From the NCBI RefSeq assembly GCF_014466985.1, contig NZ_AP022826.1, positions 558,001-622,000 of the forward strand: a stretch of 64,000 nt of DNA. Direction: 5' to 3'. Positions 1 through 64,000 of this stretch are shown in pieces (within the stretch, counting starts at the first letter, position 1; every line of letters starts with the position of its first letter). Under the pieces are notes generated by a model, which had not been told where the DNA came from, ran no database searches, and was given only the letters and a program-made list of their open reading frames with translations. This stretch comes from Nitrosophilus labii (lineage in GTDB: Bacteria; Campylobacterota; Campylobacteria; Campylobacterales; Nitratiruptoraceae). The translations under genes and the position numbers were made by a program.

Positions 1-699
1 TGTGACATTGGAAGGAAAAAGAGAAGTATTGGCGATCGAGCCTTTTGTCAATGAAAGCGTAGAGAGCTGGAAGAGTTTTTTTGATAAACTCAAACAAAGA
101 GGCATAGAAAAGATTGCCCTTCTTGTCAGTGATGCACATTTAGGGATTCAAAAGGCTTTCAAAGAGAGTTTTATTGGCGCATCATGGCAACGGTGTAAAG
201 TCCATTTTATGCGTAATATCCTGGCTCATGTTCCACCTAAAGCAAAAGAGAAATTTGCAGCCAAACTCAAACAAATCTGGCTGCAAAACAGCAAAAAGGA
301 AGCTTATCTTATAGCCCAAGCTATTATCGATGAATATGGCAAAAAATTCCCTGAAGCTACCCAAGTGCTTCAAAATGGATTGGAAGACTCTTTGCAGTTT
401 TATCACTTCCCGCAAATTGATAAAAGGAGGATAAGTTCGACAAATGTGTTAGAAAGAATCAACAAGGAGATTAGAAGACGCTCTAAAGTAGTATCTGTTT
501 TTCCATCAAGAGAGTCCTATATTAGACTCATTACCACATACTTGATGGAGTACACTGAAGACTGGGAGATTGAGAGAAGCTATATTCATCCACAAAAGCT
601 TCAAGAGGTGATGGAAATCTATGAGGTGCAGCTTAAAGCTGCTTGATATCCAATGAAATACAACTTGCTGGAAAGTAAAATTGCGAACAAAACTTGACA
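1..699 (+). mobile_element. IS256-family element (copy 1), right part
   Basis: The transposase end is followed by a terminal sequence reading CTGGAAAGTAAAATTGCG and ending in CTTGACA at 699. The same terminal pattern, CTGGGAAG then AAAATTGCGAA then CTTGACA, recurs at both edges of the element at 11678-14602, so this marks the right-hand inverted repeat. The left end is outside the window. Confidence 0.75.
2..646 (+). pseudogene. IS256-family transposase, C-terminal part (cut by window start)
   Basis: This is the C-terminal 214 residues of a mutator-type (IS256-family, DDE) transposase; the N-terminus lies outside the window, so whether the gene is whole cannot be judged. It aligns end to end with the C-terminal half of the intact 405-aa transposase at 13075-14292, including the blocks SDAHLGIQKAF, RCKVHFMRNI and STNVLERINKEIRRRSK. 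Identity to that copy is patchy at DNA level: near-perfect in about 136-355 and from about 401 onward, clearly diverged in 1-135 and 356-400. Marked pseudogene only because it is partial here; it may be functional upstream. Confidence 0.85.
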
Positions 700-828
700 G
701 TATCGATTTAATAGTTTTAAAAAAATATAAAATTAACTATATTTTTGTTACAAAAATGGTATTTTTTAATATAAATTGATTCAATTAAAAGATTTTTTTT
801 ATACTTAATAAAAGTTTAAATATACATA

Positions 829-834
829 TATAAT
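829..834 (+). promoter_or_regulatory. Probable -10 box for the outer-membrane protein gene
   Basis: TATAAT lies 40 bp before the ATG at 874 in a very AT-rich stretch, and a GAGGAG ribosome-binding site lies at 863-868. There is no clear -35 box, which is usual in this phylum. The rest of the gap 700-873 shows nothing else recognisable. Confidence 0.5.
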
Positions 835-873
835 AATCTATATCTGTATCTAAATCAAATTTGAGGAGTTTGT

Positions 874-2172
874 ATGGAAAAAAAGGCAATTTCATATATT
901 GCTGCCGCAATGTTAGCAAGTTCGGCTTTTGGTATGGAGTTTCAGCCTCTAGGTTTTGAGAGTATTTCAATGGGTGGAGCAGGTGTTGCTTCTGCGAAAG
1001 GTTCAATGGCAGGCTACTATAATCCCGCACTTTTGGCAAAAAGCCCCAATGTAGTAGAGATAAGTTTAGGAGGTGGTGTTGGTATTAGAGAAAATAATCT
1101 AGCAGATAATCTCGATACTTTAAATAAGGCCGAATTTATTGATACGCTAGATAGAATAGCTAACAATGCTCCTGTAAGTGGCAGTAACAGTGATACTGAT
1201 AAAAAAAATATTCAGCTTTCTCTTGATACGTTAAAAAAGATTGGTGATGAAAACGGTCTTGCATTGATGCCTACCGCGTTTTTCAGTGCTCAGATCAAAA
1301 ATTACGCTTTAGGTGTTTTTGGCTTTGGCGAAGGAACTGCTACGGCAGTTATAGATAGAAATAGACTAGATTTGATTGTAGAAGATAACGGAAACTATTA
1401 TAAATATGATCCCATAACCGATACTTATTCTACTACCAATTATAATGATTATGTAAATAACTCTATCGAATATGCGGTAAATAACGGGACTACTTATTTA
1501 AAATTAACCGGTCTTTCAGTAGTAGAGGTACCTATAAGTTATGCTCAAAGTTATAATATAAATAAAATCGGAGAGCTTAGCATCGGACTTAGTTTAAAAT
1601 ATATGCAAGGTATTACTTATAATGGAAGTGTAAGTATAGATACAAAATCTGGAGATGTTAACGATAACTTAGATAATGCGGATAAAACATCAAGCTCATT
1701 TGGCGTAGATTTAGGAATGCTCTATATCCCTGAAAAATTGTCTGATTTAACAATAGGAGTCGTCGGAAAAAATTTAAACTCACCGGAATTTGATACGATC
1801 GATCCAAACGTTTCTTATACCGTTGATCCTCAGGTTAGAATGGGTATAGCATATACCGGCATCAGTAGCCTTGATATTGCATTGGATGTGGATTTAACCG
1901 AAAATGAAACTTTTATAAAAGGGTTTGATTCGAGATATATAGGTGGAGGATTCAATTGGCATCCTACAAGCTGGTTTTCTTTAAGAGCTGGGCTTATGGA
2001 TAATCTTTCAGACAGTACAGAAGGAGTTATATATACAGCCGGTTTAGGTTTTGGGCTTAAATGGTTTAGTTTTGATATATCTGCTCAGCTATCAAGTAAA
2101 AACGGATATTATGACGGAGAAGAGATACCTAAATACGCGAAAGTTAACTTTGCATTGGTTTCAAGATTTTAG
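874..2172 (+). CDS. Outer-membrane beta-barrel protein, TraF_2 (conjugal transfer TraF-like) family
   Basis: The product has 432 aa with a Sec signal peptide (MEKKAISYIAAAMLASSAFG) and a mature start FQPLGFESISMGGAGVASA. The start and the following G-G-A-Y-NPA pattern resemble the TraF_2/FadL-like outer-membrane barrel proteins annotated 'conjugal transfer protein TraF' in Campylobacterota. Many alternating hydrophobic strands and a C-terminal Phe (VSRF) fit insertion by the BAM machinery. Nothing nearby concerns conjugation, so the name is only a family label and a transport or structural role is more likely. It is monocistronic with its own promoter and faces groEL convergently. Confidence 0.65.
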   Translation: MEKKAISYIAAAMLASSAFGMEFQPLGFESISMGGAGVASAKGSMAGYYNPALLAKSPNVVEISLGGGVGIRENNLADNLDTLNKAEFIDTLDRIANNAPVSGSNSDTDKKNIQLSLDTLKKIGDENGLALMPTAFFSAQIKNYALGVFGFGEGTATAVIDRNRLDLIVEDNGNYYKYDPITDTYSTTNYNDYVNNSIEYAVNNGTTYLKLTGLSVVEVPISYAQSYNINKIGELSIGLSLKYMQGITYNGSVSIDTKSGDVNDNLDNADKTSSSFGVDLGMLYIPEKLSDLTIGVVGKNLNSPEFDTIDPNVSYTVDPQVRMGIAYTGISSLDIALDVDLTENETFIKGFDSRYIGGGFNWHPTSWFSLRAGLMDNLSDSTEGVIYTAGLGFGLKWFSFDISAQLSSKNGYYDGEEIPKYAKVNFALVSRF

Positions 2173-2189
2173 TTAAGGGTCGAGTGGGC

Positions 2190-3830
<1,641 letters not shown>

Positions 3831-3841
3831 CTATCGCCTCC

Positions 3842-4111
3842 TTATTTTAAAATTCCTAAAATATCGTCTGTTTGAAGTATCAAATACTCTTTACCTTCTA
3901 GATTGATCTCAGTTCCGGAATATTTTGCAAATACAACTCTATCGCCAACTTTGATATGTCCCTCTTCTTCAACTTCAGGACCTATTGCTAAAACATTTCC
4001 TTCAAGCGGTTTTTCTTTAGCGTTATCAGGGATGATAATACCAGAAGGTGTTTTTGCAGGTTCTTCAACTCTTTCAACTAAAACTCTGTTACCAAGCGGT
4101 TGAAAATTCAT
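3842..4111 (-). CDS. groES: Co-chaperonin GroES (10 kDa)
   Basis: An 89-aa GroES, the heptameric lid of the GroEL chamber. It shows the expected [15 protein letters not shown] start, a mobile loop with [16 protein letters not shown], and the roof-loop region [16 protein letters not shown]. It is the first gene of groESL, preceded by an AAGGAGG ribosome-binding site and the CIRCE operator. Confidence 0.99.
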
Positions 4112-4154
4112 TTGATCCTCCTTTTATCAGTTAATTTGTTTTTATTTTAAGCTA

Positions 4155-4181
4155 TTAGCACTCACTCTTTTTGAGTGATAA
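4155..4181. promoter_or_regulatory. CIRCE operator (HrcA binding site)
   Basis: TTAGCACTC, nine bases, then GAGTGATAA: a CIRCE inverted repeat with one mismatch to the TTAGCACTC-N9-GAGTGCTAA consensus. It sits 44 bp upstream of groES, so the chaperonin operon is presumably repressed by HrcA until heat stress. The hrcA gene is not in the window. Confidence 0.92.
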
Positions 4182-4227
4182 AATTGTATATAAATAAAGC
4201 TTAAAAATAGTTTAAATATTATAAAAG

Positions 4228-4246
4228 TTTAGTCGTCTAGACTAAA
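4228..4246. repeat. Short inverted repeat between divergent promoters
   Basis: TTTAGTC-GTCTA-GACTAAA forms a perfect 7-bp palindrome between the groES and AsmA-like genes. It could be an operator or a weak hairpin; nothing in the sequence decides. Confidence 0.4.
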
Positions 4247-4301
4247 AATAAATGATAACATAAATAAAAACTTTATAAAAAAATAGTTTAATATGTAATC
4301 T

Positions 4302-4309
4302 GATATAAT
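4302..4309 (+). promoter_or_regulatory. Extended -10 promoter of the AsmA-like gene
   Basis: TGATATAAT is an extended -10 box placed so that transcription would begin about 20-25 bases before the ATG at 4340. The ribosome-binding site GAGGAG is at 4326-4331. Confidence 0.5.
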
Positions 4310-4339
4310 GATAAATGTTACAAAATGAGGAGATCTGTT

Positions 4340-6358
4340 ATGAAAAAGATTTTGATAGGCATAATTGTAGTAGTTTCTATACTGATAGTTTTAAGTTATG
4401 TAATATTCTTTACTTCATTTGGGAACTCTTTATTGAAACCTGTTATAGAATCTCAGATAAACAAAAAACTTCCTCAAAAAATCGTTTTGCAAACCTTTAA
4501 ACTCTCACCAAGTGATATAAAGCTTTATATAAAGCTAGAAAAAGGCTCTTATGTAAAAGCAGAAGGAGAATACTCTTTATTTTCAAAATCGTTTGATATC
4601 GATTATGATGTTAAAATAGCGGAGCTTTCAAAAATTTCGCCTTTAACTGGCGTTAATCTTAGAGGTCCATTTGCTACGAAAGGAAGTGTTAAGGGTGATC
4701 TTAAACGTATAAACATTGTCGGAAAAACGGATATTGCAAAAAGCGACGGCCAATATACTCTTTTATTGAAAGATTTAGAGCCGGCCTCTTTAGAAGCAAA
4801 TATAAATGGAATGCATATTGAAGATCTTTTATATATGGTTTATCAGCCAAGATTTTTAGCGGGGACTATTCAAATAATAGTGGATATACCTAACTTAAAT
4901 CCAAAAAGTCTTGATGGCAAAGTAAGCGTAAATATGCTTGACGGGGTAATAAATAGAGAGATAATGAAAAAGGATTTTAACGTAACTTTACCCAAGACAG
5001 ATATAAAGTTTGCGCTTGATGCAAAACTAGATAAGACAAAAGTGGATTACGTAGCCGATATTGCGTCAAATTTGGCAAAGATCGACTCTAAAGGAGAAGT
5101 AGATATAGATAGGTTGGCTTTTGATATAAAATACGCCTTAAACATAAAAGAGCTTGCTCTATTTCGTCCGATAGCAAAGATTAATATACAAGGTCCATTC
5201 AAAACGCAGGGAACGGTAAAGGGTGATAATAAACTTTTAGAAATATTGGGTAAAAGTGACATTGCTTCAAGCATTACCAACTATAATCTAATTTTGAAAG
5301 ATTTTAAACCTGACGTTGCCAAAGTTGATATTAAAGGAGCAAAACTTGCGAAGATTTTATATATGCTTTCGCAGCCGATATATGCGGATGCCTCTATAGA
5401 CGTACATGCGAAAATTAAGAGTTTTGATATGGAAAATCTCTCCGGAGAGGTTGTAACTTATGTTAAAGAAGGAAAAACTTTTCCGAAAGTTTTATATAAA
5501 GAGTTTAACTTAACAGATGCAAAAGTCGGTTTTAACGTAACGCAAAGAACGATTATTGAGAATTCTATTGCCAAAACCGTATTGAAAGTGGACTCAACAG
5601 TTGCTAAAGCTGATATGAAAAACGGCGTTTACGATATCAAAAAAAATATCTTTACATCCGACTTTACTCTTTTCGTTCCTGATCTAGATAAGCTATATTT
5701 TGCGACTAAAAAACACTTAAAAGGGGATATCAAAATAATCGGAAAAATAAAAAAGGATAAAGACTTACTAGTAATGGCTCATAGTGAAACATTAGGTGGA
5801 AAAGTAGATTTCAAACTTCTAAATGATAAGATTACCAAAAAGATAAGAGATATAAAAGTGACAGCGCTAACGGATATGCTTATCTATCCAAGAGTATTTG
5901 ACTCTACAATGGATGCCGATTTAACCTATAATATAAAGAGCAAAAAAGGTGTATTAAGCGCTAAACTTTTAAAAGGGAGAATTCTGCCAAACCAAATGAC
6001 ATTTTTACTCAGTCAGATGGCGAAATTTGACATAACCAAAGAGATATATGAAGAAACTATAATCGACAGCAAAATAGACGATAAAGTTTTCATTTCAAAT
6101 CTTGATATGAAAAGCAGGCTAACTCATATAACCTCAAAAAACGCTCTTTTAGATATGAACAAAAACAGAGTCGATACAAAGCTTAGGATTGATATAAGAA
6201 AAAGACCGGTATATGTAAAAGTAAAAGGAGATATAAACAAACCAAAAGTTAGTATTGATGCAAAAGAGCTCTTAAAAGATAAGCTCGAAAAGAAGCTTGA
6301 AAAAAAGATTCCACAAAAGTATAAAGAGCCTTTAAAGGAGATTTTAAAACTTTTTTAA
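4340..6358 (+). CDS. AsmA-like envelope protein
   Basis: This 672-aa protein starts with one transmembrane helix (ILIGIIVVVSILIVLSYVIFF) followed by a long, beta-rich periplasmic part, as in the AsmA/TamB-type proteins linked to lipid transport between membranes. Two tandem segments repeat the same layout (VNLRGPFATKGSVKGD and NIQGPFKTQGTVKGD, each followed by NY/QY-LILKDF and a LLYM or ILYM block), so the middle arose by internal duplication. The C-terminus is an AsmA_2-like stretch ending KPKVSIDAKELL and a Lys-rich helix. I chose the ATG at 4340 because GAGGAG lies 9 bp before it; an upstream ATG at 4325 overlaps that site. Exact substrate unknown. Confidence 0.6.
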   Translation: MKKILIGIIVVVSILIVLSYVIFFTSFGNSLLKPVIESQINKKLPQKIVLQTFKLSPSDIKLYIKLEKGSYVKAEGEYSLFSKSFDIDYDVKIAELSKISPLTGVNLRGPFATKGSVKGDLKRINIVGKTDIAKSDGQYTLLLKDLEPASLEANINGMHIEDLLYMVYQPRFLAGTIQIIVDIPNLNPKSLDGKVSVNMLDGVINREIMKKDFNVTLPKTDIKFALDAKLDKTKVDYVADIASNLAKIDSKGEVDIDRLAFDIKYALNIKELALFRPIAKINIQGPFKTQGTVKGDNKLLEILGKSDIASSITNYNLILKDFKPDVAKVDIKGAKLAKILYMLSQPIYADASIDVHAKIKSFDMENLSGEVVTYVKEGKTFPKVLYKEFNLTDAKVGFNVTQRTIIENSIAKTVLKVDSTVAKADMKNGVYDIKKNIFTSDFTLFVPDLDKLYFATKKHLKGDIKIIGKIKKDKDLLVMAHSETLGGKVDFKLLNDKITKKIRDIKVTALTDMLIYPRVFDSTMDADLTYNIKSKKGVLSAKLLKGRILPNQMTFLLSQMAKFDITKEIYEETIIDSKIDDKVFISNLDMKSRLTHITSKNALLDMNKNRVDTKLRIDIRKRPVYVKVKGDINKPKVSIDAKELLKDKLEKKLEKKIPQKYKEPLKEILKLF

Positions 6359-6552
6359 CATATTTGAAAAATTTATTGATTTTAGATTTCAACGCTAGAT
6401 ATTCTCCACATATAAATCTTCTATTACATATTAAATCTATTTAAGTCTATATAACTTTAGAAAATACTTAATTATAAATTATTATTATTTTTTGTAATAG
6501 TTTTTGAGTACTTTTATTGTAACATTTTGGTGACAAAAATCAAGGAGGGGTG

Positions 6553-6759
6553 ATGAAAAAAATTGTTTTATTAACATTTGCTGGAGCATTGTTGCTACTA
6601 AAGGGGGAGCAGATAAATCCGTTTTGGTTTCAAGAAAACGAAGAAAACAATATCAAAAAAAGTTATATTGATCAAAGCGATAAAAATTGGATAAATCCAT
6701 ACTGGTTCCAAAATAGTGATGCTGCGAAAGAGAAGGTAGAAGACTACGAAAACCGATAA
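6553..6759 (+). CDS. Small secreted peptide with duplicated INP(F/Y)WFQ motif
   Basis: A 68-aa product with a hydrophobic N-terminal segment (MKKIVLLTFAGALLLL) and a short hydrophilic body. The body carries INPFWFQ at residues 21-27 and INPYWFQ at 47-53. I do not recognise the family. Expression signals are strong: AAGGAGGGG directly before the start and a perfect hairpin terminator just after the stop, so it is a stand-alone transcription unit. A GTG at 6550 is an alternative start. There is no clear signal-peptidase I site, so it may remain membrane anchored. Confidence 0.65.
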   Translation: MKKIVLLTFAGALLLLKGEQINPFWFQENEENNIKKSYIDQSDKNWINPYWFQNSDAAKEKVEDYENR

Positions 6760-6762
6760 TGA

Positions 6763-6796
6763 TTACAAGAGCTCAAAAACTAGTGAGCTCTTGTAA
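6763..6796. terminator. Strong hairpin terminator
   Basis: TTACAAGAGCTC, ten bases, GAGCTCTTGTAA: a perfect 12-bp stem followed by A/T-rich sequence, directly after the small-peptide gene. Confidence 0.85.
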
Positions 6797-6872
6797 AAAT
6801 ATAAGATTAGAACTTCTTTATGAAAATTTTTCTTTAAATATATACTAAATGTTTAAAGATTTATAATATTTA

Positions 6873-6901
6873 TTGACAACTAAAATATTTTGAAGTATAA
6901 T
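6873..6901 (+). promoter_or_regulatory. Consensus sigma-70 promoter of tRNA-Met
   Basis: TTGACA, 17 bases, TATAAT: a perfect -35/-10 pair 16 bp upstream of the tRNA. It is the only textbook -35 I noticed in the window. Otherwise the gap 6797-7144 holds only the tRNA. Confidence 0.85.
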
Positions 6902-6916
6902 TTCGTCTGTTTTTAA

Positions 6917-6993
6917 GGCTGGGTAGCTCAGCTGGTGAGAGCGCTGGTCTCATAAGCCGGAGGTCGACGGTTCGAGTCCGTCCCCAGCTACCA
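6917..6993 (+). tRNA. tRNA-Met (CAT), elongator type
   Basis: A 77-nt cloverleaf with acceptor GGCTGGG pairing with CCCAGCT, D-arm AGCTCAGCTGGT-GAGAGCG, anticodon loop CTCATAA, T-arm GGTTCGAGTCC and an encoded CCA. The anticodon is CAT. It lacks the three G:C pairs and the C1:A72 mismatch of initiator tRNA, so it is the elongator (tRNA-Ile lysidine-modified type cannot be fully excluded). It sits at the left edge of the accessory block 7145-14602, a common place for island integration. Confidence 0.95.
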
Positions 6994-7144
6994 CTTCTTT
7001 TTTTTTTAAACTTCCTAACTCCACATATTCCATCAAATTAAAAGCAAATCACTGATTTTGTTTTTGATATAATAGTCGAATATTAATTATTTGAACTATT
7101 AAAAAAAAATAAAAAAACAATAGAAAATACAAAAAGAAAATAAA

Positions 7145-7627
7145 GTGATAAAAACTTTTGATAATCATTTTGAAAAAGTTGGAGATGATTTAAAAAATAT
7201 CTTGAGAGATTCAAATCTTTACGTTAGTGCAAATAAATTTTCAATCTATGGATACAAAGCGTTAAAGAAAGAGTTAAATAAAATTAAAAATATGAAATTT
7301 ATTTTTTCAACTCCTCTCTTTTTGGATGATACAAACAAAAATAGAAAAATCTTCGCCATCAGCAAAAAATCAATAAGCGCAACTGAATTTGAAATCGATT
7401 TAAAAAACAAAATGGATAATAGTTATATTGCAAAAGAGTGTAAAAGTTGGATAGAGAAAAAAGCCCAATTTAAAGCCGTTAAAGGGAATTTTGCCATTAC
7501 AAATATGATAATAACAGAAAATGAAACTTCTTATGCTCTTTATCTGGGGATTGATGAATTTAGCAGCGCCGGATTTGGTTATAAGAAAGATAACTCTATT
7601 TTAAAGCCTATTACTAAAAAACCTTGA
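7145..7627 (+). pseudogene. N-terminal stump of a PLD/SNF2-type helicase
   Basis: A 160-aa product resembling the first 160 residues of large PLD-like/SNF2 helicases found in defence islands: FDNHFEKVGDDLKNIL, then SANKFSIYGYKALKKEL, MKFIFSTPLFL, TEFEIDLKNKM and AKECKSWIEKKAQFK. Family members run on for many hundreds of residues with helicase motifs; here the frame stops right after SILKPITK, so the ATPase core is gone. The GTG start at 7145 lacks a clear ribosome-binding site. The next reading frame looks like the tail of a different gene of the same kind of locus, so an internal deletion probably joined the two. Family assignment is from memory of these proteins. Confidence 0.6.
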
Positions 7628-7631
7628 AGAG

Positions 7632-7844
7632 ATGGACTCAACTTGCGTTTATCATCATAAAGGAAAAAAAGAAGATTTTCAAGAAGCAATTGAGCTGCAA
7701 AACAAAATAGAATCACTTAAAAAAGAGATAAACTCTTTAAAAAACAAAATCAAAAAAGAGAAGCAATTTAAGTATAAAGTAGATCTCAATAAACAACTTC
7801 ATATATTACAAGTTAAATTAGAATCTTTGAAAGAAAAAATATGA
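7632..7844 (+). pseudogene. C-terminal remnant of a DUF4391-like protein
   Basis: A 70-aa Lys/Glu-rich coiled coil (LQNKIESLKKEINSLKNKI then KKEKQFKYKVDLNKQLHILQ). This resembles the C-terminal tail of DUF4391 proteins, which are commonly encoded next to PLD/SNF2 helicases and DNA methyltransferases. The globular N-terminus expected for that family is missing. It begins 4 bp after the helicase stump and overlaps the following gene by ATGA. It may be a translated leftover or a small coiled-coil protein in its own right. Confidence 0.5.
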
Positions 7845-9310
7845 GTATAGATAGGAGTGAAGAGTATATAGTGTCTTTAGTAAAGGAGTTATTAAAACAA
7901 CCAAAAGAGAGTGAATGGTTAGAGTTTAAACATAACAATAAAGACCCTCAAATGATTGGGGAATATATAAGCGCTTTATCAAATTCTGCCGCTTTGCATA
8001 GAAAAACAAATGCATATATGATATGGGGTGTTGATGATACTACTCATAAACTTTTAGGAACTTCTTTTTCTCCATCTCAAACAAAAGTAGGCGGTGAAGC
8101 ATTAGAAAATTGGCTTTTAAGATTACTTGAGCCTAAAATTGAATTTAAATTTTATGAAGTTGAAATAGAAGATAAAAAAGTTGTTTTATTAGAAATTGCT
8201 CCAGCTTATAGACATCCGGTTAGATTTAAGGGAGTTGAATATATACGATTTTTCTCTTATAAAAAAAAGTTAAAAGATTTACCTGAAAAGGAAAGAGATC
8301 TATGGAGAATATTTGATAATATTCCTTTTGAAAGACAAATTGCAGTTGATAATTTGGAAGAGAGTGAAGTTTTAAAGTATTTAGAATATACAGCTTATTT
8401 TGAGCTTTTAGATTTACCGCTTCCGGAAAATAGATTAGCTATATTAAAAGCTTTAGAAGATGATGAGCTGATTAAAAAGCAAGATAATGGTAAATTTGCC
8501 ATTACAAATCTTGGAGCTATACTTTTTGCTAAAGATTTAAATAAATTTAACCATTTAAAAAGAAAAGCCATAAGAGTTATCCAATATAAAGATAATACAA
8601 AATTTGAAACTATCAAAGAGATACGGGGTAAAAAAGGATATGCAGTCGGTTTTGAAGGACTTATAGAATATATAAACAATATTTTGCCTTCAAACGAAAT
8701 TATAGAAAAAGCTTTTAGAAAAACTATTAAAATGTATCCTGAACTTGCTATTAGAGAGTTGGTTGCAAATGCAATTATCCATCAAGATTTTTTTCAAACC
8801 GGAAACTCTGTTATGATTGAAATATACAATAATAGAATAGAGATAACAAATCCAGGAGAACCACTAGTTGATACTGATAGATTTTTGGATACTCCTCCAA
8901 AATCGAGAAATGAGATTTTGGCTTCATTTATGAGAAGAATAAATATTTGCGAAGAAAGAGGAAGCGGTATCGATAAAGTTGTGGCGCTTACAGAAACATA
9001 TCAACTTCCAGCGCCAGTTTTTAGAGTAACAAATGGATATACCATAAGCATACTTTTTGCTCATAAAGAATTAAGAGAGATGAATCGAAAAGATAAAATT
9101 TGGGCTTGTTATTTACATGCAAGTTTAAGATATATACAAAATAATTTTATGACTAATACCTCTTTAAGAGATAGATTTGGAATCGAAGTTAAAAACCGTT
9201 CTATGGTTTCAAAAATAATAAATGAAACTTTAAAAGCAGGTAAAATTGTAATTTATGATGAAAGTGTAGGAACAAAAGCAAGAGAATATATACCATGGTG
9301 GGCAAGGTAA
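7841..9310 (+). CDS. AlbA_2 (Schlafen-like) / HATPase ATP-binding protein
   Basis: A 489-aa protein of the 'putative DNA binding domain plus ATP-binding' type (COG2865). The N-terminal AlbA_2/Schlafen-like domain has ESEWLEFKHN and YISALSNSAAL followed by YMIWGVDD. The middle is a winged-helix stretch, and a C-terminal GHKL-type HATPase region shows ELAIRELVANAIIHQDF, IEIYNNRIEITNPG and ERGSGIDKV. Such proteins recur in restriction-modification and other defence islands, where they are suspected regulators. Its start overlaps the previous stop (ATGA), implying translational coupling within the original operon. It ends 197 bp before the methyltransferase gene; that gap contains four phased repeats. 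Confidence 0.75.
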   Translation: MSIDRSEEYIVSLVKELLKQPKESEWLEFKHNNKDPQMIGEYISALSNSAALHRKTNAYMIWGVDDTTHKLLGTSFSPSQTKVGGEALENWLLRLLEPKIEFKFYEVEIEDKKVVLLEIAPAYRHPVRFKGVEYIRFFSYKKKLKDLPEKERDLWRIFDNIPFERQIAVDNLEESEVLKYLEYTAYFELLDLPLPENRLAILKALEDDELIKKQDNGKFAITNLGAILFAKDLNKFNHLKRKAIRVIQYKDNTKFETIKEIRGKKGYAVGFEGLIEYINNILPSNEIIEKAFRKTIKMYPELAIRELVANAIIHQDFFQTGNSVMIEIYNNRIEITNPGEPLVDTDRFLDTPPKSRNEILASFMRRINICEERGSGIDKVVALTETYQLPAPVFRVTNGYTISILFAHKELREMNRKDKIWACYLHASLRYIQNNFMTNTSLRDRFGIEVKNRSMVSKIINETLKAGKIVIYDESVGTKAREYIPWWAR

Positions 9311-9320
9311 TAAAAAATTT

Positions 9321-9482
9321 GTTTGATTGTTGTTTGATAAATTTGCTTCACCGTTGCTTCATTAATACTTTAAAGATATGTAGTTGGTGTATAAAAAAGC
9401 CTAAAATATGGGTGGTTGTTAATATTAATTTGCTTCACCGTTGCTTCATTATGGATAAAAATTTGTTTGATTGTTGTTTGAT
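9321..9482 (+). repeat. Four phased direct repeats (R1-R2-R2-R1) before the methyltransferase gene
   Basis: R1 is GTTTGATTGTTGTTTGAT (9321-9338 and 9465-9482). R2 is GCTTCACCGTTGCTTCAT (9345-9362 and 9432-9449). Each unit contains a heptamer repeated after 11 bp (GTTTGAT-TGTT-GTTTGAT; GCTTCAC-CGTT-GCTTCAT), so half-sites lie on the same DNA face. All four are in the same orientation, and the flanking bases (AAATTT, TAATTTG) are partly conserved. The layout suggests an operator or iteron-like binding region for a protein; no ORF here has convincing coding features. Confidence 0.75.
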
Positions 9483-9507
9483 TTCAATAAAAGAAAAGGA
9501 TTGAATA

Positions 9508-11391
9508 ATGCAAAAATTAAAACTCAATACAAAAAATTTAGTAGATGAGAATATCCAAAAATTAGCAGACATTTTCCCAAATGTAGTGAAAGAGGGTAAG
9601 GTCGATTTTGAGCTTTTAAAGCAGATGTTGAGCGATGTTTTGATAGATGGATGCAAAGAGAGATATGGGCTAAACTGGGTAGGTAAAAGAGAGTCGATTC
9701 TCAAAGCAAACACTCCCATAAATAAAACTTTAAGACCCATAAAAGAAAAGTCGGTTGATTTTGAAAATACTAAAAATGTTTATATCGAAGGCGATAATTT
9801 TGAGGCTTTAAAAATTATACAAGAGAGCTATCTAACCAAAATCAAAATGATCTACATCGACCCACCATACAATACGGGAACTGCTATGATTTATAAAAAT
9901 GATTATTCTATAAGTGAAGATGAATATCAGAATGAAATAAATGCAGTTGATGAAGAAGGAGTAAAACTTTTTAAAAACACAGACAGCAACGGACGATTTC
10001 ATAGCGATTGGCTGAATATGATGTATGAAAGGTTGTTAGTTGCAAGAGATTTGCTAAGAGAAGATGGATTAATGATAATGGCGATAGACCATAACGAATT
10101 ACATAACTTAATACATTTGGGAGATGAAGTTTTTGGCGAAACAAATAGATTAGGAATTATTAGTGTAGTTCACAAACCTGAAGGAAGAAATCAGGCAAAA
10201 TTTTTTGGAACTAGTAATGAGTATATGATTTTTTATGCTAAGAATAAAGATAATATTAACTTCAACCAGGTAATTTTGGACGAAAATCTAAAAAATGAAT
10301 ATCCGTATACTGATGAAAAAGGAAATTATAAATTAAAAAACTTCATTAGATTATCTGATGGAAAATACAGTTTGAGAGTCAATAAACCAGATTTTTGGTA
10401 TCCAATATTTGTAAGTCCAGATTTGCAAGAGTTGACTTTAGAAGAAAAACATAATTATTTTAAGATTTATCCAATAACCGATAGTGGACAAGAAAGAACT
10501 TGGAAAACTACACCTCAAACTACTCAAGAACGAATTAAAAATAAGTTATTAGTTGCAAAAAAAGAAAATAATTCAATAAAAATTTATGAAAAATTATATG
10601 AAAATCAAGTAATAAAAACTCATTGGATTGATAAAAAATACCACGGATATCATTATGGAACAAAATTGGTAGATAATTTACTTGGAGCTAAGACATTTGA
10701 TTTTCCAAAATCTTTATACCTAATTATTGACATATTAAAACTCACTACATCGCAAAACGACATCATCCTCGATTTTTTCAGCGGTTCAGCCACAACAGCT
10801 CATGCGGTAATGGAGCTCAATGCCGAAGATGGAGGAAACAGACAGTTTATAATGGTGCAAATCCCAGAAATTGTTGATGAAAAAAGCGAAGCTTATAAAG
10901 CCGGTTTTAGAACTATTGCCGAAATTGGAAGAGAGCGCATCATCCGCGCAGCTGAAAAAATAAAATCCCAATATACCAATCCACTAGACTTTGGCTTCCG
11001 CTACTTCAAAGTCGATACCTCAAACTTCAAAGAAGCAAAAGATATAAGCGAAATAACTCAAGAAAATCTTTTTGAAACTATCGAAAACATCAAGCCAGAC
11101 AGAAACGACCTTGACTTACTTTTTGAAGTTATCTTAAATCTTGGACTTGAACTAACTCTAAAAATCGAAACAAAAGAGATTTTGGACAAAAAAGTCTATT
11201 TTGTAGAACAAAACTCCCTTATAGCCTGCTTTGATGATAACATAGACGACACTTTAGCCAAAGAGTTAGCTACTTATGAGCCATTAAAAGTAGTCTTAAA
11301 AGATAGCAGCTTCAAAAGCGATAGCGATAAAATCAATTTCGAACAAACTTTTAAAGAACTCAGCCCAGAGAGTGACATTTGGGTGGTGTAA
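9508..11391 (+). CDS. mod: Type III-like (beta-class) site-specific DNA methyltransferase
   Basis: This 627-aa protein methylates adenine or cytosine N in duplex DNA. The catalytic motif DPPYNTG is at residues 118-124, and the SAM-binding motif DFFSGSATT is at about 420-428. This motif IV-before-motif I order is the beta class used by type III Mod subunits. The target-recognition region lies between and just after these motifs. ATG at 9508 follows AAAAGGA. No Res helicase-nuclease gene follows, so restriction cannot come from a standard type III partner here. The next gene is a truncated AAA_13 ATPase, and upstream are helicase and DUF4391 remnants, so this may be an orphan survivor of a larger defence locus. 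Confidence 0.88.
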   Translation: MQKLKLNTKNLVDENIQKLADIFPNVVKEGKVDFELLKQMLSDVLIDGCKERYGLNWVGKRESILKANTPINKTLRPIKEKSVDFENTKNVYIEGDNFEALKIIQESYLTKIKMIYIDPPYNTGTAMIYKNDYSISEDEYQNEINAVDEEGVKLFKNTDSNGRFHSDWLNMMYERLLVARDLLREDGLMIMAIDHNELHNLIHLGDEVFGETNRLGIISVVHKPEGRNQAKFFGTSNEYMIFYAKNKDNINFNQVILDENLKNEYPYTDEKGNYKLKNFIRLSDGKYSLRVNKPDFWYPIFVSPDLQELTLEEKHNYFKIYPITDSGQERTWKTTPQTTQERIKNKLLVAKKENNSIKIYEKLYENQVIKTHWIDKKYHGYHYGTKLVDNLLGAKTFDFPKSLYLIIDILKLTTSQNDIILDFFSGSATTAHAVMELNAEDGGNRQFIMVQIPEIVDEKSEAYKAGFRTIAEIGRERIIRAAEKIKSQYTNPLDFGFRYFKVDTSNFKEAKDISEITQENLFETIENIKPDRNDLDLLFEVILNLGLELTLKIETKEILDKKVYFVEQNSLIACFDDNIDDTLAKELATYEPLKVVLKDSSFKSDSDKINFEQTFKELSPESDIWVV

Positions 11392-11401
11392 AGGAAAAGC
11401 T

Positions 11402-11674
11402 ATGATAACAAAAATCATTATGAAAAATATCGCTACTTATGATGAAATTGGTGTAGAAATTAAAGATTTAAAAAAGGTAAATTTTTTCTTTGGTTATAAT
11501 GGCACAGGAAAATCAACAGTTGCTAAATATTTGTATAATTTAACATTAGAAGAACATAAGCAAGATTCAAGATTTAACAATTGTAATCATGCTGGATATA
11601 ATAAAGAAGAGCATCAAATATTAGTTTTTAATGAAGATTTTATACAAAGAAATTTTATTGAAAGTAATTCATGA
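11402..11674 (+). pseudogene. Truncated AAA_13 (RloC/PrrC-like) ATPase, 5' end only
   Basis: The first 90 residues of an ABC-type ATPase of the AAA_13 family: MKNIATYDEIGVEIKDLKKV, then the Walker A GYNGTGKS at residues 31-38, then ILVFNEDFIQRNF. AAA_13 includes the anticodon nucleases PrrC and RloC, which are guarded by restriction-modification systems, but the nuclease part is absent so the activity cannot be assigned. The frame ends in TGA at 11672-11674, three bases before the left inverted repeat of the IS256-family element, and no continuation is found beyond that element. The start is 11 bp after the mod stop with AAGGA before it, so it was cotranscribed with mod. Confidence 0.72.
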
Positions 11675-11704
11675 TAATGTCAAGAAAAATTCGCAATTTT
11701 CCTT

Positions 11705-13040
11705 GGGACTGTAAAATAAACTGTGTAAACCACCTAAAGCCCTTAAAACCTTAGCGTGTATATTTTTGCATAATTTCACTGAAAAATATACAAAGCTGAG
11801 GATAGATTTCACTCCAGCTTCTGATTTTTGTATTACTCCATTTGTGCTGTACCTCCTGTGTGGCAAGATAAAGAAGCTTAAAAGCTGAATCGATGGTTGG
11901 AAAAGAACCCACAGACTTTGTTCTTTTTTTAATATTTGAATTTATCGATTCTATGGGATTTGTCGTATAAATCAGTTTTCTTATAGCTTGGGGATATTTA
12001 AAAAATGTAGATAGCTCATTCCAGTTAGATTGCCAAGACTGGGTAATATGGGGATATTTTTGACCCCATTTGTCATTAAAATTTGTAAGAGCAAGCTCTG
12101 CTTCTTCTTCGGTTGATGAAGTGTAGATACTCTTTAAATCTTTAGCTACCTCTTTTCTATCTTTCCAAGATACAAATTTTAGGCTATTTCTGATCTGGTG
12201 TACAATACATCTTTGAATTTCTGCCTTTGGATAAACTGCCTCTATAGCCTCTTTAAATCCATTTAGTCCGTCTATTGCAAATATCAATACATCTTCAACA
12301 CCTCTGTTTTTTATCTCATTTAAAAGTGTTAACCACTGTTTAGAACTTTCATTTTCACCTATCCATATACCAAGAATATCTTTTTTCCCTTCAAGAGTTA
12401 TGCCTAGCATTATATATGCAGCAATATTTTTAACTACTCTATCCACTCTTATTTTTAAAACTGTAGCATCCATAAATATTATCGGATATATTGCCTCTAG
12501 CGGACGACTATGCCACTCTTTTGCCTTATCTATTATTGCTTCTGTTATATTGGAAATTGTCTGAATAGAAAGTTCATATCCATATAAATCATCAAGATGG
12601 TGTTGAAATCTGTTCACTCATCCCTTTTGCATATAAAGACAAAATTAAATCTTCTGTCCCCTTTATGAGAGTCTGTCGTTTCTTGATAAGCTTTGGTTCG
12701 AAGGTAGCGTTTCTGTCTCTTGGTATCTTAACCTCTATATCCCCATATTTGGACTTTAAAGTTTTTTCACTGTATCCATTACGATAATTTGGATTATCTG
12801 AAACTTGATGCTTCTCATATCCTAAATGCTCAGTTAACTCTACTTCTGTAGCAGTCTGATAAACCTCTTTTAAAAGACCTTTGAATTCTTCCAAGATCTC
12901 ATCAATATCTATCCCCTTTCCCTCTTTGATAGCTTTTTTTACCTCTTCTGTATTGATATACCTCATTGTGTAAATCCTTTTTATTCTTTAATTTTATCTA
13001 ATCTTTTTATAAGGATTTACACAGTTATATTTACACTCCC
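11705..13040 (-). mobile_element. Second IS256-family element nested in the inverted repeat of the first
   Basis: The ends are GGGACTGTAAAATAAACTG at left and, reversed at right, GGGAGTGTAAATATAACTG, imperfect inverted repeats continuing into TGTAAA. The 1336-bp element is flanked by an exact 8-bp duplication TTTTCCTT (11697-11704 and 13041-13048). Fusing the flanks restores the 3' inverted repeat of the host IS element, so this insertion is younger than that element. Confidence 0.92.
11751..12966 (-). pseudogene. IS256-family transposase with a frameshift
   Basis: The two pieces are 124 aa (12592-12966) and 288 aa (11751-12617). Together they make a normal mutator-family transposase of about 400 aa, with AFDGL-type DDE landmarks such as FMDATVLKIRV, FAIDGLNGFKEAI and TTNPIESINSNIKKR. 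Reading switches frame at 12614-12618: the N-terminal frame runs LYAKGMSEQ and stops, while the other frame continues VNRFQHHLDDLYG. Restoring one TG dinucleotide (TGTG shrunk to TG) would give the expected GMSVNRFQHHL. IS256 elements are not known to use programmed frameshifting, so the gene is most likely dead. Confidence 0.85.
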
Positions 13041-13074
13041 TTTTCCTTCCCAGCAAGTTGTATTTCATTGGATA

Positions 13075-14292
13075 TCAAGCAGCTTTAAGCTGCGCTTCAT
13101 AGATTTCCATCACCTCTTGAAGCTTTTGTGGATGAATATAGCTTCTCTCAATCTCCCAGTCTTCAGTGTACTCCATCAAGTATGTGGTAATGAGTCTAAT
13201 ATAGGACTCTCTTGATGGAAAAACAGATACTACTTTAGAGCGTCTTCTAATCTCCTTGTTGATTCTTTCTAACACATTTGTCGAACTTATCCTCCTTTTA
13301 TCAATTTGCGGGAAGTGATAAAACTGCAGTGAATCTTCTAGTCCTTCTTGAAGCACTTCAATTGCTTCAGGGAACTTTTTGCCATATTCATCGATAATAG
13401 CTTGGGCTATAAGATAAGCTTCCTTTTTGCTGTTTTGCAGCCAGATTTGTTTGAGTTTTGCTGCAAATTTCTCTTTTGCTTTAGGTGGAACATGAGCCAG
13501 GATATTACGCATAAAATGGACTTTACACCGTTGCCATGATGCGCCAATAAAACTCTCTTTGAAAGCCTTTTGAATCCCTAAATGTACATCACTGATAAGC
13601 AATGCTATTTTTTGTAATCCTCTTTCTTTGAGTCTCTCAAAGAAATTTCTCCAAGTTTCATAAGACTCATTGATAAATGGCTCTATGGCTAATACTTCTC
13701 TTTTGCCTTCTAGTGTTACACCATAAGCTATCATAATAGCGGTAGATACCACTCTTCCTTCATAGTTTCTCACTTTCTCATACAAAGCATCAACCCAAAC
13801 GAATGGATACTCTTTTTGCAGCGGTCTGTTTCGAAACTCTTTTACTTGTTCATCTAGCCCTTTATTGATTTGAGATACTTGCGAAGCACTAATATTTTCT
13901 ATCCCCAACTCTTTGGCCAAACGCTCTATCTTTCTTGTGGATACTCCATTAACGTATGCCTCTTGTACCATTGCAATTAAAGCCTGTTCGCTCCTTTTTC
14001 TCTCTGTTATGAAAAATGGAATATAGCCTCCTTTTCTGATCTTTGGAACCATCAGATATACAGTGCCTAGTCTTGTATCGAATCTTCTTGGACGATAACC
14101 GCTGAAATAGCTTTTTCTCTCACTATTATGCTCACCTTTTTTAGCTCCAACTTTCATCTCGGACTCTATCTTCATCAACTGTTCCATCATCCATTTCATC
14201 ATTGATAAAAGTGGATCTTCATCAACTACAAACTGTGTCATTATCTCTTTGAATATTTTTGTTTCATCTATTTTTTTGCTATTATTCCTCAT
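13075..14292 (-). CDS. IS256-family transposase, intact
   Basis: A full-length 405-aa mutator-type transposase: helical N-terminus, the block YFSGYRPRRFDTRLG, and catalytic-domain landmarks FVWVDALYEKVR, LLISDVHLGIQKAF, RCKVHFMRNIL and STNVLERINKEIRRRSK. It is mosaic-identical to the partial copy at the window start. Its 5' leader contains a hairpin at 14342-14375 that would block incoming transcription, as is common for insertion sequences. It could still be active, although one of its inverted repeats is split by the nested element. Confidence 0.93.
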   Translation of the reverse strand: MRNNSKKIDETKIFKEIMTQFVVDEDPLLSMMKWMMEQLMKIESEMKVGAKKGEHNSERKSYFSGYRPRRFDTRLGTVYLMVPKIRKGGYIPFFITERKRSEQALIAMVQEAYVNGVSTRKIERLAKELGIENISASQVSQINKGLDEQVKEFRNRPLQKEYPFVWVDALYEKVRNYEGRVVSTAIMIAYGVTLEGKREVLAIEPFINESYETWRNFFERLKERGLQKIALLISDVHLGIQKAFKESFIGASWQRCKVHFMRNILAHVPPKAKEKFAAKLKQIWLQNSKKEAYLIAQAIIDEYGKKFPEAIEVLQEGLEDSLQFYHFPQIDKRRISSTNVLERINKEIRRRSKVVSVFPSRESYIRLITTYLMEYTEDWEIERSYIHPQKLQEVMEIYEAQLKAA

Positions 14293-14341
14293 GGATAGGC
14301 TTCCTCCTGTTTGCTTTATTCCTCACTGGGAAGTCTATCCA

Positions 14342-14375
14342 ACTCTTTTGAAGATTTCAAAATCTAAAAAAGAGT
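14342..14375. terminator. Hairpin in IS leader
   Basis: ACTCTTTTGAAGATTT pairs with AAATCTAAAAAAGAGT across a 2-bp loop, with a two-base mismatch. It lies between the IS edge and the transposase start, where insertion sequences often carry a structure that blocks outside transcripts. The rest of 14376-14660 holds TIR-like sequence and two AGTGTACACT palindromes. Confidence 0.5.
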
Positions 14376-14398
14376 CTTCAAGTGAAATTGCGAACTTT

Positions 14399-14509
14399 AG
14401 TGTACACTATCAATTTTATTCAAGAATTAATTAAAACTTTGATAAACCTAAATAAAAGAATTATCGTTATTACACAAATGAGGAGGTTTTCGTAAAGATA
14501 GTGTACACT
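14399..14509. repeat. Pair of AGTGTACACT palindromes 101 bp apart
   Basis: TAGTGTACACTATCAAT (from 14398) and TAGTGTACACTACCAAT (from 14499) are near-identical. They lie between the inner and outer TIR-like sequences of the IS element and may be relics of a further insertion sequence or a protein-binding site. Confidence 0.45.
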
Positions 14510-14660
14510 ACCAATATACTTGAGAATGAACAAGGAAATCAGGAGAAGATCAAAAGTCGTCTCAATATTTCTGGGAAGTAAAATTGCGAACTTTTCTTGA
14601 CATTATTATATTTGATAATAAATTTTTTCTTTCTCAACAGTTATTTTGTTATAATAAATT

Positions 14661-15770
14661 ATGATTCACTTCAAGCCGTATACCGAACCGTTCGAATTTC
14701 TTTTTTTAACTAAACCTCTTGGCAAATCAATTAGTTTCAAAACTGGAGAGACTATCAAAGCTGAAGTAATAGATGTTTTGCCAAACGGGGCTATTATAGC
14801 TCGTATTAAAGACCAACATGTAGCTATTAAAACGGAAATTCCTCTTCAAAAAGATACTACGCTTCTTCTTAGAGTTATGGATAGCTCCACTACGGATAAA
14901 AAGCTAAAACTTCAACTTATAGAACAGTCTAAATCTAGTAAAAATCTTCAATATATAGAAGAGTCAATAAAGAAATTGGATATTAAAGATAATAAAGATG
15001 TGATATTTAAAATCATAGAAAATAGCCAAAATAGAGAATTGGTTTTAAAATCATTGGTTGATAAGGGATTGTTAGAAGAGTTAAATAGTATAAACAACAA
15101 AATAAAAGAGCTGTTTTCAGTTTTAAAAAATAGTGAAGAGATATCAACAAACAACTTAAATAGAATCAGTTTGATATTTAAAGATATAAAAGAATTAAAT
15201 CATAAAAATTTGGAAGAGATTATAAAAAATAGCGGGGTATTGTTTGAAACAAAGTTAAAAAAATTTGCTGAAAAAAAAATAGATTCTAAAACAATACAGA
15301 GTGATTTAAAATCTATTTTGTATGATATATTGCAAGATGTTAAAGATGAGAAAATAAAAGAAGATATTCATACCGTTTTAAATCAGATAGAGACTTTTCA
15401 GCTTTTATCAAAGATAACGGAAAGTTTTTATACCTTTTTACCTATTTTTTGGGATTCCTTAAAAGACGGAAATATCGCTATTAAAAAGAATGAAGAAAAA
15501 GATCACTATTTATGTAAAATCACTTTAGATTTCCAAGATTTGGGTTTTATAGATACGGCAGTTTTCCTGTACAAAAAAGATTTAAAAATAGATTTTTTTA
15601 TAGAAAATCCGAGGCTAAAAAATCAGATCAAAAAAAATATCGAACTTTTGAAATCTGAGTTGAGTGATGAGGGCTTTTTGAATATTTTTATAAATTTTTC
15701 ATCTAAAAAAGATGATAATGATTTGGAAAAACTTCTTAATTTTAAGTCAATAGTCGATATTAAGGTATAA
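14661..15770 (+). CDS. FliK-like flagellar hook-length control protein
   Basis: A 369-aa protein without signal peptide. The N-terminus (FKTGETIKAEVIDVLPNGAIIARI) is a small beta domain, the middle a long helical Lys/Glu region, and the C-terminus (LCKITLDFQDLGFIDTAVFLY to SELSDEGFLNIFINFSS) has the shape of the Flg_hook domain of FliK, which measures hook length and switches export. The next gene is a FlhB C-terminal homologue, the usual partner. Only 58 bp separate it from the IS edge. A TATAAT at 14650-14655 is just 5 bp from the ATG, and no ribosome-binding site is visible, so either the transcript is leaderless or the native upstream region was replaced by the IS. Confidence 0.6.
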   Translation: MIHFKPYTEPFEFLFLTKPLGKSISFKTGETIKAEVIDVLPNGAIIARIKDQHVAIKTEIPLQKDTTLLLRVMDSSTTDKKLKLQLIEQSKSSKNLQYIEESIKKLDIKDNKDVIFKIIENSQNRELVLKSLVDKGLLEELNSINNKIKELFSVLKNSEEISTNNLNRISLIFKDIKELNHKNLEEIIKNSGVLFETKLKKFAEKKIDSKTIQSDLKSILYDILQDVKDEKIKEDIHTVLNQIETFQLLSKITESFYTFLPIFWDSLKDGNIAIKKNEEKDHYLCKITLDFQDLGFIDTAVFLYKKDLKIDFFIENPRLKNQIKKNIELLKSELSDEGFLNIFINFSSKKDDNDLEKLLNFKSIVDIKV

Positions 15771-15801
15771 TGGGTTGGTACTTGAGAGTTGAGAGTGTAT
15801 A

Positions 15802-16080
15802 GTGAAAGAGTATCAAATGGATAATTTAAAAAAAGAGGCCGTTGCTCTAAAATATAATCGTGAAATAGATAGTGCGCCTAAAGTCATAGCCAAGGGTAAA
15901 GGAGTTGTCGCTCAAAATATTTTGGAGTTTGCAAAAGAGCATAATATTCCTATCAAAGAAGACCCTGAACTTGTTCAGATTCTTTCAAAATTGGAGATTG
16001 ATAAGGAGATACCGCCGGAGCTTTATAAAGCAGTTGCAAAGATATTAATATATATCTATAAAAGCAAAGAGAAATTATAG
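15802..16080 (+). CDS. FlhB C-terminal-like export switch protein (FlhX type)
   Basis: This 92-aa protein corresponds to the cytosolic C-terminal domain of FlhB/YscU: KEAVALKYNREIDSAPKVIAKG, then AQNILEFAKEHNIPIKEDPELV and PPELYKAVAKILIYIY. The autocleavage motif NPTH is absent (the segment reads YNREID), as in the stand-alone FhlB/FlhX homologues that can replace the cleaved FlhB domain. The GTG at 15802 is chosen; the ATG at 15817 is possible. It follows the FliK-like gene by 31 bp, fitting a shared role in flagellar export specificity. Confidence 0.85.
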   Translation: MKEYQMDNLKKEAVALKYNREIDSAPKVIAKGKGVVAQNILEFAKEHNIPIKEDPELVQILSKLEIDKEIPPELYKAVAKILIYIYKSKEKL

Positions 16081-16089
16081 GAGATTAAA

Positions 16090-16791
16090 ATGGGTTTTCA
16101 TTTAAGTATAACGGGTGAAGCTAAGATCGTTAAAATCTATAACGTTACGAGACTTAATATTGAAGGTATTGATATATCTACATATAACTTGGAAGATAGG
16201 GAGGAGATAATAGAACTTTTTGAGATAGTAAACGATTTTGTAGAGTCGGGCGAAGCCGACGTATATGAGATGCATACCGAGATTCGTGGAGTAGATCCAG
16301 AAACTTGTAAACTTAAAATATCAAACGGCAAAGAGAAAGAGCTATCACTAGATGAGATAACGTTAAAAAATCGGAAATTGGATGAGAATTTACAAAATAT
16401 GTTAAATGCCAATGTTGGAGAGATTTTTTTTGTAAGAACTTTTCAAGGAGAAGCGTTATGGGATTTTGATAGCGATATAGATGAAGAGAATATTGAGGCA
16501 AATCTTTTAGAGTTAGGCTACCTAGACTGCTCTTTCATGGATAAATATGAGATTATGCGGGAAGATATATACGATCTGCTTTGCGATACCGTAACTACCG
16601 ATTATATCAGATATAGAGGCGAAGGGTTTGAACTTTTAGATTTTGTTTTTCATCCTATACATATCTTTTCGGAACTGTATATCGTAAAAGAGGATCCTAT
16701 TTCAGAGACTAAAATATTGCAAAAAGTTGAATCGGGAGGAAGAAGACTAGCAGGTACGGACTTGGACGTTGATGAACTAGAAAACAATTAA
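16090..16791 (+). CDS. Conserved hypothetical protein (233 aa), Campylobacterota type
   Basis: An acidic soluble protein with no signal peptide or membrane segment. Visible stretches are HLSITGEAKIVKIYNVTRLN and ISTYNLEDREEIIELFEIVN at the N-terminus and a C-terminal ETKILQKVESGGRRLAGTD. I do not recognise a domain. It follows the FlhB-like gene by 9 bp with an AGGAG site and is probably cotranscribed, which hints at but does not prove a motility link. Its stop codon overlaps the convergent recO stop by 4 bp. Confidence 0.75.
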   Translation: MGFHLSITGEAKIVKIYNVTRLNIEGIDISTYNLEDREEIIELFEIVNDFVESGEADVYEMHTEIRGVDPETCKLKISNGKEKELSLDEITLKNRKLDENLQNMLNANVGEIFFVRTFQGEALWDFDSDIDEENIEANLLELGYLDCSFMDKYEIMREDIYDLLCDTVTTDYIRYRGEGFELLDFVFHPIHIFSELYIVKEDPISETKILQKVESGGRRLAGTDLDVDELENN

Positions 16792-17405
16792 AATCCCTGC
16801 ATTATGATATTCCAAAGTTTATCAACATATATATCTTCTAAAAAAAGGGTGGAGTTTTCATCGAAAAGATACTCGATTCCTTTTCGTGGCAATATATCGG
16901 AGTGAATACATTCAGAATGGGAAGGTAAAAATCCCCTTGTTAACGAAAGATTTTTTTCTATTTTTTGTTGGCATATAAAACAGTTTAAATCTCTATGTAA
17001 TCTTCCCTCTTTTTTTAAAATGGTTGTATATTTTTCTATAGCTACTCTTTTTGGATTTTGTTCTCCCCATATCGTGGCACTTTTGTTTAAAATATCAAAA
17101 TAAAACTCGTCTAATTCGTATAAATCTTTTAGATGTTCAAAAAATCTTTGGATAAACTGCTGCCAAAGAATGACTCTTTGACTTTCAAAAAGCCAGCTAT
17201 ATCCTAAGTGAGTAATATTTCTAAGTCTAGGAAGATAAGCTTTTGTAGAGTACTCTATCTCAAAATCTATTTTATATCCTAGATTCAATATACTGTGCCT
17301 TGCACCGTAAAATCTGTAAAGAGTATATAAATGTTTTTTCGTTAAGATATTAACTATGAGATCTTCGTTTTTGGCCCTTGTTATTTTTAGGATAAAGCCT
17401 TGCAT
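16788..17405 (-). CDS. recO: Recombination mediator RecO
   Basis: A 205-aa RecO of the short epsilonproteobacterial type, which loads RecA on SSB-coated DNA with RecR. The start MQGFILKITRAKNEDLIVNIL is the OB-fold beta strand and is followed by a helical domain. A zinc-finger-like set is visible: CFICQQKI (two Cys) and HSECIHSDIL. AAGG precedes the ATG. recR lies elsewhere in the window (44728). The call is from the start motif, length and Cys pattern. Confidence 0.7.
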   Translation of the reverse strand: MQGFILKITRAKNEDLIVNILTKKHLYTLYRFYGARHSILNLGYKIDFEIEYSTKAYLPRLRNITHLGYSWLFESQRVILWQQFIQRFFEHLKDLYELDEFYFDILNKSATIWGEQNPKRVAIEKYTTILKKEGRLHRDLNCFICQQKIEKNLSLTRGFLPSHSECIHSDILPRKGIEYLFDENSTLFLEDIYVDKLWNIIMQGF

Positions 17406-17504
17406 TTACTACCTTGAAGTTATTTACGAAATTTCACACATCTTTTTAAAAAATCCAAAATATATTTTTATAAGAGTTTATTAACTAAAAATGAAGTAAA
17501 ATAT

Positions 17505-17510
17505 TATAAT
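17505..17510 (+). promoter_or_regulatory. -10 box of the gltBD operon
   Basis: TATAAT 67 bp upstream of gltB, within the 171-bp gap shared with divergent recO. There is no clear -35. A GTTTAAAC palindrome-like stretch (17533-17551) between it and the start could be a binding site. Confidence 0.4.
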
Positions 17511-17576
17511 TTTTCTATATACAAAAATAGAGTTTAAAGTTAGTTTAAACGACTACTTAAATGAAGGGGTAGATTG

Positions 17577-20500
17577 ATGGATATTCTAAGAAGTTACAAA
17601 GACAACTGTGGATTCGGACTACTTGCCGATTTGTACAACAGGCCGAGCCACAAAAATGTTTTGGATGCGATAAAGTCATTGGAAAGAATGATGCACAGAG
17701 GCGCTATCGCAGCTGACGGAAAAAGCGGCGATGGTAGCGGACTTCTCTTTTCTCTTCCTAAAAAATTTTTAGAAAAAAAAGTTGCAGAAGCCGGTGTAGC
17801 GCTTCCGGAAAAATATGCAGTAGCTATGGTTTTTTATAAAAATGAAGATAATCTAAGAGTTTTTGAAGAGGTGTGCGAAGCAAACGACCTTAAAGTTTTA
17901 TTTATAAGAGAAGTTCCGGTAGATAAAAGCGCTTTAGGCGACTTAGCTTTAAAAACCCTTCCAAAAATAGTTCAGATTTTTGTAGCGCCTGATTCTTTAA
18001 TGGCAACCAAGAGATTTGAGGCTTTACTTTATTTGACCAGAAGAGAGATCGAAAATATTTTAAAAGATGATAAAGATTTTTATATTCCTACGTTTTCAAA
18101 CAGAGTGATAGCCTATAAAGGGCTGGTTATGCCTACATATATTAAAAAGTTTTATCCAGATCTCGAAGATGAGGATTTTGAAGCTAGTTTCGCACTTTTT
18201 CACCAAAGATTTTCTACAAACACACTTCCTGAATGGAGACTTGCTCAGCCCTTTAGAGCAATTGCGCATAACGGTGAGATCAACTCTATAACCGCAAATA
18301 GATTTAACGTTTTGGCTAAATGTGAAGCCGTAAAAAGTGAAGTTTTCAGCGACGAAGAGATGAAAAAGATTTTACCGGTTATGGAAGAGGGGGCGAGCGA
18401 TAGCAAAAGTTTGGATAATTTCTTTGAATTTTTAATAGTAAACGGTATGGATTTTTTCAAAGCGGCGAGAGCTTTGGTTCCAGCGCCTTGGCAAAACGCC
18501 CCTCATATGGATGCGAGTCTTAGGGCTTATTATGAATATACTAGTACCTGTTTTGAGGCTTGGGACGGACCTGCCGCGATTAGTATGACGGACGGGAGAT
18601 ATATAGGATGTGTTCTAGATAGAAACGGACTTAGACCCGCCAAATATATAGTTACTAATGATGAAAGACTGATTATAGCTAGTGAATTTGGTATTTTGCA
18701 GATTCCGGAAGAGAATATTTTAGAAAGAGGCAGACTCCAAAGCGGTGAGATGATCGCTTTAGATATGAAATATGGAAAGATTCTTAAAAACGAGGATATA
18801 AACGAGTTTTTAAAAAATTCAAACCCATACGGCAAATGGTTAAACGAAAATATGGTATATCTTCAAGAGCATGTGGATAATCCTTTCGGAAATCTTGAAG
18901 ATTATAAGATAGAAGATATTGTTCATAAACAGAGATTTTACAATATAACGCATGAAGTCATAGAACAAGTTATAGAGCCTATGATAAAAGACGGTAAAGA
19001 GGCGGTAGGCTCTATGGGTGACGATACGCCATTGGCTGCTTTTAGTAAATACCAAAGAAGCTTTACCGACTTTTTTAAGCAAAAATTTGCTCAAGTAACA
19101 AACCCGCCGATAGATCCTATAAGAGAAAAAATAGTTATGAGTCTCAATACCGGTTTTGGTGAGATTCATAATATCTTAGACGAGAGTCCTAGCCATGCCG
19201 AAAGATTAAAGTCCGTTTCACCTATATTGATCAAAGAGAAACTAGACGTACTTATCTCTTACGGCGATGAAAAACATCCTAGATTTAAGCCAAATTATAA
19301 AGTAAAAAGTTTTTCTACCGCTTTTGAAAAAGATTTGAAAAAATCGTTAAACAAGCTCGCCGATGAAGTTGTCGAAGCCGTTAAAAAGGAAGGAATAAGA
19401 ATAGTTATTTTAGATGATAGAGAACTTGATCAGTTCAAAAAGACTATCCCTATGGCTATGGCTATAGGCAAAATAAACCAAACACTTCTTGAAGAAAAAA
19501 TCAGACATTTAGTTTCTATCATAGCCGTAACGGGAGAAGTATATGATTCGCATTCGGCTGCGGTTATGATAGGATACGGCGCGGCGGCGGTTTATCCGTA
19601 TCTTTTGTTTGCTACCGTTTATGAGAATTTGAAAAAGAAAAAAGATTTAAGCGCTTATGAGATAAGAAACGAGTTTAAAAACGTATATAAAGCTTTAAAC
19701 GGCGGTTTACTCAAAATTATGTCCAAAATGGGTATCAGTACGATAGCCTCTTATAGAAGTAGCGCGCTTTTTGATGTTATCGGACTTCATGAGAGTATCG
19801 TTGAAGAGTGTTTTAAAGGTTCATACTGTCATCTAAGCGGATTGACGTATGAAGATATCGAAGAGAGACTTGAAACTTATCATAAAAAAGCATACGAGAT
19901 AGATTTGACTAGGAGGATTTTCCCGCTAGAACTCGGAGGCTTTTATAAATATATCGATAAGACCGAGTATCATGACTTTTCGCCAAATACCGTCAATCAG
20001 ATCCATACCGCTTCCATAACCGGAGACAAAGAGGATTTTAAAAAGTTAAAGAGTATGGTTGATGGACGCGGTTTTAAGATGATTAGAGATTTTTTAGAGT
20101 TTAACAGCGATAGAAAACCTATAAGTATTGATGAGGTTGAACCTGTTCAAAATATTTTTAAAAGATTTGCAAGCGCGGCTATGAGTCTTGGTTCTATCAG
20201 TCCCGAAGCTCACGAATGTATAGCGGAAGCCATGAACAAAATCGGCGGTCAAAGCAACTCAGGCGAGGGAGGTGAAGACCCGGCAAGATTTGGAACCATA
20301 AAAAACTCCAAAATCAAACAGATAGCTTCAGGTAGATTTGGCGTGACTCCCGCTTATCTTAGAAGTGCCGAAGAGATTCAGATAAAAATTGCGCAAGGTG
20401 CAAAACCGGGTGAGGGTGGTCAGCTTCCCGGACACAAGGTAACGGAGCTTATCGCAAAACTTAGACATACAATCCCGGGAGTAACTCTCATATCTCCTCC

Positions 20501-22004
20501 GCCTCATCACGATATTTATTCTATCGAGGATTTGGCACAGTTGATTTTTGATCTAAAACAGATAAATCCAGACGCCCAAATAGCGGTTAAACTCGTCTCA
20601 ACGGCAGGTGTTGGTACGATAGCTACAGGCGTGGCAAAAGCTTACGCGGATAAGATCATCATCTCTGGAGGTGAAGGCGGAACGGGTGCGGCTCCTCTTA
20701 GCTCGATAAAATTTGCGGGCAATCCTTGGGAACTAGGACTAGCTGAAGCGCATAACGCGCTAAAAGCCAACCATTTAAGAGGTTTTGTGCATCTTCAAAC
20801 GGATGGAGGATTAAAAACAGGTCTCGATATAGTCAAAGCCGCCCTTTTAGGAGCCGAAAGTTACGCTTTTGGAACCGGTGTACTGACAATACTAGGATGT
20901 AAAATACTTAGAGTATGCCATCTAAACAGATGTACGGTAGGTATAGCGACTCAGCATAAATTTTTAAGAGACCATTATGTGGGAACCGTAGATAGACTAA
21001 TCAACTATTTTACTCTATTGGCTGAAGACGTTAGAGAGATTTTGGCCTCTTTAGGGTATAGAAGTTTAGATGAGATTATCGGCAGAAGCGATCTTTTAAA
21101 AGTTGTGGATAATGAGTTTGCCAAAAAATTTGACTTTAGCTCGGTATTGCAAAGGCTTGAGGGTCCTGAAACTTGCCAAGTTAAGGCAAACGAGCCTTTT
21201 GACAAAAACGAATATGAAAAAGAGATACTAAAAGAGGTTTATCCTGCTATCGAAAATCCTGAGGTAAATGTTAGAGTAAGAAAGAAAATCGAAAATATCA
21301 ACAGAAGTTTTGGTGCTAGGATTAGCGGCGAGATTGCTAAATATTACGGTGATGCCGGACTTAAAGAAGATGCTATAAAGATTGAACTTGAAGGTGTAGC
21401 GGGACAATCTTTGGGAGCCTTCTTAATAAACGGCGTAACGATTCACTTAACTGGCGCTGCTAACGATTATGTCGGAAAAGGTATGAACGGCGGAAAAATA
21501 GTGATAACCGGTAAAAAACATAGGGAAAATTTCTCATTAGCCGGAAATACCTGTCTATATGGAGCTACGGGAGGGAAACTTTTCGTAGCTGGAAGCGTAG
21601 GAGAGAGATTTGCCGTAAGAAACTCAGGGGCTTTAGCCGTCGTCGAAGGAACTGGTGATCACGCCTGCGAATATATGACGGGAGGAATAGTTGTAGTTCT
21701 TGGAAAAACCGGAATCAATTTTGGTGCAGGTATGACTGGAGGATTAGCTTTTGTTTACGATATAGAGCATGAGTTTGTGGAAAAAATAAATCAAGAACTT
21801 ATAGAAGCAAGAAGAATAGATACTGACGAGTTCGATGAAGCAAGGCACTATCTAAAAAGACTTTTAAAAATATACTATGCCGAGACTAAGAGCGAAAAGG
21901 CTAGAAAAATACTTGATAATTTTAGAATGGAACTTAGAAATTTCTGGATGGTACGACCTAAAGAGTTGACGAAAGTACCTCTAAACCTTGAGGAAGGGGA
22001 ATAA
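17577..22004 (+). CDS. gltB: Glutamate synthase (NADPH) large subunit
   Basis: This 1475-aa enzyme converts glutamine plus 2-oxoglutarate to two glutamates with GltD. Domains in order: class II glutamine amidotransferase with nucleophile Cys11 (NCGFGLL) exposed after removal of a 10-residue propeptide; central domain; FMN-binding synthase domain with QSNSGEGGEDPARFG, GAKPGEGGQLPGHKV and ISGGEGGTGAAPLSSIKFAG; the Cys cluster for the 3Fe-4S centre (CRVCHLNRCTVGIATQ region); and the GXGXG beta-helix (GMNGGKIVITG onward). The ATG at 17577 follows AAGGGG. It lies 1 bp from gltD, so the two are one operon. Confidence 0.98.
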   Translation: MDILRSYKDNCGFGLLADLYNRPSHKNVLDAIKSLERMMHRGAIAADGKSGDGSGLLFSLPKKFLEKKVAEAGVALPEKYAVAMVFYKNEDNLRVFEEVCEANDLKVLFIREVPVDKSALGDLALKTLPKIVQIFVAPDSLMATKRFEALLYLTRREIENILKDDKDFYIPTFSNRVIAYKGLVMPTYIKKFYPDLEDEDFEASFALFHQRFSTNTLPEWRLAQPFRAIAHNGEINSITANRFNVLAKCEAVKSEVFSDEEMKKILPVMEEGASDSKSLDNFFEFLIVNGMDFFKAARALVPAPWQNAPHMDASLRAYYEYTSTCFEAWDGPAAISMTDGRYIGCVLDRNGLRPAKYIVTNDERLIIASEFGILQIPEENILERGRLQSGEMIALDMKYGKILKNEDINEFLKNSNPYGKWLNENMVYLQEHVDNPFGNLEDYKIEDIVHKQRFYNITHEVIEQVIEPMIKDGKEAVGSMGDDTPLAAFSKYQRSFTDFFKQKFAQVTNPPIDPIREKIVMSLNTGFGEIHNILDESPSHAERLKSVSPILIKEKLDVLISYGDEKHPRFKPNYKVKSFSTAFEKDLKKSLNKLADEVVEAVKKEGIRIVILDDRELDQFKKTIPMAMAIGKINQTLLEEKIRHLVSIIAVTGEVYDSHSAAVMIGYGAAAVYPYLLFATVYENLKKKKDLSAYEIRNEFKNVYKALNGGLLKIMSKMGISTIASYRSSALFDVIGLHESIVEECFKGSYCHLSGLTYEDIEERLETYHKKAYEIDLTRRIFPLELGGFYKYIDKTEYHDFSPNTVNQIHTASITGDKEDFKKLKSMVDGRGFKMIRDFLEFNSDRKPISIDEVEPVQNIFKRFASAAMSLGSISPEAHECIAEAMNKIGGQSNSGEGGEDPARFGTIKNSKIKQIASGRFGVTPAYLRSAEEIQIKIAQGAKPGEGGQLPGHKVTELIAKLRHTIPGVTLISPPPHHDIYSIEDLAQLIFDLKQINPDAQIAVKLVSTAGVGTIATGVAKAYADKIIISGGEGGTGAAPLSSIKFAGNPWELGLAEAHNALKANHLRGFVHLQTDGGLKTGLDIVKAALLGAESYAFGTGVLTILGCKILRVCHLNRCTVGIATQHKFLRDHYVGTVDRLINYFTLLAEDVREILASLGYRSLDEIIGRSDLLKVVDNEFAKKFDFSSVLQRLEGPETCQVKANEPFDKNEYEKEILKEVYPAIENPEVNVRVRKKIENINRSFGARISGEIAKYYGDAGLKEDAIKIELEGVAGQSLGAFLINGVTIHLTGAANDYVGKGMNGGKIVITGKKHRENFSLAGNTCLYGATGGKLFVAGSVGERFAVRNSGALAVVEGTGDHACEYMTGGIVVVLGKTGINFGAGMTGGLAFVYDIEHEFVEKINQELIEARRIDTDEFDEARHYLKRLLKIYYAETKSEKARKILDNFRMELRNFWMVRPKELTKVPLNLEEGE

Positions 22005-22005
22005 T

Positions 22006-23370
22006 ATGCAGAGTTTTATTTTTACTGAAAGAGTTGATCCGAAAAAGAGAGCAATAAACGAAAGAATAAAAGATTTCAGCGAAATTTACGAAGTTTACAA
22101 TCCTAACGAGGCCTCGTTACAGTCTGAGAGATGTGTTCAGTGCGGAGATCCCTACTGTCACAATAGATGTCCTTTGCACAACTTTATACCTCACTGGTTA
22201 AAAGCGGTAGCAGAGGGTGATTTGGAGTTGGCTTTTAAACTTTCTAACGACTCTTCACCGTTTCCTGAAGTTATGGGAAGAATCTGCCCGCATGATAGAC
22301 TTTGCGAAGGTCACTGTACGTTAAATGAAGGTTACGGAGCCGTTACTATAGGACCTGTTGAGACATATATAAGCGAAGAGGGTTTCAAACGTGGTTTAAG
22401 GCCGGAGTTTCCTGGAATCACTACAGATAAAAAAGTTGCTATTATAGGTTCGGGACCTGCCGGGCTTTCCGCCGCTACGTTTTTGTTGAGAGCGGGTATA
22501 GAGCCTCATGTATATGAAAAAGAGGATCGTGCAGGCGGACTTTTAACGTATGGAATCCCTGGTTTTAAACTTGATAAAAGAGTAATTCAAAGAAGAATAG
22601 ATTGGATGATAGAAGCGGGGATGAAGCTCTATCTAAATACTGAGGTAGGAAAAGATATCACTTTTGATTATCTTTTAGAAAATTATGATGCGGTTTTTAT
22701 AGGTATAGGTGCTAAAAAATCTAGAATGCCGGGAATAGCCGGTGAAAACGCAAAAGGCGCTATGCCGGCAATGAAATTTTTGGTAAATATACAAAGAAAG
22801 CTTTTCGGTGACGATTACGATACCTCTATAAATGTAAAAGATAAAACTGTTGTTGTTGTGGGTGGTGGTGACACGGCTATGGACTGTGTCAGAACTTCCA
22901 TAAGAGAAGGGGCTAAAAAGGTTATCTGTGCATATAGAAGAGACGTAAAGAGTATGCCAGGAAGTAGAAAAGAGTATCAAAATGCCGTAGAAGAGGGCGG
23001 AGAGTTTATCTTTAACGTGGCTCCAAAAGAGGTTTTAACTAATGAAGAGGGTAGGGTTATAGGCCTTAAAATGGTTAAAACTATTGTTAGCGGCAAAAAA
23101 CTGGAAGAGATAAAAGGAAGTGAATTTAGATTGGATGCGGATGTTGTTATTTTTGCTCTTGGATTTTCAAACACTCCTTTGGAGTTTCTATCAAAAAACG
23201 GAATAGAGACTAATGAATGGGGAGCGATTATCGTAGATGAAAATTATGAAACTACAAAGCCCGGAGTGTTTGCCGGCGGCGATTGTTATAGAGGGGCGGA
23301 TTTAGTAGTTACGGCCGCGTATGATGGCCGTGAAGCAGCTAAAGCGATAATCAAAAAGATTTTAGAGTAG
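22006..23370 (+). CDS. gltD: Glutamate synthase small subunit
   Basis: This 454-aa FAD/NADPH subunit passes electrons to GltB. The N-terminus has two Cys clusters for 4Fe-4S centres (CVQCGDPYCHNRCP and ICPHDRLCEGHC). These are followed by the FAD Rossmann motif GSGPAGLSAA, the NADP motif VVGGGDTAMDC and the C-terminal FAGGDCYRGADLVVTA. I chose the ATG at 22006, preceded by GAGGAAGGGG, rather than the earlier ATG inside gltB. Confidence 0.97.
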   Translation: MQSFIFTERVDPKKRAINERIKDFSEIYEVYNPNEASLQSERCVQCGDPYCHNRCPLHNFIPHWLKAVAEGDLELAFKLSNDSSPFPEVMGRICPHDRLCEGHCTLNEGYGAVTIGPVETYISEEGFKRGLRPEFPGITTDKKVAIIGSGPAGLSAATFLLRAGIEPHVYEKEDRAGGLLTYGIPGFKLDKRVIQRRIDWMIEAGMKLYLNTEVGKDITFDYLLENYDAVFIGIGAKKSRMPGIAGENAKGAMPAMKFLVNIQRKLFGDDYDTSINVKDKTVVVVGGGDTAMDCVRTSIREGAKKVICAYRRDVKSMPGSRKEYQNAVEEGGEFIFNVAPKEVLTNEEGRVIGLKMVKTIVSGKKLEEIKGSEFRLDADVVIFALGFSNTPLEFLSKNGIETNEWGAIIVDENYETTKPGVFAGGDCYRGADLVVTAAYDGREAAKAIIKKILE

Positions 23371-23375
23371 AAAAA

Positions 23376-24098
23376 TTGATAGAAAAATTTTTTAAAGATT
23401 GCAAAGAGGCTAGCAAAAAGATATATACTCTTATACAAAACGGTTTAAGTGATTCATATCTTGAATACACCACTATCGGAGCCGGAGGAGATAGAAGCTT
23501 AAAAATAGATCTTTATGCTGAGAAGATATTTTGTGACTATCTAAAAAAATATGGCAAAATTGTATCTGAAGAGAGTGGAATTGTGGGAGAGGGTGAAAAT
23601 GAAATCATCCTCGACCCAATTGACGGAAGCGACAATCTTTTTTCTGGTTTTCCTTATTATGGTTCTTCTATAGCTTTAAAAAAAGATGAAAAAACCTTGT
23701 TTTCATTTATAGTTAATTTTGCTAACGGAGATTTTTTTATAAAAAGTGAAAATTTTTATAAAAAAGGCTCCTTGCTTTATGAAGGTTTAAAAGATGTTAG
23801 GATTGTAAAAAGAGGAAAAATAGGGCTATTTGAAAAAGCGTACGCCAATCCTGAATTGGTTAAATATTTCAAAGAAGCCAATATCAAGTTTAGAACTCCT
23901 GGAGCCGTAGCTCTTTCTTTAGCTTATGCCCATAATGTAGAGTTTGTTTTGTTTGCAGGGAAGATAAGAGAGTATGATATAGCAGCCGGTCTTCATCAGT
24001 GTGAAGATTTAAATCTGTTTTATAATAAAGATTATATTTTAGTTAGTAAAAATGTAGAGTTATTTGATAAGATAAAAGGAATACTTTTTAAAGGATGA
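23376..24098 (+). CDS. Inositol monophosphatase-family phosphatase
   Basis: A 240-aa member of the IMPase/FBPase/CysQ superfamily, Mg-dependent phosphatases for inositol phosphate, PAP or similar small substrates. Metal-binding motifs are present: SEESGI and the signature LDPIDGSDNLFSGFPYYG. The second motif is IREYDIAAGLHQCED (usually WD-x-AAG; here YDIAAG). The TTG start at 23376 is 5 bp after gltD, with AG-rich sequence before it. Shorter than E. coli SuhB (about 267 aa); the true substrate is not evident. Confidence 0.8.
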   Translation: MIEKFFKDCKEASKKIYTLIQNGLSDSYLEYTTIGAGGDRSLKIDLYAEKIFCDYLKKYGKIVSEESGIVGEGENEIILDPIDGSDNLFSGFPYYGSSIALKKDEKTLFSFIVNFANGDFFIKSENFYKKGSLLYEGLKDVRIVKRGKIGLFEKAYANPELVKYFKEANIKFRTPGAVALSLAYAHNVEFVLFAGKIREYDIAAGLHQCEDLNLFYNKDYILVSKNVELFDKIKGILFKG

Positions 24099-24101
24099 GA
24101 G

Positions 24102-24965
24102 GTGAAATTTAGCAGTTTCTTTGAAAAGATTAGAAAGTCTCAGCCTACCAAGGCCGAACAGCCTAGTCACTGGATAAAATGTCCAGAGTGTAACGCTTTG
24201 ATGTATTATAAAGAGGTAATAAACAGAAAACATGTTTGCCCTAAATGCGGTTACCATTTTAGAATAGGGGCCGTTGAGAGAATCGAGATCTTATGTGATG
24301 AAGGAACTTTTGTAGAACATGATGCAAATCTTGAACCTATGGATCGTTTAAAGTTTGTAGATAAGAAAAGCTATAAAAAAAGAATAGAAGAGAATAAAAA
24401 GAAAACAGATAGAAACAGCTCTACAATAAGCGGAACTTGCAAGATTGAGGGAGTTGAAACGGAACTTGTAGTTTTTGATTTTGCTTTTATGGGAGGAAGC
24501 TTAGGTTCCGTTGAAGGCGAAAAGATAGTAAGAGCGGTAAATAGAGCCATAGAGAGAAGAAACCCTCTAGTTATAGTTAGCGCTAGCGGGGGAGCTAGGA
24601 TGCAAGAGAGTACTTTTAGCCTTATGCAGATGAGTAAAACCAGTGCGGCACTTGCTAGGTTGGACAATGAAAAACTTCCCTTTATTTCCGTGTTGACGGA
24701 TCCTACCATGGGTGGAGTAAGCGCATCTTTCGCGATGCTTGGAGATATCATTATGGCTGAACCTGGAGCTTTGATAGGTTTTGCGGGACAAAGAGTTATA
24801 AAACAGACGATTGGCGCAGATTTACCGGAAGGTTTTCAAAGGTCAGAGTTTTTACTAGAACACGGTCTTATAGATATGATCGTAGATAGAAACGATATGA
24901 AAAGAACGATAGCTGATCTTTTAAAATATTTTATGGACGCTAAAACAAAAACCGGAGAATTATAA
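24102..24965 (+). CDS. accD: Acetyl-CoA carboxylase carboxyltransferase subunit beta
   Basis: A 287-aa AccD, which with AccA transfers CO2 from carboxybiotin to acetyl-CoA, the first step of fatty-acid synthesis. A four-Cys zinc finger is at the N-terminus (CPECNALMYYKE then CPKCGYHF). The crotonase-fold core shows SASGGARMQEST, LTDPTMGGVSASFA and GFAGQRVIKQTIG. The GTG start at 24102 follows GAGAGG. Confidence 0.98.
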   Translation: MKFSSFFEKIRKSQPTKAEQPSHWIKCPECNALMYYKEVINRKHVCPKCGYHFRIGAVERIEILCDEGTFVEHDANLEPMDRLKFVDKKSYKKRIEENKKKTDRNSSTISGTCKIEGVETELVVFDFAFMGGSLGSVEGEKIVRAVNRAIERRNPLVIVSASGGARMQESTFSLMQMSKTSAALARLDNEKLPFISVLTDPTMGGVSASFAMLGDIIMAEPGALIGFAGQRVIKQTIGADLPEGFQRSEFLLEHGLIDMIVDRNDMKRTIADLLKYFMDAKTKTGEL

Positions 24966-24967
24966 CT

Positions 24968-25561
24968 TTGACAAAAATTTACGGACTTTGCGACAAAGAG
25001 CTTTTGGACTATTTTGAAATCTCTTTGGAAGAGTACGTAAAAATTGCACATTTTTACGATGTTGAGTGGATTCAATACAGAGATAAAAAATCTGATATAG
25101 AGCAAAAGAGAGAGAACTTAAAACTTTTAAAAAAGATTTGGTCTAAGACTTTGATTGTCAATGACCATATAGAGTTAGCACAGTTTGCTGACGGGATACA
25201 TTTGGGACAAGAAGATTTTTTAAGTTTTTTAGAAAGTTTTGGTTTTAGAAGCAGATATGAAGCCGTAAAGGCGCTAAGAAAGATTGTGGGTAAAAAAGTT
25301 ATAGGTCTTTCTACTCATAATGAGGAAGAGATAAAAGAGGCAAATATTTTGGATTTGGATTATATAGGACTTGGCGCATATAGACACAGCGGTACTAAAC
25401 AAGTAGAAAATATTCTAGGCGATAGGGTGAAGGAATTGGTAAAAATCTCCAGACATCCGGTAGCTGTGATAGGAGGAGTTAGAGTATATGACAATATTAG
25501 CTCAGCCACTTTTAAGGTGATCGGCTCAGATCTTTTTAAAAAATGGCTTACTTTTAGTTAA
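24968..25561 (+). CDS. thiE: Thiamine-phosphate synthase-like protein
   Basis: A 197-aa TIM-barrel protein of the ThiE/TenI family, coupling HMP-PP and thiazole phosphate in thiamine synthesis. Motifs: WIQYRDKK, LIVNDHIELA, DGIHLGQED, GLSTHNEEEI, DYIGLGAYRHSGTKQ and PVAVIGGV. YIGLGAYRHSGTK stands where canonical ThiE has YIGVGPIFPTxTK, so TenI-like activity is possible. The TTG start is 3 bp after accD. I see no TPP riboswitch upstream, as expected inside an operon. Confidence 0.8.
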   Translation: MTKIYGLCDKELLDYFEISLEEYVKIAHFYDVEWIQYRDKKSDIEQKRENLKLLKKIWSKTLIVNDHIELAQFADGIHLGQEDFLSFLESFGFRSRYEAVKALRKIVGKKVIGLSTHNEEEIKEANILDLDYIGLGAYRHSGTKQVENILGDRVKELVKISRHPVAVIGGVRVYDNISSATFKVIGSDLFKKWLTFS

Positions 25562-25570
25562 AGGTTTTCC

Positions 25571-26032
25571 TTGCATAAAATAGATATATATATGATTTCA
25601 AAAAAAGATGACAAATGTTATGAAAGTATAAGTAAAGAGTTTTTGAAAATGAGCAAAAAATACGCCTCCATAGAACTTCATACAATCTTTAACAAAAAGA
25701 TAAACCAAGCACAAAGTAAAACCGAAAAAGAGGCTAAAAAAAGTTATACGGAAGCTTTAGAACCTTTTTTGAAAAACGGCTACAACATCGCTTTGGATCC
25801 TCTAGGAGTAGAGCTTGATAGCATTGAGTTTGCAAAAATGATGAAAAATTCTCCTAAGATCAACTTTTTCATAGGTGGTGCATACGGTTTTGAGGAGGAG
25901 TTTTTAAAAATGTGCGATAAAAGTATAAGTCTTAGTAGACTTACTTTTAGCCATAAAATAGCTAAACTTGTTCTTTTGGAACAGATTTACAGAGCTTTTA
26001 CTATAATAAACTTACATCCATATCATAAATAA
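25571..26032 (+). CDS. rlmH: 23S rRNA pseudouridine-1915 N3-methyltransferase RlmH
   Basis: A 153-aa SPOUT-class enzyme. It shows the trefoil-knot pattern INFFIGGAYGFEEEFL and the C-terminal SLSRLTFSHKIAKLVLLEQIYRAF, with LHPYHK as the conserved terminus of RlmH. It acts on helix 69 of 70S ribosomes. The TTG start at 25571 follows AAAGG. Confidence 0.95.
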   Translation: MHKIDIYMISKKDDKCYESISKEFLKMSKKYASIELHTIFNKKINQAQSKTEKEAKKSYTEALEPFLKNGYNIALDPLGVELDSIEFAKMMKNSPKINFFIGGAYGFEEEFLKMCDKSISLSRLTFSHKIAKLVLLEQIYRAFTIINLHPYHK

Positions 26033-26091
26033 TTTAATAAAGTTATGGTAAAGTTATAAAAAGATAAATATTTTTTAATATAGGAGTTAAC

Positions 26092-27102
26092 ATGCATCTA
26101 AAAAGATATACTTTTTTCTCTTTTTTGCTGATAGGTGCCATAGGGCTTTTTATCTATTCTCAAATAGAAGCCAAATACACTTTTGAAATTTTCGGAATCC
26201 CAGTAACATTGCCGATAGCCGCTTGGATTGTTTTGCCGATGTTTTTGTTGTATTTTGCTTCGCTTTTCCATATGGCTTACTACTCTTTTAAAGGTTATTT
26301 AAAAGGTAAAAAGTATAAAAAAGATTATGAAACAATTGTTAAGTCCGTTTTTAACGCAATATTAAGAGAGCCGAAACAAAACTACTATAAAACGCAAGAG
26401 TTTAGAAATCTAGGGGCCGTAACCGATAGAGCAAATATCTTTTTAAACGAGTATAATTTTGACTGCAAAGAGGATATTTTAAAAAAGGCCGCACAGTACG
26501 TAAAAGATATTGAAAGAGGAGAATACGTTGAGATAAAAGAGTTGACTTTTTCACCAACCAATCCCATTTATCAAAAAAACCTTGAGAACAGAATGGCGGA
26601 GGAACCTACCTATAGCGGCGTGATACTAAGAAAATGTAACGAGTTCGGTATAGATATGTGCAGAAAGGCTTTAAAAGTTTTTATAACTTTTGCCGAAATA
26701 TCCAAGATTAAAGATTATGCGAAAATTTTCGACAAAGATACGCTTTACGAACTTTTTGAAATCGCTAAAGATGAAGAAAGAAATCTTGAATTAAATATTA
26801 CGGATATTATCTACATATTGCAAGAGTCTCAAATAACTATGAGTGCGAATGATTATATCGAACTTGCTAAAAAGGTAAAAGAGCTTTATCTTCCGGATGA
26901 GAGACTTAAACTTTTCGAACTCCTAAAAAACAGTGATGAAAAAGCGGAGGTAGGATTTATTTATACTTTATTGGATCTTGAGATGATAGATAGAGCAAAA
27001 GACGAGTTAGAAAACAGCGAAGAGAACGAATTTTTGAACTTTAAAGCCTTTTTAGAACTTAAAGAGTGTGGTAGAAACTATCCGCTAGAACTTTTTGTAT
27101 AG
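26092..27102 (+). CDS. Conserved membrane protein (336 aa), unknown function
   Basis: Two transmembrane helices at the N-terminus (about residues 8-26 and 39-62, the latter IAAWIVLPMFLLYFASLFHM) are followed by a roughly 260-residue cytosolic, helix-rich, Lys/Glu-rich part. I recognise no domain; similar proteins occur in Campylobacterota only, to my knowledge. An AGGAG site precedes the ATG. It has its own spacing from rlmH (59 bp) and a terminator-like hairpin follows. Confidence 0.75.
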   Translation: MHLKRYTFFSFLLIGAIGLFIYSQIEAKYTFEIFGIPVTLPIAAWIVLPMFLLYFASLFHMAYYSFKGYLKGKKYKKDYETIVKSVFNAILREPKQNYYKTQEFRNLGAVTDRANIFLNEYNFDCKEDILKKAAQYVKDIERGEYVEIKELTFSPTNPIYQKNLENRMAEEPTYSGVILRKCNEFGIDMCRKALKVFITFAEISKIKDYAKIFDKDTLYELFEIAKDEERNLELNITDIIYILQESQITMSANDYIELAKKVKELYLPDERLKLFELLKNSDEKAEVGFIYTLLDLEMIDRAKDELENSEENEFLNFKAFLELKECGRNYPLELFV

Positions 27103-27103
27103 G

Positions 27104-27131
27104 TTTTAGAGGCTTTTTTTAGCTTCTAAAA
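27104..27131 (+). terminator. Probable rho-independent terminator
   Basis: TTTTAGAGGCT and AGCTTCTAAAA pair as an 11-bp stem with one G:U, and a T-only loop, 2 bp after the membrane-protein stop. Confidence 0.6.
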
Positions 27132-27200
27132 TCTTTGCTTCAAATTTGCTTTTAGCTTAAAAATATTTTAAAATACCCTCAAAAAAATCAGAGGATAATA

Positions 27201-28130
27201 ATGAGTCTAGATTTTGATAAACCTTTGTATGTTTTAGCGCCTTTAGCCGGATTTACGGATCTTCCGTTTAGGAGTGTTGTTAAAAAGTTTGGAGCAGACC
27301 TAACCGTAAGCGAGATGATAAGCTCTAACGCCTTGGTTTATGACTCAAAAAAAACCTTTAAAATGCTTGAAAAATCACCGCTAGAAACTCCTTATGCCGT
27401 TCAGATAGCCGGAAACGACAAAGAGATCGTCAAAGAGGCGGTACTGAAACTAAACGAAATCGACGGCATAGATATCATCGATCTAAATGCGGGTTGTCCG
27501 GTTCCTAAAGTTGTTAAAAATGGTGCGGGAAGCGCTCTTTTAAAAGATATGAAAAAACTTGGCGAGATTGTTGAAACTATAAAAAAGTATAGCAAAAAAG
27601 AGTATATGAGCGTAAAAGTGAGGCTGGGATTTAGCGAAAAGATACCCGAAGATATAGCCAAGACTTGCGAAAGTGCAGGGGCGGATTTTATAACCGTTCA
27701 CGGCAGAACCAGAAGCGGTTTTTTTAAAAGCGAGGTGGATTACGAGGCTATCGCTAGAGCTAAAGAGTCCGTAAAGATTCCGGTTATCGCAAACGGCGAT
27801 ATAGACAGTTTCGACAAAGCGGAGTATGTTTTAAGTATAACAAAATGCGACGGCGTAATGATAGGCAGAGGCGCCGTAGGTAATCCTTGGATATTTTATC
27901 AGTTAAAAAACACTAAAGCGGATGTGAGCGAAAGTATAAAAAAAGAGATAATACTCGAACACTTTGATCAAATGATAGAGTTTTACGGAGATTACGGCGC
28001 CGTAATGTTTAGAAAACATCTTCACACATATTCAAAAGGGTATAAAGGCGCCGCTAGCTTTAGAGACAAGATAAACAGAATTACCGATCCAAAAGAGATG
28101 AGAGAAGAGATAGAGAGATTTTTTTCATGA
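27201..28130 (+). CDS. dus: tRNA-dihydrouridine synthase (DusB type)
   Basis: A 309-aa FMN enzyme reducing uridines in tRNA D-loops. It shows LAPLAGFTDLPFRS at the start, the catalytic Cys in DLNAGCPVPKVVKNGAGSAL, the phosphate-binding HGRTRSGF, and PVIANGDIDS with GVMIGRGAVGNPWIF. GAGG lies before the ATG. Its last four bases (ATGA) contain the start of cas6, so the two are translationally coupled. Confidence 0.95.
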   Translation: MSLDFDKPLYVLAPLAGFTDLPFRSVVKKFGADLTVSEMISSNALVYDSKKTFKMLEKSPLETPYAVQIAGNDKEIVKEAVLKLNEIDGIDIIDLNAGCPVPKVVKNGAGSALLKDMKKLGEIVETIKKYSKKEYMSVKVRLGFSEKIPEDIAKTCESAGADFITVHGRTRSGFFKSEVDYEAIARAKESVKIPVIANGDIDSFDKAEYVLSITKCDGVMIGRGAVGNPWIFYQLKNTKADVSESIKKEIILEHFDQMIEFYGDYGAVMFRKHLHTYSKGYKGAASFRDKINRITDPKEMREEIERFFS

Positions 28131-28966
28131 GATATATAAAGATAGCGGTTACCTCTAAAAGAAGCGCAACAAGACCTCCAAGGTTTATAGGTTCAATGGT
28201 TAGAGGCTGTTTTGGCGTATCTTTAAAAAAGATAGTTTGTATAAATCCCTCTTACGAATGCGGCGGCTGTTTTGCTAAGGATGATTGTATCTATTTTGAT
28301 TTTTTCGAGAAGAAAAATCATATACACAGATTTAGACTAGATATCGAAATTGATCCTCAAAAGATCGATTTTTCTATCTATCTTTTTGAAAAAAGCTGTG
28401 ATAGATACCCTTATATATTAAGCGCCGTTCATAAGATGTTTTACGATACGGGATTTGGAAAAAAGAGAGAAAAACTTCCTTTGGAGAGGATTGTTTGTAA
28501 TGATACTTTGATTTTTGAAAATGGAGAGTTTTTACAGAAGAAGATTGAATCGGCTCTTTTTAGCTGTGAAACTTTTAGTAAAGATATCTGTCTATCGTTT
28601 ATTACTCCACTTCGTATAAAATATGAAAATAGACTATTGACTCAAACCCCATCTTTGCGGCATCTGATCCAGTCTATCTATAATCGCTATTTAACTATAT
28701 TGGGTTTGAAGCCTCAAAAGCTCCCTTTTGAGCCAAAAGGAGTAGTTGGAAGTAGCGATATAAAGTTTTTGGAACTTCAAAGATACTCAAATAGACAAAA
28801 AACTAAAATGAATCTAGGCGGTATCATAGGCGAAATGGAGATAAAAGAGATCGATAAAGAGAGTTTTGAACTTTTAAAACTAGCTGAAATCATAGGCATT
28901 GGAAAGCAGACCGTATTTGGTCTTGGAAAAATTAAAGTGACAGATATGGTCGCTGAAACTAAGTAA
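28127..28966 (+). CDS. cas6: CRISPR-associated endoribonuclease Cas6
   Basis: A 279-aa RAMP protein that cuts CRISPR precursor RNA inside the repeat. The C-terminal glycine-rich loop GIGKQTVFGLGKIKV (from about residue 257) is diagnostic for Cas6. Near the N-terminus, PRFIGSMVRGCFGVSLKK and four cysteines (38, 45, 48, 54; motif CGGCFAKDDC) match the RAMP Cas6 subgroup with a Cys cluster. It overlaps dus by ATGA and is followed, after 196 bp, by the CRISPR array on the same strand. No cas1, cas2 or effector genes are in the window, so it may process transcripts for a distant type I or III effector. Confidence 0.88.
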   Translation: MRYIKIAVTSKRSATRPPRFIGSMVRGCFGVSLKKIVCINPSYECGGCFAKDDCIYFDFFEKKNHIHRFRLDIEIDPQKIDFSIYLFEKSCDRYPYILSAVHKMFYDTGFGKKREKLPLERIVCNDTLIFENGEFLQKKIESALFSCETFSKDICLSFITPLRIKYENRLLTQTPSLRHLIQSIYNRYLTILGLKPQKLPFEPKGVVGSSDIKFLELQRYSNRQKTKMNLGGIIGEMEIKEIDKESFELLKLAEIIGIGKQTVFGLGKIKVTDMVAETK

Positions 28967-29162
28967 AATATAATATAAAAGATAACATAAACACAGTTTT
29001 CATTAAAGTTTCATTTAAGCATTAAACAAAACTTAAAGTGTCGATTTTATGGGGAACTATCTTCTTAAGAGAGGCTAAAAATGGGTTATAAAGCAAACTT
29101 TAAGAAAACTGCTGTTAAACTAGAATCTCGATTTTATGGGTATTTGAAAGCAAAATGTTGCT
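28967..29162 (+). promoter_or_regulatory. Probable CRISPR leader
   Basis: AT-rich non-coding DNA between cas6 and the first repeat. The far-end repeat is the degenerate one, so this is the leader side. It holds a 13-bp direct repeat TCGATTTTATGGG at 29041-29053 and 29128-29140, 87 bp apart, which could be an integration-factor or promoter motif. Confidence 0.6.
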
Positions 29163-29404
29163 GTTACAACTAAGACCCGATTTGAAGGGGATTGAGACAT
29201 AAAATTTAAATATCCATTTTTTTCATCCATCCATTCAGTTACAACTAAGACCCGATTTGAAGGGGATTGAGACCCTTGTTGCCCAAAACTATCAATACCA
29301 CATATTTTTACAATGTTACAACTAAGACCCGATTTGAAGGGGATTGAGACTTTTTTTATTTTTCTTTTCATCTTAAACTCCTACTAATAAAATTGCTAAA
29401 ATAG

Positions 29405-29575
29405 CTCAAGAGATAAGCAGGTAAGACCCCATTTTATATAGATCACTGCCCATGGAAGGAGGGCAAATCTCAAAGGAGTTTGTCACCTGCTTACAATCCC
29501 AATAGGTTGATTGGGCGCTAAGCCCCTGTCACGATGGAGACAGGATGAAAGCAGGCGCCTGCTTATCTGTTGAGC
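29405..29575 (+). ncRNA. Putative IS110 bridge RNA
   Basis: The non-coding 5' end of the element is dense in pairing. Outer stem AGATAAGCAGG (29411-29421) pairs with CCTGCTTATCT (29558-29568). An alternative first domain stem AAGCAGGT (29415-29422) pairs with ACCTGCTT (29485-29492), capped by GCCC-N9-GGGC. Then come hairpins CCCAAT/ATTGGG (29498-29515) and CCTGTC/GACAGG (29525-29544). Bridge RNAs of IS110 members occupy this position and fold into target- and donor-binding loops. The loop base AAAGGAGTTT (29472-29481) is the exact complement of AAACTCCTTT in the reconstructed target. Ends are approximate. Confidence 0.7.
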
Positions 29576-29607
29576 TTATATTTTTTTCATTTGAAAGGAG
29601 GATTGGA

Positions 29608-30804
29608 ATGCGTTGGTTTCTTGGAATCGATATCTCCAAAAGCAGTTTCGATACCACACTGTTAGATGGAAAAAGTGGCAAACTCCATCACGATAGATTC
29701 ACAATGGACAAAGAGGGGCTCGATGCACTTATGAAGCATCTTACTCCTTTGCCCAAAGACTCTCTGTTTATCGTGATGGAATCAACCGGCATCTACCATC
29801 TTCCCTTGCTCGCTTTTTTGCTAGAACAAGGGTTTACATGCAGTGTGATCAATCCCACACTGCTCAAACACCACATCCAATCCTCTACACTGAGAAAGAG
29901 CAAGACCGACCGCAAGGACGCTTTGGCCATCGCCCGGTTTGCCTCGATGCACCATGCTTCGTTGAAGCCTGCAAATCTGGACGCTTTAAGAAGTATCCGA
30001 CCTCTTCTAAGAGAGCGTGAAGCTCTCAGTAAAGAGGTAGCCAAACTCAAAACAGACATCAAAGCCTTGGTCGATCAGCTCTTTCCAGAACTTTCAAAGA
30101 ACACCAATATCTTTACCCGGAGCATCTTGCATCTGCTCCTGCAAGCTCCTTCACGCAAACGCGTTAGGAACTTGAAGGAGAAGAAGATTCAGCGTATTTT
30201 AGACAAAGCCAGTGGCAACAAAGTTAGACTCTCAGCCAAAGAGATTCTTGCTTTGGCTAAAAACTCTATAGGCATCAACAATCCCCATCTAGAAACAGTA
30301 CTCCAATCAAAAATCAGAAGATTGGAGCATGTCCAATCTGAGATTGAAACTCTCGAAAAAGCCATCGAAGAAGCCGTGAAGGAAGAAAGGCTCGATGATG
30401 ATATCCACACCCTCACTTCCATCCCTGGTATTGGGACTACTACGGCTACAAACTTTGTTGCTGAAATTGGCTCTATCAAGCGTTTCGCTTCAGTCAAACA
30501 GCTTTGTGCCTTTATTGGGTTTGACCCAGCCATCCGTCAAAGTGGTAGCTCCATTGATAGCAAAGGACATATCTCCAAAAGGGGACACGCCTCGCTTCGA
30601 AGAACCCTTTGGCAGATGGCGATAGGAGTGATTCGATGCCTTCCCAAATACAAAGCCTATTATGAAAAGAAACGTCAAGAAGGCAAAACCTTCAAACAAG
30701 CTGTTGTCGCTGTGGGCAACAAATTGCTTCGTCTGCTATTTACGCTGTTAAAGAACAAAATGCCATTTCACGAGGAATTGGCTATGAAAGGTGTAACTGC
30801 GTAA
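29608..30804 (+). CDS. IS110-family recombinase (transposase)
   Basis: A 398-aa DEDD recombinase. The RuvC-like N-domain has Asp8 (GIDISKSSFD), Glu58 (VMESTGIYH), Asp101 and Asp104 (KTDRKDA). A coiled-coil middle follows, and the C-terminal Tnp domain has the helix-hairpin-helix-like SIPGIGTTTATNFVAEIG and the catalytic-Ser region RQSGSS at about 311-315. All parts appear intact, so it may be active. I chose the ATG at 29608, preceded by GAAAGGAGG; an in-frame ATG at 29545 lies inside the RNA stem. It works with the upstream bridge RNA to recombine the element into a matched target. Confidence 0.95.
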   Translation: MRWFLGIDISKSSFDTTLLDGKSGKLHHDRFTMDKEGLDALMKHLTPLPKDSLFIVMESTGIYHLPLLAFLLEQGFTCSVINPTLLKHHIQSSTLRKSKTDRKDALAIARFASMHHASLKPANLDALRSIRPLLREREALSKEVAKLKTDIKALVDQLFPELSKNTNIFTRSILHLLLQAPSRKRVRNLKEKKIQRILDKASGNKVRLSAKEILALAKNSIGINNPHLETVLQSKIRRLEHVQSEIETLEKAIEEAVKEERLDDDIHTLTSIPGIGTTTATNFVAEIGSIKRFASVKQLCAFIGFDPAIRQSGSSIDSKGHISKRGHASLRRTLWQMAIGVIRCLPKYKAYYEKKRQEGKTFKQAVVAVGNKLLRLLFTLLKNKMPFHEELAMKGVTA

Positions 30805-31198
30805 CACCTCTCTTATCTATTTTTGAAAGGGTTTGTTTATAGTTGACTCCTTTTTTTATTTGTTACAACTAAGACCCGATTTGAAGGGGATTGAGACTGT
30901 CTTTCAAGCCAAAGACATAAATCTTGTACAATATCTAAGTTACAACTAAGACCCGATTTGAAGGGGATTGAGACTAGTTGTTCGAGTTCATCATCATGTG
31001 GTATATCGGCGTTTAATGTTACAACTAAGACCCGATTAGAAGGGGATTGAGACTAGCAATTTCTTTCATCGACATATCAGATTGGCACATATGTTACAAC
31101 TAAGACCCGATTAGAAGGGGATTGAGACCCCACAATGTATACTTTATCCATTTTTTCTCCTTATTACTTAGAGGTTACAACTAAGACCCGATTAGAAG

Positions 31199-31382
31199 TG
31201 AGCGAGGGTAAAGCGAAGCTTTAGAACGATAACTGCTTATCGTTTGTGCCCGAGCGAAAGCCTTGAGTATATGCGAGTTTGAAAATCTAGGATTTTCGTG
31301 ATGAGCATACGAAAGGCTGGTGTACCTAGAAGAAAATCGAGCGAGCAAAGCAAGCGAAGATTTTCGGTTATCTCACTTTGAG
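31199..31382. repeat. Structured 184-bp insert breaking the last CRISPR repeat
   Basis: The insert begins TGAGCGAGGGTAAAGCGAAG and ends near ...GGTTATCTCAC, so GTGAG/CTCAC mark the edges. Inside are hairpins AAAGC-GAA-GCTTT, ACGATAA-N4-TTATCGT and GAAAATC/GATTTTC, and a second copy of the start motif (GAGCGAGCAAAGCAAGCGAAG-like, from 31338). It is richer in G and C than its surroundings and has no open frame of note. It could be a MITE- or REP-like element; I do not recognise its family, and no clean target duplication is seen. Confidence 0.6.
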
Positions 31383-31502
31383 GGGATTTGGACTCGATGT
31401 TATTTTCTTAATCTCTTTAGGCACATTTGCCTTAAGTTTTTATTTATGAAAAATAATGGTCAAAAGTTTTGTCTATTTTTACATTTTTGTTACAATCAAA
31501 AT

Positions 31503-31700
31503 ATGTTAAAAGTGATAGAAAAAACGTTAGATTTTATATTTACGCAGGTTAGTGTCTTTGTTGTTTCTCTCTTTCTATCTATAGTAGTTATAGTTTTGCT
31601 CTATTGTGCCGATATAAACCTTGATAATGTTACGGTAGTGATCGTTGCAATTACGGGGTATGCTTTTTATATATCTACCTCATTTAAAAGTCTGTTTTAA
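31503..31700 (+). CDS. Small membrane protein (65 aa), unknown
   Basis: MLKVIEKTLDFIF then two hydrophobic stretches, VSVFVVSLFLSIVVIVLLY and VTVVIVAITGYAFYIS, suggest a two-helix inner-membrane protein. The longer upstream frame runs into the CRISPR insert and is unlikely to be translated. No clear ribosome-binding site; family not recognised. Confidence 0.5.
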   Translation: MLKVIEKTLDFIFTQVSVFVVSLFLSIVVIVLLYCADINLDNVTVVIVAITGYAFYISTSFKSLF

Positions 31701-31762
31701 AGAGATCTTCCCTGATGATAGTTTAAAAGCAGATTTGATAAGTTTTATATGAGGTAAGTGTT

Positions 31763-32563
31763 TTAAAACTCCTTGCTAGCCTTTTCTTTATAGAGATCAA
31801 ATTCGTTAAGAGGTTCGTTATCGGTTTTTTGTGAAAAAATATTTTCTATATGGCTTTGACTCTCCTCTACTAGCTTGTTAAAATCCTCTTCGTTTTCTAT
31901 ATCGCTTTGTTTATATTTGCCTAGCAAGATATTTGTGCTTCCGATGATAACAAGATAGTTTACGCCTCTAAAAGATATAAGCGCTAGTTTATTGTGTTCG
32001 TCAAGCGATTTTTCAAATCTTATATTGAGTTCTTTCTCTTTGGGATTTTCTACGTTTATTCTCTTTTTTTTGATTTTAGGTGTTTTTTTGGCGCTAAACA
32101 TAAATACGATCAAGATAAAAAGAGCGGCGCTGAAAACTCCGCCTACTATCAGCAAAAAAATATCGGAATCTTTCTTTTTTTCCTTTTTTGTCTTTGTAGT
32201 TGGTGAAAGTTTTTTTATCATCAGTTTGAGGCCGAAACCGTCGCTTGTTTTGGCGGCAAGCACCGCCGCTTTTTCTACGGTATAGATGATAAGTTCGCTA
32301 TCTCTCTCTTTTGGAACAAGCTCTATTTGATAGACGAAGGGAGTGTCGATTTTTTTAAGCCATGTTTTACGAATCTTGGCGTCTTTTAAGATGATGATGA
32401 TTTTTTCTTTATCTACTTTTTGAACTATAGAGCCGTTGTAAGGAGTGTCAAAATGGAACAGTACCTCTATGCTATTTTTATTTTTTAACTCTTTTATATT
32501 GACGTTTAAAATATTTGAAGCGTATATCGTTACTGTAAAGATAAAAATAGTTAAATATCTCAA
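31763..32563 (-). CDS. FliO-like flagellar export-gate assembly protein
   Basis: A 266-aa protein with signal peptide (MRYLTIFIFTVTIYAS), a beta-rich periplasmic domain (residues about 20-120), a single transmembrane helix (IFLLIVGGVFSAALFILIVFMFS, about 135-157) and a cytosolic tail. The tail includes KLALISFRGVNYLVIIGSTNILLGKY, which resembles the small C-terminal domain of FliO. This layout matches FliO in Helicobacter and relatives, which has a large periplasmic part. FliO helps build the FliPQR gate. The call rests on architecture; an unrelated AMIN-type membrane protein is the alternative. It diverges from the transporter gene at 32659. Confidence 0.5.
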   Translation of the reverse strand: MRYLTIFIFTVTIYASNILNVNIKELKNKNSIEVLFHFDTPYNGSIVQKVDKEKIIIILKDAKIRKTWLKKIDTPFVYQIELVPKERDSELIIYTVEKAAVLAAKTSDGFGLKLMIKKLSPTTKTKKEKKKDSDIFLLIVGGVFSAALFILIVFMFSAKKTPKIKKKRINVENPKEKELNIRFEKSLDEHNKLALISFRGVNYLVIIGSTNILLGKYKQSDIENEEDFNKLVEESQSHIENIFSQKTDNEPLNEFDLYKEKASKEF

Positions 32564-32658
32564 ACTGACTCTCCGTTTTTGTTAGATTACATTAATTATA
32601 AAAAAAATTTTATTAATACTCTCTTTTTTTGTATAATCCGTTTCAAAAAAGGGATAAA

Positions 32659-33399
32659 GTGGTCATAGAGCTCTCTTTGGTTGGCGTATTTGTAGGTTTT
32701 TTATCGGGTTTTTTTGGTATTGGCGGAGGAATGATACTGGTTCCTCTCTTAATGGCTTTAGGTATAGATATCAAAGAAGCCGTCGGGATATCGGTTATGC
32801 AAATGGTTTTTTCTTCTCTTTTTGGAACGTATCTAAATTATAAAAAAAATATTTTTAGATTTAATGAGGGGTTTTTCTTAGGACTTGGCGGATTTTTAGG
32901 CGCGTTTGGTAGCGGTTATTTTTTGACGTTGGTTGATTCGAAGATTTTAGAGTATCTTTTTTTATCTTTTTTGATTTTTGCTTTTTATAGATTTTTTAAA
33001 AAGAGTGTTGAAAATACTCAAGAGAAAAAATTACCGCAAACCTTACTTTTTTTTGTGGGAATGTTTATAGGATTGTTCGCTATCTCTATAGGCGTAGGGG
33101 GTTCGATTTTAGTTACTCCTATACTTGTGGGACTCTTTCATTTTGAACTGAAAAAAGCCGTTTCTATGGGACTTTTTTTCGTAATCTTTTCTTCTTTGTC
33201 CGGTTTTTTAAGTTTGTCGATTTTTGGGCATATCGATTATGTTTCAGGTTTTATAGTGGGCGTTTCTTCACTTATAGGCGTATTTTTTGGTATAAAAACG
33301 GCACATAAAATAGATGGAAAAAGATTTAAAAATCTTCTTTTAGTGCTTTACTTTGTCGTTTTTGTTTTGATTATTAAAGAGATATTTTTTAACGGGTAA
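32659..33399 (+). CDS. TauE/SafE-family membrane transporter
   Basis: A roughly 246-aa, eight-helix protein with the two-fold repeat of the TauE/SafE (DUF81) family: GFLSGFFGIGGGMILVPLL in the first half and GLFAISIGVGGSILVTPIL in the second. Members export sulfite, sulfoacetate or other organosulfur anions; the substrate here is unknown. I place the start at GTG 32659 because AAAAAAGGG lies just before it and the TATAAT at 32632-32637 would make an upstream TTG at 32629 untranscribed. Confidence 0.85.
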   Translation: MVIELSLVGVFVGFLSGFFGIGGGMILVPLLMALGIDIKEAVGISVMQMVFSSLFGTYLNYKKNIFRFNEGFFLGLGGFLGAFGSGYFLTLVDSKILEYLFLSFLIFAFYRFFKKSVENTQEKKLPQTLLFFVGMFIGLFAISIGVGGSILVTPILVGLFHFELKKAVSMGLFFVIFSSLSGFLSLSIFGHIDYVSGFIVGVSSLIGVFFGIKTAHKIDGKRFKNLLLVLYFVVFVLIIKEIFFNG

Positions 33400-33412
33400 A
33401 AAGAGGAGTAGT

Positions 33413-36226
33413 ATGGATTTTATAGAGATTTTTGGAGCTAGAGAGAATAACTTAAAAGATATTCATCTTAAACTGCCTAAAAACAGACTGATAGTATTTA
33501 CCGGACTTTCCGGAAGCGGAAAGAGTACGCTTGCTTTTGAAACTCTTTACGCCGAAGGGCAAAGAAGATATATAGAGTCGTTATCTTCATACGCTAGACA
33601 GTTTTTGGAGCGTTTGGAAAAGCCCGACGTAGATAAGATAGAGGGACTTACGCCCGCTATAGCGATAGAACAAAAAACGACTAGTAAAAATCCTAGAAGT
33701 ACCGTAGGGACTATTACGGAGATTTATGATTATCTAAGACTTTTATACGCAAGAGTAGGGCTTCAACACTGCCATCTTTGCGGTAAGCCCATATCTCATA
33801 TGAGCGCCGAGGATATTATAAACGAGGTTTTAAAACTCCCGGAAGGAGCAAAACTGGTTATTATGGCTCCTCTTGTAAGAGAAAAAAAGGGAAGTTTTTC
33901 TGAACTTATAGAAAGTTTAAGACACAAAGGCTATGTTAGAGCTATGATAGACGGCGTTATGGTAAGACTCGATGAAGATATCGAGCTCTCAAAAACAAAA
34001 AAACATACCATAAAGGCCGTTATAGATAGAGTAGTGGTAAAAGATGACAATAGAAGTAGAATAGCCGCAGACGTTGAGAAAGCGTTAAAAGAGTCTTATG
34101 GCGAAGTTGAACTGCAGATCATAAACTATAAAGATCTAAACCTTGAAAAAGAGCATATCCATTACAGCGAACACCTAGCATGTTTTGACTGTAAGGTTAG
34201 TTTTGAACCGCTTGAGCCTCTTAGTTTTTCCTTTAACTCCCCAAAAGGAGCTTGTCCCGTTTGTGACGGATTGGGTATTAGATATACTCTTGATCTTGCC
34301 AAAATCATAGACGAATCTTTGCCTATCGAAAAAGGAGCCGTTAAGATACTTTACGGATACAACAGAAGCTACTATTTTACGTTTTTAAAGGCTTTTTGCG
34401 AAGTTGTGGGTATCGATACCACAAAAACTTTCGAGGAGTTGGAGGAATATGAAAAAAAGGCTATTTTATATGGAAGCGCCGAAGAGGTTAGGTTTAAGTG
34501 GAAAACCCACAATATTATGAGAATTTGGCCCGGAGTAGTTAAAATAGCTTACGATATGTTTAAAGAGGAAAAAGAACTTAACGAGTATATGAGCGAAAAA
34601 GTGTGCGATAAGTGTAAAGGATATAGACTAAAGCCTGAGAGCTTGGCAGTTAGGGTTGCTGGGAAAACGATAGCGGATATCTTGGATATGTCGATTGACG
34701 AGTGTTATAAGTTTTTTAACGAGGAGCGACATTTTGAGTATTTGACAAAACAGCAAAAAGTTATAGCCGCTCCTGTACTAAAAGAGATAAGAGAGAGACT
34801 CTTTTTTTTGGTTGATGTAGGTCTTGGATATCTTAGTTTGGGAAGAGACGCAAGAACAATAAGCGGCGGAGAAGCGCAAAGAATCAGAATCGCTTCTCAG
34901 ATAGGTAGCGGACTAACGGGCGTTATGTACGTATTGGACGAACCGAGTATAGGTTTGCATGAAAGAGATACGCAAAAGCTTATAAGAACTTTGAAAAATC
35001 TACAAAAAAAGGGAAATACGGTTATAGTAGTCGAACATGACAAAGAGACTATAGAGAGTGCTGATTTTATAGTAGATATAGGGCCGGGTGCAGGGAGATT
35101 TGGCGGAGAGGTAGTTTTTAGCGGAACTTTGGAGGAGCTAAAAAAAAGTGATACTTTGACGGCGCAGTATCTTACCGGCAAAAAAAAGATAGAGTATAAG
35201 TTTTATAGAGAACAAAATGAGTGGATAGAGATAAAAAACGTAAATGTTAACAATATAAAAAATTTAAACGTAAAAATTCCTCTTAGAAATTTTGTGGCGG
35301 TAACGGGAGTAAGCGGTAGCGGTAAAAGTTCTTTAGTACTTCAGACACTTTTGCCCGTAGCTAAAGAGATTTTAAACAGAGCGAAAAAGGTGAAAAAGGT
35401 TGCGGGCGTAGAGATTGAGGGGTTGGGAAATCTAGATAAAGTGATATATCTAGATCAAAGTCCCATAGGTAGAACTCCAAGAAGCAATCCTGCAACATAT
35501 ACGGGTGTTATGGATGAGATAAGAAATCTTTTTGCAAAAACAAAAGAGGCTCAGATACGAGGATATTCTCCGGGACGCTTTAGTTTTAACGTCAAAGGAG
35601 GCCGCTGCGAAAAGTGTAAAGGGGAAGGGGAGATTAAGATAGAGATGCATTTTCTACCGGATATAATGGTAAAATGTGATGCTTGTAAAGGAAAAAGATA
35701 TAATTCTCAAACGCTAGAGATAGAGTATAAAGGTAAAAATATAGCAGACGTACTAGCTATGAGCGTGGACGAAGCTATAGAGTTTTTTAAAAATATCCCA
35801 AAAATCTACCAAAAGTTAAAAACTTTACAAGATGTAGGTCTTGGATATATAACTCTTGGACAAAATGCGGTTACTTTAAGTGGAGGTGAAGCACAGAGGA
35901 TTAAACTTTCGCGAGAACTTAGCCGAAAGGATACCGGTAATACTCTATATATATTGGATGAGCCTACAACCGGCTTACATTTTGCCGATGTTGATAGGTT
36001 AACTAAAGTACTGCACCATCTAGTTGAGTTAGGAAATAGTGTGATTGTTATAGAACACAATCTCGACGTTATTAAAAATGCCGATTATATTATCGATATG
36101 GGTCCGGAGGGCGGTAAAAAGGGCGGAAAAATTATAGCCGAGGGCTCTCCAGAGTATATAGCGAAAAATCATAAAACACTAGGTAGTTTTACCGGTAAAT
36201 TTTTGGCTAAAGAGTTTAAAGTATAA
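33413..36226 (+). CDS. uvrA: Excinuclease ABC subunit A
   Basis: A 937-aa damage-recognition ATPase of nucleotide excision repair. It has two ABC modules with Walker A GLSGSGKSTLAFETL near residue 32 and GVSGSGKSSLVLQ near 632. The zinc fingers are CHLCGKPI/CFDC..CPVC and CEKCKGEGEIK/CDACKGKRY. The two ABC signatures are SGGEAQRIRIA and LSGGEAQRIKL. GAGGAG precedes the ATG. It lies 13 bp after the transporter gene, so the two may share a transcript. Confidence 0.98.
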   Translation: MDFIEIFGARENNLKDIHLKLPKNRLIVFTGLSGSGKSTLAFETLYAEGQRRYIESLSSYARQFLERLEKPDVDKIEGLTPAIAIEQKTTSKNPRSTVGTITEIYDYLRLLYARVGLQHCHLCGKPISHMSAEDIINEVLKLPEGAKLVIMAPLVREKKGSFSELIESLRHKGYVRAMIDGVMVRLDEDIELSKTKKHTIKAVIDRVVVKDDNRSRIAADVEKALKESYGEVELQIINYKDLNLEKEHIHYSEHLACFDCKVSFEPLEPLSFSFNSPKGACPVCDGLGIRYTLDLAKIIDESLPIEKGAVKILYGYNRSYYFTFLKAFCEVVGIDTTKTFEELEEYEKKAILYGSAEEVRFKWKTHNIMRIWPGVVKIAYDMFKEEKELNEYMSEKVCDKCKGYRLKPESLAVRVAGKTIADILDMSIDECYKFFNEERHFEYLTKQQKVIAAPVLKEIRERLFFLVDVGLGYLSLGRDARTISGGEAQRIRIASQIGSGLTGVMYVLDEPSIGLHERDTQKLIRTLKNLQKKGNTVIVVEHDKETIESADFIVDIGPGAGRFGGEVVFSGTLEELKKSDTLTAQYLTGKKKIEYKFYREQNEWIEIKNVNVNNIKNLNVKIPLRNFVAVTGVSGSGKSSLVLQTLLPVAKEILNRAKKVKKVAGVEIEGLGNLDKVIYLDQSPIGRTPRSNPATYTGVMDEIRNLFAKTKEAQIRGYSPGRFSFNVKGGRCEKCKGEGEIKIEMHFLPDIMVKCDACKGKRYNSQTLEIEYKGKNIADVLAMSVDEAIEFFKNIPKIYQKLKTLQDVGLGYITLGQNAVTLSGGEAQRIKLSRELSRKDTGNTLYILDEPTTGLHFADVDRLTKVLHHLVELGNSVIVIEHNLDVIKNADYIIDMGPEGGKKGGKIIAEGSPEYIAKNHKTLGSFTGKFLAKEFKV

Positions 36227-36269
36227 TTATAAAATATAGCTAGTCAAAATAAAAAAATTAGGTGTGAAG

Positions 36270-37082
36270 ATGAGAGAGTCGCTAGTAAAAAGGATAAGAA
36301 GTTTGCCCCCTTTACCAAAAACCGTAGAAGAGTTTGAAAAAGCCTATAACGATCCCAATGTAAGTTTGGAAGAGATAGCAAAAATTTTGTCTAATGACCC
36401 TATGATTGTGGCAAATATTTTAAAAAGAGTCAATTCTCCTTTTTACGCTCTTCGTGAAGAGATAACGGATATTACTCACGCTATATCTTTACTGGGGCTT
36501 TCTGAAGTAAAAGCGGTGGTTTTGGAAAACTCCATAAAAAAACTTTTAAATATCGATATGGAACCTTACGGTATAACCGCCGAAGAGTTTGCTCATATAT
36601 CCCATCTTCAAAACCATTTGATGTATAGATGGTATAGGAAAGTAGATAGTAGAAAACTTAAAGTACTTAACTTAGCCTCTTTTTTACAGGAAATGGGTAA
36701 GATCATCATAGCCGATGAGATAATAAAAGAGGATTTAGTATATCCTTTTAAGTCGGAAATTGAGACAGCGGCTGATATTGCATCTGTAGAAAAGATTTTT
36801 GTTGAAGCTTCTACTGCTATAGTTACTGCTGAAATGTTCGAATATTGGGGATTTGATGAGTTGTTTGTAAACTCTATAAAATATTCCGACGATTTTAAAA
36901 ACGCTCCTGAAGAGTGTTATGAGTATTCAAGAGCTTTATATATAGTAAAGAGTGCGGTTCCGGTAAATATGCCCCTAAAAGAGGCTGCAATAAATAGAGC
37001 GGAAAAAACCGCTTTAGAAGAAGGATTAAAGATAGAATTTTTAAGCGAGGCTATAGAGAGTTTGAAAAATATTACTTTTTAA
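36270..37082 (+). CDS. HDOD-domain signalling protein
   Basis: About 270 aa consisting essentially of one HDOD domain: RIRSLPPLPKTVEEF, then ILSNDPMIVANILKRVNSPFYAL, then DITHAISLLGLSEVKAVVLEN. HDOD proteins are degenerate HD phosphohydrolase relatives used in signalling and stress regulation; catalytic HD residues are lacking here. I prefer the ATG at 36270 (TAGGTG just before it); a GTG at 36264 overlaps that site. It overlaps the convergent neighbour by 11 bp. Confidence 0.85.
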   Translation: MRESLVKRIRSLPPLPKTVEEFEKAYNDPNVSLEEIAKILSNDPMIVANILKRVNSPFYALREEITDITHAISLLGLSEVKAVVLENSIKKLLNIDMEPYGITAEEFAHISHLQNHLMYRWYRKVDSRKLKVLNLASFLQEMGKIIIADEIIKEDLVYPFKSEIETAADIASVEKIFVEASTAIVTAEMFEYWGFDELFVNSIKYSDDFKNAPEECYEYSRALYIVKSAVPVNMPLKEAAINRAEKTALEEGLKIEFLSEAIESLKNITF

Positions 37083-37404
37083 AACACTCTAGAGCCTCTT
37101 CTTTACTCATCGCTTTTCCCCAACACATTTTCTCTTTTTTTAACATTTTAAGATCTCTTTTTAGTATATTTTTATAGTAGGTTTTGGGAAAGGTATTGCA
37201 AATAAGCAGCGAAAGCTGATCGCTTTTTTGGTTAAGAGGATATTTTTTTATACACTTTTTCGCATCTTCTAGTTTAAGGCACTCTAATCTTTTTTGATAG
37301 ATTTCCATAATGGAGTTTATCTGTATTATATTTTCTTCTCTGATTTTGGAAAAATCTTTTGCAAAAACATATATCGTTAACAAAAAGGTTAATAAAATTC
37401 TCAT
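37072..37404 (-). CDS. Small exported protein (110 aa), unknown
   Basis: An N-terminal signal peptide (MRILLTFLLTIYVFAKD) is followed by a Lys-rich helical body with four to five cysteines (CLKLEDAKKCIKK, LLICNTF, MCWGKAM, ALECFKK), which could form disulfides in the periplasm. The family is not recognised. It is convergent with the HDOD gene. Confidence 0.6.
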   Translation of the reverse strand: MRILLTFLLTIYVFAKDFSKIREENIIQINSIMEIYQKRLECLKLEDAKKCIKKYPLNQKSDQLSLLICNTFPKTYYKNILKRDLKMLKKEKMCWGKAMSKEEALECFKK

Positions 37405-37464
37405 AACTTCCCTTTTGGAAAATTTTTATAAAATTATACATAAATTTGTGCGGCAAGGATAAAG

Positions 37465-40128
37465 ATGAAAACTTTAACGATCATAGACACTTTCGGTTTT
37501 TTTTTCAGAAACTATTACGCTCTTCCTCCTCTTAAAAGCAAAAAGGGTTTTCCTACCGGACTTTTAACCGGTTTTATAAATTTTATATACAACCTATCTA
37601 AAGAGCATCAAAGTGATTATCTACTTTTTGCATTAGATAGCGAGGGTTCCTCTTTTAGAAACGATATAGATAAAAACTATAAAGCTCAGCGTCCTGAAGC
37701 ACCGCCTGAACTTTTACAGCAATTACCGGTTGCTATTGACTGGATAGATAAGATGGGCTTTAAACAGCTAAAACATGAAGGGGTAGAAGCTGATGACATA
37801 ATAGCTTCGATAGTTAAATGCGCTAAAGCGAAAGGGGTAAAAGTCAGGATAGTTAGCCATGATAAAGATCTTTATCAATTGATTGATGATGGAAATGTGG
37901 TTTTATACGATCCGATAAAAAAAGAGGAGATAGACGAAGAGAGAGCTGTAAAAAAGTTTGGCGTAGAGCCTAAACATATAAAAGATTTTCTTGCCCTTAC
38001 CGGAGACAGTGCTGATAATATACCCGGAGTAAGAGGTATTGGGCCAAAAACGGCTGCAAAACTGATAAATGAGTTTGGCAACGTTGAAAATATCTACGAA
38101 AATATTGATAAAGTTAAACCTGAACGCATAAAAAGACTTCTTACAGAGGGCAAAGAGCTTGCATTTTTAAGTAAAAAGTTAGTACAACTCAAAGATGACC
38201 TTTTTGAAGATTGTAACCTTAAAGAGTTTGAATTTCCGCAAATAAACCCTATATTAAAAATAGCGGATGAACTGATAGATTATAATATAACTTCTGTTTT
38301 AAACAGACTAAAAGCCAAACCTCTTATAGAAAAAAAAGAGGAGAGTGTAGAGTTTGAGGCTATTTTACTAGATAGTAAAGAGAAGATGATGGAAGTTATA
38401 GACTCAATACCCAAAGATGCTATAGTGGCTTTTGATACGGAAACGGATTCGTTAGATACCAAAAACGCAAATATTGTTGGGTTTAGTTTCTGTTTTGATA
38501 AAAAAAGAGCATATTACGTACCAGTAGGTCATAAATATCTTGGAGTAGGTGACCAAGTCTCTTTGGAGGATGCTTTAAAAGGTGTAAAAAAGATTTTAGA
38601 AAGAAGATTTTTTGGACACAATCTAAAGTTTGATCTATCTTTGTTATACGCTCACGGTTTAAAAGAGACAGTTTGCTATGCGGATACTATGATACTTGCT
38701 TGGCTGGTTGATCCTGAAAGTTCGGTAGGATTGGACTCTTTGGCGAAAAGATACTTTTCTCACTCTATGATAACTTACAAAGAAACCGTTAAAAAAGGCG
38801 AAGATTTTTCCTTGGTAAACATCGAAGAGGCAACAAAGTATGCGGCAGAAGATGCTTTTATAACTTATCTTTTATATTTTCAACTCTTACAAGAATTAAA
38901 AAATAAAGACTCCGAACATCTTTATAATGTAGCTAAAGAGGTCGAGTATCCTTTTATCAATACGCTTATCTGGATGGAGAAAGCGGGAATCAAGGTTGAT
39001 ATCGGATTTTTTGAAAAACTTCTTGTAAAAACACAAAAACGCTTGGAGGAACTGACAAAAAAGATTTATGAACTAGCCGGTTCGGAGTTTAATATCAATT
39101 CTACAAAACAGTTAGGATACGTTCTTTTTGAGAAACTGAAACTCCCGCCTGTTAAAAAGACAAAAACCGGATATAGTACAAATGAGTCTGTTTTAAATGA
39201 GCTAAAAGATAAACATGAGATTATAAAAGAGATTTTAGAGTATAGAGAGCTTTTTAAACTTAAAACCACATATATAGAGCCTCTTTTGAAACTTGGCTCT
39301 AAAGATAAAGAAAATCGCATATATACCTCTTTTATACAGACTGGAACCGCAACCGGAAGGCTTAGTTCTAAAAATCCGAACCTTCAAAACATTCCTGTAA
39401 AAACCGAAGTGGGTAGAGAGATAAGGTATGGTTTTATTGCAGATGAGGGAAAACTTTTGATAGGTATAGACTATTCTCAAATCGAGCTTAGACTTCTTGC
39501 CCATTTTAGTAAAGATCCCTCTTTAATCAAAGCTTTTATGGAAGATAAAGATATTCACTTAGAAACTGCTCAAAAACTGTTCGAAGAGGATGCAAAAGAG
39601 AAGAGAAATATTGCAAAAAGTATCAATTTCGGTCTCATTTACGGAATGGGAAGTAGGAAACTGGCTCAAACTTTAGGTATAAGTACAAAGGAGGCTAAAA
39701 CTATAATAGAGAGCTATTTTGCTTCTTTTCCTACGGTTAAAAGTTTTTTGGAATCTGTTGAGAATTTTGCAAAAGAAAAAGGTTACGTCGAGACTCTTCT
39801 TGGTAGAAGAAGATATTTCGATTTTGCTCATGCGAGCGCCGTTCAGATAGCAGCCTATTTGAGAGAAGCCACAAATACGGTTTTTCAAGGTAGTGCTGCT
39901 GATCTTATAAAATTAGCGATGAATAAAATAAAAGAAGAAATTAATAAAAAAAATTATCCGGCAAAAATAATTTTACAGATTCATGACGAACTTATTTTCG
40001 AAGTTCAAGAGAGTGAAGCGGAAGAACTTGCCCATATTTTCAAGGATATTATGGAAAATATTTATGTATTAAAAATTCCTCTAAAGTGCAGCGTGTCAGT
40101 TTCAAAAAGGTGGGGAGAGTTAAAATAG
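37465..40128 (+). CDS. polA: DNA polymerase I
   Basis: An 887-aa repair and Okazaki-fragment polymerase. The 5'-3' exonuclease domain has IDTFGFFFRNYYALPPL, EADDIIASIV and LTGDSADNIPGV. The 3'-5' proofreading domain keeps its acidic residues (FDTETDSL, GHNLKFDLSLL, YAAEDAFITYLL), unlike many bacterial PolA. The polymerase domain has TATGRLSSKNPNLQNIP, IGIDYSQIELRLLAH, KSINFGLIYGMG and QIHDELIFEV. AAGGA is before the ATG and a terminator hairpin follows. Confidence 0.98.
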   Translation: MKTLTIIDTFGFFFRNYYALPPLKSKKGFPTGLLTGFINFIYNLSKEHQSDYLLFALDSEGSSFRNDIDKNYKAQRPEAPPELLQQLPVAIDWIDKMGFKQLKHEGVEADDIIASIVKCAKAKGVKVRIVSHDKDLYQLIDDGNVVLYDPIKKEEIDEERAVKKFGVEPKHIKDFLALTGDSADNIPGVRGIGPKTAAKLINEFGNVENIYENIDKVKPERIKRLLTEGKELAFLSKKLVQLKDDLFEDCNLKEFEFPQINPILKIADELIDYNITSVLNRLKAKPLIEKKEESVEFEAILLDSKEKMMEVIDSIPKDAIVAFDTETDSLDTKNANIVGFSFCFDKKRAYYVPVGHKYLGVGDQVSLEDALKGVKKILERRFFGHNLKFDLSLLYAHGLKETVCYADTMILAWLVDPESSVGLDSLAKRYFSHSMITYKETVKKGEDFSLVNIEEATKYAAEDAFITYLLYFQLLQELKNKDSEHLYNVAKEVEYPFINTLIWMEKAGIKVDIGFFEKLLVKTQKRLEELTKKIYELAGSEFNINSTKQLGYVLFEKLKLPPVKKTKTGYSTNESVLNELKDKHEIIKEILEYRELFKLKTTYIEPLLKLGSKDKENRIYTSFIQTGTATGRLSSKNPNLQNIPVKTEVGREIRYGFIADEGKLLIGIDYSQIELRLLAHFSKDPSLIKAFMEDKDIHLETAQKLFEEDAKEKRNIAKSINFGLIYGMGSRKLAQTLGISTKEAKTIIESYFASFPTVKSFLESVENFAKEKGYVETLLGRRRYFDFAHASAVQIAAYLREATNTVFQGSAADLIKLAMNKIKEEINKKNYPAKIILQIHDELIFEVQESEAEELAHIFKDIMENIYVLKIPLKCSVSVSKRWGELK

Positions 40129-40155
40129 ATAAAAAAAAAGATAAAAAAAAGTTAT

Positions 40156-40178
40156 AAAGTCCCTAAACTCGGGACTTT
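40156..40178 (+). terminator. Terminator after polA
   Basis: AAAGTCCC-TAAACTC-GGGACTTT, an 8-bp perfect stem 28 bp after the polA stop. Confidence 0.8.
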
Positions 40179-40272
40179 AAACTTAAAATCAATAACTAAC
40201 TTAACAATAATTACACTCTTTAGGTAAAAACTTATTAAAATCTTATCTTCTACTAAATTCCGAGGTCTGATA

Positions 40273-43200
40273 ATGGTTAAATATTTAAAAAGTCTTTTTT
40301 TGTCAATAAAATCTGCAATTATTTATATGTTTATTTTTGCTATATCTATAGGGGTAGCTACGTTTATAGAAAACGACTATGGAACGCAAACCGCTAAAGC
40401 TTTGATCTATAACGCTAGATGGTTTGAAATTTTAATGATTATTTTAGCGGTGAATCTTATGTATAATATTTTTAGATTTAGACTTTTTCGTAAAGAGAAG
40501 TGGATAACCGGAGTTTTTCATTTTGCTTTTATAATCATATTGATCGGTGCTGCGGTTACAAGATATTTCGGATATGAAGGGATAATGCATATAAGAGAGG
40601 GTACGACTCAAGATAAAATAGTTTCTGATAGAACATACGTTTTAGTTGATATCGTTAAAGAGGGTAAAAGCTACCATTTCGAATCTCCGATACTTCTTTC
40701 AGCAATAGGCGAAAACCGTTTTAAAAAGAGTATAAATTTAGGTAATGAAGAGTTGATATTGGAGCTTAAAAGATACGTTCCAAACGCCAAGATAGAGTTT
40801 GTAAAAGATAAAAACGGGGAAAGTGTTGTATCTTTAATGATTTCTGCTGGCGGCGAAGTTGAAAATGTTACTTTGAAAAGAGGTGAATCTATTGATCTGG
40901 GTTCTTTTGTTTTAAGTTTCGAAGATAGCGTTAAAACAGAAAAAAAAGTGGTTAAAATCGAAGAGAAAGAGGGCAAACTCTATATAGATTCTCCCTTTGA
41001 AGTGCGTATTTTAAGTATGTCCGATAAAAAAGAACAAACTCTTAATAAGCACGAAAAACTTCCGTTTGAGAGGGGAAAACTCTATAGTATAAGCGGCGTA
41101 AATATAGTGGTTAAAGATTACCAAAAAGGAGTAAAGCCGATTCTTGTCTCGAAAGGTGCGAAGGTAAAAGAGAAAAATATACAAGACGCCCTTGTGTTTG
41201 AGTTAAGCTCAAAAGGAAGAAAAAAAGAGTTAACCCTTTTTGGCAAACCTAACCAAATCGGAAATCCGGTATATACCGAATTAGGAGATATGAAAATAAC
41301 CGTCACCTACGGTTCAAAAATAATAAAACTCCCTTTTGCTCTAAAGCTTGTAGATTTTCAAATAGAAAAATATCCCGGTTCTATGAGTCCTTCTTCATAC
41401 GCTAGTGAAGTGGTGTTGATTGATAATGAAAAAAAAGTTGTTATGCCTTATAAAATATATATGAATAATGTCTTAGATTATAGAGGATATAGATTTTTCC
41501 AAAGCTCTTACGATATGGATGAAAAAGGTACTATACTGTCTGTTAATCACGATCCGGGAACTATAATAACTTATATAGGATATACTTTACTGTTTTTAGG
41601 GATGATTTTTCATCTTTTTACGCCTCAAAGCAGATTTATGAAACTTATACGCCTTACTAAAAGAGTGCAAAAGAAACGTCAAGCTATGCTTATGAGCTCG
41701 GTTTTGTTGGTGGTTTTATTTTTACCTTTTAGTCTGTTAGCCGCAGAAAATGAGTCAAAAGATCCTTTAAAAATAGCTAAATCTTTTGATAAAAATCATG
41801 CCGAAAAATTTGGGGAATTATTAGTACAAGATAGAGACGGAAGAATAGAACCTGTAGATACTCTATCTAGAATGGTATTGGCAAAAGTTACAAAAAAAGA
41901 AAAATTTTTGGGACTTTCTTCAAATCAAGTTTTTTTAGGAATGACGATAAAACCAAATATCTGGCAAAATATAAAAATGATATATGTACACCATCCAAAA
42001 CTTAAAGAGATTTTGGGTTTGAAAAGTGAAGAAAAATATGCCTCTTTTAAAGAGTTTTTTGATCAAAACGGCAATTATCTTATAGAAAAGTATGTACAAG
42101 TAGCAGTTGCAAAAAAACCCTCTCAAAGAGATAAACTTGATAAAGAGGTTATAAAAGTTGATGAGAGAGTTAACGTATGTTATCTTGTTTATACCGGCGA
42201 ACTTTTAAGAATCTTTCCAAAACCCAACGATAAAAATCAAAAATGGTACTCTCCTATTGAAGCTATCAAGACATTTCCTCCAAAACAAGCAGAGCTTGTA
42301 CGTCTTATAACCGCTAGCTATTTTTCCAATATTGACGAAGCTCTTGTAAGCGGTGATTGGGAGAAGGCCGATAAAGCTTTAGAGGTTATTAAAGATTATC
42401 AAAAGTATTACGGCGCTTCTATAATACCTAGTAAAACTAAACTAAAAGCGGAACTTTTGTACAACAAGTTAGATATTTTCAATAGATTAGTTCCATACTA
42501 TACGATTATAGGTTTTTTACTTTTGATCTTAATCTTAGTAAATCTAATAAATCCAAAAATAAAGATAGAAGCCGTTATAAAGATAGGTCTATTTTTTATA
42601 ATTTTGGGATTTTTAGCTCAAACTTTTGGTCTTGGGCTTAGATGGTATGTGGCCGGACATGCACCTTGGAGTGACGGTTACGAGTCTATGGTTTACATAT
42701 CTTGGGCTATAGTTCTTGCCGGATTTTTCTTTTCAAAAAACTCTCCGATAGCTCTAGCTGCAACCGCTTTACTTAGCGGGCTAATCCTTTTCGTAGCTCA
42801 TCTTAATTGGCTTGATCCTCAAATAACCAATCTCGTTCCCGTTTTAAAATCGTACTGGCTTATGATTCACGTTTCGGTTATTACGGCAAGTTACGGCTTT
42901 TTGGGGCTTAGCGCTCTTTTAGCCTTTATAGTCTTGATACTCTATATTTTTATGAACGAAAACAATAAAAAAATACTTATTCTTACGATAAAAGAGCTTA
43001 CGTATACAAACGAAATGAGTCTTATTGTAGGGCTTATTTTAGTGACAATCGGAAACTTTTTAGGGGGCGTTTGGGCAAATGAGAGTTGGGGAAGATATTG
43101 GGGATGGGATCCTAAAGAGACTTGGGCTTTGGTAACGATCCTTATCTATGCTTGTGTAGAACATATGAGACTAGTTCCTAAACTAAACGGACTTTTTTTG

Positions 43201-43410
43201 TATAACGTAGCTTCTTTGCTTGCTTTTTCCTCGGTTATAATGACCTATTTTGGGGTAAATTTCTATCTATCCGGGCTTCATTCGTATGCTCAAGGAGATC
43301 CTGTACCTATCCCAACTTGGGTCTATTACGCCGTAGCGCTTCTGTTTTCGTTAATAGCCGCCGCTTACTATAAAAGAAGAAAATTGAACGTAGATTTGAG
43401 GATGAATTAA
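40273..43410 (+). CDS. ccsBA: Fused cytochrome c biogenesis protein ResB-CcsA (CcsBA)
   Basis: A 1045-aa system II cytochrome c synthase that exports heme and attaches it to apocytochrome CXXCH sites. The N-terminal ResB part has three transmembrane helices and a large periplasmic domain with a final helix near IITYIGYTLLFLGMIFHLF. The C-terminal CcsA part is multi-helical with the heme-handling WWD motif GRYWGWDPKETWALV and periplasmic histidines (VAGHAPWSDGYES, LMIHVSVIT, HSYAQGDP). The single-chain fusion is typical of Campylobacterota. Preceded by a 144-bp gap, followed by a bidirectional terminator. Confidence 0.96.
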   Translation: MVKYLKSLFLSIKSAIIYMFIFAISIGVATFIENDYGTQTAKALIYNARWFEILMIILAVNLMYNIFRFRLFRKEKWITGVFHFAFIIILIGAAVTRYFGYEGIMHIREGTTQDKIVSDRTYVLVDIVKEGKSYHFESPILLSAIGENRFKKSINLGNEELILELKRYVPNAKIEFVKDKNGESVVSLMISAGGEVENVTLKRGESIDLGSFVLSFEDSVKTEKKVVKIEEKEGKLYIDSPFEVRILSMSDKKEQTLNKHEKLPFERGKLYSISGVNIVVKDYQKGVKPILVSKGAKVKEKNIQDALVFELSSKGRKKELTLFGKPNQIGNPVYTELGDMKITVTYGSKIIKLPFALKLVDFQIEKYPGSMSPSSYASEVVLIDNEKKVVMPYKIYMNNVLDYRGYRFFQSSYDMDEKGTILSVNHDPGTIITYIGYTLLFLGMIFHLFTPQSRFMKLIRLTKRVQKKRQAMLMSSVLLVVLFLPFSLLAAENESKDPLKIAKSFDKNHAEKFGELLVQDRDGRIEPVDTLSRMVLAKVTKKEKFLGLSSNQVFLGMTIKPNIWQNIKMIYVHHPKLKEILGLKSEEKYASFKEFFDQNGNYLIEKYVQVAVAKKPSQRDKLDKEVIKVDERVNVCYLVYTGELLRIFPKPNDKNQKWYSPIEAIKTFPPKQAELVRLITASYFSNIDEALVSGDWEKADKALEVIKDYQKYYGASIIPSKTKLKAELLYNKLDIFNRLVPYYTIIGFLLLILILVNLINPKIKIEAVIKIGLFFIILGFLAQTFGLGLRWYVAGHAPWSDGYESMVYISWAIVLAGFFFSKNSPIALAATALLSGLILFVAHLNWLDPQITNLVPVLKSYWLMIHVSVITASYGFLGLSALLAFIVLILYIFMNENNKKILILTIKELTYTNEMSLIVGLILVTIGNFLGGVWANESWGRYWGWDPKETWALVTILIYACVEHMRLVPKLNGLFLYNVASLLAFSSVIMTYFGVNFYLSGLHSYAQGDPVPIPTWVYYAVALLFSLIAAAYYKRRKLNVDLRMN

Positions 43411-43430
43411 AGACGGTTAGAACCGTCTTT
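43409..43430. terminator. Bidirectional terminator between ccsBA and dnaJ
   Basis: AAAGACGGTT-AG-AACCGTCTTT: a perfect 10-bp stem with A- and T-runs on both sides, between convergent genes. Confidence 0.88.
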
Positions 43431-44551
43431 TATTTATTGAACCAACTTTTTATTTTATCGAAAACGGATTCAAACTTTTTTTCGTGAGGTTTACTCTCTA
43501 TACCGAAACTCTCTTGAAGTTTTTCTAGAAGCTCTTTTTGCTCATTAGTCAATTTTTTAGGATATTCTATCTTGATTTGTGCTATTAGGTTGCCGACTCT
43601 TCCTGTCCTTACGTTTTTAGCTCCCTCTCCTTTAAAGACAAACTGCTGTTTATCTTTTGCGCCGGATGGTAGTTTCAACTCCTTTTCACCTCTTGGAGTA
43701 GGTATTTTTATAGTTTGACCTAAAATCGCTTGAGTGAAAAATACAGGAACTTCAAGATATATATCGTCGTTGTATCTAACAAAATGTTCGTCTTCCTCAA
43801 CATAGAAAGTTATATAAAGATCGCCTCTTTCGCCTTTGACGCCGATATTTCCTTTTTTACCTACTCTAATTCTATCTTCGTTGTCTATTCCCTCTGGTAT
43901 GTTTATTTTAATCTTTTCTTTAACGCGTTCATATCCCAATCCTTTACATTCATTACACTTTTGCGCCGCAATTTTCCCGCTTCCTGAGCATCTTGGGCAA
44001 GTTTGAGAAAATGTCATAAATCCTTGTCTATAGAAAATCTGTCCTCTACCGCCGCATTCGGAACAGGTTATTATGTTTGCGTTTTCGGCACCTGTACCTT
44101 TGCAGGCATTACAAGGAACTTTATACTCATACTCTATCTCTTTTTGTGTTCCAAAAAACGCTTCGTTAAATGAGATAGTCATCTCTAAAGACAAATCTAG
44201 AGGATATTTTTGTTCGTCTCTTCTTCTACCAAATCCAAATCCTCCAAAACTCCCGCCAAAAACCGATTCGAAAAAGTCCATAATATCTTCGTATGAACTG
44301 TGGCTAAAACCCTCAAAACCTTGATTTTCTAGCCCTCTTTTTCCGTATCTATCATATAGAGCTCTTTTTTCTTTATCGCTTAAAACTTGGTATGCTTCAT
44401 TTATCATCTTAAATTTTTCTTCAGCCTCTTTGTTTCCAGGATTTCTGTCGGGATGATACTTTAGAGCTAGTTTTCTGTATGCTTTTTTAATCTCTTCAAA
44501 AGATGCGTTTCTATTAACTTCTAAAAGTTCATAATAGTCTATATCTATCAA
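43430..44551 (-). CDS. dnaJ: Chaperone DnaJ
   Basis: A DnaJ of about 373 aa that stimulates DnaK ATPase. The J domain has [13 protein letters not shown] and the HPD loop [12 protein letters not shown]. It is followed by the Gly/Phe region [15 protein letters not shown] and four CXXCXGXG zinc-binding repeats ([32 protein letters not shown]), then the C-terminal substrate domains. I chose the TTG start at 44551: it is preceded by AGAGGTGG and gives the normal N-terminus; an ATG 15 bp upstream would add MRGGI. Confidence 0.96.
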
Positions 44552-44727
44552 GATGCCACCTCTCATTTAAGTCTTTTTTAAGCAGGGCTGATTTTAGCAA
44601 AAAAAGAGTAATAAATCAATTGTACAAGAGTATGAATTAAGTTCATTTTATAAGTTTTATAACATTTAAATTTAAACTCCACATTACTTATTATTGTATA
44701 ATTTCAAAAAAAATCGGAGTGTAGCCG

Positions 44728-45297
44728 TTGAAAAGAGGTTTTAAAAAATTTGACGAATTGGTAAACGTTTTAGAATCTTTACCCACTATAGGAAAGAAGA
44801 GTGCGATGAGACTTGCTTTTTATATGGTTATGGAAGATAGTTTTAATGCACTAAAAATTGCGCATACGATAGAGAGTGCGGTAAGAGATATAAGAAAATG
44901 CAAAAGATGCGGTGGGCTTAGCGAAGATGAGCTCTGCCATATCTGTAGCGATGAGCGAAGAGATGGATCTATGCTATGTATAGTGGAAAATGCTAAAGAT
45001 ATTTTGATCATAGAAGAGAGTCGTGAGTTTAATGGAAAATATTTTGTTTTAGACTCTTTAGAAGATAGGATAGATGAACTAAAAAGTTTAATAAAAGAGG
45101 AGGGGGTTAAAGAGATTATATTTGCGTTAACTCCTTCTATAGCAAATGACGCCGTTATGATATTTATAGAAGATAATTTAAAAGATTTCGATATTACTTT
45201 TACGAAGATTGCGCAAGGAGTTCCGACGGGAGTTAGTTTAGAAAACGTAGATACACTATCTTTGACTAAAGCGTTAAAAGATAGAGTCAAAGTATAA
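44728..45297 (+). CDS. recR: Recombination protein RecR
   Basis: A 189-aa RecR, partner of RecO in RecF-pathway gap repair. The N-terminal helix-hairpin-helix is LESLPTIGKKSAMRLAFYM. The zinc finger is CKRCGGLSEDELCHIC. The Toprim domain has LCIVENAKDILIIEE and KIAQGVPTGVSLENVD. The TTG start at 44728 follows CGGAG. It stands alone between dnaJ (divergent) and the DAHP synthase gene. Confidence 0.95.
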   Translation: MKRGFKKFDELVNVLESLPTIGKKSAMRLAFYMVMEDSFNALKIAHTIESAVRDIRKCKRCGGLSEDELCHICSDERRDGSMLCIVENAKDILIIEESREFNGKYFVLDSLEDRIDELKSLIKEEGVKEIIFALTPSIANDAVMIFIEDNLKDFDITFTKIAQGVPTGVSLENVDTLSLTKALKDRVKV

Positions 45298-45369
45298 AAA
45301 AAAATTTTCTTTTGAAAAATATTATAAATTATACTACAATAGCTTGTAAAAAAATAAGAAATTTTTAGA

Positions 45370-45375
45370 TATAAT
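45370..45375 (+). promoter_or_regulatory. -10 box of the DAHP synthase gene
   Basis: TATAAT 28 bp before the ATG at 45403, followed by the ribosome-binding site AAAGGAAG. Confidence 0.5.
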
Positions 45376-45402
45376 TTCGCAATTTTTATAAAGGAAGATA
45401 AG

Positions 45403-46752
45403 ATGAGTTGGAGTCCGAAAAGTTGGAGAGATTTTCCTATAAAACAGCAACCTACATACAAAGATATAAACAGACTAAAAGAGATAGAAAAAGAGCTTAG
45501 TACATACCCGCCTCTGATTTTTGCGGGTGAAGCTAGGGATTTGAAAGAGAAGTTATCAGAAGTGGCCAACGGAAAAGCCTTTTTACTTCAAGGCGGCGAT
45601 TGTGCTGAGAGTTTTGCCAATTTCAATGCGGCAAATATAAGAAATCTTTTTAAGGTATTGCTGCAAATGAATATGGTTTTGATGTACTCATCAGGTAAAC
45701 CTATAGTCAAGATAGGAAGAATTGCGGGACAGTATGCAAAACCTAGAAGTAGTGATTTTGAAGAGGTTGATGGAGTAAAACTTCCAAGTTATAGGGGAGA
45801 TATAGTAAATGATATAGATTTTACTTCCGAAGCTAGAGAGGCTAAACCAGAAAAACTTCTTGAAGCTTACTATAAATCTGCCGCAACTTTAAATCTTTTA
45901 AGGGCTTTTGCAAGAGGGGGATTTGCATCTTTAGACAAAGTTCATAAATGGAACGTAGATTTTGTTAAAAATAAAGATTTAGGCGAAAAGTTTGAAGAGC
46001 TTGCCTGTAAGATAACAGAATCTCTCAAATTTATGGAAGCGTGCGGGATAGATATAAAAAATACGCCGCAACTAAGTCAAACCGTGCTTTACACTTCTCA
46101 TGAGGCCTTGCTTTTAAATTATGAAGAGGGTCTTACTAGAAAGGATACTTTTACGGGAGAGTGGTACGATTGCTCTGCTCACTTTTTATGGATAGGCGAT
46201 AGAACTAGAGACGTAAACGGCGCCCATGTAGAATTTTTTAGAGGTATTAAAAACCCAATCGGGGTAAAAGTTGGTCCATCGATGAAAAAAGATGAACTTT
46301 TAGAGCTAATTGATAGGCTAAATCCCGAAAATGAACCGGGAAGACTTACCTTAATAGTCAGGATGGGAGCAGACAAGATAGGCGAGTTTTTTCCACCACT
46401 TTTAAGAGTAGTTAAAGATGCCGGTAAAAATGTGGTTTGGAGTTGTGATCCTATGCATGGTAACACCTATAAAACCGAAAGTGGATTAAAAACTAGAGAT
46501 TTTGAGAAAATCTTAAGCGAAGTAAAACAGTTTTTTCAGATTCATAAAGCAGAAGGCACATATGCCGGCGGGATTCATCTTGAGATGACCGGTTCGGATG
46601 TTACAGAGTGTACTGGAAGTATAAGTAGCTCTATAACTGCTGAAGGATTAAAGAGTAGATACCATACGCAGTGTGATCCAAGACTAAACGCTGATCAGGC
46701 TTTGGAACTCTCTTTTATGATTGCTGAAACTATGAAAGATATTAAAAACTAA
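45403..46752 (+). CDS. aroF: 3-deoxy-7-phosphoheptulonate synthase, class II
   Basis: A 449-aa class II DAHP synthase condensing PEP with erythrose 4-phosphate, the first step of the shikimate pathway. It opens with [18 protein letters not shown] and contains [67 protein letters not shown] and the closing [19 protein letters not shown]. The plant/Mycobacterium-like class II enzyme is the usual one in Campylobacterota. aroE and trpE of the same pathway lie at 50581-52790. Gene symbol is provisional. Confidence 0.96.
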
Positions 46753-46755
46753 ATA

Positions 46756-46777
46756 AAAGAGGGTTTTGTCCCTCTTT
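46756..46777 (+). terminator. Terminator after DAHP synthase gene
   Basis: AAAGAGGG-TTTTGT-CCCTCTTT, an 8-bp perfect stem 4 bp after the stop codon. Confidence 0.85.
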
Positions 46778-46895
46778 CTGCTCTTAATATTGCCCATCTT
46801 ATACTTTTAAATATGATACATTTCACAAAATTATGCTATGATAATTTTTATCAAAAAAACTATTAAAAAATATTAATAAAATTTAGGAATTAACA

Positions 46896-48647
46896 ATGGA
46901 TATGGAAACTATTGATTATAAAAATCCAATAGAAATAGCTCCTAAAGTTTGGTGGGTAGGATATGTTTTACCTGATGATCCATTTCAATGTCATGTATAT
47001 CTTATAGAAAACGGCGAAAATTCTATTTTGATTGATCCTGGGTCAAAACTCACCTGGGATGTCACTAGAAAAAAAATTTTAAATATAATACCCCTAGAGA
47101 ATATAAAATATATTATATGTCATCATCAAGATCCCGATATAACCTCTTGTATTGACGATCTTTTAAGCGAAATAGGAACTAAAGATAGATATATCGTAAC
47201 TCATTGGCGTACAGCTACCCTACTAAAACATTATAATTGGGGTATAGATTTTTATGAAGTTGATCAAAACGGCTGGAAACTAAAAGCAGACGATAGAGAA
47301 ATAGAGTTTGTTTTTACTCCTTATATGCATTTTGCGGGAAATATATGCAGTTTCGATAAAAAAAATAAAATACTATTTTCAAGCGATATATTTGGGGCTT
47401 TTACGGAAACTTTTAGGCTTTTTGTAGATGACCCCAAAAAATATTTTGAACAAATGAAACTTTTTCATACTCATTATATGCCTAGCAGAGAGATAGTAAA
47501 TCACGGTTTAGATATGATAGAAAAAAAAGATCCTCAACTGATAGCTCCGCAACACGGTTCTATTATTCCAAAAAAAATGATACCCTATCTTATATCACGA
47601 CTTAGAAAGTTAGACGTTGGTATTTATTTACAGTTTAGCGGATATAAAAATGTTCATCGTCTTACAAAAGCAAATGAGATACTTTCTAAAATTTTTGAAC
47701 AGATATCTTTTACTACAACTACTATATATGAAAAAATTGGTACCGTTATGATGTTAATGAATGAACTTTTTGCTTTAGAAAGAGTAGTGTGTTTGAGCAG
47801 TATAGATGGGAAAGTAATAATATTTGATACATTTATAGATCATCCCAAAGAGACCTTACTTGAAGAAAAAAATCTTTTTGAATTAGTAGAAGAAACATTA
47901 TCAAAAGAAGGGAGTAGTTTTTATTTAAATAAAATAGTAGATGTAGATTTGCATAACGAGTATCTTGCTTATCCTTTCGTTACTTATAATGAGCATCACT
48001 CGGTGAACGGAGTATGTTATTTTCTCTTTTCAAAAGAAGAGATCATTAACGAAGAAGATAAAGAGATTTTAAAAAACTTTAAAAAACTTTTTTCTATTAT
48101 GCTCATGAAAGAGATAGGGCATTATCGTATCCAAAAAGAGCGAAATGAACTATTGTACAAGGTTATTACAGATAGTTTAACAAAACTTTATAACAGATAT
48201 TATTTGGAGGAGATAGCCTCTAAAGAGTTTAATAAAGCAAAAAGACATGGATATCCCTTAAGTGTTGTGATGATAGATATCGATAATTTTAAGGATATAA
48301 ATGATAATTACGGACATGATGTTGGAGATATAGTTCTTAAAGATTTTGCCCGTATTTTACAAATAAATCTTCGAGAGAGCGATTTTCTTTTTAGGTTTGG
48401 CGGAGAAGAGTTTTTGATATTGATGCCTTTTACAACCAATAAAGATGCAAAAAAGGTGATTGAGAGGATTCGTAGAGCTTTATCTGGAAAAGGAGGCCTT
48501 AAGGTAGCCGATAAAACTATATATTATACATTTAGTGCCGGAATATCACAATACAGTAATGAAAAGTCGGTTATGGAGCTTATTAAAAAGGCTGATAAAA
48601 TGATGTATTTGGCTAAACAAAAAGGTAAAAATAGAACTCAGTTGTAA
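46896..48647 (+). CDS. Diiron/metallo-beta-lactamase-fold sensor fused to diguanylate cyclase
   Basis: A 583-aa protein. Residues 1-250 form a metallo-beta-lactamase fold like flavodiiron proteins, with metal ligands HHQDPD (76-81), His145 (YMHFAGN), Asp164 (FSSDIFG) and PQHGS (about 218). This HxDxD variant resembles oxygen-binding diiron (ODP-type) sensors rather than hydrolases. Residues 260-420 look GAF-like. The C-terminal GGDEF domain has an intact active site (FGGEEF, about 503) and an RESD inhibitory site upstream, so it should make c-di-GMP with product feedback. No signal peptide or membrane helix: a cytosolic redox- or oxygen-responsive cyclase is likely. Overlaps the convergent gene by 10 bp. 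Confidence 0.82.
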   Translation: MDMETIDYKNPIEIAPKVWWVGYVLPDDPFQCHVYLIENGENSILIDPGSKLTWDVTRKKILNIIPLENIKYIICHHQDPDITSCIDDLLSEIGTKDRYIVTHWRTATLLKHYNWGIDFYEVDQNGWKLKADDREIEFVFTPYMHFAGNICSFDKKNKILFSSDIFGAFTETFRLFVDDPKKYFEQMKLFHTHYMPSREIVNHGLDMIEKKDPQLIAPQHGSIIPKKMIPYLISRLRKLDVGIYLQFSGYKNVHRLTKANEILSKIFEQISFTTTTIYEKIGTVMMLMNELFALERVVCLSSIDGKVIIFDTFIDHPKETLLEEKNLFELVEETLSKEGSSFYLNKIVDVDLHNEYLAYPFVTYNEHHSVNGVCYFLFSKEEIINEEDKEILKNFKKLFSIMLMKEIGHYRIQKERNELLYKVITDSLTKLYNRYYLEEIASKEFNKAKRHGYPLSVVMIDIDNFKDINDNYGHDVGDIVLKDFARILQINLRESDFLFRFGGEEFLILMPFTTNKDAKKVIERIRRALSGKGGLKVADKTIYYTFSAGISQYSNEKSVMELIKKADKMMYLAKQKGKNRTQL

Positions 48648-49075
48648 TATCGTTTTATCAAACTATAGATTTTACAACCAGCACAAAAATCAAAAAATGC
48701 TTCAAGAAGAGCAAATGTTATAAATATCAAAGAGACTATTACGGCGGGAATATGAAGTTGAAAAGTATATAAGATTATTAGATTGAAAGAGATTATAGTT
48801 CCCAAAATCTTAGCGAATTTTTTGGGAGCCTCATCAACATCCTTTTGAGGAAGATTTAAAATATCTTTACACTTTTTTGCAACAGGCTTAAATAAACCGG
48901 ATTTATTACGTGATGAGAGTTTTAATATATAATCAAACAGTAAAATCAAAGGAAAAATAAACGAACAAGTTACTATAAAAACGGTAACTATAATAGCGCT
49001 AATGAAAGCCTCTATTCTTTCCAAATATGAATCTGTTCTATTTTGTGATATTGGGCAGGAATTAGCTTTCATCAT
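48638..49075 (-). CDS. DUF4395 family membrane protein
   Basis: A 145-aa protein with four hydrophobic helices and the N-terminal [19 protein letters not shown], which matches the CP-xx-N-R start of DUF4395 proteins. [11 protein letters not shown] motif is near the C-terminus. Function unknown. It starts inside the end of nhaA (14-bp overlap), so it is probably cotranslated with the antiporter. Confidence 0.75.
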
Positions 49076-50246
49076 TTCTCCTATCTATTTTTATAGTTTT
49101 AAGAATAATAAAACCTATAATACCAGATAAAAAAGAGCCTATTAAAATTGCAAGTTTATCGGCATATTTGTATATTTCGCTATCATTAAAAGCTAAAGAA
49201 TCTACAAAAAGACTCATTGTAAACCCTATTCCGGTTAAAACCGAGACGCCATATAGCTGTATCCAGTTACTGTTTTGAGGAAGTGATGCGACTTTTAGTT
49301 TTATAGCAAGCCAACTAAAACCAAAAACTCCCAACTGTTTTCCTATAAACAAGCCAAGCATAATACCTAGAGGAACGGAACCGAATATTTCATTAATCGA
49401 TATACCCCTTAAATCTACGCCGGCGTTTACGAAAGCAAAAAGAGGGAGAATAAAAAAAGCTACCCAGTAATGTAAGTCATGCTCCATCTCTTTAAGCATT
49501 GAAAACTTTTTTCCATTTTTATCTGTGGAATATAAAGGAATCATAAAAGCTAGCGCTACTCCTGCTAAAGTCGCATGAACTCCAGATTTTAATACACTTA
49601 CCCAAAGGATAATTCCAACAATTATATATGCAGCCTTTTTTACTACTCCGACTCTATTCATTATAAATAAAACCAGTAGGGATATAGAAGCTATAACGAT
49701 GGAAACGACAGATAAATTACTGGTATAAAATAGAGCAATTATTATAATAGCGCCTATATCGTCGATAATAGCAAGTGCCATTAAAAATATTTTAAGCGAA
49801 ACCGGTACTCTGTTGCCTAATAAAGAGAGTATTCCAAGAGCAAAAGCTATATCTGTAGCGGTCGGAATAGCCCAACCGTTAAGAGCGAAAGGATCTTCAA
49901 GATTGAAAGCTATGAATATCAAAGCCGGGACTATCATGCCTCCTATTGCCGCTATTGTTGGCAATATAGCCTGTTTGATCGATGATAGATGTCCTTCTAA
50001 AACCTCTCTTTTAACCTCTAAACCTATTAAAAAGAAAAATATTGCCATAAGCCCATCATTAACCCATAAAAGAAGTGGCTTTGCTATCTGCAGGTCCGCA
50101 AATCTTATCTCTACAGGGGTGTGTAAAAAGTTGTTGTAGAACTCCGATAATGGACTATTTTGTAAAATTAACGCTAAAAAAGTAACAAAAATCAGTAAAA
50201 TACCAGCCGTAGACTCTTTTTGTATAAAATCTTCTAATATTTTCAA
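49062..50246 (-). CDS. nhaA: Na+/H+ antiporter NhaA
   Basis: A 394-aa, 12-helix sodium-proton antiporter for pH and salt homeostasis. It shows the ion-site residues [10 protein letters not shown] and [17 protein letters not shown] (the double Asp of helix V), [13 protein letters not shown], and the C-terminal [11 protein letters not shown]. Transcribed leftward together with the DUF4395 gene from the 334-bp gap 50247-50580. Confidence 0.97.
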
Positions 50247-50450
50247 AGCTATCCTTTTAACAATAGTTAAAAATTATTTTATACTTTAATAAAAACTTTT
50301 AATCTATAAAATATTAAATAGATTCTAAAATATAGTCTCAAGAATTAATTAAGTTTGGAGTATTAAAAAATGGAGTATTAAAAAATAATTTAATGCTCTG
50401 AAAACTACAAAATTTCACTCAGGAGAGTTGGAATTTTTAGTAAAACTAAC

Positions 50451-50524
50451 GCTTGAAAATTTTATTAAAAAGTGCTAAGCAAGCGCACTTTTTTAGTCTT
50501 TTGGCGAACATAAAATTTTCAAGC
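50451..50524. repeat. Nested inverted repeat (foldback) with inner terminator
   Basis: GCTTGAAAATTTTAT (50451-50465) and ATAAAATTTTCAAGC (50510-50524) pair perfectly over 15 bp. Inside, AAAAAGTGC (50467-50475) and GCACTTTTT (50485-50493) form a second 9-bp stem with a T-run. The whole lies between the nhaA start and aroE stop. The inner stem probably terminates the trpE-aroE transcript; the outer arms suggest a larger foldback. Nothing else is seen in 50247-50580. Confidence 0.75.
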
Positions 50525-50580
50525 TAAAATTTCAAATCCTTCGTTTAATTTGTAATTTTTCAAAGATCTAAATTTCATAT

Positions 50581-51372
50581 TTATAAAGACTTTAGTCCGC
50601 TGCGCATATATTTTGATATATCTTTTTTATCATATTTAAAATCGGTAAAAATCTCAAATGCTAAAACTCCTTGATATAAAAGCATATCTTCCCCATCTTT
50701 TGCCGTTAGTCCAAGCTTTTTAGCCAAAGCCAAAAATGGGGTATTTTTAGCGTAAATAACATCAACAGCATATTTTGCAGACTCAAATAGTTTAACAAGA
50801 ATATCTTCTTTCAAAGGAAGAGAGTTATTATCCAGTCCCGCACTTGTAGTATTTATAATCAAATCAAAATGTTTTATTTCAAATTTTTCCCAGGAGTAAC
50901 ACTTATAGCCTTTTTTCTTGAAAGTATCTAATCTTTTTTCACTTCTATTTAATATGGCAAACTCTATATTTTTTTCGTTGAATATTTCGGCTATAGCCTT
51001 AGCGGTACCACCAGCTCCTAAAATAAGAGCGTTTTTGAACTCGAAGTTTTTTATACTTTCTAAAAATCCCGATGCGTCAGTATTGTAGCCTATTAATTTG
51101 CCGTTATTCTCAACAATGGTATTTACGGCACCTATTTTTGAAGCAATTCCTCTTATCTCGTCGCACGCTTTATATGCCTCTTCTTTGTAAGGAACCGTTA
51201 TATTTGCCCCTTTGAGTTTTAGTTCAAAAAATTTCTCTTTTAGCCTATTTCCGTCATTTAAAGAGTATCTAGTATAACAACTTTTTATACCAAAAGCTTT
51301 AAAAGCGCTGTTGTGCATAAGAGGCGATTTTGAGTGGCTTACCGGATTTCCGAATATACAAAAAAGAGTCAT
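50581..51372 (-). CDS. aroE: Shikimate dehydrogenase
   Basis: A 263-aa NADP enzyme reducing 3-dehydroshikimate. It shows FGNPVSHSKSPLMHNSAF, the catalytic Lys in ANITVPYKEEAY, the NTDASGF segment, the Rossmann loop LGAGGTAKAIAE and the NRS motif of NADP-binding enzymes, with a C-terminal DGEDMLLYQGVLAFE. Its start overlaps the trpE stop (ATGA), so the two are translationally coupled. Confidence 0.96.
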   Translation of the reverse strand: MTLFCIFGNPVSHSKSPLMHNSAFKAFGIKSCYTRYSLNDGNRLKEKFFELKLKGANITVPYKEEAYKACDEIRGIASKIGAVNTIVENNGKLIGYNTDASGFLESIKNFEFKNALILGAGGTAKAIAEIFNEKNIEFAILNRSEKRLDTFKKKGYKCYSWEKFEIKHFDLIINTTSAGLDNNSLPLKEDILVKLFESAKYAVDVIYAKNTPFLALAKKLGLTAKDGEDMLLYQGVLAFEIFTDFKYDKKDISKYMRSGLKSL

Positions 51373-52790
51373 GTTTGTATCTCGCTTAATATTTTTAAAG
51401 TATTCATCAAAGCGCCAAGTTTGTTTTTGACCTCTAGATACTCTAGTTCAGGTTTACTATCGGCAACTATACCAGCGCCTGCTTGTAGTATTATCTCGTT
51501 ATCTTTTATAAGAGCCGTTCTTATGGTAATAGCGCTATCCATATTGCTGTTAAATCCAAAATATCCTATACTTCCGCTATAATAGCCTCTTTTTAGTCCT
51601 TCAAACTCGGCAATCAGCTCCATAGCTCTAATCTTAGGAGCCCCAGTCATTGTTCCTGCCGTAAAAGTTGCCATAAAAAGATCGAACATATCATATTTAG
51701 GATCAAGCTCGGCCTCCACATCGCTTACCATATGCATTACATGAGAATATTTTTCAACTCTCATAAGAGCAGAAACCTCTACCGTACCTTTTTTTGCAAC
51801 TCGTCCAACATCGTTTCTGCCAAGATCCACAAGCATAATATGCTCGGCTTTCTCTTTGGGATCGTTTATCATCTCATATTCGAGTTCTTTGTCTCTTTTT
51901 ATATCTTTTCCTCTTTTTCTAGTTCCGGCAATCGGCCTTAGTAAAATTCTTTCGTCAGTTAGTCTTATCATGACTTCAGGCGAGCTTCCTGCGATAGCAA
52001 AATCATTATACTCCAAAAGATAAAGATAGGGTGATGGATTTAAACTTCTTAAAGCTCTATAGAAACTAAACCTATCGACTACGGCTTTTTGTATAAGTCT
52101 ATTTGACATTACTATCTGAAAAACGTCTCCGCTTCTAATCATCTCTTTTGACTTTTTAACCATTTCAAAAAACTCTTCTTTGCTAAAAGCAAAATAGGCT
52201 TCATCGATGATTTTAGCCGGTTTTAGCGGAGTATAAGCATAAGTACCGAGCAGATCGGATTTTAGTTTGTTAAAGATTTGATTTTTTATCTCTTCTTCAG
52301 AGGTTATTAGTGTTAGTTTTGAGTTTTTATGTGAATAGGCTACGATAAGCTTTGGTCTTATCATATCAAAGTCTGGTATATTCGTTTCATCTTTTAGATT
52401 TTCCATATACTTTTTTAAAACAGGTTCAAATTTAGCAACCATATCGTACCCGATATAACCTATAAAACCGTCAATAAAACCTACGCCAAGCTCTTTCGAG
52501 CACTTTTTATAGTACTCAATATCGATTTTTTTATAGTAGTTTTTTAAAAAAATAAGAGGATTTTCCTCAATTTCCTCTATTTCGCCTTTTTCGTTTTTAT
52601 AAAAACTTTTTCCCTCTTTATGCCATACTCTCTCTTTTTCTCCCGCAACTATATAGCTGAAATTTCCTTCACTCGTATATACTACGCTTTCGAACAAAAA
52701 AGTCGTCTCTTTGGGAAAATAGTTTTTGATCTTTTCGTAAATAGCAATAGGCGTAAATTCATCAAGTAAAAAACTATTTGAAAATATCAT
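51369..52790 (-). CDS. trpE: Anthranilate synthase component I (TrpE)
   Basis: A 473-aa chorismate-using enzyme with the full C-terminal domain: GDVFQIVMSNRL, GSSPEVMIRL, RPIAGTRKRGKD, DLGRNDVGRV, YSHVMHMVSDVEAEL, TFTAGTMTGAPKIRAMELI and LQAGAGIVADSKPE. The RPIAGTR motif favours TrpE; PabB (aminodeoxychorismate synthase) is the alternative because no trpD/trpG neighbour is present. It lies between a SPOR protein gene and aroE with overlapping ends. Confidence 0.8.
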   Translation of the reverse strand: MIFSNSFLLDEFTPIAIYEKIKNYFPKETTFLFESVVYTSEGNFSYIVAGEKERVWHKEGKSFYKNEKGEIEEIEENPLIFLKNYYKKIDIEYYKKCSKELGVGFIDGFIGYIGYDMVAKFEPVLKKYMENLKDETNIPDFDMIRPKLIVAYSHKNSKLTLITSEEEIKNQIFNKLKSDLLGTYAYTPLKPAKIIDEAYFAFSKEEFFEMVKKSKEMIRSGDVFQIVMSNRLIQKAVVDRFSFYRALRSLNPSPYLYLLEYNDFAIAGSSPEVMIRLTDERILLRPIAGTRKRGKDIKRDKELEYEMINDPKEKAEHIMLVDLGRNDVGRVAKKGTVEVSALMRVEKYSHVMHMVSDVEAELDPKYDMFDLFMATFTAGTMTGAPKIRAMELIAEFEGLKRGYYSGSIGYFGFNSNMDSAITIRTALIKDNEIILQAGAGIVADSKPELEYLEVKNKLGALMNTLKILSEIQT

Positions 52791-53503
52791 TCTTTTATCC
52801 TAACTATAAATGCATCTTTTTTAACTGTTTTTTTGATACTTGAAAGCGCTTTTTTAGCTTCGGCTCTTGTTTTGTAAGGTCCTATTAAAACTTTTTTTAC
52901 TTCACTACTGTTTTTAATTACGGTTTTTATAATATAGTCGTATCCGCTTTTTTGAATTTTATCTAAAAATTTTTTATTTGGCGAAAACTTGTAAAAGGCG
53001 CCTACTTGAATGTAGTATTCTCCTTTAGTGACCGTTTTGTAAGTTTTTTTGTCACTTATTTTAGTATCTGCTTGAATCTCTTTTTTTTGTTGAGTCTTTT
53101 TAACTGGTTTTTTATCGAACTCTTGCGCAGGAGTAGTTTTTTGTAAATCTTCAGTTTTTTGCTCTTCTATAACCTCTTCAACTATTTTTTCAAATTTCTC
53201 TTCAGGTTCAGTTGTTTCTTCTTTTATAATAGGTACTTGTTTATAATCTTCATCTATTTTATCTTCCGTAGGTGTAGCAGACTCCGTTGCGAAAAAATCT
53301 TCATTTTCCGTTTCATTGTCGCCGGATGTTATTTTTACTATGGAGATTACAATAATCAGCAGAAGTATTACGCTTCCAGCTAGCAGAGCAATTTTTTTAA
53401 TATCTATTTTTTTATCTTTTTTATCGAGAATTATATCATCAAGTTCATTTGAAAACTCTTTTTTCTCCTGTTTTTCAGGCTCTTTTGAATTGAAAATATC
53501 CAT
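52787..53503 (-). CDS. SPOR-domain membrane protein
   Basis: A 238-aa protein: charged cytosolic N-terminus, one transmembrane helix at about 38-57 (IALLAGSVILLLIIVISIV), a Glu/Thr-rich periplasmic linker, and a C-terminal SPOR domain (GEYYIQVGAFYKFSP to LIGPYKTRAEAKKAL) that binds denuded septal peptidoglycan. This is the FtsN/DedD-like layout, suggesting a cell-division role. It overlaps trpE by 4 bp. Confidence 0.85.
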   Translation of the reverse strand: MDIFNSKEPEKQEKKEFSNELDDIILDKKDKKIDIKKIALLAGSVILLLIIVISIVKITSGDNETENEDFFATESATPTEDKIDEDYKQVPIIKEETTEPEEKFEKIVEEVIEEQKTEDLQKTTPAQEFDKKPVKKTQQKKEIQADTKISDKKTYKTVTKGEYYIQVGAFYKFSPNKKFLDKIQKSGYDYIIKTVIKNSSEVKKVLIGPYKTRAEAKKALSSIKKTVKKDAFIVRIKE

Positions 53504-53535
53504 TTTGAATCCTTGTTGTGACGAAGTGGTTATTT

Positions 53536-53541
53536 ATTATA
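53536..53541 (-). promoter_or_regulatory. -10 box for the SPOR-trpE-aroE operon
   Basis: TATAAT on the minus strand 33 bp before the SPOR gene start, with AAGGA just before the ATG; it lies downstream of the glyA terminator. Confidence 0.45.
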
Positions 53542-53588
53542 AATAGATTTTACTAAATTATGGGTTAAAATATCGATTATAAGAGGCA

Positions 53589-53606
53589 AGCGAGGTACTC
53601 CTCGCT
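53589..53606 (-). terminator. Terminator after glyA
   Basis: AGCGAGG-TACT-CCTCGCT, a perfect 7-bp GC-rich hairpin 4 bp past the glyA stop, separating the lysS-glyA unit from the SPOR operon. Confidence 0.7.
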
Positions 53607-53610
53607 ATTT

Positions 53611-54858
53611 TTAGTAAGTGGGTTGTTCGTAGATAACGAAATTTCTTGCAAGCTCCATAAGCTCATCTTTAACTTTTGCCTGAAGCTTGGTGTTGTTTAT
53701 ATCATCTAAAATATCGGCGATTCTAGTAGCGATAAGTTCAAACTCTTTCTCTTTCATACCTCTGCTAGTTAGTGCGGGGCTTCCTATCCTGATCCCGCTA
53801 GTTACAAAAGGACTTCTTGTTTCCCCTGGAACCGTGTTTTTGTTGACAGTAATTCCTGCTCTTCCTAAAGCTTCATCTGCATCTTTTCCGCTAAAATCTT
53901 TATCCAAGAAGCTAACAAGAATAAGGTGGTTGTCCGTTCCGCCGCTAACTACGTTGTATCCTCTTTTTATTAAAACTTCGGCTAAAACGGAAGCGTTTTT
54001 CTTAACCTGTTTTGCGTACTCTTTCCATTCAGGCTTTAGATTTTCTCCAAAACCTACGGCTTTTGCCGCTATTACGTGAACTAAAGGTCCGCCTTGAATT
54101 CCAGGAAAGATAGCACTGTTTATTTTTTTTGCAATATCAGGATCATTTGTCATTATCATACCGCCTCTTGGACCTCTTAAAGTTTTGTGAGTAGTAGTAG
54201 TTACCACATCACAGTATGGAAACGGACTTGGGTGTTCTCCGGCTGCTACTAGGCCGGCTATATGTGCTATATCCGCAAAAAGTATAGCTCCAACTTCGTC
54301 TGCTATCTCTCTAAATTTTTTGAAATCTATCTCTCTAGGATAAGCGCTAGCTCCACAGACAATAATTTTTGGTTTTACGATTTTTGCTATGTCTAAAACT
54401 CTATCGTAATCTATCCAACCCTCACTATTTACGCCGTAAAAAAAGCTTTGGTAAAGTTTGCCGCTAGAGCTTACTTTTGCTCCGTGAGTTAGATGACCTC
54501 CATGACTTAAATCCATTCCCAAAATCTTGTCATACGGTTTCAAAAGAGCCATATAAACCGCTTGGTTTGCTTGACTTCCAGAGTGTGGTTGAACATTTAC
54601 ATATTCGCATCCAAACAGTTTTTTAGCTCTTTGTATAGCTAGATTTTCTATAGCATCGGCGTTTTCGCAGCCTCCATAATATCTCTTTCCGGGATATCCT
54701 TCGGCGTATTTGTTAGTAAAAACGCTTCCCATAGCCTCCATCACGGCTGGACTGGTAAAGTTTTCACTAGCTATCATCTCAAGATGATCGGTTTGTCTTT
54801 TCAGTTCATTTTCGATTATCTGATAAACTTCACTGTCATAATCTCTTAAAATACTCAT
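53611..54858 (-). CDS. glyA: Serine hydroxymethyltransferase
   Basis: A 415-aa PLP enzyme interconverting serine and glycine with tetrahydrofolate. It shows [32 protein letters not shown], the PLP lysine in [15 protein letters not shown], and GTDNHLILV. Its start overlaps the lysS stop by 4 bp. Confidence 0.98.
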
Positions 54859-56375
54859 TCTTCTTCCTTTTTTTCGTTTTGTTTTGTTTCGTCTGTTTTT
54901 GGTTTCATTGCGGGAAATAAAATAACGTCTCTTATAGTGTGTTGATTGGTTAGCAGCATTACCAATCTATCTATGCCTATACCTTCTCCCGCAGTAGGAG
55001 GCATACCGTAACCCAAAGCTCTAACAAAATCTTCATCCATGTGCATTGCTTCGTCGTCAACTTCTTTATTGGCTACTTGCTCTTTAAATCTTTCATATTG
55101 ATCCAAAGGATCGTTAAGCTCGTTAAAACCGTTTGCTATCTCTTTTCCGGCAATGAAGAGTTCGAATCTCTCTGCTATATTTGGATCTTCATCGCTTCTT
55201 CTAGCAAGAGGACTTATATCGATAGGAAAGTGTGTAACAAATGTTGGATTTATCAGCTTCTTTTCAACAAAATTATCAAAAAGTTCAGCCTGCAAAGAGC
55301 CTAAAGGTAGTCTTTCGTCAACCTCTATATCTTTTGATTTTAAAAACTCTATAATTTTATCTCTATTTTCAACTATTTCAGGATCAACTCCGCCTATTTG
55401 GACAATTGCGTCTTTATATTTTACTCTTTTAAAAGGTGTTGTAAAGTCAATTGTATATTCACCGTATGTTAGCTGTTTTGGAAGAGAGAGTTTTTCAAAA
55501 ATATAATCAAAAAGATCCTCTGTTAGCTTCATTAAATCTTCGTAAGTGTGATATGCCCAGTAAAATTCAATCATCGTAAATTCAGGGTTGTGAGTAGCAT
55601 CCATCCCTTCGTTTCTAAAGTTTCTGTTTATCTCAAAAACTGCTTCAAAACCGCCTACGACCAATCTTTTTAGATATAGTTCCGGTGCGATTCTTAGATA
55701 TCTATCAATGCCTAAAGCGTTGTGGTGAGTTATAAAAGGTCTGGCGTTTGCACCTCCTGGGATTGGGTGCATCATAGGCGTTTCAACTTCTAAAAAGCCC
55801 TGTTTTTCAAAAAACTCTCTTATAAAACTAACTACCTTGCTTCTAGTTCTGAAAATATCTCGTACTTCGGGATTCATAATCATATCAAGATATCTTTGTC
55901 GATATCTTAACTCTTTATCTTGAAGTCCATGATATTTTTCGGGAAGAGGAATTATCGCTTTTGTAACAAGATTTAGTTTTTCTACATGTAGTGTAAGCTC
56001 ACCGGTTTTTGTAATGAAGGGATATCCGTAAGCTTCTATGATATCACCTACTTCAATCAGCTTTTTTACTTTTTTAAACCATTCATCTCCAAGAGCGTCT
56101 TTGTTAAAATAGATCTGAACTACTCCCGTATCATCTTCAATTTTCGCAAATGCCGCTTTACCCATAAGTCTTAAAAATTTGATTCTACCTATTAAAGAAA
56201 CCTTTTTTGAATAATCTTTTTTTTCTTCTAAATCTTTTACGTATGCAAATTTTTCTAAAAACTCTTTATTGGTAATCTCTTTTTTGAAACCGGTTCCATA
56301 AGGATTTACTCCCGCGTCTCTTAGTTCATTGGCTTTTTGGATTCTTAGTTTCTCATACTGGTTGTCAAAAATCAA
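54855..56375 (-). CDS. lysS: Lysyl-tRNA synthetase, class II
   Basis: About 506 aa: an N-terminal OB-fold anticodon-binding domain ([20 protein letters not shown]) and a class II catalytic core with motif 2 [20 protein letters not shown] and motif 3 [18 protein letters not shown] chose the TTG at 56375, preceded by AAGGATGGAGA, which gives the usual N-terminus; an ATG 39 bp upstream would add 13 odd residues. It lies 13 bp downstream of the cvpA-like gene. Confidence 0.96.
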
Positions 56376-56388
56376 TCTCCATCCTTTA

Positions 56389-57012
56389 CTATTTTTTTGT
56401 TTCGTTGTTTTCAAGAGTTTGTTCGATTTTCTCTTTTATCTGTTTAATAGTTTCGTTTTTGATACTCTTTTTGATATCTTCTTGTACCTGAGTGGTTTTC
56501 TCTTCCACTTTTTGGGTAATCTCTTTAGGATTTAGTTTTATGATGTAGCTTCCCGTTTTTTCCATTAAAGGGAAAAGGAGTGAGTTTTTAGTATATTTTT
56601 CAACCGTGTTTTTTGCTGCTTCGATATTAGAAACTGCGAAAACGATAACCGAAAGTATCAAAAAAATTTTTGCGGCACCGAACAAAAAACCCGCTATTCT
56701 ATCTATAAGTCCCATACCGCTTGCGCTGCTTAGCTTTGCAAATAGTTTTCCAACTAGTAACATTGCTAGCCAAAAAGCCGCTAAAGTTATTAAAAATCCC
56801 ACAAAAGAGAGAGCGGCAGGATTTTTTATCTGAAAAATATTTTGACTTATAAACTCACCAACATTTTGCCCGTAATGTGAACCTATATAAATACCGCCTA
56901 TTATTCCTATAAGTCCAAAAACCTCTTTGATAAAGCCGTCAATGAGTCCTTTTAAACCCAAAAGAATAACAATGATGCCAACTACTAAGTCAAAATATGA
57001 GAAGCCATCCAT
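56389..57012 (-). CDS. cvpA: CvpA-family membrane protein
   Basis: A 207-aa protein with four hydrophobic helices (from [17 protein letters not shown] through [19 protein letters not shown]), matching the CvpA family (colicin V production, envelope or replication-stress related). A charged helical tail rich in Lys/Glu (about 165-207) is longer than in E. coli CvpA. First gene of the cvpA-lysS-glyA unit. Confidence 0.88.
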
Positions 57013-57101
57013 TTTTATATCCTATAAGTTTGATTTTAAAGCGCAATTATACAATTTTTGTATAAAAAGGTAAATGGTTTAAAATAAGATAAAGAGGTTG
57101 T

Positions 57102-57177
57102 TAGGCAAAAGGCAATAGACGAAAAAGATTAAAAAGAACATAAATTTTATCTTTTCGCCTATTACCTAATTATGCCT
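57102..57177 (-). terminator. Long imperfect hairpin after pilT
   Basis: AATAGACGAAAAAGAT (57114-57129) pairs with ATCTTTTCGCCTATT (57149-57163), with outer arms TAGGCA (57102) and TGCCTA (57172). It begins at the pilT stop and probably ends its transcript. Confidence 0.6.
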
Positions 57178-58243
57178 ACAAAGCCTGGATGAGATTTTTT
57201 AGTTCTTCGGGCCTATTGGAATATCTTAATGCATCTTCTTTTGAAATTACATGATTTTTAAGCAGTTTTAAAATAACTTGCGTTTGTGTTTGCATTCCCG
57301 TTTGTTGTTGGTTTAGTTGCATTTGTGAATAGATCTGGTGAGTTTTGTTTTCCCTTATTAGGTTTGCAATTGCTGGAGTATTAATAAGAATTTCAAATGT
57401 TGCTACTCTTCCCCCACCTATTTTTGGTATAAGCGCTTGAGAGATAACCGCGACTAAACTTGTTGAGAGCATAGCTCTTACTTGAGGCTGTTCATCTCCG
57501 CTAAATACGTCAATAATTCTGTTTACGGTTTGAGATGCCGAGTTTGTATGCAAAGTTCCAAGAACCAAATGACCTGTTTCCGCCGCCGTTAATGCCGCTG
57601 AGATAGTCTCTTTATCCCTCATCTCACCGATCAATATAATATCTGGATCTTCCCGCAACGCATATTTCAAAGCGATTGCAAAAGATTTTGTATCTGAGCC
57701 TACTTCTCTGTGGGAAAATAGTGATTTTTTATTTTCATGAACAAACTCTACAGGATCTTCAATTGTTAGGATATGTTTTCTTTCATGTGTATTTATCTCG
57801 TTTAACATGGCAGCTAGAGTAGTTGATTTACCGCTTCCTGTAGGTCCGGTTACTAGGATTAGACCTTTTTCCCTTTTGATTATCTGATAAAAGATTTCAG
57901 GGGCGTTTATATCTTCTAGTGTTGGAACTTTTAGAGGAATTATCCTAAATGCGGCTGCAATATCACCTAAAGTAGTGTAGTAGTTTACTCTGAATCTTCC
58001 AACATTTGGCACCATTAAAGCAAAATCCAGCTCACCCTCTTCTTCGAAAATCTTTTTCTGTTTATCCGTAATTATGCCGTAACACATCTCCTCAATCTGT
58101 TTACCGTCTAACTTAGGAAGATTTAAAGGAATCAGTTTGCCGTCGATTCTTATTTGTGGTTCGCTTCCGCTAACCAAGTGTAGATCTGAGGCTTTATAAG
58201 CTATAACACTTTTTAAAAGTTTTCTTATGTCCAACTCACTCAT
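57176..58243 (-). CDS. pilT: Twitching motility ATPase PilT
   Basis: A 355-aa secretion-type hexameric ATPase that retracts type IV pili. It shows the N-terminal SDLHLVSGSEPQIRIDGKL, Walker A GPTGSGKSTTLAAML, the Asp box EDPVEFVH, Walker B LIGEMRDKETISAAL, the His box GHLVLGTLHTNSA, and the AIRNLIRE-like retraction motif, here AIANLIREN. No other pilus genes are nearby. It is followed by a long hairpin and sits 13 bp after gatC. Confidence 0.95.
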   Translation of the reverse strand: MSELDIRKLLKSVIAYKASDLHLVSGSEPQIRIDGKLIPLNLPKLDGKQIEEMCYGIITDKQKKIFEEEGELDFALMVPNVGRFRVNYYTTLGDIAAAFRIIPLKVPTLEDINAPEIFYQIIKREKGLILVTGPTGSGKSTTLAAMLNEINTHERKHILTIEDPVEFVHENKKSLFSHREVGSDTKSFAIALKYALREDPDIILIGEMRDKETISAALTAAETGHLVLGTLHTNSASQTVNRIIDVFSGDEQPQVRAMLSTSLVAVISQALIPKIGGGRVATFEILINTPAIANLIRENKTHQIYSQMQLNQQQTGMQTQTQVILKLLKNHVISKEDALRYSNRPEELKNLIQAL

Positions 58244-58256
58244 AAAAAATCCTAAA

Positions 58257-58547
58257 TTACTCTATGATTTTTGGCACTATGAAAAAATTGTCTGAAGATT
58301 TCGGAGCGTGCTTAAGAATTTTTTTACCTATCTCTTCGTTTAACACAGGTTCGTCTTTTCTAAAAGTAGAACCTCCTTCAAGTGTTGTAAAAGTAGCTTC
58401 TAGGTTGGAGAGTTCAAGTTCGTTAAGGTTTTCTACGAATTCTAAGAATCTATTTAGCTCTTTTAATATCTCATCTTTTTTGGTTTCATCTACTTGAATT
58501 TGAGATAAAACTTCAAGTCTATGTAACAATTTAGAATCTATTTGCAT
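58257..58547 (-). CDS. gatC: Asp/Glu-tRNA(Asn/Gln) amidotransferase subunit C
   Basis: A 96-aa GatC, the small clamp of the GatCAB amidotransferase. It begins MQIDSKLLHRLEVLSQI and has ELNRFLEFVENLNELE, followed by the RKDEP region and LKHAPKSSDNFFIVPKIIE at the end. GAGAA precedes the ATG. gatA and gatB are not in the window. Confidence 0.93.
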   Translation of the reverse strand: MQIDSKLLHRLEVLSQIQVDETKKDEILKELNRFLEFVENLNELELSNLEATFTTLEGGSTFRKDEPVLNEEIGKKILKHAPKSSDNFFIVPKIIE

Positions 58548-58646
58548 ATTTTCTCCTAAAAACGTATTTAGTTTTAGTTAGTTTGTTTAATGCTATTTTA
58601 CCATAAATAATATGCTTTTTATGTTTCATTTGATAATATACTGCGT

Positions 58647-58652
58647 TATAAT
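58647..58652 (+). promoter_or_regulatory. -10 box of the YfgM-like/coaX/hisG operon
   Basis: TATAAT 43 bp before the TTG start at 58696, with AAAAAGGGG just upstream of that start. A GCGC-ATA-GCGC hairpin lies in the leader (58668-58678). Confidence 0.45.
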
Positions 58653-58695
58653 AATAGTAAAATTTTAGCGCATAGCGCAAGAAAAAGGGGAAAAA

Positions 58696-59301
58696 TTGGG
58701 TGTAAAAGAGAATATAGAGTATATAAAGGAGGAGCTCTCCAACGAAGAGAAAATGCTTGAACAGATTGTCAAGGCAGAAAGGTTTTACAAAAGGCATAAA
58801 AAGACTCTTATAACATTAATCTTTGCAGCAATTTTAGGCTTTATGGCTTATGTTGGATATGAATTGGTAAGAGAGCACAACCTAAAACTCTCTAATGAAG
58901 CTTACTTGAAGCTTCTTGCAAATCCAAAGGATAGTGAGGCGTTAAAAACGTTAAAAGAGAAAAATCCTACACTTTATACCGTTTTTGAGTTTAGAGAAGC
59001 CATAAAAAATAACGACGCTAAAAAGCTTGAAGAGATAGCTTCAAAGGATATATCCATAATATCTAATATAGCAAAATATCAAGCCGCATCTCTTTTAAGG
59101 GAACAAGAAAAATTGAAAAGTTATCAATTTGATCAAAAAGCAATATTGAGGGATTTAGCTATTTTAGATGAAGCCTTTTTACTATATGAAAAAGATAGTA
59201 TAAAAGAGGCTAGAGAAAAGCTTAAAAACGTAAAAGAAAACTCTATTGTTTACCCTTATGCACAATTTTTGCTTCATTATGGAATAAAAGGAAATATGTA
59301 A
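58696..59301 (+). CDS. YfgM-like inner-membrane protein
   Basis: A 201-aa protein: cytosolic N-terminus, one transmembrane helix at about 36-57 (TLITLIFAAILGFMAYVGY), and a helical, TPR-like periplasmic part. YfgM and BamB are neighbours in many Gram-negatives, and the next gene here is a BamB-like lipoprotein; both sequence layout and context fit YfgM, a periplasmic chaperone partner of SecYEG. The TTG start follows AAAAAGGGG. Its stop TAA shares a base with the next ATG. Confidence 0.65.
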   Translation: MGVKENIEYIKEELSNEEKMLEQIVKAERFYKRHKKTLITLIFAAILGFMAYVGYELVREHNLKLSNEAYLKLLANPKDSEALKTLKEKNPTLYTVFEFREAIKNNDAKKLEEIASKDISIISNIAKYQAASLLREQEKLKSYQFDQKAILRDLAILDEAFLLYEKDSIKEAREKLKNVKENSIVYPYAQFLLHYGIKGNM

Positions 59302-60305
59302 TGAAAAAGTTTTATTTTGTTTTTTTTATCTCCTTTTTGTTTTTTAGTGGTTGTAGCTCCAAACAGTATTTTGAGCCTAAAGAGATTGCTGGAAAAGTGG
59401 AGTTTGACAAAGAATTACCGGCAAAGATGATAGATGTTACTAGAGACGGTGCTACATTAGAAAACGGACAAGTTATAACTGAGGAGGGTCTTCTTGATGT
59501 CAAGCTTCCACAAGGTTTTGAATTTATAGGAGATGGAGAAGAGTATATCGTTGGGGCTAATAATTGTGGAGATATAGTCATAATTGATAAAAAAAGTAAA
59601 AAAACTGTTTTTAAAAAACATTTTGATTTAAAAAGAGCCAGTGCCGCAAAAATAAAAGGGGATATATTAGCTTTAGTTTTTGATACTAATGAGATCATGG
59701 TTGTAGATTTTAAAAAAGATGAAGAACTTTATTCTCAAAAATCGGATAAGATCTATTCAGTAGATACTAAAATAGCTTCGCCATATTTTTTAGGAGAGCT
59801 AATTTTGTTTCCTACATTAGACGGGAAGATAATAATAGTTGATAAAGTAGGTAAAAGGGCGATAAGAAATATTTTAGTCGGTACTGAAAAGTTTTTAAAT
59901 AATATCATATTTTTAAATGTTTTAAACAATAGGTTAATAGCGGCTACACCAAATAAAGTTGTTTCAGTTAACCCTAAAAATATAAATACTATAAATATTG
60001 ATTTAAGTGATATTCTTTTTGTAAAAGATGCCGTTTATATTTTGGCTAAAGATGGAAGAGTAATAATGACAGACCCAGATCTTAATATCTTAAAAACCAG
60101 AAAATACCCTTTTGCCCACTTTACGGGTATTGTTTACGGCGAATATATATACATAATTGAAAAAGAGGGTTATATCATCGCTACTGATCACTCTTTAAGA
60201 GTTTCTAATGTTTTTGAACTTTCAGATAAGATAGAAGACTATATTTTTACCTCTAAGGATAAGATTTTTTACAAAGACAAGTTTTTCCAATTGAATAAAA
60301 AATGA
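59301..60305 (+). CDS. BamB-like beta-propeller lipoprotein
   Basis: A 334-aa lipoprotein with lipobox FFSGC (lipidated Cys at about 18), followed by repeated four-stranded blades of about 40 residues (for example GDIVIIDKKSKKTVF, NEIMVVDFKKDEELYS, GKIIIVDKVGKRAI). This is a PQQ/WD-type propeller like BamB of the outer-membrane barrel assembly complex. Divergent in sequence; assignment relies on layout and the YfgM-like neighbour. Confidence 0.62.
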   Translation: MKKFYFVFFISFLFFSGCSSKQYFEPKEIAGKVEFDKELPAKMIDVTRDGATLENGQVITEEGLLDVKLPQGFEFIGDGEEYIVGANNCGDIVIIDKKSKKTVFKKHFDLKRASAAKIKGDILALVFDTNEIMVVDFKKDEELYSQKSDKIYSVDTKIASPYFLGELILFPTLDGKIIIVDKVGKRAIRNILVGTEKFLNNIIFLNVLNNRLIAATPNKVVSVNPKNINTINIDLSDILFVKDAVYILAKDGRVIMTDPDLNILKTRKYPFAHFTGIVYGEYIYIIEKEGYIIATDHSLRVSNVFELSDKIEDYIFTSKDKIFYKDKFFQLNKK

Positions 60306-60634
60306 AAAAAATTGTTGGAATTTTTAAAGATAAGAATATAGTTTTTAAAGAGTTAAAGAGGATTCTTTTAAGTGAACTTGGAATAAGAAAGAGATACGAA
60401 GTTTTTGAAGGAGTAGATATCAAAAACAGATTCTATCTTGTTTTCAAGGTAGAAAGAAAAAGCAGATTCCTCTCTAAAAACGCCGAAGATTTAATAGATA
60501 TCTACCATAAAGTTTCAAAAGAGAAAGAGCACAGTTTTAGATATGTATGTGTTCTTTTTTTAACGCCTTTTTGTTCGAAAGCAAAAGATATTTTATTGAG
60601 CAAGGATTTTAAGGTAATAGATGCTACTTTGTGA
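60302..60634 (+). CDS. Conserved hypothetical protein (110 aa)
   Basis: A small basic soluble protein (MKKIVGIFKDKNIVFKELKR, later KVERKSRFLSKNAEDLIDIY). No recognised domain. ATGA overlap with the previous stop and a 14-bp overlap with coaX show tight operon packing, so it is probably translated. Confidence 0.65.
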   Translation: MKKIVGIFKDKNIVFKELKRILLSELGIRKRYEVFEGVDIKNRFYLVFKVERKSRFLSKNAEDLIDIYHKVSKEKEHSFRYVCVLFLTPFCSKAKDILLSKDFKVIDATL

Positions 60635-61241
60635 TATAGGAAACAGTTTTGCACATTTTTGTGATGGAAAGAGAGTTTGGAGAGAAGAGCCAGATAGCTT
60701 TTTAGAAAAATATTTGGATAAAAAGGTCTATTTTATAAATGTTAATGAAGATTTTAAAAAATCGTTAATCAAAGCTAAAAACTGGATAGATTTGGAAAAA
60801 TATACAGATTTCGATACAAATTATAAAGGTATGGGAATAGATAGAAAAGTATTATGTATTGCGGTAGAAGATGGCGTCGCAGTAGATGCGGGTAGTGCGA
60901 TAACTGTTGATTTGATGGAGAAAGGGGTTCACAAAGGCGGTTTTATAATTCCGGGATTTAAAAGAATCGAAGAGAGTTACTCTTTGATTTCGAAAAGACT
61001 TAGATTTAAACTCGACTTCGATATAGACTTAAACAATATTCCTCAAAACACTAAGAGTGCAATTAGTTATGGCGCTGTTAAGCCGGTGGTTTTGGCTATA
61101 CAAGATTTTGCCAAAAATAAGAAAATTTATTTAACAGGCGGAGACGGAGAAAAGATTTTGCCTTTTTTGAATAATGCGGAGTATGATGAAAAATTGATAT
61201 TTAAAGGGATGAAAAAGATAATAAAGGAAAAGTTATGCTAA
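60621..61241 (+). CDS. coaX: Type III pantothenate kinase
   Basis: A 206-aa ASKHA-fold kinase, the first step of CoA synthesis. It shows the phosphate-1 motif LLCDIGNSFAHF, the DAGSAITVD segment, and GGFIIPGFK with a C-terminal LTGGDG. It is shorter than typical CoaX (about 250 aa), as in other Campylobacterota. It overlaps both neighbours by 7-14 bp. Confidence 0.93.
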   Translation: MLLCDIGNSFAHFCDGKRVWREEPDSFLEKYLDKKVYFINVNEDFKKSLIKAKNWIDLEKYTDFDTNYKGMGIDRKVLCIAVEDGVAVDAGSAITVDLMEKGVHKGGFIIPGFKRIEESYSLISKRLRFKLDFDIDLNNIPQNTKSAISYGAVKPVVLAIQDFAKNKKIYLTGGDGEKILPFLNNAEYDEKLIFKGMKKIIKEKLC

Positions 61242-61849
61242 CTATTGCGCTTCCCAAAGGTAGGATAGCAAAAGAGACTTTAGAGATATTTGAAAAAATT
61301 TTCGATAAAAAGTTTCAGTTTGGAGAAAGAAAACTAATTTTGGAAGATGATAATTTTAGATTTTTACTTGTGAGAAATCAAGATGTTCCAACGTATGTTT
61401 ATCATCAAGCAGCCGATATAGGTGTAGTAGGTTTAGATGTTTTGGAAGAACAAAGACTTGATCTTGTCAGACTTCTTGATATGAATATAGGTATATGTAA
61501 AGTTGCAATTGGAATAAAAAAAGAAGAGGAATTAGACTTTTCTAAACCATCTTTCAAAGTAGCGACTAAAATGGTAAATATCGCTAGAGATTTTTTTTCA
61601 AAAAGGGCTATTCCGGTTGAGATAATAAAACTTTACGGCTCTATAGAACTAGCACCGTTAATCGGGCTTGCAGATATGATTGTTGATATTGTTGAAACCG
61701 GTGAAACTATGAAACAAAACGGTTTAAAACCCGCGTATACCATTATGGAGTCAAGCGCTCATCTTATAGCCAATAAAAACAGTTTTTACGCAAAAAAAGA
61801 TGAGATACTCGATATCTATGAAAAGATATCTTTGACAATAAAAGGATAG
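61235..61849 (+). CDS. hisG: ATP phosphoribosyltransferase, short form
   Basis: A 204-aa HisG, the first step of histidine synthesis. It shows LTIALPKGRIAKET, VRNQDVPTYVYHQAADIGVVGLD in two parts, and the PRPP loop DIVETGETMKQNGL. It lacks the C-terminal regulatory domain, so it should need HisZ (not in the window). Overlaps coaX by 7 bp. Confidence 0.97.
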   Translation: MLTIALPKGRIAKETLEIFEKIFDKKFQFGERKLILEDDNFRFLLVRNQDVPTYVYHQAADIGVVGLDVLEEQRLDLVRLLDMNIGICKVAIGIKKEEELDFSKPSFKVATKMVNIARDFFSKRAIPVEIIKLYGSIELAPLIGLADMIVDIVETGETMKQNGLKPAYTIMESSAHLIANKNSFYAKKDEILDIYEKISLTIKG

Positions 61850-61851
61850 AT

Positions 61852-62535
61852 TTGAGTTTAGATTTATACGCTAAAATTGAGCCTTATCTTGGATTTGAAA
61901 AAGAGGTGGGCGAACTTCATGATATTTTTTTGGAAAAACTTTTAAATTTAGGAGCGAAAAAGGTTCTTGATATTGGGTGCGGAAGCGGCGATTTTTTAGT
62001 AAAAGCTAAAAAAGCAGGAATAGAGATAGAAGGTATTGATCTTAGTTTTAATATGGTCCAAAACGCTTTAAAAAAAGGAGTAAATGCTTATCATAAAGAC
62101 TTATGTGAAGTTGATGATAAATATGATGCGGCAGTGGCTATTTTTGATGTTTTAAACTACCTTAACTCCGAAAATTTCAAAAAATTCCTCTGTTGTGTCG
62201 ATAATGTTTTAGTAAAAAATGGCCATTTTATTTGCGATATAAATACTCTTTACGGTTTTGAAGAGATAGCGCAAGGGGTTGTCGCTATCGATAAAGATAA
62301 TACTTTTATATCTATAGAGGCAGAGTTTGAAAATAAAGAGTTAAGAACTAAGATAGTAATGTTTGAAAAAGGGGATAACGGTTGCTATAAGAAAAGTAGA
62401 GGAGAAATAGTACAATATTATCACGATATCGATAGCTTAAAAAGCTGTAAAGGTTTGAAACTTACGGACATGGATTTTATAGCACTTTTTTCCGATATTT
62501 CAGATAAAGTAATATTAACTTACGAAAAGGTATAA
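61852..62535 (+). CDS. SAM-dependent methyltransferase (class I)
   Basis: A 227-aa Rossmann-fold methyltransferase with motif I VLDIGCGSGDFLVKAKKAG, an acidic second strand EGIDLSFNMVQNA, and YDAAVAIFDVLNYL. Similar small enzymes are annotated 'class I SAM-dependent methyltransferase'; the substrate is unknown. The TTG start is 2 bp after the hisG stop. Confidence 0.85.
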   Translation: MSLDLYAKIEPYLGFEKEVGELHDIFLEKLLNLGAKKVLDIGCGSGDFLVKAKKAGIEIEGIDLSFNMVQNALKKGVNAYHKDLCEVDDKYDAAVAIFDVLNYLNSENFKKFLCCVDNVLVKNGHFICDINTLYGFEEIAQGVVAIDKDNTFISIEAEFENKELRTKIVMFEKGDNGCYKKSRGEIVQYYHDIDSLKSCKGLKLTDMDFIALFSDISDKVILTYEKV

Positions 62536-62539
62536 AAAA

Positions 62540-64000
62540 ATGGGGCTTTTTGGTTTTGGAAAAAATAAAAAAAAAGAAGAAAAAGCTGTAGCCGAAAATA
62601 AAAAAGAGGAGAAATTAAGTAAAAGAAGCTATGATAGATATCATGTGCAAGGTCTTTATGTTCCAGGTTTTGGCGAAGTTTTAGATATTTCCAAAGCAGG
62701 AGCGGCAATAAAAAAAGTAGAAGTAGATGAGATAAAAAGAGAGAGTATAGATATAGAGCTTGAAAATGTAGAGGTTAAAGCTAAGATAAAAAGACAGACT
62801 CTAAAAGAGGTCGGAGTAAATTTCGAAGATGAGCTAAATACTGAAGAGATAATAAAAAAACATATTAGAAAACCTAAAAAATATATATTTAAAAACAAGA
62901 TGCCCGTTTCAAAAATAGATTTTGACGAAGACGGGACACTTGAAAAGATAAAAGCTGTAATAAACTTGATGTTGGAGCTTGACGACCCAAATACTTCCGT
63001 AGAAAAGTTTAAAACTCACATAGAAGCACTACCAGTTTTAAGAGAAAAAATTTTAAAGAAAGCAAATACGGTAGAATCGGCAGGCAAATCTAAAATAGAA
63101 AATGTTACTACAGCTATTACTAGAATAGGTTTTGAAGAGACTAAAAAGGTTGTGTATAATTATATTAATGCTCAAATATCATTATCAAATGAAAATTTTA
63201 CAAACTTTGAGCATTATGAGTTTTATAACATTTTAAAATCTTCTATTTTTAAAAAACTTGCTCCTCTTTTTTCTTTTAGAGATATTAGAAGCGAAGGTAG
63301 ATCGCTCTTGACTACAGATATTATAGGAATAGAGCTTTTGATAAATATAGCTCCAAAAGATTTTAAAAATATATACAAATCTCCAAAAGAGCTTTACTCT
63401 TATACCTCTAGAATATATGAAGAAAAAATTTTCGGTATTAATTTTTTAGATGTAAATAGAGACTATTTTGTAAATCGTCTAGGACTATTTAGATATCTAT
63501 ATGATGGATATATATTGGCTCATTTATCTCGTCATCCATATCTTGAGTTTAGTAACGATTTTAATATAATGTTAAGTTCTAGAAAACTTAGATTTTCCTA
63601 TATAGCATATTTGACAATTTTGGCTTTGGAGTTTATCTTATCTAAAGATAAAAAGAGTGGAACTATATTTTTAAATAGATTAAAAAGATTCGGGCTTGAT
63701 AGTTCTAAAGCACTATCTTTTTTAAATGAAACCATATTTGAGGCAAATGAGATTCTTGAAAAGTTAGAAGTCGAAAATAAAATTAGACCTGTATCATATC
63801 CCAATATAGCTTTGGGGGTAGAAAAAAGTTTTGGCAAGGAGCTTCATATTTCTGCTTTTATAGAAAAGATGGATTTTGTATCGAAAAATGGGGTAAAAAG
63901 AATCGCTTTTAGGTATGAAGATCCTTTTTGTGCAATGATGTTTATAGATAATGCTTTAAACTCTTTAGAGTTTAACTTCTATGATTTGCCCTTTTGTATC
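62540..64000 (+). CDS. PilZ-type plus HDOD-like protein (3' end outside the window)
   Basis: The frame is open from ATG 62540 to the window end, 487 codons so far. After a Lys/Glu-rich start comes a short PilZ-like stretch: RSYDRYHVQGL (RxxxR-type) and FGEVLDISKAGAAIKK (D/NxSxxG-type), the two halves of a c-di-GMP site. The next part (LPVLREKILKKANTVESAG to AITRIGFEETKKVVYNY) resembles an HDOD domain. The rest is a helical region I do not recognise. It could be a c-di-GMP receptor; a GGDEF protein lies at 46896. Domain calls are by eye. Confidence 0.6.
   Translation, partial: MGLFGFGKNKKKEEKAVAENKKEEKLSKRSYDRYHVQGLYVPGFGEVLDISKAGAAIKKVEVDEIKRESIDIELENVEVKAKIKRQTLKEVGVNFEDELNTEEIIKKHIRKPKKYIFKNKMPVSKIDFDEDGTLEKIKAVINLMLELDDPNTSVEKFKTHIEALPVLREKILKKANTVESAGKSKIENVTTAITRIGFEETKKVVYNYINAQISLSNENFTNFEHYEFYNILKSSIFKKLAPLFSFRDIRSEGRSLLTTDIIGIELLINIAPKDFKNIYKSPKELYSYTSRIYEEKIFGINFLDVNRDYFVNRLGLFRYLYDGYILAHLSRHPYLEFSNDFNIMLSSRKLRFSYIAYLTILALEFILSKDKKSGTIFLNRLKRFGLDSSKALSFLNETIFEANEILEKLEVENKIRPVSYPNIALGVEKSFGKELHISAFIEKMDFVSKNGVKRIAFRYEDPFCAMMFIDNALNSLEFNFYDLPFCI

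What the first reader, a model, noticed from the sequence alone, without database searches (positions are those of the whole stretch)
29377..30851. IS110 element sits inside a CRISPR spacer, with its insertion core and empty site reconstructable
Both edges carry ACTCCT. Keeping one copy restores a 42-nt spacer between two perfect repeats, against 39-45 nt for the six intact spacers. This pinpoints the exact core used by the recombinase without inverted repeats or target duplication. It also shows the array survived with function-grade repeats on both sides, so the element either separates the array into two transcripts or is itself transcribed through. A mobile element in a spacer may switch off the distal spacers or be maintained there as a tolerated landing site.
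Basis: partly seen in the sequence, partly recalled or inferred. Interest (0 to 1): 0.8.

Follow-up and report, generated by a model that had tools for sequence, protein, structure and literature searches.

The report
Start-codon-seeking IS110 inside a CRISPR spacer
A small jumping gene that normally lands at the ribosome-binding site and start codon of genes has landed in a virus-memory unit (CRISPR spacer) that itself reads like a copied gene start; the insertion is real and its empty site can be rebuilt, but the memory array it hit lacks its partner enzymes in this genome.

Summary
A 1,469-bp IS110-group element (29378-30846) splits a CRISPR spacer; removing it and keeping one CTCCT restores a 42-nt spacer between perfect repeats. 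An identical second copy exists in the genome, and sister genome G148 carries that copy's site empty, verifying the one-core rule.

The landing site is explained. The element and its relatives insert at translation starts: 12 of 12 other sites are the Shine-Dalgarno/ATG of an apparent gene (reverse complement CAT-N5-10-CTCCTT or a near variant). A covarying left-end bridge RNA carries AAAGGAG, complementary to CTCCTTT. IS900 has nearly the same target motif. The restored spacer, read antisense, is AAAGGAG-TTTAAG-ATG-AAA-AGA: a stored gene start, hence a legitimate target.

The array looks like a leftover: G148 has a full type III-A locus with these repeats, but here only cas6 and the array were found. 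Effects on distal spacers are untested and probably moot.

Side result: type III spacers of these two genomes are enriched for antisense gene starts (8/43 against 0/71 type I-B spacers), which would make such arrays one-way landing pads. New member of a known kind, in an instructive place.

The parts
28127..28966 (+). cas6, repeat-processing endoribonuclease; upstream neighbour of the array
   Evidence: Pfam CRISPR_Cas6; 99% identical protein beside the type III-A locus of G148
28967..29162 (+). leader of the array
   Evidence: Similar sequence precedes the arrays of G148
29163..29350 (+). CRISPR repeats 1-3 and spacers 1-2
29351..29377 (+). left part of the interrupted spacer, holding the antisense start codon CAT (left target)
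29378..30846 (+). IS110-group element, 1,469 bp (core CT counted once, at the left edge 29378-29379)
   Evidence: identical second copy; natural empty site of that copy in G148
29397..29402 (+). -10-like TAAAAT of the predicted circle-junction promoter
   Evidence: 17 nt from TTGACT when the ends are joined
29400..29581 (+). predicted bridge RNA in the left end
   Evidence: fold z -5.7; 14 covarying pairs in 8 relatives
29430..29440 (+). likely left target guide CATTTTATATA
   Evidence: position in the alignment and CAT plus T-rich content shared with targets; register uncertain
29472..29478 (+). right target guide AAAGGAG, complementary to CTCCTTT of the target
   Evidence: 7 of 7 pairs at both sites of this genome; covaries with target in G028 and G104
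29501..29512 (+). likely left donor guide AATAGGTTGATT, resembling the donor right end ATAGTTGACT
   Evidence: conserved in the alignment; by inspection only
29608..30804 (+). transposase/recombinase, 398 aa
   Evidence: Pfam; nearest solved structures ISCro4 and IS621 transposases
30843..30848 (+). -35-like TTGACT at the right end
30847..30861 (+). second copy of the CTCCT core and right part of the interrupted spacer (right target CTCCTTT)
30862..31173 (+). CRISPR repeats 4-7 and the distal four spacers
31174..31393 (+). terminal CRISPR repeat split by a 181-bp repeated element (31199-31379)

Best explanation
It is an intact IS110-group element whose bridge RNA recognises translation-initiation regions. 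It recombines at a CT core within the antisense Shine-Dalgarno sequence (CTCCTTT), a few bases from an antisense start codon (CAT), without duplicating the target. It entered this CRISPR spacer because the spacer is, or closely mimics, the antisense copy of a gene start (AAAGGAG-TTTAAG-ATG-AAA-AGA-AAA-ATA). The array belongs to a type III-A system whose effector genes this genome appears to lack, so the insertion is most likely a neutral landing on a legitimate target in decaying DNA rather than a regulatory device. Shown: boundaries, second copy, natural empty site of that copy, target rule, conserved RNA fold, guide-target covariation, no detectable type III effector. Inferred: mobility today, left-guide pairing, foreign origin of the spacer, neutrality.
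For: Identical second copy with the same edges and its natural empty site in G148. 12 of 12 other insertion sites of the element and relatives lie at the SD/ATG of an apparent gene, in one orientation. Left-end RNA with z -5.7 and 14 covarying pairs. Right guide AAAGGAG pairs with CTCCTTT; G028 and G104 guides and targets change together. Joined ends form TTGACT-17-TAAAAT. No RAMP or Cas10 match here, while G148 has both. IS900 motif CATGNNNNNNTCTCCTT (PMC8141618).
Against: No empty version of this very spacer and no protospacer was found. The left target guide does not pair in a fixed register (CAT lies 8-13 nt from the core). Bridge RNA, circle and mobility are predicted from sequence only.
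Confidence: 0.88

Rival explanations
1. The element recognises the CRISPR array itself (repeat or spacer position) and uses arrays as safe landing sites.
For: It sits in an array; nothing else in the window tests this.
Against: The other 12 sites of the element and relatives are gene starts, none in an array; the guide matches the spacer's CTCCTTT, not the repeat.
Confidence: 0.03
2. The insertion changes expression of the distal spacers, either cutting them off from the leader or driving them from the right-end -35-like TTGACT.
For: The right end carries an outward TTGACT; transposase gene and array run in the same direction.
Against: No promoter-like site was reported across the right junction and no sense-strand terminator-like site in the element. 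Without effectors there would be no immune effect.
Confidence: 0.15
3. The insertion was selected because it destroyed a harmful spacer, as with ISC1359 in a Sulfolobus spacer under selection.
For: That precedent exists (PMC3025118).
Against: No self-match of the spacer was found in this genome or family (up to 3 mismatches in a 26-nt stretch), the effector seems absent, and the site is explained by the ordinary target rule.
Confidence: 0.05

Closest known systems
IS900 (Mycobacterium avium subsp. paratuberculosis, IS110 family)
   Same: One-way insertion at CATGNNNNNNTCTCCTT, i.e. antisense start codon and Shine-Dalgarno (PMC8141618); no target duplication; title of Doran 1997, cited there, says it targets translation initiation signals.
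   Different: Other phylum; sequence relation of the two transposases was not compared here; this copy sits in a CRISPR spacer, not before a gene.
IS621 and bridge-RNA recombination (PMC11208160, PMC11208158)
   Same: Same transposase domains, left-end RNA with guides on the two sides of a loop, CT core, junction promoter.
   Different: IS621 targets REP elements; here the target is the SD/ATG region. RNA and activity are only predicted here.
ISC1359 in spacer 28 of Sulfolobus solfataricus (PMC3025118)
   Same: An IS inside a CRISPR spacer.
   Different: Different IS with target ACGT; recovered in transformants challenged through that spacer.
Type III-A CRISPR-Cas of the sister genome G148
   Same: Same cas6 and same repeat.
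   Different: G148 keeps cas10-csm genes and three arrays; the window's genome has one array and no detectable effector.

Membership tests
IS110 family, IS110 group | DEDD (RuvC-like) N-terminal and Transposase_20 C-terminal domains | tested here: met
IS110 family, IS110 group | long non-coding region upstream of the gene, short right end | tested here: met
   230 nt against 42 nt
IS110 family, IS110 group | no target-site duplication beyond the core | tested here: met
   natural empty site of copy 2 in G148
IS110 family, IS110 group | left-end bridge RNA with target guides matching the target | tested here: met
   fold, covariation and right-guide pairing; the left guide's register is uncertain and the RNA was not observed
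IS110 family, IS110 group | promoter formed at the circle junction | tested here: met
   TTGACT-17-TAAAAT by joining the ends in silico
IS110 family, IS110 group | circular intermediate and transposition | not testable with these tools
   needs PCR, reads or an assay
IS900-type targeting (translation-initiation regions) | insertion between antisense start codon and antisense Shine-Dalgarno, one orientation | tested here: met
   12 of 12 other sites plus the spacer
Type III-A CRISPR-Cas | array and cas6 accompanied by cas10/csm effector genes | tested here: not met
   present in G148; no match in this genome

The most novel reading that the evidence does not exclude
Type III arrays of this genus preferentially store antisense copies of gene starts (8 of 43 spacers, none sense; 0 of 71 type I-B spacers), so bridge-RNA elements that seek gene starts find ready-made, one-way landing pads in them: two RNA-guided systems converge on the same sequence, and such elements should recur in type III arrays of other bacteria.
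Probability: 0.25. Interest if true: 0.65.

Novelty: new member of a known kind. Interest (0 to 1): 0.45.

Why it matters
It gives a bridge-RNA subgroup with a readable, general target (Shine-Dalgarno plus start codon) and natural guide-target covariation, and it explains an odd-looking insertion into a CRISPR spacer by the spacer's own content. The spacer bias it exposed bears on how type III systems choose or keep spacers.

Tried and rejected
Exact viral protospacer searches for this spacer, the last spacer and four G148 spacer sequences gave nothing. No match to the element in plasmids and only distant transposases (under 60% identity) in phages. Looking for the empty spacer in relatives failed because G148's array at this place has collapsed and other relatives lack the repeat or hold other arrays. 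The idea that the repeat is the target was rejected from the other insertion sites. A six-base ACTCCT core was rejected because its first base varies in the targets. Three of the paper searches meant to find earlier reports of IS elements in CRISPR arrays found none for IS110; absence from that library proves little.

Full report
What is there. The window holds cas6 (28127-28966), a leader, and eight CRISPR repeats of 36 nt; the last one is broken. Between repeats 3 and 4, where 39-45 nt are normal, lie 1,511 nt. They contain an intact 398-aa IS110 transposase (DEDD_Tnp_IS110 and Transposase_20) with 230 nt of non-coding left end and 42 nt of right end. Taking out 29378-30846 and keeping one CTCCT leaves a 42-nt spacer.

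Boundaries and core. A second copy, identical over 1,477 nt, lies elsewhere in the genome (G000:C1:1414421-1415614, minus strand). Both copies begin CTCCTACTAATAAAATT and end GTTTATAGTTGA followed by CTCCTTTT. A close relative of this genome, G148 (97% identical DNA around cas6), has the second copy's locus without the element: AAAAGGAGGACAATATGAAAAAG, against the rebuilt AAAAGGAGGATAAGATGAAAAAG. So one core is kept and nothing is duplicated. In the more distant relative G028 donor and target share only CT; CT core guides are also those described for IS621 (PMC11208160).

Why it landed there. Insertion sites of relatives were read in G003 (two sites), G289 (four), L028, G389, G012, G028 and G104, plus the second copy here: 12 sites. 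In every one, the reverse complement of the left flank starts an apparent open gene with ATG, and the junction carries CTCCTT or a near variant (antisense Shine-Dalgarno), always in one orientation. In L028 and G389 the contig ends before the right flank, so there only the left side and the element's own CTCCT were seen. For G003a the printed translation began at a wrong ATG; the ATG at the expected distance opens a frame by inspection. In the second copy the element's own edge (AGGAG when read from the gene) replaces the gene's Shine-Dalgarno at the same distance. The CRISPR site obeys the same rule although no gene is there: the rebuilt spacer read antisense is AAATAAAAAAAGGAGTTTAAGATGAAAAGAAAAATAAAAAAA. 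IS900 has the motif CATGNNNNNNTCTCCTT (PMC8141618) and is described as targeting translation initiation signals (title of Doran 1997, cited there; that paper was not read).

How it is guided. The left end folds far better than shuffles (z -5.7), and the alignment of eight relatives has 44 consensus pairs, 14 with compensatory changes. In the place of the right target guide stands AAAGGAG (29472-29478), fully complementary to CTCCTTT. In G028 and G104, whose targets read CTCGTAT and CTTGTAT, the guide reads ATATGAG and ATACGAG, each pairing better with its own kind of target than the other guides do. A left target guide CATTTTATATA (29430-29440) is likely, but its register varies between sites. 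The joined ends form TTGACT-17-TAAAAT here, and TTGACT with 17-nt spacing to a -10-like hexamer in the five relatives checked, as expected of the circular form (PMC11208160). All of this is sequence evidence; no RNA or circle has been measured.

The array. In G148 the same cas6 and repeats belong to a type III-A locus with cas10, csm genes, CARF proteins and three arrays. In this genome no RAMP protein and no Cas10 was found. The same RAMP search matched in G148, so it works on this system; the Cas10 search had no such internal control. A separate type I-B-like locus with its own, different repeat is present. The interrupted array is therefore most likely a remnant. Whether distal spacers are transcribed cannot be said; no sense-strand terminator-like site was seen in the element.

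Timing. The two copies are identical and G148 has no match to the transposase, which suggests arrival after the two lineages split; loss in G148 is not excluded.

Spacer content. Antisense SD/ATG motifs occur in 8 of 43 complete type III spacers of the two genomes (one of the eight may be a hairpin coincidence) and sense ones in none; the type I-B array has 0 of 71 (Fisher p = 0.0003, or 0.0008 without the doubtful one). The motif was chosen after seeing the first cases and some G148 spacers overlap one another, so these p-values are optimistic. One further array, in G051, gives 1 of 6, again antisense. Several G148 spacers also fold into strong hairpins. No protospacer was found.

Verdict. 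It is a bridge-RNA element doing what its group does, at a site that mimics its normal target. The surprise lies in the match between what the array stores and what the element seeks, and that needs a survey to become more than a suggestion.

Noticed in passing
window 31174-31393; L094; L097: A 181-bp repeated element (11 matches in the genome) splits the last CRISPR repeat; the same element splits the terminal repeat of all three arrays seen in G148, so it marks the distal end of these arrays. A shorter match also lies beside the second IS110 copy, and in G148 at the same place without the IS.
   Followed up: partly
window 29163-31173; L094; L097; L116: Type III spacers of this genus are enriched for antisense gene starts (8/43, none sense; I-B control 0/71), and several G148 spacers are strong hairpins, as if gene starts and terminators were preferred.
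   Followed up: partly
L095 14103-17627 (G000:C1:1344102-1347626): Inside the genome's type I-B-like cas operon lie a reverse-transcriptase-domain protein (599 aa, RVT_1) and a YhcG/DUF1016 PDDEXK nuclease, unusual neighbours between cas7, cas5 and cas3.
   Followed up: no
L094 (G148:C65): In G148 the array beside cas6 has collapsed to a single repeat, itself split by the 181-bp element, while two longer arrays with similar leaders persist.
   Followed up: partly
G000:C1:1493194-1494110 (L073): A decayed relative (63%) of the IS110 element with a similar right end and CTCCTT junction but a damaged gene and no matching left edge.
   Followed up: no

What the first reader, a model, noticed from the sequence alone, without database searches (positions are those of the whole stretch)
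29405..29575. Putative bridge RNA with a guide complementary to its own insertion site
IS110 elements carry a bridge RNA in the 5' non-coding end (known for IS621). Here the region folds into a first domain closed by AAGCAGGT/ACCTGCTT and further hairpins. The unpaired segment AAAGGAGTTT (29472-29481) is the exact complement of AAACTCCTTT, which spans the ACTCCT core in the reconstructed target. A 10-nt match across the core is unlikely by chance in 200 bases, though AAGGAG is also ribosome-site-like. I did not find a convincing donor guide.
Basis: partly seen in the sequence, partly recalled or inferred. Interest (0 to 1): 0.82.

Follow-up and report, generated by a model that had tools for sequence, protein, structure and literature searches.

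The report
Jumping gene guided to gene starts
This mobile element encodes a small RNA whose two guide segments match the universal 'start translating here' signal in front of bacterial genes (ribosome-binding site plus start codon), which explains where its copies sit and suggests how it can spread without breaking genes.

Summary
Window 29380-30848 is an intact 1469-bp IS110-group element inserted into a CRISPR spacer. Its 5' non-coding end encodes a bridge-RNA-like structure: in 9 homologues 27 of 53 predicted pairs show compensatory change. [quoted passage not shown] Across 20 insertions of close relatives, every target is a Shine-Dalgarno/start-codon signal: start codon 5-7 nt left of the CT core (19 ATG, 1 GTG), CTCCTT-type SD complement on the right wherever the right flank is known. 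Only 6 of 50 CTCCTT sites in the window outside the element have CAT so placed. Guide changes track target changes: a CAC guide at a GTG start, and altered right guides in three relatives with altered right targets. An empty site in a congener confirms exact insertion. IS900 has nearly the same published motif, but I found no paper linking it to a bridge RNA. Verdict: supported; a new variant of a known kind. RNA expression and activity are not shown.

The parts
29380..30848 (+). IS110-group insertion sequence, 1469 bp counting one copy of the CT core
   Evidence: Second identical copy in the same genome; junctions from copies and an empty site
29378..29379 (+). Target-derived copy of the CT core (left junction)
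   Evidence: Copy L082 has TT here and CT at the right end, so the left core comes from the target and the right core from the donor
29369..29377 (+). Left target CATCTTAAA; CAT (29369-29371) is the complement of an ATG six bases from the core
   Evidence: paired by the left target guide
30849..30853 (+). Right target CCTTT, complement of the Shine-Dalgarno-like AAAGG
29397..29402 (+). -10-like TAAAAT; with the right-end TTGACT it forms a promoter of 17-bp spacing in the circle
   Evidence: TATAAT in relatives L060 and L067
29401..29578 (+). Predicted bridge RNA; terminal stem 29401-29420 / 29559-29578
   Evidence: 27 of 53 pairs with changes on both sides, 95.2% of cells paired; 9 of 19 terminal-stem pairs covary
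29425..29484 (+). Target-binding loop: stem GAC/GTC, inner hairpin 29440-29470
29430..29439 (+). Left target guide CAUUUUAUAU (CAU matches the start codon)
   Evidence: 9 of 10 positions pair with this target allowing two G-U; class permutation 7/5000
29472..29478 (+). Right target guide AAAGGAG (same sequence as a Shine-Dalgarno; pairs with CTCCTTT)
   Evidence: 7/7 pairs at both copies in this genome; 16 right targets score at least 5.5 of 7
29479..29480 (+). Handshake-guide position (UU here, UC in relatives), complementary to donor GA next to the core
   Evidence: position as in PMC11208158
29505..29512 (+). Left donor guide GGUUGAUU, pairs with AGTTGACT of the right end (two G-U)
   Evidence: score 7 of 8; 0.07% of random 8-mers score as well
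29528..29539 (+). Probable right donor guide ...UGGAG, partner of CTCCT at the left end (4 of 5)
   Evidence: weakest assignment
29608..30804 (+). IS110 recombinase, 398 aa, DEDD plus Transposase_20 domains, intact
   Evidence: Pfam; PDB relatives ISCro4 9t56 and IS621 8wt6
30843..30848 (+). Right end TTGACT: -35-like box containing the donor core CT (30847-30848)

Best explanation
An IS110-group element excises as a circle. The joined right and left ends create a promoter (TTGACT-N17-TAAAAT) that transcribes a ~180-nt bridge RNA from the left end. Its donor loop pairs with the element's own end (TAGTTGA-CT). Its target loop pairs with a translation-initiation signal: the left guide CAU+U-rich with the strand carrying the ATG start codon, the right guide AAAGGAG with the complement of the Shine-Dalgarno. 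The recombinase exchanges strands at the CT core, so the element lands in front of a gene, facing away from it. The left end begins with CCT, so AGGAG-N5-7-ATG is rebuilt next to the gene and no coding sequence is cut. Shown by sequence: the fold, the guides, their complementarity and tracking, the target class, exact insertion without duplication, the restored SD. Inferred: transcription, RNA-protein binding, catalysis, and continued expression of the gene.
For: Intact IS110 recombinase. Two identical copies at different sites in this genome. RNA fold: 27/53 pairs with two-sided changes, 0/500 shuffles reach it. 20/20 close-relative insertions have a start codon 5-7 nt from the core, against 6/50 background CTCCTT sites. 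Guide-target tracking: left guides 7/5000 permutations, right guides 67/5000; CAC guide with GTG start (L011); altered right guides AUAYGAG with CTYRTAT targets (L065, L066, L078). Donor guide and junction promoter. Empty site AAAAGGAGGACAAT-ATG in congener L118. The window copy sits in a CRISPR spacer, not a gene start, so the sequence is recognised rather than gene context.
Against: No RNA or activity data. The start codon's distance from the core varies (5-7 nt), so the left guide must slip or part of its pairing is dispensable; one site (L063) scores 4.5/10. The right donor guide pairs only 4 of 5. The IS621-type 5' stem-loop is absent. Many left guides are U-runs of low information. The GTG/CAC case is one event in a decayed element, and right-guide variation rests on one lineage of three elements. 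Two interchangeable stem pairings leave the fold unresolved.
Confidence: 0.88

Rival explanations
1. The recombinase protein alone recognises CTCCTT/SD-like DNA, and the loop similarity is a by-product of the left end and target sharing CTCCT.
For: The left end itself starts CTCCT, so the right guide also fits the element's own end.
Against: In L065, L066 and L078 the right guide changes to AUAYGAG and the right target changes with it, while recombinases are 48-52% identical to the window's. The left guide also fits its targets and tracks them. Published IS110 work shows RNA-guided targeting (PMC11208160).
Confidence: 0.06
2. Insertions fall anywhere, and only those in front of genes survive because others are harmful; SD enrichment is survivor bias.
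For: Intergenic insertions are generally tolerated better; none of the 20 insertions was found inside a gene.
Against: The exact register (5-7 nt, CT core, CCTT) and one orientation in 20/20 need sequence recognition, and one copy sits in a CRISPR spacer with an SD-ATG-like sequence but no gene.
Confidence: 0.03
3. The region is only an mRNA leader: AAAGGAG is a ribosome site for a leader peptide, and the fold attenuates the transposase.
For: AAGGAG resembles an SD, and the region lies upstream of the transposase.
Against: No ATG or GTG lies at SD distance downstream of 29478; the motif lies in an internal loop and is replaced by AUAYGAG in relatives with different targets; the two-loop architecture and donor guide remain unexplained.
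Confidence: 0.03

Closest known systems
IS621 and its bridge RNA (IS110 group; PMC11208160, PMC11208158)
   Same: 5' non-coding RNA, junction promoter, target loop then donor loop, left guide pairing the bottom strand and right guide the top strand, CT core, handshake position, homologous recombinase (8wt6).
   Different: IS621 targets REP elements; here the target is SD plus start codon. No 5' stem-loop; instead a ~19-bp stem joins the RNA's two ends. The left guide tolerates 5-7 nt spacing.
IS900 (Mycobacterium avium paratuberculosis, IS110 family; PMC8141618, citing Doran 1997)
   Same: Published target motif CATGNNNNNNTCTCCTT has the same parts in the same order: start-codon complement, short spacer, CTCCTT. 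IS900 is described as targeting translation-initiation signals.
   Different: No bridge RNA or guide has been reported for IS900 in the papers I could search. IS900's opposite-strand hed frame was not looked for here.
seekRNA of ISEc21 (IS110 type; PMC11187229)
   Same: Non-coding region upstream of tnp; the bottom-strand match precedes the top-strand match, as here; natural reprogramming reported.
   Different: That work describes no donor guide that I saw; different targets; shorter RNA.

Membership tests
IS110 family, IS110 group | DEDD (RuvC-like) plus Transposase_20 recombinase | tested here: met
   PF01548 5e-33, PF02371 1e-25; alignment to ISCro4 9t56 keeps the D, E, D/D and serine motifs
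IS110 family, IS110 group | Long non-coding region upstream of tnp | tested here: met
   29380-29607 upstream of tnp
IS110 family, IS110 group | Insertion without target duplication, short shared core | tested here: met
   Junctions, empty site in a congener, and a restored 42-nt CRISPR spacer
Bridge RNA system | Structured ncRNA with two internal-loop domains | tested here: met
   Covariation 27/53 pairs
Bridge RNA system | Target guides pairing bottom-left and top-right strands including the core | tested here: met
   core pairing by the left guide is often a G-U or a mismatch
Bridge RNA system | Left donor guide pairing the element's right end | tested here: met
   Score 7-7.5 of 8 in seven elements
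Bridge RNA system | Right donor guide pairing the element's left end | tested here: inconclusive
   4 of 5; IS621 pairing there is also discontiguous
Bridge RNA system | Promoter formed at the circle junction | tested here: met
   TTGACT-N17-TAAAAT/TATAAT by sequence; weak in L065/L066; activity not tested
Bridge RNA system | RNA is made, binds the recombinase, directs recombination | not testable with these tools
   needs experiment
IS621-type bridge RNA (narrow sense) | 5' stem-loop before the target loop | tested here: not met
   The RNA's 5' end pairs with its 3' end instead; so it is not filed as IS621-type
IS1111 group | Subterminal inverted repeats and ncRNA downstream of tnp | tested here: not met
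   Covarying RNA lies upstream; no end-to-end inverted repeat among the listed repeats
IS900-like elements targeting translation-initiation signals | Target CAT-spacer-CTCCTT | tested here: met
   20/20 left sites with a start codon (19 CAT, 1 CAC); CCTT to the right in 12 of the 13 type-1a right flanks known. Kinship to IS900 itself not tested

The most novel reading that the evidence does not exclude
Several IS110 lineages have evolved bridge-RNA guides that read the Shine-Dalgarno/start-codon signal, a landing site present in nearly every bacterial gene, and their ends leave or rebuild a working SD so the gene downstream is spared. RNA-guided targeting of translation-initiation signals would then be a general strategy, including IS900, Campylobacterota and Enterococcus elements.
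Probability: 0.6. Interest if true: 0.8.

Novelty: new variant of a known kind. Interest (0 to 1): 0.66.

Why it matters
IS900's preference for translation-initiation signals has been described since 1997 without, as far as I could find, an RNA explanation. Here the guides of related elements spell out that target, giving a direct, testable mechanism. It would show how an RNA-guided element can be site-specific yet have landing sites in any genome, and why it rarely breaks genes. It also offers naturally varied guide-target pairs for programming rules, including flexible spacing and a terminal stem instead of a 5' stem-loop.

Tried and rejected
Rfam found nothing here (only a tRNA in the window). 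Viral contigs gave no relatives. The genome-contig scan gave one close relative. First attempts at counting the alternative stem were mis-registered, corrected. The consensus scan found no promoter or terminator inside 29370-29620; the promoter exists only across the circle junction. Considered and dropped: leader peptide, protein-only recognition, survivor bias. IS900's own non-coding region could not be fetched. Papers: no hit joining IS900 and bridge RNA, and none on SD-directed bridge RNAs; the library lacks subscription papers and most preprints.

Full report
WHAT IS THERE. The finding lies in the left end of an IS110-group insertion sequence whose recombinase (29608-30804, 398 aa) carries the DEDD_Tnp_IS110 and Transposase_20 domains and is related by sequence to the solved IS621 and ISCro4 recombinases. 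A second copy, identical across the element, sits elsewhere in the same genome. A diverged dead copy (L010) and a remnant (L011) are present too. The window copy interrupts a CRISPR spacer: perfect 36-nt repeats lie on both sides, a Cas6 gene is next to them, and removing the element restores a 42-nt spacer, within the 39-45-nt range of its neighbours.

JUNCTIONS. Comparing copies fixes the ends: left end CCTACTAATAAA..., right end ...TTTATAGTTGACT, with a CT core shared by target and element. Copy L082 has TT at its left junction and CT at its right, so the left core comes from the target and the right core from the donor. This is the outcome expected if top strands are cut just after the core, as in IS621 (PMC11208158). 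For copy L009 the uninterrupted site survives in a congener: AAAAGGAGGACAAT-ATG (L118), matching the joined flanks of L009, AAAAGGAGGATAAG-ATG. There is no target duplication.

THE RNA. Nine homologous left ends (recombinases 48-100% identical) align into one structure. 95.2% of cells pair, 27 of 53 pairs show changes on both sides, and no shuffle of 500 reaches this. The window sequence folds 5.5 standard deviations below shuffles. The structure is a terminal stem (29401-29420 with 29559-29578), a target-binding domain with an internal loop, and a donor-binding domain with an internal loop. Four copies of the AAGCAGG/CCTGCTT segment allow two mutually exclusive foldings, which sequence alone cannot settle.

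THE GUIDES. [quoted passage not shown] Here: left target guide CAUUUUAUAU (29430-29439) against CATCTTAAAC; right target guide AAAGGAG (29472-29478) against CT-CCTTT; then UU (UC in relatives), which fits the donor GA beside the core, as the handshake position should; left donor guide GGUUGAUU (29505-29512) against AGTTGACT of the right end (0.07% of random 8-mers do as well). The right donor guide (UGGAG) is the weakest, 4 of 5. Its chance probability is about 0.001-0.002.

THE TARGET IS THE TRANSLATION START SIGNAL. I collected 20 insertions of close relatives (recombinase at least 48% identical, or matched by a covariance model of the RNA). All 20 have the complement of a start codon 5-7 nt left of the core: 19 ATG, one GTG. 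Where the right side is known, CCTT (once CTTT) follows. Nineteen precede an open frame that reads like a gene start (signal peptides, cytochrome c and others); the twentieth is the CRISPR-spacer copy, which only mimics one. Outside the element, 6 of 50 CTCCTT sites in the window have CAT at that distance. The element always points away from the gene. Because its left end begins CCT, joining it to the CT core rebuilds AGGAG-N5-7-ATG on the gene side.

Left guides fit their own targets better than other classes' targets (7 of 5000 class permutations reach the observed value; right guides 67 of 5000). The only target with a GTG start (L011) belongs to the only element whose left guide reads CAC instead of CAU (one event, in a decayed element). 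In L065, L066 and L078 the right guide is AUAUGAG or AUACGAG instead of AAGGAG, and their right targets are CTCGTAT, CTTGTAT and CTCATAT. In L065 and L066 the left guide carries UUUUCCUUA or UUAUUCCUUA and the left target carries TTTCCTT, again a Shine-Dalgarno. L065 is inserted exactly at the left end of another IS110 element of the L074 type.

WIDER. More distant IS110 elements of the same order (26-31% identical; L068-L075) also abut start codons, 8-11 nt from the junction, with the SD on the left side (L075 read). Four Enterococcus plasmid elements show left guides that copy the SD-bearing flank: UACCUCC at TACCTCC (L133), UCACCUCC at TCACCTCC (L136), GUAUUACCUCC at GTATTGCCTCC (L137), UUGCCUC at TTGCCTC (L138). 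For these the right ends and folds were not worked out.

COMPARISON. Filed as an IS110-group bridge-RNA element, with one structural departure from the IS621 type (terminal stem in place of the 5' stem-loop). The target class is not new: IS900's motif CATGNNNNNNTCTCCTT (PMC8141618) is essentially the same, and that paper cites Doran 1997 on IS900 targeting translation-initiation signals. New here, as far as I could search, is that bridge-RNA guides spell out this target and co-vary with it.

LIMITS. No RNA or activity data. The start-codon spacing varies, so how the left guide keeps register with the core is open. Copies within one genome share a guide, so permutations were done by guide class, of which there are few.

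Noticed in passing
window 29163-31198: The element splits a CRISPR array beside a Cas6 gene (28127-28966); the spacer it hit contains a chance or captured SD-ATG sequence.
   Followed up: partly
L065 139-1720; L066: Relatives with reprogrammed guides; L065 is inserted exactly at the left end of a second IS110 type (L074-like), an IS110 in an IS110.
   Followed up: partly
L133, L136, L137, L138 (Enterococcus plasmids): IS110 left flanks are SD/start-like sites, and candidate left guides in the upstream RNA copy the flank variants (TACCTCC, TCACCTCC, GTATT[A/G]CCTCC, TTGCCTC).
   Followed up: partly
L068-L075: Distant IS110 elements of Campylobacterales also sit 8-11 nt from start codons, with the SD on the left side of the core.
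   Followed up: partly
window 29415-29421, 29486-29492, 29549-29555, 29558-29564: Four mutually complementary AAGCAGG/CCTGCTT segments allow two exclusive foldings of the RNA, both conserved.
   Followed up: partly
L082 1258-1259 and its right junction: Copy with TT target core at the left and CT donor core at the right, which pins the strand-exchange point.
   Followed up: yes
L011 150-310: Decayed copy with a CAC left guide at a GTG start codon; its donor-loop domain is deleted.
   Followed up: partly
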